This document shows, piece by piece, positions 1-25,498 of a stretch of 25,498 nucleotides of DNA. How positions within the stretch are numbered: the first letter of the stretch is position 1; every line of letters begins with the position of its first letter. Origin of the DNA: a virus. Where the stretch lies: positions 1 to 25,498 of the IMG/VR virus record IMGVR_UViG_3300017917_001364, one strand, 5' to 3'. Below the pieces are notes generated by a model. It saw only the letters and a list, made by a program, of their open reading frames with translations. It did not search any database and was not told the origin of the DNA. The translations under genes and the position numbers were made by a program.

Positions 1-56
1 AAGGTGGGGAGACACAACGTAAAAAACTAGTTACCGATTTATTTAACAAATTATGA
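1..56 (+). CDS. C-terminal end of an unknown protein (5' partial)
   Basis: Only the last 17 residues are visible, read from position 3 and ending in TGA at 54-56. The tail reads VTDLFNKL, almost the same as the ITNLFNKL tail of the next gene. The stop overlaps the next start as ATGA, so the two genes are translationally coupled. The repeated tail suggests related proteins or a shared C-terminal docking peptide. The function cannot be told from this fragment. Confidence 0.6.
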   Translation, partial: GGETQRKKLVTDLFNKL

Positions 57-616
57 AAGTTTACAGATATGTTACAACATTAGTAAAGATACCTTCTAAC
101 CCAAATGAAGTTGGTATTTTTACTAAAAAAACTGAATATGATTGCGTTACACAAAAAGACTTATTAAATTTGGTTAATCTTCATCTAGATAACTATATCG
201 CAGATATGGAATATGGTGTATTAAACCCTAACAAGTACACCTATAATGAATCTACAATAACTATAAGTGCAAAGAATGAAGAACTAGAAAATCCTGATAC
301 CTATCCTCCTGAGTGTGTAGATGTATATCGTACTAATAGAAAAGACGCACTACAAGTAATTAGTTATTTGCCTATCGATGATGAAGCATTTAAACGGGTT
401 AAAGTTTATATTAATCCGTTTGAAGAGTATTCAGGTACATTGAATTTAAATTCAGATGGTGTTTACCCTAAATCATCTTCAGATAAATTAGTAACAGGTC
501 TTTACAAATATCTTAAATCAAACTTAAACACTTCATTTAGTGAACTATGGAAACAGCACATAGGTGTAGTAGATGTAAGACAAGCTCTTATAACTAATTT
601 ATTCAACAAGTTATGA
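53..616 (+). CDS. Hypothetical 187-residue protein, possible virion component
   Basis: I do not recognise this family. The 187-residue product is soluble in character, with no signal peptide or membrane segment, and is rich in Asn, Tyr, Asp and Lys. It ends in ITNLFNKL, like the upstream partial gene, and its ATG overlaps that gene's stop (ATGA), which supports one operon. The length is close to that of T4 baseplate wedge proteins such as gp53 (196 residues), but I see no motif that proves a link, so that is only a thought. The stop overlaps the stop of the convergent minus-strand gene (611-616). No Shine-Dalgarno sequence precedes the start. Confidence 0.7.
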   Translation: MKVYRYVTTLVKIPSNPNEVGIFTKKTEYDCVTQKDLLNLVNLHLDNYIADMEYGVLNPNKYTYNESTITISAKNEELENPDTYPPECVDVYRTNRKDALQVISYLPIDDEAFKRVKVYINPFEEYSGTLNLNSDGVYPKSSSDKLVTGLYKYLKSNLNTSFSELWKQHIGVVDVRQALITNLFNKL

Positions 617-1654
617 CTTATTGGTTAATAATGCTTTAGGTGCAGTATTAAGTAATATACCCATAAGAGCACCTTCAGCACCTTCTTGTACATCAAAGAA
701 TCTATTCAAACTAACTAAGATAGCATGGAAGATGTGTTCTGGTAAAGACAATTTAAGACTAAGAGCGAGTTGGTGTGCTTTTTGTTTAGCTGCTGCGTAT
801 TCAGTGTTACCTTTGAATGAAGGGTCATCTCTTAATTTAGGAGCAATTAATTTAACTAAGTTATAGAGATCAATGAGTGGTTGGGCTTGTGGGTGTGATT
901 GTAACTGTGCCATTACATTTCTATTTGATTTAAAGCTCTTAATAGCTTGAGCTACATCACCAGATTTTTGTATATTGTTGAGTGTATTATTATAGAATCT
1001 AACTAATGATACAATAGGGGTAATGGTCAAATAGGTCATACCACCCATATTTTCAGCTTCATTTTTTCTATGTTTCAACACTGCAAAGTATCTATCTAAA
1101 GCATTTTTCAATTTTGCTCTATCATCTGCAACTTCAAGTAATATATAGGTTAATTTATCTAACAATGTAGCTTCATTTTCCTTTATATATGTTACTGATC
1201 TTTTCATTACTTCTTCTAAATCTTCTAATTCTTCATTAACTTTATCTAACATTGCTATAATACGATCTTCAGAAGTTGGTTTAGCAGTACGAAGAGTTTT
1301 TTCTAAAGAAGCTTTACGTTGTAAGAGTGCATTTAATGCTGGTATGGAACCTTTAACAACATTCCATTCAGAGATAAAAGGTTCAACAAGTTCAACAAAT
1401 TGCTGTTTTGCTTCAGGTACATCCATTAACTTTTTGAACCCATCTGCAATAACTGCAAAGGTAGCCTTAACACCTGCTGGTGTGGGTGAAGTGGGATGTT
1501 TAATATCTTCTTCAGGATCTCTATTAATGAAACCAATATCAGCTATAGTGCTTTTAGTTGGCATGCCTCTTACTTTTTCACCTTCTCTTGCAGAGTGTGA
1601 ACCCAAGAGATACCCTGAACGTTCAGCTTCCACTACTAACTCATTAAACAACAT
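611..1654 (-). CDS. Hypothetical helical protein, possible packaged internal head protein
   Basis: The 347-residue product is largely alpha-helical, with a probable coiled coil around residues 105-165 (runs such as VNEELEDLEEVMKR). No enzyme motif is recognised. I choose ATG 1654; a TTG two codons upstream would add only Met-His. The N-terminus, MLFNELVVEAERSG, resembles the short capsid-targeting leaders of T4 internal proteins, which the gp21 protease cuts after an (L/I)-x-E-type site. Here the site would be VVE then A, an imperfect match. An ATAAATAA octamer lies six bases before the ATG. The gene overlaps its convergent neighbour at the stop codons. A packaged or injected role is inference. 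Confidence 0.65.
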   Translation of the reverse strand: MLFNELVVEAERSGYLLGSHSAREGEKVRGMPTKSTIADIGFINRDPEEDIKHPTSPTPAGVKATFAVIADGFKKLMDVPEAKQQFVELVEPFISEWNVVKGSIPALNALLQRKASLEKTLRTAKPTSEDRIIAMLDKVNEELEDLEEVMKRSVTYIKENEATLLDKLTYILLEVADDRAKLKNALDRYFAVLKHRKNEAENMGGMTYLTITPIVSLVRFYNNTLNNIQKSGDVAQAIKSFKSNRNVMAQLQSHPQAQPLIDLYNLVKLIAPKLRDDPSFKGNTEYAAAKQKAHQLALSLKLSLPEHIFHAILVSLNRFFDVQEGAEGALMGILLNTAPKALLTNKS

Positions 1655-1660
1655 ATGCAA

Positions 1661-1668
1661 TTATTTAT
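1661..1668 (-). promoter_or_regulatory. T4-late-promoter-like octamer ATAAATAA
   Basis: On the minus strand the octamer ATAAATAA ends six bases before ATG 1654. It matches the core of the T4 late promoter (TATAAATA). The divergent gene at 1705 has a weaker version, ATAAATTA at 1691-1698, also six bases from its ATG. A 7-bp inverted repeat (ATGCAAT at 1655-1661, ATTGCAT at 1673-1679) brackets the octamer. Confidence 0.5.
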
Positions 1669-1704
1669 CTAGATTGCATTGATTTATCTTATAAATTATT
1701 CCAT

Positions 1705-2136
1705 ATGTATAGTAAAGTACTTATCTGCGGTTTACCTGGTAGTGGTAAAACAACATTTGCTAAATTTTTAATCGAAGAATATATAAAGAACAATATACCT
1801 TATTATTGGCTTAATGGTGATAAGGTAAGAGAAGACAGTAATGATTGGGACTTTTCAATGGATGGTAGACTAAGACAAACAGTAAGAATGTGTAATTTAG
1901 CTAATGGTATTAAAGATAAAGATGTAATTATTGATTATGTTTGTCCATTAGAAGAGTATAGATATATGTTATCTCCAACTTACACAGTATTTTTAGATAC
2001 TGGTACTAATACCAAACATGAAAACACTAAGAAGATATTTGAAATACCAGCATCACCTAATTTAGTTATTAGAGATAAGGATGCTATTGAGTTATCTGCA
2101 AAAGATTTATATGAGTATCTAACTAAGCTTCATTAA
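1705..2136 (+). CDS. APS-kinase-like P-loop kinase
   Basis: The 143-residue P-loop protein has a Walker A motif GLPGSGKTT at residues 9-17. This is followed by WLNGDKVRE, which matches the (D/N)GDxxR motif of adenylylsulfate (APS) kinases, and by FSMDGRLRQTVRMCNLA, which matches their FSxxxRxxNxxR-type helix. APS kinase transfers the ATP gamma-phosphate to the 3'-OH of APS to give PAPS. The protein is shorter than typical CysC (about 180-200 residues), and its C-terminal part is poorly conserved, so the substrate may be another nucleotide or a sugar. Together with the DUF3431 gene and the transferases downstream it may feed surface or DNA decoration. Its stop overlaps the convergent gene by 14 bases. 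Confidence 0.75.
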   Translation: MYSKVLICGLPGSGKTTFAKFLIEEYIKNNIPYYWLNGDKVREDSNDWDFSMDGRLRQTVRMCNLANGIKDKDVIIDYVCPLEEYRYMLSPTYTVFLDTGTNTKHENTKKIFEIPASPNLVIRDKDAIELSAKDLYEYLTKLH

Positions 2137-2761
2137 AGATATAGTGTATACTTCTTTCTAGATAGTGAATTTCTTCACTATTTTTACAATCAAATGTGGA
2201 TAAAAGTGCTTGATAATACTCTTTAGGGTGTTGTAAGATTTTATTTTTAGATACTACAAATATAATTCCATGGTACCAGATCATAGTTTCAGGATCTGGT
2301 CTTGGTTTCTTTATATAAGTATCCCAATATTCACCATAGGTAAGTTTAGCTGGTTTAAGTTCACCAGATTCAAACTCTTTCAACCATTTATTATGGTGAA
2401 TTAATCTATCCCAACCATGAAAAGGTAAGTGTATTGATCCACACCAATTACCTCTTCTCTCACAAACACCTAAGAATTCTTTATTTCTAAATTTATCTAC
2501 ATGAAACTCAGGATCATGAAAGTAAGGATCACTTTGACTAAACAGGACATAATCAGGTAAGTTATCATAAAAAGTGGTTATGTAATGCGGTATAGTGTAA
2601 GCATCTTTACCAATATTAGGTACTCTAATGTAGTTATTATCCAATATTAATGTTTCAGTTAAGCTATCTTTTTTATCATAGAAAATAGTATTAGAAGGTA
2701 GAGGATTAATTGGTGTAACTTCATTATAGAGTGTTACAACTAACTGTAAATTATCTTTCAA
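2123..2761 (-). CDS. DUF3431 family glycosyltransferase-like protein
   Basis: The 212-residue product matches the pattern of the DUF3431 family: an opening beta strand LQLVVTLYNE, then VPNIGKDAYTIPHYI (family form close to NVGREAHTYLxHI), then LPDYVLFSQSDPYFH (family form LxDYTIFLQGDPxDH), and a C-terminal ERSIHYIF. The family is uncharacterised but looks like a GT-A glycosyltransferase fold. The start is a TTG at 2761; no ATG lies nearby, and the family's first strand begins right after it, so this start is well placed. No signal peptide is seen. It probably belongs functionally with the glycan genes at 6036-11171. Confidence 0.8.
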   Translation of the reverse strand: MKDNLQLVVTLYNEVTPINPLPSNTIFYDKKDSLTETLILDNNYIRVPNIGKDAYTIPHYITTFYDNLPDYVLFSQSDPYFHDPEFHVDKFRNKEFLGVCERRGNWCGSIHLPFHGWDRLIHHNKWLKEFESGELKPAKLTYGEYWDTYIKKPRPDPETMIWYHGIIFVVSKNKILQHPKEYYQALLSTFDCKNSEEIHYLERSIHYIFNEA

Positions 2762-2815
2762 TCTACAATATTTTAGGTAGTGATTTTTAGATAATCAAGC
2801 ATAAAATATAGAAAT

Positions 2816-3388
2816 ATGATTCAAGAACTGCAATCTAAATTTAAGTCTATGACAGATTTTAATCCTGAATATGTAGAAAAATTTATTTGTAATCTTGGAT
2901 TAAGTGATAAGATAGACTTTTTACCAGATAGTTACAAACAATACTACAAGAGTGAAGGTTATAGATTGTATTGTTCACCATATGTCTTAGCACACACATT
3001 AATCAGACTTAGACCATTTTTAAATGTATCTACATTTAATTTCTATATTGGATGTGAGCCTATAGAGTATGACATTTACTTTAATCAACTATTTGAAGCA
3101 TTTTTTGCTAATAGTAGTATAAAGGAAGTGGAATGTGTTATCACCGATGAAATTTCACAATGTGATATTGCATATGTAAGTGAAAATGTACCTATGGAGA
3201 AACTTAGGAGCATTATTGAATCCACTAAGAATGTAATTGTTATTGAAAACTTGTATGACTTTAATAAGCTAGAACAATTGCAACAATTTAATAATGACAA
3301 TGTAATTAGTTATTATATACAAGAGGGTGCTGATAATCCTAAGAGTTCAGTTGCAATATTGTATAAGAGTTTAGCAATGTTTGAATAA
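2816..3388 (+). CDS. Hypothetical 190-residue protein
   Basis: Not recognised. The 190-residue product alternates helices and strands and has the feel of a Rossmann-like fold (strand STFNFYIGCEP, then CDIAYVSENVP, then NVIVIENLYDF), which could be a degenerate methyltransferase or sugar-nucleotide protein. I see no complete SAM-binding or catalytic motif. The ATG at 2816 is preceded by ATAAAATA at 2801-2808 and no Shine-Dalgarno. It is divergent from the DUF3431 gene with a gap of about 54 bases. Confidence 0.65.
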   Translation: MIQELQSKFKSMTDFNPEYVEKFICNLGLSDKIDFLPDSYKQYYKSEGYRLYCSPYVLAHTLIRLRPFLNVSTFNFYIGCEPIEYDIYFNQLFEAFFANSSIKEVECVITDEISQCDIAYVSENVPMEKLRSIIESTKNVIVIENLYDFNKLEQLQQFNNDNVISYYIQEGADNPKSSVAILYKSLAMFE

Positions 3389-3396
3389 GTAATCAT

Positions 3397-3681
3397 ATGA
3401 AGAAGTTTTACGGGTTGCTTAAAGAGTATGAAGGTGGTAGTTATGATCAAACCAATGATGGACCTAATGCTAACAAAGCAGGTTTACCAGGAAGTGGTGG
3501 TATAACCCCTGCTCCATATCGTAGTTTTCAAGCTGATGAAGAAGAACTCAACACACCAAATGGTAAGATGAAAGGTGATTTAAAGAGGTTGCTTGATGGT
3601 TTAAGAGACAAAGATCAATTGGATAAAAATGGTTTAACCAGACTTTGCACTTCATTGGAACAAATAATTGCAAAAATATAG
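3397..3681 (+). CDS. Hypothetical 94-residue protein with possible head-targeting leader
   Basis: This small protein has a Gly/Pro/Asn-rich disordered middle (residues 13-48) and a charged helical C-terminus (about 55-94, LKRLLDGLRDKDQLDK). The N-terminus MKKFYGLLKEYEGG contains LKE, which fits the L-x-E consensus for gp21-type prohead protease cleavage, and the leader resembles T4 internal-protein leaders (MKTYQEFIAE in IPIII). A packaged internal protein is therefore possible but unproven. It lies eight bases after the previous stop. A degenerate ATAAGTAA (3385-3392) sits four bases before ATG. Confidence 0.6.
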   Translation: MKKFYGLLKEYEGGSYDQTNDGPNANKAGLPGSGGITPAPYRSFQADEEELNTPNGKMKGDLKRLLDGLRDKDQLDKNGLTRLCTSLEQIIAKI

Positions 3682-3710
3682 TTGAAGGAAACAGTGTGTA
3701 GGAGTATAAT
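3682..3710 (+). promoter_or_regulatory. Sigma70-like promoter for the outer-membrane barrel gene
   Basis: TTGAAG (3682-3687), a 17-base spacer and a perfect TATAAT (3705-3710) form a host-type promoter. Transcription would begin near 3717, only about three bases before ATG 3720. The message would then be nearly leaderless, and the GGAG at 3701-3704 would not be part of it. Confidence 0.5.
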
Positions 3711-3719
3711 TAATAATGT

Positions 3720-4427
3720 ATGAAGAATACATTAATTAAAGTAATCGCAATCGGTGCAGCCTTGGTTTCTTTTAACTTGGCTGCTCAAAACAGTTCCAGC
3801 ATTGGTGCTAGTGTTGGGTACAATAACAACTATGCAGTCAATGGTGTAATTCGAGCTAAGTCAGCTCCGTTTTTCAACTTTGACGCTACCAAGTCATTGA
3901 AGTATGCTGATGTATACATTGGAGGTATTTTGCTTCCTAACAACAACCTCGACCAGTCTCACTGGACCGCTGGTGTTGGTAACAAGTTCAATCTCTTTGG
4001 AGATTTTGCTCTTCGTACTGACGCTACCGTTACTCGTCATCAATCCGGTATTGCTGGCATTCCTAATTCCACTGAAGTTGGTTTGAAGGCTGAAGTACAG
4101 AACCCTTATGCTACTCCTTATGTGAGAGGTTCTTATGATTATAACCTCGACCAGACTGGTGTTGCTGCTGGTATCTATCGTGAGCAAGCTCTTCCATACG
4201 GTTTCAAGTTTACACCGCTTGCTGAGTACGGTCGTTTTACCGATTATGAGTATTTGACCTTTAAGGCTTCTCTTACTCGTCCGTTCACTACTCCTGTTGG
4301 TGTTGTTACCCCGTTTGCTGAGGCTGCTTGGTTGGATAACGACTTCAGCATTAGCAAGTACAACTTCGCCTTGAAGGAAGCTTCTGGTACTATGCTCTAT
4401 GTGGCTGGTATTTCTTTGAAGTTCTAA
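3720..4427 (+). CDS. Outer-membrane beta-barrel protein, phage-encoded moron
   Basis: The 235-residue protein has a classical signal peptide: MKNT, then hydrophobic LIKVIAIGAALVSFNLA, with likely cleavage after AA before QNSS (around residues 21-22). The mature part is a series of amphipathic strands ending in an aromatic residue (AGISLKF), the outer-membrane insertion signal. No globular domain is seen. The barrel could change receptor access, exclude other phages or alter uptake; none of this is shown by sequence. G+C is visibly higher than in neighbours (27 of 60 bases in 3961-4020 against 20 of 60 in 1801-1860), with codon choice like that of the capsid gene. This fits strong expression or recent transfer. 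It has its own promoter and terminator. Confidence 0.85.
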   Translation: MKNTLIKVIAIGAALVSFNLAAQNSSSIGASVGYNNNYAVNGVIRAKSAPFFNFDATKSLKYADVYIGGILLPNNNLDQSHWTAGVGNKFNLFGDFALRTDATVTRHQSGIAGIPNSTEVGLKAEVQNPYATPYVRGSYDYNLDQTGVAAGIYREQALPYGFKFTPLAEYGRFTDYEYLTFKASLTRPFTTPVGVVTPFAEAAWLDNDFSISKYNFALKEASGTMLYVAGISLKF

Positions 4428-4445
4428 TAGGTTAGATAATTATAG

Positions 4446-4479
4446 CCCTCAATGTGCGTAATGCCATTGGGGGTTTTTT
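4446..4479 (+). terminator. Rho-independent terminator after the barrel gene
   Basis: A nine-pair stem (4446-4454 with 4465-4473, one G-T pair) is followed by six T residues (4474-4479). Two further pairs can form inside the loop. It lies 18 bases after the barrel stop and isolates that gene from the hydrolase downstream. Confidence 0.85.
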
Positions 4480-4490
4480 CATCTTTATAC

Positions 4491-4498
4491 ATAAATAT
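4491..4498 (+). promoter_or_regulatory. T4-late-promoter-like octamer ATAAATAT
   Basis: The octamer ends four bases before GTG 4503 and directly follows the terminator. Its placement matches the other octamers in this window and decides the start of the hydrolase gene. Confidence 0.5.
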
Positions 4499-4502
4499 AT
4501 AT

Positions 4503-5339
4503 GTGAATTTTCAAGAGTATTACTACACCCATCAGCAAACTGACGAAGGATTAAAGAGCTCGTTAGCTGCTGCAGGTTTAGCAGCTATGTTACCATTTGC
4601 TGGTTTAGCTGGTGATAAAGCACCAGTAAAACAAAAACCAGCCATTACCGTACCAGTATTAAAACCATTAAGTGTTCAAGAAGCTTTATTACCTGATAAT
4701 ATTATAGCTGCAACATTGACTGGAGAAGCAAGAGGTGAGGGTGAGAAGGGTATGCAAGCAATTTTAAATGTCTTGCAAAATAGATTGAAATATGCTAAAG
4801 AAACAAATTTTGATAAGATAAAAGATATAGCATTACAAAAACATCAGTTTGAAATATGGACAAGTAGAAAAACTGATGAACAAAAAGCTGAATTTGTTAA
4901 TAAAATGCGTAAGACACCACAATGGGCTACTGCTATAAAATTAGTTGAAAGAGCAAGACAGGGTAAATTAGAAGACTTAACCAATAATGCTACATTTTAT
5001 CATACAAATAAAATGGAACCTAATTGGGCTGATTCATTTACTAAGACAAATACAATTGGTAATCATATATTTTATAACCATGGTAAAGAGTTTATAACAC
5101 CATTTTTACCTAAAAAGGTAATAAAGAAGAAACCATTAAAAGAAGAAATTGATACTCCTAATAATGGTTTCTTGCAAAGACCGGTTGGTGGTCCTAATTT
5201 AGTAAACTTCAGTCCTAACTTTAAAGATGCACCAGGTGGTATATATTTAGGTAGCGATCAAATACACACTCCAACAATACAGGCTGCTAGATTAAGAATG
5301 TTATATAATAAGAAAAAGAAAAAACGTTCTAAACGTTAA
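4503..5339 (+). CDS. SleB-like cell-wall hydrolase
   Basis: The open frame extends upstream to 4452, but that start lies inside the preceding terminator. I choose GTG 4503, four bases after an ATAAATAT octamer, which gives 278 residues. Residues 20-37 are hydrophobic and Ala/Gly-rich (a possible signal-anchor or membrane-active segment). The SleB/Hydrolase_2 domain covers about 62-190: NIIAATLTGEARGEG with the expected catalytic Glu near 75, then GMQAILNVLQNRL, then NATFYHT and IGNHIFYNHG. Such enzymes cut the glycan strands of peptidoglycan. The C-terminus is Pro-rich and then very basic (KKKKKRSKR). It could be an endolysin or a virion-associated lysin; I see no holin beside it. The stop overlaps the convergent gene by four bases. 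Confidence 0.8.
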   Translation: MNFQEYYYTHQQTDEGLKSSLAAAGLAAMLPFAGLAGDKAPVKQKPAITVPVLKPLSVQEALLPDNIIAATLTGEARGEGEKGMQAILNVLQNRLKYAKETNFDKIKDIALQKHQFEIWTSRKTDEQKAEFVNKMRKTPQWATAIKLVERARQGKLEDLTNNATFYHTNKMEPNWADSFTKTNTIGNHIFYNHGKEFITPFLPKKVIKKKPLKEEIDTPNNGFLQRPVGGPNLVNFSPNFKDAPGGIYLGSDQIHTPTIQAARLRMLYNKKKKKRSKR

Positions 5340-5959
5340 CTCATTCTTTGATAAGCATACACTGTATAGCCAGCAATATTGTAAGAACCTAAAAAGTTCC
5401 AAATACCAGCAATAAAGCTACCTGAAATTAAATTAAAGTCACCAGGGTTACCAGTGTAGTTAAAAGAAGCGGTACTTGTAGTTGGATCTACATATGGTAT
5501 AATAGTTGTATAGATAGTATTTACAGGATACATTACTTCTAACAAACTATTAACTTCTAAAGTAATTGCACCTGTATTGGTGAAAGATTTAACAGATGGG
5601 TTACCATCTATATTCAAATAATCACCAACCTCCACAGAAGTTACTGTACCATTAGATTCACCAGCAACTATAGCCCAATTAACAGGTGAGGTGGCTGGTA
5701 AAGCAGTAAGTGAATATGTTTTACTATTATAGAAAGCTATATCATTAACCTCAGCATTAAGAGTGATTAAAGTAGCTTCACTTGGAACCTCACCCCAAAT
5801 TTTGTTAGATGTTACAATACCACCTGGTGTAGTGCCATTACCAATATAAAGTCTTGTGGTATCGGTGGTATAGCCGAGTTCAGCTTGTGATAAAGTGACA
5901 CTTAATCTATCAGTATTTGTACCTTTTCTAATTAAAATTTTTGCTATTTCTGATGGCAT
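5336..5959 (-). CDS. Tail-fibre or appendage-like structural protein
   Basis: The N-terminus (IAKILIRKGTNTDRLSVTLS, then QAELGYTTDTTRLYIGNGTT) matches a repeat common at the start of phage tail-fibre and tropism proteins (form RRGTxxxxxxxxLxxGELGxxTDTxRxxIGDGT). The middle is beta-rich (SNGTVTSVEVGDYLNIDG). The C-terminus (ISGSFIAGIWNFLGSYN) resembles fibre tails ending in GTWxxLG. At 207 residues it is much shorter than a full fibre, so it may be a whisker, adaptor or receptor-binding tip. ATG 5959 has no Shine-Dalgarno. The 76 bases between it and the divergent gene at 6036 must hold both promoters; only AT-rich sequence is visible there. Confidence 0.7.
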   Translation of the reverse strand: MPSEIAKILIRKGTNTDRLSVTLSQAELGYTTDTTRLYIGNGTTPGGIVTSNKIWGEVPSEATLITLNAEVNDIAFYNSKTYSLTALPATSPVNWAIVAGESNGTVTSVEVGDYLNIDGNPSVKSFTNTGAITLEVNSLLEVMYPVNTIYTTIIPYVDPTTSTASFNYTGNPGDFNLISGSFIAGIWNFLGSYNIAGYTVYAYQRMS

Positions 5960-6035
5960 AAAAATATTTAATTTACGCTTATTAGATTAACACATGTGAG
6001 CATTGATTATTTACTGGTTCTAGCTAAATTGTGTT

Positions 6036-7316
6036 GTGAGTAAAATATTCATTCAAATTGCTGCTTATAGAGATCCTGATCTTCAGAATACTATTAAGAG
6101 CTGTCTTGAAAATGCTGAACATCCTGAGAATTTAAGATTTGGAATTTGTTGGCAACACCATCATCTCGATGATTGGGATAAACTTGATGAATATAGAAAC
6201 AATCCGCAATTCAATATTATCGATGTAGATTCACGTAAAGGTAAGGGTACATGTTGGGCACGACATATGATTCAACATCTTTATTGTGAAGAAGAGTATA
6301 CACTTGCAATAGACTCACATATGCGCTTTGTAGAACATTGGGATACTAAGTGCATTAACATGATTAAGCTTTTACAGAGTAAAGGACATGCTAAACCTTT
6401 ACTTACCGGATACGTAACAAGTTTTAATCCAGTTAATGATCCGCATGGTCGTGAAACTGACCCATGGAAGATGATTTTCGATAGATTTATTCCTGAAGGA
6501 GCTATCTTCTTTTTACCAACTTCCATGAGGGGTGATGAACTTTTAGAACCAATTCCATCTAGATTCTACAGTGCTCACTTCTGTTTTACTCTTGGAGAAA
6601 TGTGTCATGAAGTACCTCACGATCCAAATTATTACTTTCATGGTGAAGAAATCAGTATTGCTGTAAGAGCTTTCACACATGGTTACGATTTATTCCATCC
6701 AAACATGATTATTTGCTATCATGAATACACCCGTAAGGGTAGACCTCACCATTGGGATGATTGTAATAAGAAGGATGGTAGGCGTTATGACTGGTGGGAG
6801 GTAAATGAGATGTGTCATAAACGTAATAGAATCTTATTTGGCATGGATGGTGAAGATCCTAACCAGATTAACTTTGGTGAATTTGGTTTTGGTAATGTGC
6901 GTACTGTGGAGGATTATCAAAAATATGCCGGTATTAACTTTAAGTTAAGATCTGTAACACAAGAAGTTATTGATAATGTATTACCTACATATGATTATCA
7001 CAATAAACCTGATCAACAGTGGTTAAGAAACTGGTGTGTAGACTTTTATGTACCAGCAGATCGTATACCAAGTGATGTGGAATACACATTTTGGTACAGT
7101 TGTGTGCAGGATGCTGACGGTAATGAGCTTGCAAGACTTGATATACACGGTAAACAACTGCATGAAATCATTAGTAGAGAACAAGATAAGTCAGCCTATA
7201 GGTGGCCTATTGGTGTATATAGCAACGTACCACCAGCTAAGTATGTGGTATGGCCAATGGATAAGCAAGGTAACTGGCTTGAAAGAGTTGAAATTGATAT
7301 TCCTAAACCGATTTAA
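6036..7316 (+). CDS. GlcNAc-transferase-like glycosyltransferase (PF11397 type), copy 1
   Basis: The 426-residue protein follows the pattern of the GlcNAc family PF11397, related to the Skp1 hydroxyproline N-acetylglucosaminyltransferases: IFIQIAAYRDPDLQNTIKSC at the start, ARHMIQHLYCEEEYTLAIDS then HMRF around residues 75-100 (the DSH stands where a metal-binding DxD is expected), HDPNYYFHGEEISIAVRAF near 205, and YHEYTRKGRP near 228. Such enzymes transfer a sugar from a UDP-sugar. After the catalytic part comes an extra beta domain (about 320-426, beginning RNWCVDFYV) that is also present in copy 2. The start is GTG. The gene ends inside a terminator hairpin. The acceptor could be a virion protein, host glycan or modified base. 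Confidence 0.85.
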   Translation: MSKIFIQIAAYRDPDLQNTIKSCLENAEHPENLRFGICWQHHHLDDWDKLDEYRNNPQFNIIDVDSRKGKGTCWARHMIQHLYCEEEYTLAIDSHMRFVEHWDTKCINMIKLLQSKGHAKPLLTGYVTSFNPVNDPHGRETDPWKMIFDRFIPEGAIFFLPTSMRGDELLEPIPSRFYSAHFCFTLGEMCHEVPHDPNYYFHGEEISIAVRAFTHGYDLFHPNMIICYHEYTRKGRPHHWDDCNKKDGRRYDWWEVNEMCHKRNRILFGMDGEDPNQINFGEFGFGNVRTVEDYQKYAGINFKLRSVTQEVIDNVLPTYDYHNKPDQQWLRNWCVDFYVPADRIPSDVEYTFWYSCVQDADGNELARLDIHGKQLHEIISREQDKSAYRWPIGVYSNVPPAKYVVWPMDKQGNWLERVEIDIPKPI

Positions 7317-7338
7317 CATTGAAAATCGGTTAGTTTTT
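7306..7338 (+). terminator. Rho-independent terminator between the two glycosyltransferases
   Basis: A nine-pair stem (7306-7314 with 7323-7331, loop of eight) is followed by AG and then a T-rich run (7334-7338). The stop codon of the first transferase (7314-7316) overlaps the hairpin, so ribosomes finishing the gene would cover it. Confidence 0.65.
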
Positions 7339-7351
7339 ATTTAATACCTGT

Positions 7352-8668
7352 ATGAGATCAGATGATACAATTTTTATTCAAATTGCATCCTATAGAGACC
7401 CACAGTTACTTACCACTTTACATGATTGTTTACAAAATGCTAACAATCCGCAAAATTTAAGATTTGCAATTGCAAGACAATTTCGTGAGGAAGATGGTTT
7501 CGACAATGTGGATGAATTTAGGAACGATCCAAGATTTAAAATAATTGATATTAACTGGCGTGATAGTAAGGGTGTTTGTTGGGCTCGTAATTTAGTACAA
7601 CAAGAATACGATAACGAAACATATACTTTCCAAATTGACTCGCATATGCGATTTGCTAAAGGTTGGGATACTATAGCAATCGATATGATAAAGATGTTGC
7701 AAAATAAAGGTTATAGAAAACCATTATTAACTGCATATACTTCTTCATTTAATCCTGATAATGACCCTGCTGAACGACAATTAGATCCATGGTTTATGGA
7801 ATTTGATAGATTTATCCCTGAGGGTGCTATCTTTTTCTTACCTGCTACTATACCAGATTACAAAGTTAGAGTAGAGCCAATGAGGGCTAGATTCTATAGT
7901 GCTCATTGTACATTTACTCTTGGTCAATTTTGCACTGAAGTTCAGCATGACCCTAATTATTACTTCCATGGTGAAGAGATTAGCATTGCTGCAAGAGCTT
8001 ATACTTGGGGTTATGATTTATTTCACCCACATAAGATTATAGCTTGGCATGAATATACCCGTAAAGGTAGACCTAAGCAATGGGATGATTCTGCAAATTT
8101 AGTTAATGTTAATGGTGAAGTCATGACAGCAAATGATGTTTGTCATTTAAGAAACCGTAAATTATTCGGTATGGATAATGTACCACAAGATGTAGATTTT
8201 GGTATTTACGGTTTCGGTAATGAAAGAACATTAGAGGATTATGAATTATATGCTGGTGTAAACTTTAAAAATAGAACAGTTCACCCTTATACATGGCCTC
8301 AAAAGTTAGAACCACCTACACCTAACTGGAAAAATAACCCTGATATTTACCCCACAAAGGAATCTTATGAAAAAGATATGGGTAGAAACTGGTGTGTTGA
8401 TATTTGGATAGATGGTACTAAAGTTAAACTACCAGATAACAGTCTCTATGACTTTTGGTATGTAGGTGCTCATGATGAAAATGGTGATGAAGTATATAGA
8501 GAAGACTTACAACCATATAGAATTGAAGAAGAATTATCTAAATCTAATTGTAGTTTCTTCTTAAAGTTTTGTTCTGATAAAAGACCAGTTAGTTGGACTG
8601 TATGGCCTCACAGATCTGATACTGGTTGGTGTGATAAGATTGGGCCAGTTACAGTAAATTTACCATAA
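7352..8668 (+). CDS. GlcNAc-transferase-like glycosyltransferase (PF11397 type), copy 2
   Basis: The 438-residue protein is a tandem paralogue of the preceding gene. In the first aligned block (from IFIQIA to the Gln that ends it) I count 23 of 37 identical residues, and all signature segments recur: QIDSHMRF, RFYSAHCTFTLG, HDPNYYFHGEEISIAARAY and WHEYTRKGRP. The C-terminal accessory beta domain (RNWCVDIWI onward) is present but more divergent, with an insert before it (about residues 318-345). Retention of both copies suggests two acceptors or two successive sugars. Its stop is followed one base later by the next ATG, so it is co-transcribed with the 833-residue fusion. Confidence 0.85.
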   Translation: MRSDDTIFIQIASYRDPQLLTTLHDCLQNANNPQNLRFAIARQFREEDGFDNVDEFRNDPRFKIIDINWRDSKGVCWARNLVQQEYDNETYTFQIDSHMRFAKGWDTIAIDMIKMLQNKGYRKPLLTAYTSSFNPDNDPAERQLDPWFMEFDRFIPEGAIFFLPATIPDYKVRVEPMRARFYSAHCTFTLGQFCTEVQHDPNYYFHGEEISIAARAYTWGYDLFHPHKIIAWHEYTRKGRPKQWDDSANLVNVNGEVMTANDVCHLRNRKLFGMDNVPQDVDFGIYGFGNERTLEDYELYAGVNFKNRTVHPYTWPQKLEPPTPNWKNNPDIYPTKESYEKDMGRNWCVDIWIDGTKVKLPDNSLYDFWYVGAHDENGDEVYREDLQPYRIEEELSKSNCSFFLKFCSDKRPVSWTVWPHRSDTGWCDKIGPVTVNLP

Positions 8669-8669
8669 T

Positions 8670-11171
8670 ATGAAAGATACTTTTAACACTTTACAATTGC
8701 ATAAAATATTTGATATTTCGATGAGAAATACAAATAGACATAAAGGTGCTAATACATTTGCACTTGTTATTGGTGCTAATAATGGTACCGATGATGACAC
8801 CTTAGGTGGTTATGTTTTATCATTTAATTGGAGAGCTCTCCTTATTGAACCATTACCTGAACATTTAATTGAGTTAAAAGATAATTTCAAAAAACCAATC
8901 AAGCAAGGTAAGGTAATTGTAGCTGAAGAGTGTGTAAGTGACATTGAAGAGATTGTTCAATTTGCTTATATACCTTATAAAACTATTGTTGATAAGAATT
9001 TACACCCTGCTATTAGAGGTATGAGCTGTGTTTTACCTCCTACAAATGGGTTTGCAACCGATCCAATAACATCTAAACTGTTTGAAGAGCATAAAGTAGT
9101 TATTGAATTCATAACTAAACCAATCAATAAAATTTGTGAAGAGTTTTTCGTTGATGAAATTGATTATGTTCAATGTGATGTAGAAGGTTATGACTACAGA
9201 GTATTATCAAAATTTGATTTCAAGAAGTATAGACCGAAAATTTTTAAGTTTGAAACTCGCAATTATGATAGCGGTTCATTAGAACCAGTTCGTGAGTTAT
9301 TTGAATCCAATAATTATAGTGTTTACTCCATGGATGGTTTAGATGCTTTAGCTATTGCAAATGAACATTTAGATTATTTACGTAAGAATAAACGTTGGGA
9401 AGAAGTATTAAGATTAGAAGGTTGTGAAGTAGATGATGTATTATCTAACTTTCAAAATGATATTGATACTGAAGAATATATCTCATTTGAAAAACCAGCA
9501 GTAGAAAAGTCTAATGTTACTGTAGTTACTTGTTTATGGGATATAAGAAGAGATACTTGTGAGGGTACATTTAAGAGATCATTTGATACATATTTAGAAA
9601 AGTTTGATGAGCTTCTTAAAATAGAGAACCCAATGATTATCTTCACTGAGAAAAAGGTAGAAGAGTTTATCTTACAAAGAAGATCAATATCTAACACAGT
9701 TATCGTAATTAAAGAAGTAGACGAACTCAAGACATGGTTTAGTTTCTACGAACAAGTACAAACTATTAGAAACAACCCTGAATGGAGAAATATTGCTAGT
9801 TGGCTAAATGATAGCACACAAGCTAACTTAGAAATGTATAATCCTGTGGTAATGTCTAAGTTATTTTTACTTAATGATGCAGCTATTTACAATAGTTTTA
9901 AAACTGATTACTATTTGTGGTTGGATGCTGGTATAACAAATACTATACATCCTGGATACTTTACTCATGATCAATGTTTAGTTAAGTTAGAAAAGTATCT
10001 TAACAAATTTTTATTTGTGGCATTCCCATATGAGAACTATGAAATACATGGATTTCCAGAATCGGAAATGAGAATGTATGCTAATAGTGATAAGATTACG
10101 TATGTATGCCGTGGTGGTGTATTTGGTGGTCATAAGAGCAGTATAAGTAAAGTATGTGAATTGTATTACTCACTCTTATCTGATTCATTAAACAGAGGTT
10201 TGATGGGTACTGAAGAGAGTATTTTCACAATTATAGCTCATAAATACCCTGATATTGTTGATAGGGTAATGATTAACTATGATGGTTTAATTGGTACATT
10301 CTTTGAGAACTTAAAGAACAATAATGTACAAGTTATTGGTACCAGACGTGTTAGAAGTTTAAATGATGTTAAAACAAATTTATATGTCATTACATTTAAC
10401 TCACCAAGACAATTTAGAATGCTTTGTGAGAAATATGCTAAAGAAGATGGATTCTTTACACATGCTAACAAGTATGTATTAGACAATTCATTAGATTTAA
10501 CTACTACTGATGAATATGTTAAGATTTGTAATGAATATAATTTCACTCACATAAAGAAAGATAACTTAGGTATTTGTGGTGGTAGACAATTTATAGCAGA
10601 ACACTTTGAAGAATCTAATGCTGATTATTGTATCTTCTTAGAAGATGATATGTTTATTAACAATACTAGCATTGGTACATGTGTTAATGGATTCCAAACA
10701 TACATACCTAACTTATATGAGAAGGTACATCGTATCTGCGAAGAACACGGTTATGACTTCTTGAAGTTTAGTTTCACTGAATTTTACGGAGATAACAAAA
10801 CTCAATGGGCATGGTACAATGTACCTCATGAGTACAGATTGCAGAATTTTCCTGAAAGACCTTATTTACCAGCTCAGGGTTTAGACCCATATGCTCCAAA
10901 AACTAAGTTTAACAATATACATACAATAGGTAACTTACCATATATTGATGGTGAGATATACTACTGTAACTGGCCTCAAATAGTGTCTAAAGAAGGTAAT
11001 AAGAAGATGTTTTTAACAGAAAAATGGGGTCATCCATTCGAACAAACATGGATGTCATACATATATCAACAAACAAAATTAGGTAATATTAAAGGTAGTT
11101 TGTTATTAGCTTCACCTATTACACATAACAGATTTGATCATTATGATGGTAACGCTCGTAAAGAGTCGTGA
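8670..11171 (+). CDS. Three-domain FkbM methyltransferase / HtrL-type / GT-A glycosyltransferase fusion
   Basis: The 833-residue protein has three parts. Residues about 25-240 are an FkbM-type SAM methyltransferase: FALVIGANNGTDDDT (SAM-binding loop), LLIEPLPEHL and VQCDVEGYDYRVL. FkbM enzymes often O-methylate sugars. Residues about 275-545 match the HtrL/WlaTC family: VTVVTCLWDIRRD, NPMIIFTEKK, VVMSKLFLLNDAAI and YYLWLDAGITN. Residues about 560-833 look like a GT-A glycosyltransferase: NLYVITFNSPRQF, then DNLGICGGRQF, then YCIFLEDDMFIN, with an EDD motif near 658 in the place of DxD. No signal peptide or membrane segment is seen. The enzyme could build and cap a methylated glycan. The frame is intact, so the fusion looks real. 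Confidence 0.85.
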   Translation: MKDTFNTLQLHKIFDISMRNTNRHKGANTFALVIGANNGTDDDTLGGYVLSFNWRALLIEPLPEHLIELKDNFKKPIKQGKVIVAEECVSDIEEIVQFAYIPYKTIVDKNLHPAIRGMSCVLPPTNGFATDPITSKLFEEHKVVIEFITKPINKICEEFFVDEIDYVQCDVEGYDYRVLSKFDFKKYRPKIFKFETRNYDSGSLEPVRELFESNNYSVYSMDGLDALAIANEHLDYLRKNKRWEEVLRLEGCEVDDVLSNFQNDIDTEEYISFEKPAVEKSNVTVVTCLWDIRRDTCEGTFKRSFDTYLEKFDELLKIENPMIIFTEKKVEEFILQRRSISNTVIVIKEVDELKTWFSFYEQVQTIRNNPEWRNIASWLNDSTQANLEMYNPVVMSKLFLLNDAAIYNSFKTDYYLWLDAGITNTIHPGYFTHDQCLVKLEKYLNKFLFVAFPYENYEIHGFPESEMRMYANSDKITYVCRGGVFGGHKSSISKVCELYYSLLSDSLNRGLMGTEESIFTIIAHKYPDIVDRVMINYDGLIGTFFENLKNNNVQVIGTRRVRSLNDVKTNLYVITFNSPRQFRMLCEKYAKEDGFFTHANKYVLDNSLDLTTTDEYVKICNEYNFTHIKKDNLGICGGRQFIAEHFEESNADYCIFLEDDMFINNTSIGTCVNGFQTYIPNLYEKVHRICEEHGYDFLKFSFTEFYGDNKTQWAWYNVPHEYRLQNFPERPYLPAQGLDPYAPKTKFNNIHTIGNLPYIDGEIYYCNWPQIVSKEGNKKMFLTEKWGHPFEQTWMSYIYQQTKLGNIKGSLLLASPITHNRFDHYDGNARKES

Positions 11172-11179
11172 ATAAATAA
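11172..11179 (+). promoter_or_regulatory. T4-late-promoter-like octamer ATAAATAA
   Basis: It lies immediately after the stop of the fusion gene and ends five bases before ATG 11185, marking the switch from glycan genes to virion structural genes. Confidence 0.55.
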
Positions 11180-11184
11180 TGTAG

Positions 11185-14100
11185 ATGGAAGTATTAACGC
11201 TCAGTAATAGTACCTTTACAGGTTTAAGTTCTAACTACCCATACGATCCAACTATGGTTGTCAACACTGACAACCATGTTTCTTATGAAGGTCTGAACAT
11301 ATCTATTATTGATGGATTGTGTGCAGCAGTCGATACTTCTACTAATTATTACTCAGCATTTGTATTATCTGATAAAGCTAATGTTAATAACTTTATAGAT
11401 ATTACTACTGTTACTCAAACACCACCATATTCAATAACTACCTATTTAGGGTTATATACAGCTGGTAACATTTTACCATTGAGTAAAGTCTTAGCTACTA
11501 GTGTTACACCAGGTGTAAGTGTAGTTGCATATCCAATATTTTTTACAGACTATCAAAATAATCTTTCTTTACAAAATTATACCATTAACTTTATTGATAA
11601 TGATACATGCACTATAACACAAACAATTAATACTGAGACTTATTACTTATCATATTACCAACCAAACACCGGTGTTGGTGCATTTTTAATGGTTGATAGA
11701 TATCAAAATGATGAGGTAAATGTATTCAACTACATTTATGATACTAACTTTTCTCAAATCGTTTTAACCAAAAAAGTAAATGGTTTGCAAAAATATGTAA
11801 GCTATGGTAGTGCAGATAATGTATTATCTATGGTAGATTTCGTTACTGGTAGTGATGTATTTGTTAATAGTAGTGCATTTAAAATTCGTGACTATAATAA
11901 CGTTAATTTAGATATACCAACTGACTGGTATTCATATAAGAAAGAAATTGATATAGATGGTTTAGATGTCAATAACGAAAGATGTGTAGATAATGTACCA
12001 CTTAACTACTTGTTAAATTTTACTGTAGAGAAGTTAAGTGCTAATAGTTTACCTGTAAACATTATACCTCTTAAGAATGATAAAGATAACGAAAATAGTT
12101 TAAGTAGAGGTAGTATTATCAATAATGAATACGATGGTGTAATCCAACGTACATACACTTCACTCAACACTGGTACTACACAAATAAAAGGTTCACCAGA
12201 TTTTAACACCACATTTAACAGTTACACTACCCAGCTCTTAATACCTAAAGATAACACAACATTCTTTTATTTCCCATATGAGCCATTCCCAGTTATTAAG
12301 CTCAATATTAATGATTCAAGTTTAATTAACTCTGGTGCAATAGCTGGTGATAAACCTATTAATTCAGATAAAGTATTCAAACAAAAGATAAAACAACCTT
12401 TCACTAATCAGTACAATAATAATGATTCTGAACAAACAGGTGTATATCTTTGTAGTTGGTTAAGAGGTGGTGTTGGTTTATCAGCTTTACCTATCTGGGT
12501 GGATAGATATTACAATCCTACACTTATTAATTCTATAGATGCATTAACATATACTGATACATTTGTAACACAATTTGATTTATTAGCTGTTAATAATCCT
12601 AATAATGTTACATATCCAGTGTATGATATTAAGAGTAATCTTACATTTGAGGCTGGTTATCAATATGCAATTCAACACTTAGGTGATAAGAACATTATTG
12701 AATTAATTGATACATTATCCGGTAGTTTAGTTCAACATACCTTAACTAATAAGTATGACTATCTTAACCAATATTTTGAATATATTGGTAATGAAATAAC
12801 ACTTGGAAATACATATTACAGCACTCTTATAGATGACACACAAGTAGTAGAAATAGCTAAATATAACAACTTCACTATTACTTTTGATCTTAGTGTTCCA
12901 AAATGGACTGAAAGCATAGGTTATCAAATATTTGGTAACTACAATACATATGGTTTAGGTGTTTTCAATGATCAACAAATTACACCATTTGTAATTACAT
13001 ATGATGGTAGTGATATAAGTGTATATAATTCAGAGTTATCTTTATTAGATACTGTGAATGTAGATTCTAATATTATACATTTAAGTAAGTTAGATCCTGT
13101 AGGAAACATTCTTACAATTACTGAAAATAACTATGTTACTAGAGTTGACTATAATAGTGTTATTGTTGATAAAAAGTTTATACCAAATTTAACTGAATAT
13201 ATTTCTTTCTATTCAACCTTAGAGTATACATATTGTTATTCACCATTTTTATCTGCTATAAGAATTAATAATGCTTCATTAGATTATGAATCATTATCAA
13301 TGAATGCAATATATGTAACGGTGCCTAATTTAGCTGCAACAACATATACAATAATTGTTTTGGATGAGGTAATGTATGTTGTACCCGGTACAAATGTTAA
13401 ATCATTAAATGGTAAAATATTTTTTACCATGCAGAATGGTACAACACAGGTATTTGTTGTATATGATATATTAAAAAATGCTTCTTCAGTGTTGTTTATT
13501 ACAGATGTGGTAAATGATTATATCATTAATGAAGATAATACAGTATATCTGTTATATAACAATAACATGTTTTTATTGACAGATGCTGAATATAGAATTC
13601 AGACATCTAATAATTTTCCTATTGTTTTATTCACTGATCAACCAACTTTATCAGGTGTAACATTTGCAGGTATGGATTTTATCCAAAATAAAGGTGGTAA
13701 TAATTTAAGTGAAACTGGTTTATGCTTTGTTGGTTTTGATACTGCAAATAAAACCAAGTATCTCATAAGAACTAACAAAATTGAAAATAGTAGTTTAATA
13801 ACTATTATTAATTCAGTATCAATAAACTACACAAATCAAACCGGTTATAGAAATGTAACAAACTACAATTTTAATCACAATAATTTAACATCAACCGGTC
13901 AATTAGAATTTAGATTAGGTTTACCAAATGTGTATGATAAGACACAAATCAAACTTATTAGATTTGTGCAAGATGTAAGTTTATTTGAATCTGGTTATCA
14001 CAATTTTATCATTAGATTTGACTCTGTAAATGGTGTCTACACTATCTTTATAGATGGTATTAAAGTGTATCAAGAACTGGTACAAGGTGGTCAGTATTCA

Positions 14101-14523
14101 TTTAGTGGTATTATCAATAAAAAATTCCTTGTAGGTAATTGTATATATTACAACAATTATCCATTAGGATTCTACACTAAACAACCTTTATATTATTTCA
14201 CCAATAAAATCGATGTAAAGAACTTATATTGGTACAACCAAGCATTATCATATTATGATATGTTATTGTTTGTTAAACTTAACTATCCAATAAGTGATTT
14301 AAGATTTGAATTACCAACTGGTAAACGTAACTTTGTTGAAACTATACAACAATTCTTTAAATTTAAGGTACCTGGGTTTAAATCTAATTATTTTAATGTA
14401 CATATAGTTAACTTACCTGTAACTGGTACACTTAAAACACAGTTAGATAGTACATTTATAGAAGTAATTAATCGCAACAAACCAGGCTATACACAATTAA
14501 ATACTATTACGTATCATGAATAA
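11185..14523 (+). CDS. Large beta-rich virion appendage protein with probable LamG-like C-terminal region
   Basis: The 1112-residue protein is rich in Asn, Thr, Ser, Tyr and Ile, with long beta-strand runs and almost no Cys, as in phage fibre and baseplate appendage proteins. No signal peptide. Around residues 880-1030 a segment (QLEFRLGLPNVYD, then GYHNFIIRFDSVNGVYTIFI, DGIKV) has the strand pattern of a LamG/concanavalin-like jelly roll, a fold that often binds glycans. The last 80 residues form a separate tail. The stop overlaps the next start by eight bases (ATG 14516), which couples translation to the 963-residue partner. It is probably a receptor-binding or adaptor protein; I cannot assign a T4 gene. 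Confidence 0.7.
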   Translation: MEVLTLSNSTFTGLSSNYPYDPTMVVNTDNHVSYEGLNISIIDGLCAAVDTSTNYYSAFVLSDKANVNNFIDITTVTQTPPYSITTYLGLYTAGNILPLSKVLATSVTPGVSVVAYPIFFTDYQNNLSLQNYTINFIDNDTCTITQTINTETYYLSYYQPNTGVGAFLMVDRYQNDEVNVFNYIYDTNFSQIVLTKKVNGLQKYVSYGSADNVLSMVDFVTGSDVFVNSSAFKIRDYNNVNLDIPTDWYSYKKEIDIDGLDVNNERCVDNVPLNYLLNFTVEKLSANSLPVNIIPLKNDKDNENSLSRGSIINNEYDGVIQRTYTSLNTGTTQIKGSPDFNTTFNSYTTQLLIPKDNTTFFYFPYEPFPVIKLNINDSSLINSGAIAGDKPINSDKVFKQKIKQPFTNQYNNNDSEQTGVYLCSWLRGGVGLSALPIWVDRYYNPTLINSIDALTYTDTFVTQFDLLAVNNPNNVTYPVYDIKSNLTFEAGYQYAIQHLGDKNIIELIDTLSGSLVQHTLTNKYDYLNQYFEYIGNEITLGNTYYSTLIDDTQVVEIAKYNNFTITFDLSVPKWTESIGYQIFGNYNTYGLGVFNDQQITPFVITYDGSDISVYNSELSLLDTVNVDSNIIHLSKLDPVGNILTITENNYVTRVDYNSVIVDKKFIPNLTEYISFYSTLEYTYCYSPFLSAIRINNASLDYESLSMNAIYVTVPNLAATTYTIIVLDEVMYVVPGTNVKSLNGKIFFTMQNGTTQVFVVYDILKNASSVLFITDVVNDYIINEDNTVYLLYNNNMFLLTDAEYRIQTSNNFPIVLFTDQPTLSGVTFAGMDFIQNKGGNNLSETGLCFVGFDTANKTKYLIRTNKIENSSLITIINSVSINYTNQTGYRNVTNYNFNHNNLTSTGQLEFRLGLPNVYDKTQIKLIRFVQDVSLFESGYHNFIIRFDSVNGVYTIFIDGIKVYQELVQGGQYSFSGIINKKFLVGNCIYYNNYPLGFYTKQPLYYFTNKIDVKNLYWYNQALSYYDMLLFVKLNYPISDLRFELPTGKRNFVETIQQFFKFKVPGFKSNYFNVHIVNLPVTGTLKTQLDSTFIEVINRNKPGYTQLNTITYHE

Positions 14524-17407
14524 CATTGCAACAGAGTTAGGTAATTATATATTCGTACCGAATAGAACTGGTAGTTTGACATTAACTAACCAGCTTGCAT
14601 TACCTCTTACACTCGAACAATGTTTAATTAATAGTAATAACAACTATCAAGCTACAGCTGATTCATTTAATTCAGCTCTATCATGTTTAAACATTAATTA
14701 CATGTACTTGTATAGTAAATTGTTTTTAGTTGAGAATAATTTTCCCACTAATACACCGAGTTATATAGGTAATGCTGAAAACACTACACCTACTGTAATT
14801 AATATTACTGATATAAATCAAACTAGTTTTACCACTTTAACAGCAGCACTTACTTCAGTAAATTTCACATTTAACAATTATCTCGATAATTATAGTGTAT
14901 CTATAAATTTAAGCACTATAGCAACTCCTCAAGAGCTTGCCTATACATATCTCAACACTATAACAGCACTCGACAGTGGTAAATTATTTCCATTAGGTGA
15001 AGTTACCGCAGCAAGCGGTACATATGTAGTTGGATTAACTGGTATACCAGCTATTGAGGTTAATGATAGTTTTACTACAAATTTAAGTACTATTTTCTTA
15101 ACACCAACTACTTATACTAATAATGGTGGTGTAATGCAATTACAGGAAACCAATAATTTTAATGAATTGGTGCAATTCTCTTTTTCATCTATTGCTTCAG
15201 CTGGTATGGATGATTTAGTAGATATACAAGTTACTAAGAATGGTTACACCGGTAAGAATGTTATATTTTGTGCTGCACAGAAACAAATCTATATAATCAC
15301 TGAATCTAATGGTGTTGTAGAATTAGTTTATAGTAACACTTTACTTGGATATAATAGAGATATAGATTTCCAAGATATCACTTCAATTGTATTATATGGT
15401 GATTTTCTTTATATTGGTGATAAACATTACAATTCTATCTATAAAGTAGATGTAAGTGGGTTTATCCGTAATAATCCAATTAACAGCACAAGATTTATAG
15501 TTGATAGAATTATTGGTGGTACCGGTTCAGATAATACTCAATTCAATGCACCGGAACCACAATTTGTATATAACAATCAACTCTATGTATTTGATAGAAA
15601 CAATAGTTATATCAAACTGTATGATCTTAACTTAAACTTTTTAAGAAGCATTAACTATTCTAGTACTCTTAGAAGTACACCACCTATAGCAACAGTAAAA
15701 CCATTCAATTTAGGTTTATATCAAGGTGTGTATAATATCTATTATCTTTCAAGCTATGTAACAGTTAACAGCTTTGAAACATTTAGAACTAATGAAATAT
15801 TGGTGTTGGATATTAACAATTTCATAACATTGTATGATATTAAATTAAGTTTCAACAATGTTGATGAGACACTTGTTGATTTTAAACAATCATCTATAGA
15901 TGTACAAACAGTATATGTAGCAACTAATAAAAATTTATATAAGTTATTTTTATCTAACTTTTCACAGATAGGTAATTTCACACAAGGTATCTACAACATT
16001 AAACGTTTAGGAGATGTAGATAACAATGGTGAAGATGCATTATTTGTCTATCAAACCTACGGTAAAGGGTTCTTTACTAAATTTTTAGAACAAAATAGTT
16101 ATATTAGTTTATTAACAGAGAGCAACTTTAAAATTTATTCTGTATCTGAATTATTCACTAATAGTAATGAGAATCAGACATTTATTGTTTACAATAAAAC
16201 ATTTAAAAAGTTATTCTATAATTTCTTTAAATTGTTAACTAACATAAAATGTAGACCGGTGTATGTTGTACAAACCAACACACCATTTAATTCTAGAACA
16301 TTTACTGATTTAGAGTATATAAGTAATGCTGAATTTGAAGAATTAAACACTTTAGATGATAAGAATTTCTATGTAGGTGAAAATGAAATATTTTCAAATT
16401 CAGTTCTTAATAGAATATTAACTAACTTTTACAGATTATTACAACGTGGTTTAGCAATTGCTAGTAATAAAGTAACATTTGAATATACACCTGTTAACTT
16501 ACAGAGAATTGTTAATTCTACTGTTACACCTGTATCTACAAGTACAGTTATAGCTTATCCATATATAATGACTGAACAGTATAATCAAAATGATTATACA
16601 ACATTCAACAGTATAATTTTAACTGAAGATGGTAATGGTATTACTACTGAAAGCTATCAAAAACCAACTACTAAACCACAAAATCAATTAATTGAAACAG
16701 TAAATGGTACAGGTAATGTAACATCAATTAAAACTGATTATGTTAACACAGCTTATTCATTTATTGATAATAATACTGCTGTTAAATCGCCAACTTTAAA
16801 TTTACCATTAACCTCTACAAATACAGCTCCAGCAGTGGTTACATATTTAGAAGCAGTAAGAACACCAACAACAGGTAATTTTACCAAAAAGATTATTGAT
16901 TATTACAAAATAACTACTGTAGCTGACTATATAGATTATCTTAAATTTGTTGCAGTTAATAATATAAGACCTTTACCACCTCCAAGATCTATAGCTGCAG
17001 AATACAATTCAGCTGATCCTAAAACTTACGGTAATTATGTTTATATATCTATTTTTCAATTAGGTTTTGCACCCGCATCACCTGACAGTAATTACCCGGG
17101 GGCAAAGGCGTTAATTATCGAAGATTTAAAGCGTTCTGGTGAGTACGAAACATATAAACTTGACACTACTAAATACACATTAGTGGAGGACTTATATGCC
17201 ATTCAAGTTGCGAAAGACAACAGAGGAAATACGGAAACCGTATATTTAAAAACACAAAAAGCAGTTCTTATAGATACCACTACACCTAAAGTTACAGTAT
17301 CAACTGCAGTAACAATTGATCCTAACTTATTAGTTAAACCTACTGGTGGTTCGGGTTCTGGATTAGATGATACAACCGAATTAGGTTTTAGAAGACTTAA
17401 CCCTTAA
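14516..17407 (+). CDS. Large virion protein with NHL/beta-propeller-like region
   Basis: The 963-residue protein is coupled to the preceding gene by an overlap. Residues about 225-560 contain repeated blade-like segments: DLVDIQVTKNGYTGKNVIFC, then LYGDFLYIGDKHYNSIYKVD, then RIIGGTGSDNTQFNAPEP followed by QLYVFDRNNSYIKLYDLNLN. The GGTGSxxxQFxxPxxxxxxxxxLYVxDxxN pattern is the NHL repeat, so a beta-propeller is likely. The C-terminus (about 855-945) is more charged and includes GGxG-rich linker GGSGSGLDDTTELG. No enzyme motif is seen. It is a probable baseplate or fibre component. Base composition rises briefly near 17095-17120 (a CCCGGGGG run), unlike the rest of the gene. Confidence 0.7.
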   Translation: MNNIATELGNYIFVPNRTGSLTLTNQLALPLTLEQCLINSNNNYQATADSFNSALSCLNINYMYLYSKLFLVENNFPTNTPSYIGNAENTTPTVINITDINQTSFTTLTAALTSVNFTFNNYLDNYSVSINLSTIATPQELAYTYLNTITALDSGKLFPLGEVTAASGTYVVGLTGIPAIEVNDSFTTNLSTIFLTPTTYTNNGGVMQLQETNNFNELVQFSFSSIASAGMDDLVDIQVTKNGYTGKNVIFCAAQKQIYIITESNGVVELVYSNTLLGYNRDIDFQDITSIVLYGDFLYIGDKHYNSIYKVDVSGFIRNNPINSTRFIVDRIIGGTGSDNTQFNAPEPQFVYNNQLYVFDRNNSYIKLYDLNLNFLRSINYSSTLRSTPPIATVKPFNLGLYQGVYNIYYLSSYVTVNSFETFRTNEILVLDINNFITLYDIKLSFNNVDETLVDFKQSSIDVQTVYVATNKNLYKLFLSNFSQIGNFTQGIYNIKRLGDVDNNGEDALFVYQTYGKGFFTKFLEQNSYISLLTESNFKIYSVSELFTNSNENQTFIVYNKTFKKLFYNFFKLLTNIKCRPVYVVQTNTPFNSRTFTDLEYISNAEFEELNTLDDKNFYVGENEIFSNSVLNRILTNFYRLLQRGLAIASNKVTFEYTPVNLQRIVNSTVTPVSTSTVIAYPYIMTEQYNQNDYTTFNSIILTEDGNGITTESYQKPTTKPQNQLIETVNGTGNVTSIKTDYVNTAYSFIDNNTAVKSPTLNLPLTSTNTAPAVVTYLEAVRTPTTGNFTKKIIDYYKITTVADYIDYLKFVAVNNIRPLPPPRSIAAEYNSADPKTYGNYVYISIFQLGFAPASPDSNYPGAKALIIEDLKRSGEYETYKLDTTKYTLVEDLYAIQVAKDNRGNTETVYLKTQKAVLIDTTTPKVTVSTAVTIDPNLLVKPTGGSGSGLDDTTELGFRRLNP

Positions 17408-17414
17408 TAAATAA
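17407..17414 (+). promoter_or_regulatory. T4-late-promoter-like octamer ATAAATAA
   Basis: It overlaps the TAA of the previous gene by one base and ends six bases before ATG 17421. No Shine-Dalgarno is present in the gap. Confidence 0.55.
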
Positions 17415-17420
17415 AGATAT

Positions 17421-18164
17421 ATGCCTGATTTAACACCACAACCAATAAGTACGTTTCCTGAAATAACTAACCTAAATGGTTTTAACAATGACAGCTTATT
17501 GACATTGTTAAATGCTAATGCATCTACACCTGCAACAAAGAACGCTAATTTAAAGTTTAAAAACTTATATACATTAGTTAAAACAAATTTAAATTTAACA
17601 GATGCGGATATTAATACCGGTATTAATCCTGCAAATATTAATACTAATCAACTTGTTAATATTTCATCTATTACTGTTAATCAATATGGTAGAGTGGTGC
17701 AAATAGCAGGTACTAATGCATCTACTGCACCAACTGCTACAGGTGTTACATCAGGATTTTTACCAAGTTCTATTGTTGTACCACTTAATGCACCAGCCAA
17801 TACACCAGTATACGGTACACCATCTACATTCACCACTGGCTATGCTGGTAACATATTAGTAACTGTATATTTTAATTTGGTGACTATTATACCATTAGCA
17901 GCTCAACCACCTTTCACCACTGCACCTAATGTATTTGTGAATAACAATATTAATTCACCTACACAAATAACACCATTCTTTCAAACAGCAAGTTATGGTA
18001 GAAATATAGGTCAAAACAGAGAATATATAATTAGCGGTGTTGCAGTAGCATTATTACCTTGCCAACCTAATACAACAAATTGGGTTATAGGTGTAACATA
18101 TCCATTTTTGAATCCTTCTTATACATTTAACTATGCTGCTGTGTTTCAAAACAACTCACAGTAA
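17421..18164 (+). CDS. Probable fibre or whisker-like virion protein
   Basis: The 247-residue protein is rich in Asn, Thr, Pro and Ala. The first 55 residues (LTPQPISTFPEITNLNG, then DSLLTLLNANASTPATKNAN and KFKNLYTLVK) match the sort of linker that opens many T4-like fibre and whisker proteins, where an E/D-hinge precedes a 'xxNLxFxNL' strand. The rest is beta-rich with no recognised enzyme domain. It lies between the large appendage proteins and the neck gene, the place occupied by wac (fibritin) in T4, but I see no long coiled coil, so it is not an obvious fibritin. Confidence 0.6.
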   Translation: MPDLTPQPISTFPEITNLNGFNNDSLLTLLNANASTPATKNANLKFKNLYTLVKTNLNLTDADINTGINPANINTNQLVNISSITVNQYGRVVQIAGTNASTAPTATGVTSGFLPSSIVVPLNAPANTPVYGTPSTFTTGYAGNILVTVYFNLVTIIPLAAQPPFTTAPNVFVNNNINSPTQITPFFQTASYGRNIGQNREYIISGVAVALLPCQPNTTNWVIGVTYPFLNPSYTFNYAAVFQNNSQ

Positions 18165-18165
18165 C

Positions 18166-18173
18166 ATAAATAG
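18166..18173 (+). promoter_or_regulatory. T4-late-promoter-like octamer ATAAATAG
   Basis: It ends five bases before ATG 18179 and sits in the 14-base gap between genes. Confidence 0.55.
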
Positions 18174-18178
18174 ATTAT

Positions 18179-19207
18179 ATGAGTGATTGCGCCTGCACAG
18201 ATAATATGAGTTGTTCGGCAGTAGAGCCAACAAGTGCGTTTTATAGTTCTTATTTAACAAGCGTTATAAATAGTTATGACAGACTTGCAGATAGAATTTC
18301 ACGCACATTAGGTGCACCATTAGTCAACATTGAAATACATCAAGATCAGATGTATGAGAACATTGCTATTGCTATTGAAATGTTCTCCAAATATGCAAGT
18401 TATACTAGAGAGTATCTTGTATTTGACTCTGCATTATATGAACCAGGACGTGGTATTAAAATTGACGTATTATTTTCACTCACACCTCCATTGACAGCTA
18501 GAGTTGGTTTCAATAATGCCAATGTTGCTGAATTATACAGTATTGGTAAAATGATTATCAATAGACCAGCTGATCCTTGGAATTTCCAAATTGGTAATAT
18601 TGACCCAATTAGACCAGACACAAGAAAGTTATTAGTTGATTACGATTATCTTATCCAAGAATATCGTAAAGTTATTTCCGTAAAGGGTCTTGAAGTTGGT
18701 GCAAGTGATGGTGTAAATACATTATTCACTATTGAACAAACATTAGCACAACAAACATATTTCAGTTATTCCATGGGTAACTATGGATTTGATTTAATTA
18801 GCTGGTATGTATTAAAAGACTGGCTTAACACTCGTGAAAAGATGCTTGCATTAGATCCGGTAATTAAGTTTGATAATAGAACTCAATACATGCAAATTTA
18901 TCCTGAACCCAATACATATGGTAATACAAGTAGGTATTACGGTATTGTTGAATGCTTTGTTCAAAGACCAATTAGTCAAATGATTAGTGAATTATGGGTA
19001 TATCAATATGCTTTAGCATTATGTAAGATAACAGTTGGTTATGTTAGAGGTAAGTACACCGGTGTAAGCCTTTTCGGTGGTGGTAGTTTAAATGCTGCAT
19101 TACTTGAACAGGGTATGGCTGAGAAAGAAAAATTAGAGCAAAAACTTTACGAAGGTGCATCATCTGGTCTTGGCGATACAGAACCACCAATGTTCATTAT
19201 TGGATAA
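18179..19207 (+). CDS. gp13: Neck protein, gp13-like
   Basis: The 342-residue protein resembles the head-completion neck proteins (gp13) of T4-like phages. The key region is residues about 40-75, with LGAPLVNIEIHQDQMYENI followed by a helix and SKYASYTREYLVF; many T4-like gp13 proteins share the form LGxPxxxIxxxxxQxxxxIxxALxxFxxY. T4 gp13 is 309 residues, so the length fits. The N-terminus is Cys-rich (DCACTDNMSC). gp13 joins gp14 to close the head after DNA packaging and make the tail docking site. It lies four bases before gp4, another head-completion gene, which supports the call. No gp14 is seen in the window. Confidence is moderate because the match rests on one region. Confidence 0.6.
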   Translation: MSDCACTDNMSCSAVEPTSAFYSSYLTSVINSYDRLADRISRTLGAPLVNIEIHQDQMYENIAIAIEMFSKYASYTREYLVFDSALYEPGRGIKIDVLFSLTPPLTARVGFNNANVAELYSIGKMIINRPADPWNFQIGNIDPIRPDTRKLLVDYDYLIQEYRKVISVKGLEVGASDGVNTLFTIEQTLAQQTYFSYSMGNYGFDLISWYVLKDWLNTREKMLALDPVIKFDNRTQYMQIYPEPNTYGNTSRYYGIVECFVQRPISQMISELWVYQYALALCKITVGYVRGKYTGVSLFGGGSLNAALLEQGMAEKEKLEQKLYEGASSGLGDTEPPMFIIG

Positions 19208-19210
19208 TCT

Positions 19211-19678
19211 ATGTTACCTCCAAACACATCTATAAACTTCAGACAAGGTGTATACAAACCTATCAATCGTAACAAATACAAAGGTTCTAAGGACCCTGTA
19301 TATCGTTCTGGTTGGGAATTGAAGTTTTTTAAATTTTGTGATGGTAATCCAAATGTATTAGAATGGACTAGTGAAGGTATAATTATACCGTATGTTAGTC
19401 CTGTAGATAACAAAGTGCATAGATATTTTGTTGATAACATGGTTTACATTAAAGAAGGTGAAGTTAAGAAAAGATATTTAATAGAGATTAAACCATCTAA
19501 ACAAACAGTACCACCTACAGAGAGTAAAAGAAAGAAGAAGAGTACAATGATATACGAGCAGGTTACATATGCTCAAAATAGAGCTAAGTGGGCTGCTGCA
19601 ATGGATTATGCTAAAAAGCATAATATGGAGTTTAAAATCATAACTGAAAAAGAACTTGGGATATCTTATAAACGTTAA
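19211..19678 (+). CDS. gp4: Head-completion nuclease gp4
   Basis: The 155-residue protein aligns along its whole length with T4 gp4 (150 residues): KYKGSKDPVYRSGWELKFFK, then NPNVLEWTSEGIIIPY, RYFVDNMVYI and RYLIEIKPSKQTVPP. The Asp in YFVDN and the E-x-K in LIEIKP are the expected residues of a PD-(D/E)xK, TnsA-like nuclease fold. In T4, gp4 acts with gp50 in head completion, trimming or protecting packaged DNA before tail joining. It starts three bases after the neck gene stop, in the same transcript. A stretch of basic residues (SKRKKKS) lies near 104-110. Confidence 0.93.
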   Translation: MLPPNTSINFRQGVYKPINRNKYKGSKDPVYRSGWELKFFKFCDGNPNVLEWTSEGIIIPYVSPVDNKVHRYFVDNMVYIKEGEVKKRYLIEIKPSKQTVPPTESKRKKKSTMIYEQVTYAQNRAKWAAAMDYAKKHNMEFKIITEKELGISYKR

Positions 19679-19705
19679 AAAGGTTAGATAAATATACCGA
19701 GAACA

Positions 19706-19713
19706 ATAAATAT
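19706..19713 (+). promoter_or_regulatory. T4-late-promoter-like octamer ATAAATAT
   Basis: It ends five bases before ATG 19719 (gp21). A second copy of the core, ATAAATA, lies just upstream at 19688-19694. Confidence 0.55.
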
Positions 19714-19718
19714 TTTAA

Positions 19719-20390
19719 ATGTTCAAGCTATTAGTAGAAACACCGGCACCGAAAGAGCAATTTGAATATATTCTTGAAGAAAAGAATTCAAATTCTCCTT
19801 CTAACCTTTACATCAAAGGTCCGTACATAATGGTTGACGAGACTAACAGAAACAAGCGTTACTACCCTGCTGAGGAAATGCGCAAAGAGGTTGCTCGTTA
19901 TATCAAAGAAATGATTGAAACAAAACGCAGTATGGGTGAATTAAACCATCCAACTTCTGTTGAAGTCAATCCTGAAAGGGCTTGTCACATGGTAGTTGAT
20001 CTCAAGAATGAAGGTAAGTTCTACTATGGTAAATCCAAAGTGTTATCTACACCAATGGGTTTAATTGTTAGATCACTTGTACAAGACGGTGTAACAATGG
20101 GTATGAGTACAAGAGCATTGGGTCAACTTTGCGAAGAATCAAACGGTGTAAATAGGGTTACAGATGTAAAGCTTATTGCTGTTGATTGTGTTGCTGATCC
20201 ATCATGCCCAAAAGCATTCGTTAATGGTATATTAGAATCCAAGCAATGGGTATTAAATACTAAGGGTGAGTTGGAAGAGTCATATGATTCATTTCAAAAG
20301 AGTATTTCCAAGTTGCCAAAACACAACAAAGAGAAATTTTTGTTAGAACAAATTACCGACTTCATCAATAAAATCAGTTCAAAACTATAA
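19719..20390 (+). CDS. gp21: Prohead core protease gp21
   Basis: The 223-residue protein matches T4 gp21 (212 residues). The N-terminus FKLLVETPAPKE parallels LLIETWG of T4; then LYIKGPYIMVDETNRNKRYY, SMGELNHPTSVEVNP with the catalytic His at residue 77, and GVTMGMSTRALGQL with the likely nucleophile Ser130. It is a serine protease of the herpesvirus-like prohead class. It sits in the core, cuts scaffold and capsid proteins after (L/I)-x-E and then digests itself. LVE at residues 5-7 is a candidate self-cleavage site. The gene precedes the small core gene, gp22 and gp23, the T4 order. The early codons are richer in G+C than average. Confidence 0.95.
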   Translation: MFKLLVETPAPKEQFEYILEEKNSNSPSNLYIKGPYIMVDETNRNKRYYPAEEMRKEVARYIKEMIETKRSMGELNHPTSVEVNPERACHMVVDLKNEGKFYYGKSKVLSTPMGLIVRSLVQDGVTMGMSTRALGQLCEESNGVNRVTDVKLIAVDCVADPSCPKAFVNGILESKQWVLNTKGELEESYDSFQKSISKLPKHNKEKFLLEQITDFINKISSKL

Positions 20391-20393
20391 ATA
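20386..20393 (+). promoter_or_regulatory. Full T4 late promoter octamer TATAAATA
   Basis: This is an exact match to the T4 late consensus. It overlaps the gp21 stop codon (20388-20390) and ends five bases before ATG 20399 of the small basic protein. Confidence 0.6.
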
Positions 20394-20398
20394 AATAT

Positions 20399-20545
20399 AT
20401 GACACAAACGTACCATAATTTTATTTCTAGTGTTTTGGAGGAAAATTATGCTCAGGCTAATAAATATTTAAAGCAATTAGTCGAAGCAAAATTGAAGGGT
20501 AAGATCAAGAAAGCAGTTAGAAGCTGCAAAATGAAAGGTAAATAA
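20399..20545 (+). CDS. Small prohead core protein / internal peptide precursor
   Basis: The 48-residue frame starts at ATG 20399, right after an exact late-promoter octamer, and ends at TAA 20543-20545. The leader TQTYHNFISSVLEE resembles the capsid-targeting leader of T4 IPIII (MKTYQEFIAE). A second site, LVE then A at residues 27-30, fits the prohead-protease consensus. Cleavage there would free a 19-residue peptide with nine Lys/Arg (KLKGKIKKAVR and the tail). T4 encodes small core genes 67 and 68 just before gene 21, and gp67 and gp22 yield the T4 internal peptides. By position and chemistry this gene is a likely counterpart, on the other side of gp21. I see no clear homology to gp67 itself. 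Confidence 0.75.
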   Translation: MTQTYHNFISSVLEENYAQANKYLKQLVEAKLKGKIKKAVRSCKMKGK

Positions 20546-20564
20546 CCCAACCAATTTAAAAATT

Positions 20565-21437
20565 ATGAGTGATATCAAAGATACCTTAAACGAAGAAGCA
20601 AAAGAGATTTTAACCCAAGAATCTCTCACTAAGCTCGAACAGCATTTCAACGAAAAAGTCACACTTCACGTTGAGAAAGCTCTTAACGAGCAAGACGAAG
20701 AATATTCTTCAGCTCTTGAAAAGTTTCTCGAAGCTTTAGACACCGACCATTCTAGTAAGTTAAAGAAGGTCGTAGAAGCAATTGAAGTAAATCATACTAA
20801 CAAATTAAAGAAAGTAATTGCCAAGTATGAAGGTGCATTAACAAATGAAGCAAATGATTTTAGAAAAGATTTAGTTTCAAAGATTAGTGCATATTTAGAT
20901 TTGTATCTTGAAAAGGTAGCACCACAAGATGCTTTAGTTGAGGCTGTTAAGAACAAACAAGCAGCAACTATGTTGGAGTCAATTCGTAGCGCTTTAGGCG
21001 TGGATATGGCTCTTGCTAAGGAGAGTGTTCGTTCCGCCGTTATTGATGGAAAGAACCAAATTAATGAAGCTCGTACTGAGCTTGAGGACTTGAAAGCCAA
21101 GTTTATTGCTTTAGAGCAAGACAATTCAGCACTTCGTGCAAAATTGTTTATAGAGCAAAAAACAGCCGACTTGTCAAACGATAAGAAAGGTTACGTCAAG
21201 AAAATTCTTACTGGTAAGTCATTAGACTTCATCAAAGAAAATTACGACTACACCATCTCAATGTTTGAGAAGAAGGAAGAAGAAAGACTTCAAGACCTCA
21301 CTGAACAGGCAAAGGCCCAATCAACCAGCAGTAAAGTTGATCGCGTAGTGCTTGAGGAAAGTGCACCAGCACCAACTCAGACACAATCACATGAACCAAC
21401 AAGCCTTTATCTTTCAGAACTTCAAAAGTATAGATAA
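20565..21437 (+). CDS. gp22: Prohead scaffold (core) protein gp22
   Basis: The 290-residue protein lies between the protease and the capsid gene, the T4 position of gp22 (269 residues). It is almost all charged helix, rich in Glu, Lys, Ala and Leu, with strong heptad patterns through residues 10-90 and 150-205. No Cys or Trp is seen. Scaffold proteins fill the prohead, direct capsid shape and are degraded by gp21. Several L-x-E sites are present, such as LVEA near 125, LTEQ near 245 and LSEL near the C-terminus. The C-terminal 40 residues are Gln/Ser/Pro/Thr-rich and then end in YLSELQKYR, probably the capsid-binding tail. The 5' third uses more G+C-rich codons than the middle. Confidence 0.9.
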   Translation: MSDIKDTLNEEAKEILTQESLTKLEQHFNEKVTLHVEKALNEQDEEYSSALEKFLEALDTDHSSKLKKVVEAIEVNHTNKLKKVIAKYEGALTNEANDFRKDLVSKISAYLDLYLEKVAPQDALVEAVKNKQAATMLESIRSALGVDMALAKESVRSAVIDGKNQINEARTELEDLKAKFIALEQDNSALRAKLFIEQKTADLSNDKKGYVKKILTGKSLDFIKENYDYTISMFEKKEEERLQDLTEQAKAQSTSSKVDRVVLEESAPAPTQTQSHEPTSLYLSELQKYR

Positions 21438-21458
21438 CATCTAACAATTTATTACCTG

Positions 21459-21487
21459 AGGGATACGAGACCGTTTTCCGTATCCCT
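21459..21487 (+). promoter_or_regulatory. Hairpin 1 in the gp22-gp23 gap
   Basis: A perfect nine-pair stem (21459-21467 with 21479-21487) encloses an 11-base loop. It has no T run after it, so it is not a standard terminator. It may be a transcript processing or stability element separating scaffold from capsid expression. Confidence 0.6.
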
Positions 21488-21490
21488 GAT

Positions 21491-21510
21491 ATACATTTAT
21501 CCAAATGTAT
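21491..21510 (+). promoter_or_regulatory. Hairpin 2 in the gp22-gp23 gap
   Basis: A perfect eight-pair stem (ATACATTT with AAATGTAT) has a four-base loop ATCC. It lies three bases after hairpin 1 and 34 bases before the capsid start. Confidence 0.55.
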
Positions 21511-21531
21511 GTTCGCAGTTAAACATTTAAC

Positions 21532-21539
21532 ATAAACAC
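21532..21539 (+). promoter_or_regulatory. Weak late-promoter-like octamer ATAAACAC before gp23
   Basis: It is placed like the other octamers, five bases before ATG 21545, but matches the consensus only in the first five or six bases. It may be a variant promoter, or the capsid message may come from upstream. Confidence 0.3.
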
Positions 21540-21544
21540 ATAAT

Positions 21545-23017
21545 ATGAATCAAGTAAGACCAAGTAATTCATTCATTGACATGGGTCGCGCAAAGGCCCT
21601 TCTCGAGAAGTGGGCTCCAGTATTGGACTACACTTCTGATAACGTAAAAGCAATCACTGATGACCATCAGAGATATACAACAGCCTGCCTCTTGGAAAAC
21701 CAAGAGAAGTGGTGCTTAACAGAGTCCAACAACATTGCCGGTGGTACAGGTTCCGTTTTCTCTAACGGTTCAGTAAACATCGGTCAATACGGTAACCAAA
21801 TCCCAAATAGCTACGCAGCTGGTGATACTTATGCAACTGGTGACTTCAGATTGCCTAAGATTCTTATCCCAATGATCCGTCGTACCTTCCCTGAGTTGAT
21901 CACAAACGAAATCGTTGGTGTTCAGCCAATGTCAGGTCCAGTAGGTTTAGCATTTGCTATTCGCTACAAGTACGATGCACAAGCTCTTGGTAACGGTGTT
22001 GACGGTCAACCAGATGCACTCAATGCAACTTACCTCAAGCCACAAGATCAATCACAAGGTAAAGAAATCGGTTATCAATACCTCGATACACGTTTCACCG
22101 GTACATCATCATTAGCATTGTCTGGTTTAGGTGCCGGTTCAGACTTCGAATACCTCCAAACCGACTCTGGTGTTGCTCAATTGCTTGCTAACTTCGAATT
22201 AACAGGTAAGATTCCACAAATCGTTACCTCATTCGAGAAGACAGCCGTTGAAGCTGGTACACGTAGGTTGGCCGCTCGTTGGTCAGTTGAACTTGAGCAA
22301 GATCTCAAGAACATGAACGGTATCGATATCGACACCGAGCTCACCAACGCAATGAGCTATGAAATTCAAGCTGAAATTGACCGCGAAATGTTAATGAGAA
22401 TGGTCCAAATTTCTCTTAACGCTGGTTACAATGTTGGCTATTCTCTCTGGAGCCCAGCTTCAGCAGACGGTCGCTGGTTAGTTGAACGTAATCGTGACTT
22501 CTATCAGCACGTTATTATCCAAGCAAACAGAATTGCAGTACGTAACCGTAGAGGTTCTGCAAACTTCATCGTTTGTACACCACGTGTTTCAGCAATCCTC
22601 GAAATGTTGCCTGAATTCCAATGGGTGCCAGTCCAAGGTAACGTCAACACACAACCAGTTGGTGTTGCTAAGGTAGGTTCACTCGGTGGTCGTTTCAACG
22701 TTTACCGCGATACACGTACAGAAGCTCAATCTGACTTCTATCCTAACAGCGGTTACCCAGTGAAGCGCACAGTTGAGTATGCATTGCTCGGCTATAAGGG
22801 TCCTGAGTTCTACGACACAGGTATCATCTATTGTCCATACATTCCTGTCATGGTACAACGCACAATCGGTCCTAACGACTTCTCACCACGTGTTGGTCTC
22901 TTAACACGTTATGGTGTTGTTGACAACATCTTCGGTGCTGAATTGTATTACCATACAATTATCGTTAAGGATCTCGGTGTTGCATTCGCACCAGGTCAGC
23001 AAGTTGTTTACTTCTAA
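21545..23017 (+). CDS. gp23: Major capsid protein gp23
   Basis: The 490-residue protein is clearly the T4 gp23 homologue (521 residues). IRRTFPELITNEIVGVQPMS then GPVGLAFAIRYKY matches the T4 segment around VRRAIPNLIAFDICGVQPMN. The N-terminal 60 residues are helical and charged (AKALLEKWAPVLD, as in T4 AELLNKWKPLLE), and WCLTE then SNNIAGG at residues 56-66 corresponds to the T4 site FLTE then AEIGG cut by gp21, so mature protein probably begins at Ser61. The HK97-like shell protein is the main virion component. Codon choice is strongly biased and G+C high (30 of 60 bases in 22261-22320), as expected for very high expression. A strong terminator follows. Confidence 0.97.
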   Translation: MNQVRPSNSFIDMGRAKALLEKWAPVLDYTSDNVKAITDDHQRYTTACLLENQEKWCLTESNNIAGGTGSVFSNGSVNIGQYGNQIPNSYAAGDTYATGDFRLPKILIPMIRRTFPELITNEIVGVQPMSGPVGLAFAIRYKYDAQALGNGVDGQPDALNATYLKPQDQSQGKEIGYQYLDTRFTGTSSLALSGLGAGSDFEYLQTDSGVAQLLANFELTGKIPQIVTSFEKTAVEAGTRRLAARWSVELEQDLKNMNGIDIDTELTNAMSYEIQAEIDREMLMRMVQISLNAGYNVGYSLWSPASADGRWLVERNRDFYQHVIIQANRIAVRNRRGSANFIVCTPRVSAILEMLPEFQWVPVQGNVNTQPVGVAKVGSLGGRFNVYRDTRTEAQSDFYPNSGYPVKRTVEYALLGYKGPEFYDTGIIYCPYIPVMVQRTIGPNDFSPRVGLLTRYGVVDNIFGAELYYHTIIVKDLGVAFAPGQQVVYF

Positions 23018-23040
23018 GCAATCTTGTCGGTTTGAAACAG

Positions 23041-23071
23041 AAAGAGCGTACCGAAAGGTACGCTCTTTTTT
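23041..23071 (+). terminator. Strong rho-independent terminator after gp23
   Basis: A perfect 12-pair stem (23041-23052 with 23057-23068) has a GAAA tetraloop and runs into six T residues (23066-23071). It ends the head transcript. For the convergent queF message the other strand has a weaker T run, so it acts mainly on the plus strand. Confidence 0.92.
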
Positions 23072-23084
23072 GTGTATTTATATA

Positions 23085-24029
23085 TTACTGACGAGGTGTC
23101 TTAGTATAAGGCACATCAACACTAACAATATCAAAATAGTCTAAGTTAATATTTTTAGTACTACGAATAGGGCAAATGTCAATACCACCTCTACGGGTAT
23201 ACAAACACTTAACTCTCAAAGAGATAGGTGAAAACTTATCATACAAACGCTTAAAGATTGTTTCACAAATCTCTTCATGGAAGTGACATTCATCTCTAAA
23301 TGAGACAATATACTTAGCAAGACTAACAGGGTTAATACTCTCCTGACATTGAATGTTAATAAAGACATCACCCCAATCAGGCTGACGAGTAACTCTACAA
23401 TTACTCTTCAAAAGGCTAGTGTGAAACTTCTGCATTGGTAAGCCTTCAATTTCAGCCACCTTGAATTTATAATCACTTTGAAGTAACAAAGGTGATTCGC
23501 TAAATTGAGTAAACTCAACACCGTCGAGATCAATAGAATCTTCAATAGTAGTATAATTATCCCAATAAATATCATCATTTTCTGAAGTATACTTATTTTG
23601 AAATCGTACAATCTCTTTAGTAGTAAAGAATCTGCATTGAACGGTAGTCTCAAGCAATTCGCTAAGATCAACAGCTACAGCCTTTTCAAGATTAGCAATA
23701 GCATTATAAGCAGTATCACCAAATCTATACATATTGAAGCTATTCAAGTAGAGTTTCAAACTCTTACTTTCAACAATATACTTATTTGTAGCAGGGTAAA
23801 CAATCTTCATTACACCTGCAACCGGTAAACCATTATTGGTCAAAGTGCTCACTTCATAAGCATTCCAAACATCATAACCATTGAATGGAGGATTTTCATC
23901 AGAAATATCCAAATGTTTACGATTGCTTTGTCGTGGCTCTCTGACAAGAATAGTCTTGTCATATTGATTAGGATAGTCGACTATCCTACCGAGGACTTTT
24001 GAAACATTAGTATTATCTATTTCTTGCAT
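23085..24029 (-). CDS. queF: QueF, NADPH-dependent 7-cyano-7-deazaguanine (preQ0) reductase
   Basis: The 314-residue protein is a long, bimodular (E. coli-type) QueF. The N-terminal module has the QueF motif ESKSLKLYLNSFN at residues 87-99. The C-terminal module has SLLKSNCRVTRQPDWGDV with the catalytic Cys near 211 and Asp near 218 (the spacing of seven seen in known enzymes), then FRDECHFHEEICE with the His-Glu pair and LYTRRGGIDICPIRS. The enzyme reduces the nitrile of preQ0 to the amine preQ1, the last step before insertion in the queuosine pathway. I prefer ATG 24029; TTG two codons upstream adds only Met-His. It lies alone on the minus strand between gp23 and the gp5 region. No DpdA, QueC, QueD or QueE gene is in the window. 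Confidence 0.95.
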   Translation of the reverse strand: MQEIDNTNVSKVLGRIVDYPNQYDKTILVREPRQSNRKHLDISDENPPFNGYDVWNAYEVSTLTNNGLPVAGVMKIVYPATNKYIVESKSLKLYLNSFNMYRFGDTAYNAIANLEKAVAVDLSELLETTVQCRFFTTKEIVRFQNKYTSENDDIYWDNYTTIEDSIDLDGVEFTQFSESPLLLQSDYKFKVAEIEGLPMQKFHTSLLKSNCRVTRQPDWGDVFINIQCQESINPVSLAKYIVSFRDECHFHEEICETIFKRLYDKFSPISLRVKCLYTRRGGIDICPIRSTKNINLDYFDIVSVDVPYTKTPRQ

Positions 24030-24035
24030 ATGCAA
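24024..24035. repeat. Palindrome TTGCATATGCAA over the queF start
   Basis: A perfect 12-bp palindrome contains the queF start codon. The minus-strand gene at 1654 shares the same TTGCATATG start context, without the second half. It could be an operator or simply a favoured start context. Confidence 0.4.
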
Positions 24036-24039
24036 TATT

Positions 24040-24067
24040 ATTATACCACAACCATGAGTGAAATCAA
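24040..24067 (-). promoter_or_regulatory. Sigma70-like promoter for queF
   Basis: On the minus strand TTGATT (24067-24062), a 16-base spacer and a perfect TATAAT (24045-24040) precede ATG 24029. Transcription would start near 24033, a few bases before the start codon. This is a host-type promoter rather than the late octamer. Confidence 0.45.
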
Positions 24068-24114
24068 GATTATTTTAAGGTTTATAATACCTTTTCTACG
24101 ATTAAATACAATAA

Positions 24115-24876
24115 ATGGCTGTTCAACAAAAAATTAAAAGTTTTACTACATTTATAGGTAATAAAATTAGCTTTTTATTTGCTGATGGCACCACTGCCAC
24201 TGCAGTATATGATCCTGTTACTGGTGCTAAAGTATCTGGTAGTGCTAATGCACCTAGTGTTTTTAGCTTAAAAAATATAGCAAAAGCTGTTAAGTTTACT
24301 GTTTCAACAGTAAAAAATTTACAAGGTTTATTACCGTCTAATTTTATTGTTGGTGATAAAGTTATAGCAGGTTATAGAGATAAAATACTTAAAGCAGTAA
24401 CATTCAATAAGTTAGATTTAATAATTGGTGTTAAAAATAAGATAAAAGATGTCTTAGGTATTTTTAACGCTGGTAAAACAACACTTGCACAATTACCAAA
24501 ATTATTCAATTTACAAGGTGTAAGTTTAACTGAATTAGCAACTAAAGCAACAGCGCAACTTAAAACAGCACGTGAAACAATTACTAGCTTTGTTAAGACT
24601 AACATTAAGAGTGTTAAATCAGCTATACAAAATACAGCTGATTTAGGTGATTTAGCTGTTACAAAATATAAAGAAATAGACAACTTAGCAATCAACAGTC
24701 CGTTAGAAAAGAAAGAATTAGCACAGTCACTAATTAAACAAAAACAAGTTGAGGATGCTATAGTAGAACAAAGTTCAATCAGCTTGCAAGAGAAGGCTGT
24801 AAAGAAAGTAGAAATACTTACACAACCTGTTGAAACTAGCCAAAACATTATTTCAGCAATAACTCAAGTAGAATAA
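24115..24876 (+). CDS. Hypothetical helical protein upstream of gp5
   Basis: Not recognised. The 253-residue product is rich in Ala, Lys, Thr, Val and Leu and mostly helical from residue 50 on (KNIAKAVKFTVSTVKNLQGL, then ARETITSFVKTNIKSVKSAI). A short beta part opens it (KISFLFADGTTATAVYDPVT). No signal peptide or enzyme motif is seen. It ends two bases before the gp5 start, so it is in one operon with the hub protein and is probably a baseplate hub or tail-assembly component. A variant octamer ATTAAATA (24101-24108) lies six bases before ATG. Confidence 0.65.
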   Translation: MAVQQKIKSFTTFIGNKISFLFADGTTATAVYDPVTGAKVSGSANAPSVFSLKNIAKAVKFTVSTVKNLQGLLPSNFIVGDKVIAGYRDKILKAVTFNKLDLIIGVKNKIKDVLGIFNAGKTTLAQLPKLFNLQGVSLTELATKATAQLKTARETITSFVKTNIKSVKSAIQNTADLGDLAVTKYKEIDNLAINSPLEKKELAQSLIKQKQVEDAIVEQSSISLQEKAVKKVEILTQPVETSQNIISAITQVE

Positions 24877-24878
24877 TT

Positions 24879-25498
24879 ATGATTCATCAACAAAAATATA
24901 ATAGCAATTACATTGGTATAGTTATACAAAATAACGACCCTAAAGGTAAAGGTCGTATTAAAGTGTATGTACCACATGTATCACCAACTGTATATAAACG
25001 TTGGAATGAATTATCAGAAGATAAGAAATTTAAGTTTTTAGGTAAAAATATTGACAGTGATTTAAGTAGAATTGTACACGAATTAAAAGAAATATTACCT
25101 TGGTGTAATTGTGCATCACCTCTTATAGGTGAGAATTCATCTGGTAGATATAATACTAATTTAGATTACGGTAGTACATCAGATAGTAGCTTTTATGGTT
25201 TAAGCGGTTTTCAATCTGGTGGTCCTTATACACCAGATTCTAATGATACCACCACCGATGGTACCGGTGAAAATGAAGGTGCAATATATGAAAAATATAA
25301 AACTAAACTTTCAGATCCATTTAGTGATCCTAAAACAAATAACGTTAATCAAGTAAATCTTTACGCTCACGAATATACACCATCAACCTACAGCAATAAA
25401 GCTAAAGGTACTTTTGGTATTCCTGCTGTTGGTAGCCACGTTTGGGTATTCTTCTATGATGGTGACCCACATTACCCTGTATACTTTGCTGCATTTCA
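24879..25498 (+). CDS. gp5: Baseplate hub protein gp5-like, N-terminal part (3' partial)
   Basis: About 206 residues are visible before the window ends. The protein opens with YIGIVIQNNDPKGKGRIKVY then VPHVS, the typical start of the gp5/gpV/VgrG OB-fold domain. LPWCNCASPLIG follows near residue 75, and the domain closes with GTFGIPAVGSHVWVFFYDGD then PHYPVYFAA near 180-206. In T4, gp5 is the hub subunit, with an OB domain that binds gp27, a lysozyme domain and a beta-helix needle. Between the two OB halves lies a long Gly/Ser/Asn/Thr-rich insert (about 88-165). Whether a lysozyme domain follows cannot be seen. Confidence 0.88.
   Translation, partial: MIHQQKYNSNYIGIVIQNNDPKGKGRIKVYVPHVSPTVYKRWNELSEDKKFKFLGKNIDSDLSRIVHELKEILPWCNCASPLIGENSSGRYNTNLDYGSTSDSSFYGLSGFQSGGPYTPDSNDTTTDGTGENEGAIYEKYKTKLSDPFSDPKTNNVNQVNLYAHEYTPSTYSNKAKGTFGIPAVGSHVWVFFYDGDPHYPVYFAAF

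What the first reader, a model, noticed from the sequence alone, without database searches (positions are those of the whole stretch)
8670..11171. 833-residue fusion of FkbM methyltransferase, HtrL/WlaTC-type domain and GT-A-like domain
Three distinct sugar-related domains are in one intact frame. The combination could add a sugar, extend it and methylate it. I do not know this architecture from characterised phages. It stands just before the large appendage proteins, which may be its targets.
Basis: partly seen in the sequence, partly recalled or inferred. Interest (0 to 1): 0.7.

Follow-up and report, generated by a model that had tools for sequence, protein, structure and literature searches.

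The report
Phage virion-glycan enzyme, three domains fused
This phage gene makes one protein that joins two sugar-adding domains to one methyl-adding domain; it lies in a widespread phage gene set, next to enzymes shaped like those that start mucin sugar chains and often next to genes for mucin-like adhesins, so these phages probably sugar-coat their own attachment proteins.

Summary
An intact 833-aa ORF (8670-11171) has an FkbM methyltransferase domain, an HtrL/YibB domain and a third domain with a weak GT2 match. AlphaFold (mean pLDDT 89) plus structure comparison show that both HtrL and the C-terminal domain are GT-A glycosyltransferase folds, with conserved acidic motifs. The HtrL-GT pair is a common phage module: at least 548 of the first 600 IMG/VR pattern hits encode a relative. 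In different loci its N-terminus carries FkbM, TylF-type or other methyltransferases, or the GlcNAc-type GT itself. The fusion label changes repeatedly on the tree. Two PF11397 GTs stand directly upstream of the ORF; the predicted structure of one matches polypeptide GalNAc-transferases best (Z 20-23, next class under 17). In relatives, mucin-like Thr/Pro/Ser-rich adhesin genes are the immediate upstream neighbours of the cassette in 23 of 50 loci (4.2 expected). The window's closest relative has one there. XacN1, which carries the cassette, was reported to have virion glycoproteins. Best reading: a phage-encoded, mucin-type O-glycosylation locus for virion adhesins, with the 833-aa protein extending and methyl-capping the glycan. 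The sugars, the linkage and this phage's substrate remain inferred.

The parts
6036..7316 (+). PF11397 'GlcNAc' glycosyltransferase, copy 1 (GTG start); likely initiating polypeptide GT
   Evidence: Pfam E 1.2e-69, phrog_24687; homologues upstream of the HtrL-GT core in nearly all loci with enough flank
7352..8668 (+). PF11397 'GlcNAc' glycosyltransferase, copy 2; DxH motif D96-S97-H98; 1 nt before the 833-aa ORF
   Evidence: Pfam E 1.5e-63; AF2 pLDDT 92.9; best structural matches are polypeptide GalNAc-transferases, Z 19.9-22.9, next class 16.7; DSH invariant in 44 sequences
8670..11171 (+). 833-aa FkbM-HtrL-GT fusion (the finding)
8769..9320 (+). FkbM methyltransferase domain (res 34-217), probable glycan O-methyl cap
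   Evidence: PF05050 E 2.8e-11; TIGR01444 E 3.2e-8, just under cutoff; BFVD structural matches to FkbM proteins; motifs GANNG, EPLP, DVEG kept
9441..9506 (+). disordered linker (res 258-279) between the methyltransferase and the GT pair
   Evidence: pLDDT under 50
9510..10262 (+). HtrL/YibB (WlaTC-type) domain, GT-A fold; near-invariant WxDxG (W417, D419, G421), EIHGF and MGTEES
   Evidence: PF09612 E 1.2e-15; VIA-align Z 13.3 to blood-group GTA, res 269-548; conservation
10356..11162 (+). C-terminal GT-A domain (res 563-831), EDDM motif at 658-661
   Evidence: VIA-align Z 13-16 to B4GALNT1, POMGnT1, GnT-I, RmlT, WrtF; EDDM near-invariant in 62 sequences
11185..14523 (+). 1112-aa conserved structural/appendage protein in the same operon; candidate substrate
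   Evidence: 13 nt after the fusion; conserved beside the cassette in L005-L010, L012, L013, L018
14516..17407 (+). 963-aa appendage protein; the homologue in the closest relative L006 carries (PTT)n and P/T-rich segments; candidate substrate
17421..18164 (+). 247-aa protein of the same operon, between the appendage genes and the head-tail adaptor

Best explanation
The 833-aa protein is a cytosolic three-step glycan-elaborating enzyme of a phage-encoded, mucin-type O-glycosylation locus. The upstream PF11397 enzymes (GalNAc-T/GT60-like) put the first HexNAc on Ser/Thr of virion adhesins or appendage proteins. The HtrL and C-terminal GT-A domains add the next sugars. In the wider family the cap module is swappable: different fused methyltransferases, or separate methyl-, sulfo- or carbamoyl-transferase genes. 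This would diversify the glycan displayed on the virion. Shown here: intact ORF, folds, conserved motifs, fusions, operon context, and the statistical link to mucin-like genes. Inferred: the order of steps, sugars, linkage, and the substrate in this phage.
For: Three domains. PF11397 GTs upstream nearly always, and fused to the core in bacterial contigs L106, L113 and L114; L114 is GlcNAcGT-HtrL-MT-GT in one ORF. GalNAc-T fold match well separated from the next class. Mucin-like ORFs in 50/94 core loci vs 5/92 control loci (Fisher p 1e-13); immediate upstream neighbour in 23/50 vs 4.2 expected, 0 of 20,000 permutations. They carry lectin/adhesin modules: LamG, L-type lectin, MAM, PKD. The closest relative L006 has a Thr-rich repeat + LamG ORF 135 bp before its first GT. 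Variable neighbours are GT25, GT10, GT2, RMNT/CmcI, FkbM, sulfo- and carbamoyl-transferases. Methyltransferase label changes at least 19 times on a 72-row tree. XacN1, with the cassette, has at least two virion glycoproteins (PMC5852040). GT60 includes polypeptide alpha-GlcNAc-transferases of mucin-type and Skp1 pathways (PMC6939170).
Against: The window itself has no mucin-like ORF (highest T+S+P 0.35 in any 100-aa stretch of its large ORFs), and the phage is only a 25-kb fragment. No biochemistry. HtrL proteins elsewhere sit in LPS/LOS loci (general knowledge). XacN1 and RAS14 flanks show no mucin-like ORF, and the XacN1 glycoproteins were not assigned to proteins in the text read. Controls for enrichment were mostly head-gene flanks and whole contigs, not tail-fibre regions.
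Confidence: 0.68

Rival explanations
1. The locus alters host surface polysaccharide (LPS/O-antigen) during infection, e.g. to block superinfection, rather than virion proteins.
For: HtrL/YibB is known from LPS/LOS loci (general knowledge); cyanophage HtrL homologues lie in heptose/sugar-nucleotide clusters; jumbo-phage GT clusters have been read as O-antigen/capsule modification (PMC7824862).
Against: Operon-embedded among late structural genes; initiating enzyme is polypeptide-GalNAc-T-like with mucin-like adhesin ORFs directly beside it; no flippase or polymerase seen among the named neighbour families.
Confidence: 0.14
2. The GT domains glycosylate hypermodified phage DNA bases.
For: Weak phrog_842 (beta-glucosyl-HMC-alpha-glucosyltransferase) match, E 0.0033, to 50 residues of the C-terminal domain.
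Against: No base-hydroxymethylation gene seen beside the cassette in the neighbours examined; fusion with PF11397 and adhesin adjacency point to protein.
Confidence: 0.04
3. The fusion only tethers enzymes of separate pathways: the FkbM domain methylates another acceptor and does not cap this glycan.
For: The core works without the methyltransferase in most relatives; flexible linker; FkbM proteins have diverse acceptors (general knowledge).
Against: Different sugar-type methyltransferases (TylF, FkbM, others) are repeatedly joined to the same core, and FkbM is inserted between HtrL and GT in L107.
Confidence: 0.1

Closest known systems
Polypeptide GalNAc-transferases (GT27) and GT60 polypeptide alpha-GlcNAc-transferases (Skp1 Gnt1, T. 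cruzi mucin initiator)
   Same: Upstream window GT has the GalNAc-T fold (Z about 20-23), a DxH motif and PF11397; substrates beside it in relatives look like mucins.
   Different: Phage- and bacteria-encoded, no lectin domain or signal anchor seen; donor and acceptor untested.
Skp1 pathway enzyme PgtA (two tandem GTs acting after a GT60 enzyme; PMC6939170)
   Same: GT60-like initiation followed by a protein with two tandem GT domains, in the cytosol.
   Different: Different GT families (HtrL + GT2-like), plus a fused methyltransferase; probable PTS rather than hydroxyproline target.
Tandem GT-A proteins LH3/PLOD3, COLGALT1, Mimivirus R699
   Same: Two GT-A domains in tandem; Foldseek top hits.
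   Different: Sequence identity about 10%, different domain packing (rmsd 16-18 A), no collagen hydroxylase.
Mycobacteriophage virion glycosylation (cited via PMC12619734)
   Same: Phage-encoded GTs modify virion proteins.
   Different: Capsid and tail-tube targets; no mucin-like adhesin link known to me.
E. coli HtrL/YibB, Campylobacter WlaTC-type proteins
   Same: HtrL domain.
   Different: Here fused to a second GT and a methyltransferase; well below the YibB equivalog cutoff.

Membership tests
FkbM methyltransferase (PF05050) | Score above Pfam gathering cutoff with SAM-binding motifs | tested here: met
   44.3 bits vs 22.7; GANNG, EPLP, DVEG motifs conserved
FkbM methyltransferase (PF05050) | Methyl transfer to a sugar hydroxyl | not testable with these tools
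   needs assay
HtrL_YibB (PF09612) | Score above gathering cutoff | tested here: met
   58.3 vs 24.1 bits
YibB equivalog (TIGR02192) | Score above equivalog cutoff | tested here: not met
   73.1 vs 264.9 bits: same domain family, not the E. coli protein
GT-A glycosyltransferases | GT-A fold in HtrL and in the C-terminal domain | tested here: met
   Z 13.3 (HtrL) and 13-16 (C-term) to solved GT-A enzymes
GT-A glycosyltransferases | Metal/nucleotide-binding acidic motif after the central strand | tested here: met
   D419 after strand 414-418 and E658-D660 after strand 653-658, near-invariant in 62 sequences; metal binding itself not tested
GT2 (PF00535) | C-terminal domain scores above gathering cutoff | tested here: not met
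   14.6 vs 23.3 bits
GT60 / PF11397 (upstream GTs) | Score above gathering cutoff | tested here: met
   236 and 216 bits vs 21
GT60 / PF11397 (upstream GTs) | UDP-GlcNAc:polypeptide transfer | not testable with these tools
   structural closeness to peptide-bound GalNAc-Ts only
Mucin-type O-glycosylation system | PTS-rich acceptor protein encoded with the initiating GT | tested here: inconclusive
   met in many relatives including the closest one; not seen within the window itself, which is a fragment
Phage virion glycosylation | Glycan on virion protein dependent on phage GTs | not tested
   XacN1 virion glycoproteins reported, dependence not shown (PMC5852040)

The most novel reading that the evidence does not exclude
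Hundreds of environmental tailed phages, and some bacteria, carry a self-contained cytosolic mucin-type O-glycosylation locus. A GalNAc-T-like initiator, a tandem GT protein and interchangeable capping enzymes coat mucin-like stalks of the phages' own adhesins, with the fused methyltransferase as a swappable cap that varies the displayed glycan.
Probability: 0.55. Interest if true: 0.85.

Novelty: new variant of a known kind. Interest (0 to 1): 0.68.

Why it matters
Mucin-type O-glycosylation is usually thought of as eukaryotic. A widespread phage version with its likely acceptor genes alongside would explain what many 'hypothetical' phage GTs and low-complexity fibres do, and would give a compact cytosolic O-glycosylation toolbox. 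It would also suggest that phages vary sugar coats on their adhesins. XacN1 virions and the bacterium Jiulongibacter sediminis, which carries the three-domain gene beside a PTS-rich protein with an RR (Tat-like) start, make it testable.

Tried and rejected
Sequence search of PDB: no confident relative for any domain or for the upstream GT. PADLOC: no defence match. The idea that the architecture is unique to this phage was rejected. The idea that HtrL is a non-GT accessory domain was rejected on fold. The idea that the fused methyltransferase is ancestral and stable was rejected: labels are scattered on the tree ('quick' tree, so counts are approximate). A DNA-modifying role was considered and judged weak. 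The FkbM domain was not folded alone: the second structure job went to the upstream GT. Minus-strand PTS ORFs L099-L101 were not counted as same-strand neighbours. Literature searches found no description of a phage mucin-type system, but the library lacks most subscription papers.

Full report
OBSERVATION. The ORF at 8670-11171 (+, 833 aa) is intact. Pfam places an FkbM methyltransferase at residues 34-217 (E 2.8e-11) and HtrL_YibB at 281-531 (E 1.2e-15). The C-terminal third has only a sub-threshold GT2 match (E 0.032) and a weak match to phrog_842, a beta-glucosyl-HMC glucosyltransferase. The window is a 25.5-kb virus record. Downstream genes match the phage head-tail adaptor, head closure and prohead protease families. 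The ORF sits in a tight operon: GT 6036-7316, GT 7352-8668, 1 nt, the fusion, 13 nt, an 1112-aa protein, an overlapping 963-aa protein, and so on.

FOLD. AlphaFold2 with 62 homologues gave mean pLDDT 89.4 and one disordered linker at 258-279; pTM 0.47, so domain packing is uncertain. Foldseek top hits are tandem GT-A proteins: LH3, LARGE1, chondroitin polymerase and COLGALT1. VIA-align shows GT-A folds in both halves: C-terminal 563-821 to B4GALNT1 Z 15.7 (3.4 A, 198 residues) and HtrL 269-548 to blood-group GTA Z 13.3 (4.2 A, 207 residues). D419 and E658-D659-D660 lie just after the expected strands and are near-invariant. FkbM motifs are kept, and viral structure hits include FkbM proteins.

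FAMILY. No isolated-phage record covers 80% of the protein; XacN1, CM1 and RAS14 have only the HtrL-GT pair, 41-44% identical. The pair is nearly always one protein. In front of it stand, in different loci, FkbM (the window and 17 ORFs, some near-duplicates), TylF-type MT, other class I MTs, or nothing. L107 has FkbM inserted between HtrL and GT. L106, L113 and L114 have the PF11397 GT fused in front, and L114 adds a Methyltransf_24 domain. On a 72-row tree the fusion label needs 19 changes; FkbM alone needs at least 6 on starred branches. This indicates repeated gain, loss or swapping of the capping module. Sampling is biased toward the query because only the 80 best loci are returned.

PATHWAY. 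PF11397 GTs lie 0-8 kb upstream in nearly all loci with enough flank. Between them and the core are variable genes: GT25, GT10, RMNT/CmcI and FkbM methyltransferases, GT2, PLOD-type GT, carbamoyl- and sulfotransferases. The AF2 model of window GT 7352-8668 (pLDDT 92.9) matches polypeptide GalNAc-transferases: the best 29 entries all are, at Z 19.9-22.9, and the next class is at 16.7. A DxH motif (D96-S97-H98) is invariant, as in GalNAc-Ts (PMC6939170). That review also places Skp1 Gnt1 and the T. cruzi polypeptide GlcNAc-transferase in GT60, followed in Toxoplasma by the tandem-GT protein PgtA: a close functional parallel.

SUBSTRATE. Mucin-like ORFs (at least 60% T+S+P over 100 aa) occur in 50 of 94 cassette loci against 5 of 92 head-gene control loci (p 1e-13). 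Five long contigs without the core (about 754 kb) hold about 11 PTS residues per 10 kb, against 140 near the cassette. The mucin-like ORF is the immediate upstream neighbour of the first GT in 23 of 50 loci, 4.2 expected, 0 of 20,000 permutations. It sometimes also stands just downstream of the core. These ORFs end in LamG, L-type lectin, MAM, PKD or P-domain modules, i.e. adhesins. The closest relative, L006 (68% identical), has a Thr-rich repeat + LamG ORF 135 bp before its first GT, and (PTT)n in its homologue of the window's 963-aa protein. The window itself has no such ORF. In bacterial loci the PTS proteins carry an RR motif near the N-terminus, suggesting Tat export after cytosolic glycosylation (inference).

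EXPERIMENTAL ANCHOR. XacN1 carries the cassette. Its authors report at least two virion glycoproteins and suggest the phage GTs, including ORF334, which is the cassette's PF11397 enzyme (PMC5852040). The proteins were not identified in the text read.

VERDICT. The domain claims are solid. A role in building and methyl-capping glycans on virion proteins is the best explanation (0.68). The full mucin-type reading is plausible (0.55). Sugars, linkage and this phage's acceptor are unproven.

Noticed in passing
window 23085-24035 (-): QueF-like nitrile reductase (QueF_N and QueF domains), a 7-deazaguanine pathway enzyme, among structural genes.
   Followed up: no
window 2123-2761 (-): DUF3431 protein (E 2.2e-8) of unknown function.
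   Followed up: no
window 4452-5339: SleB-type cell wall hydrolase (Hydrolase_2).
   Followed up: no
window 3720-4427: Signal-peptide, beta-barrel-like outer-membrane protein judged by eye from the sequence.
   Followed up: no
window 19211-19678: TnsA-like endonuclease fold (PF08722) that also matches the phage head-closure family phrog_218.
   Followed up: no
window 5336-5959 (-): Short tail-fibre-like ORF on the opposite strand, similar to fibre N-termini in L013; it occupies the place where relatives have the mucin-like ORF.
   Followed up: partly
L018 1-6837: At least 2278-aa ORF with 43% Thr (TPTQTRT repeats) ending in a MAM domain, 41 bp before the first GT.
   Followed up: partly
L099, L100, L101, L113, L114: Bacterial loci pair the cassette with PTS-rich proteins bearing an N-terminal RR (Tat-like) motif; L100 also has a sulfotransferase-like gene next to it.
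   Followed up: partly
L108 and L110: Neisseriaceae bacterium TC5R-5 has the GT domain and the HtrL domain as separate proteins on different scaffolds.
   Followed up: no
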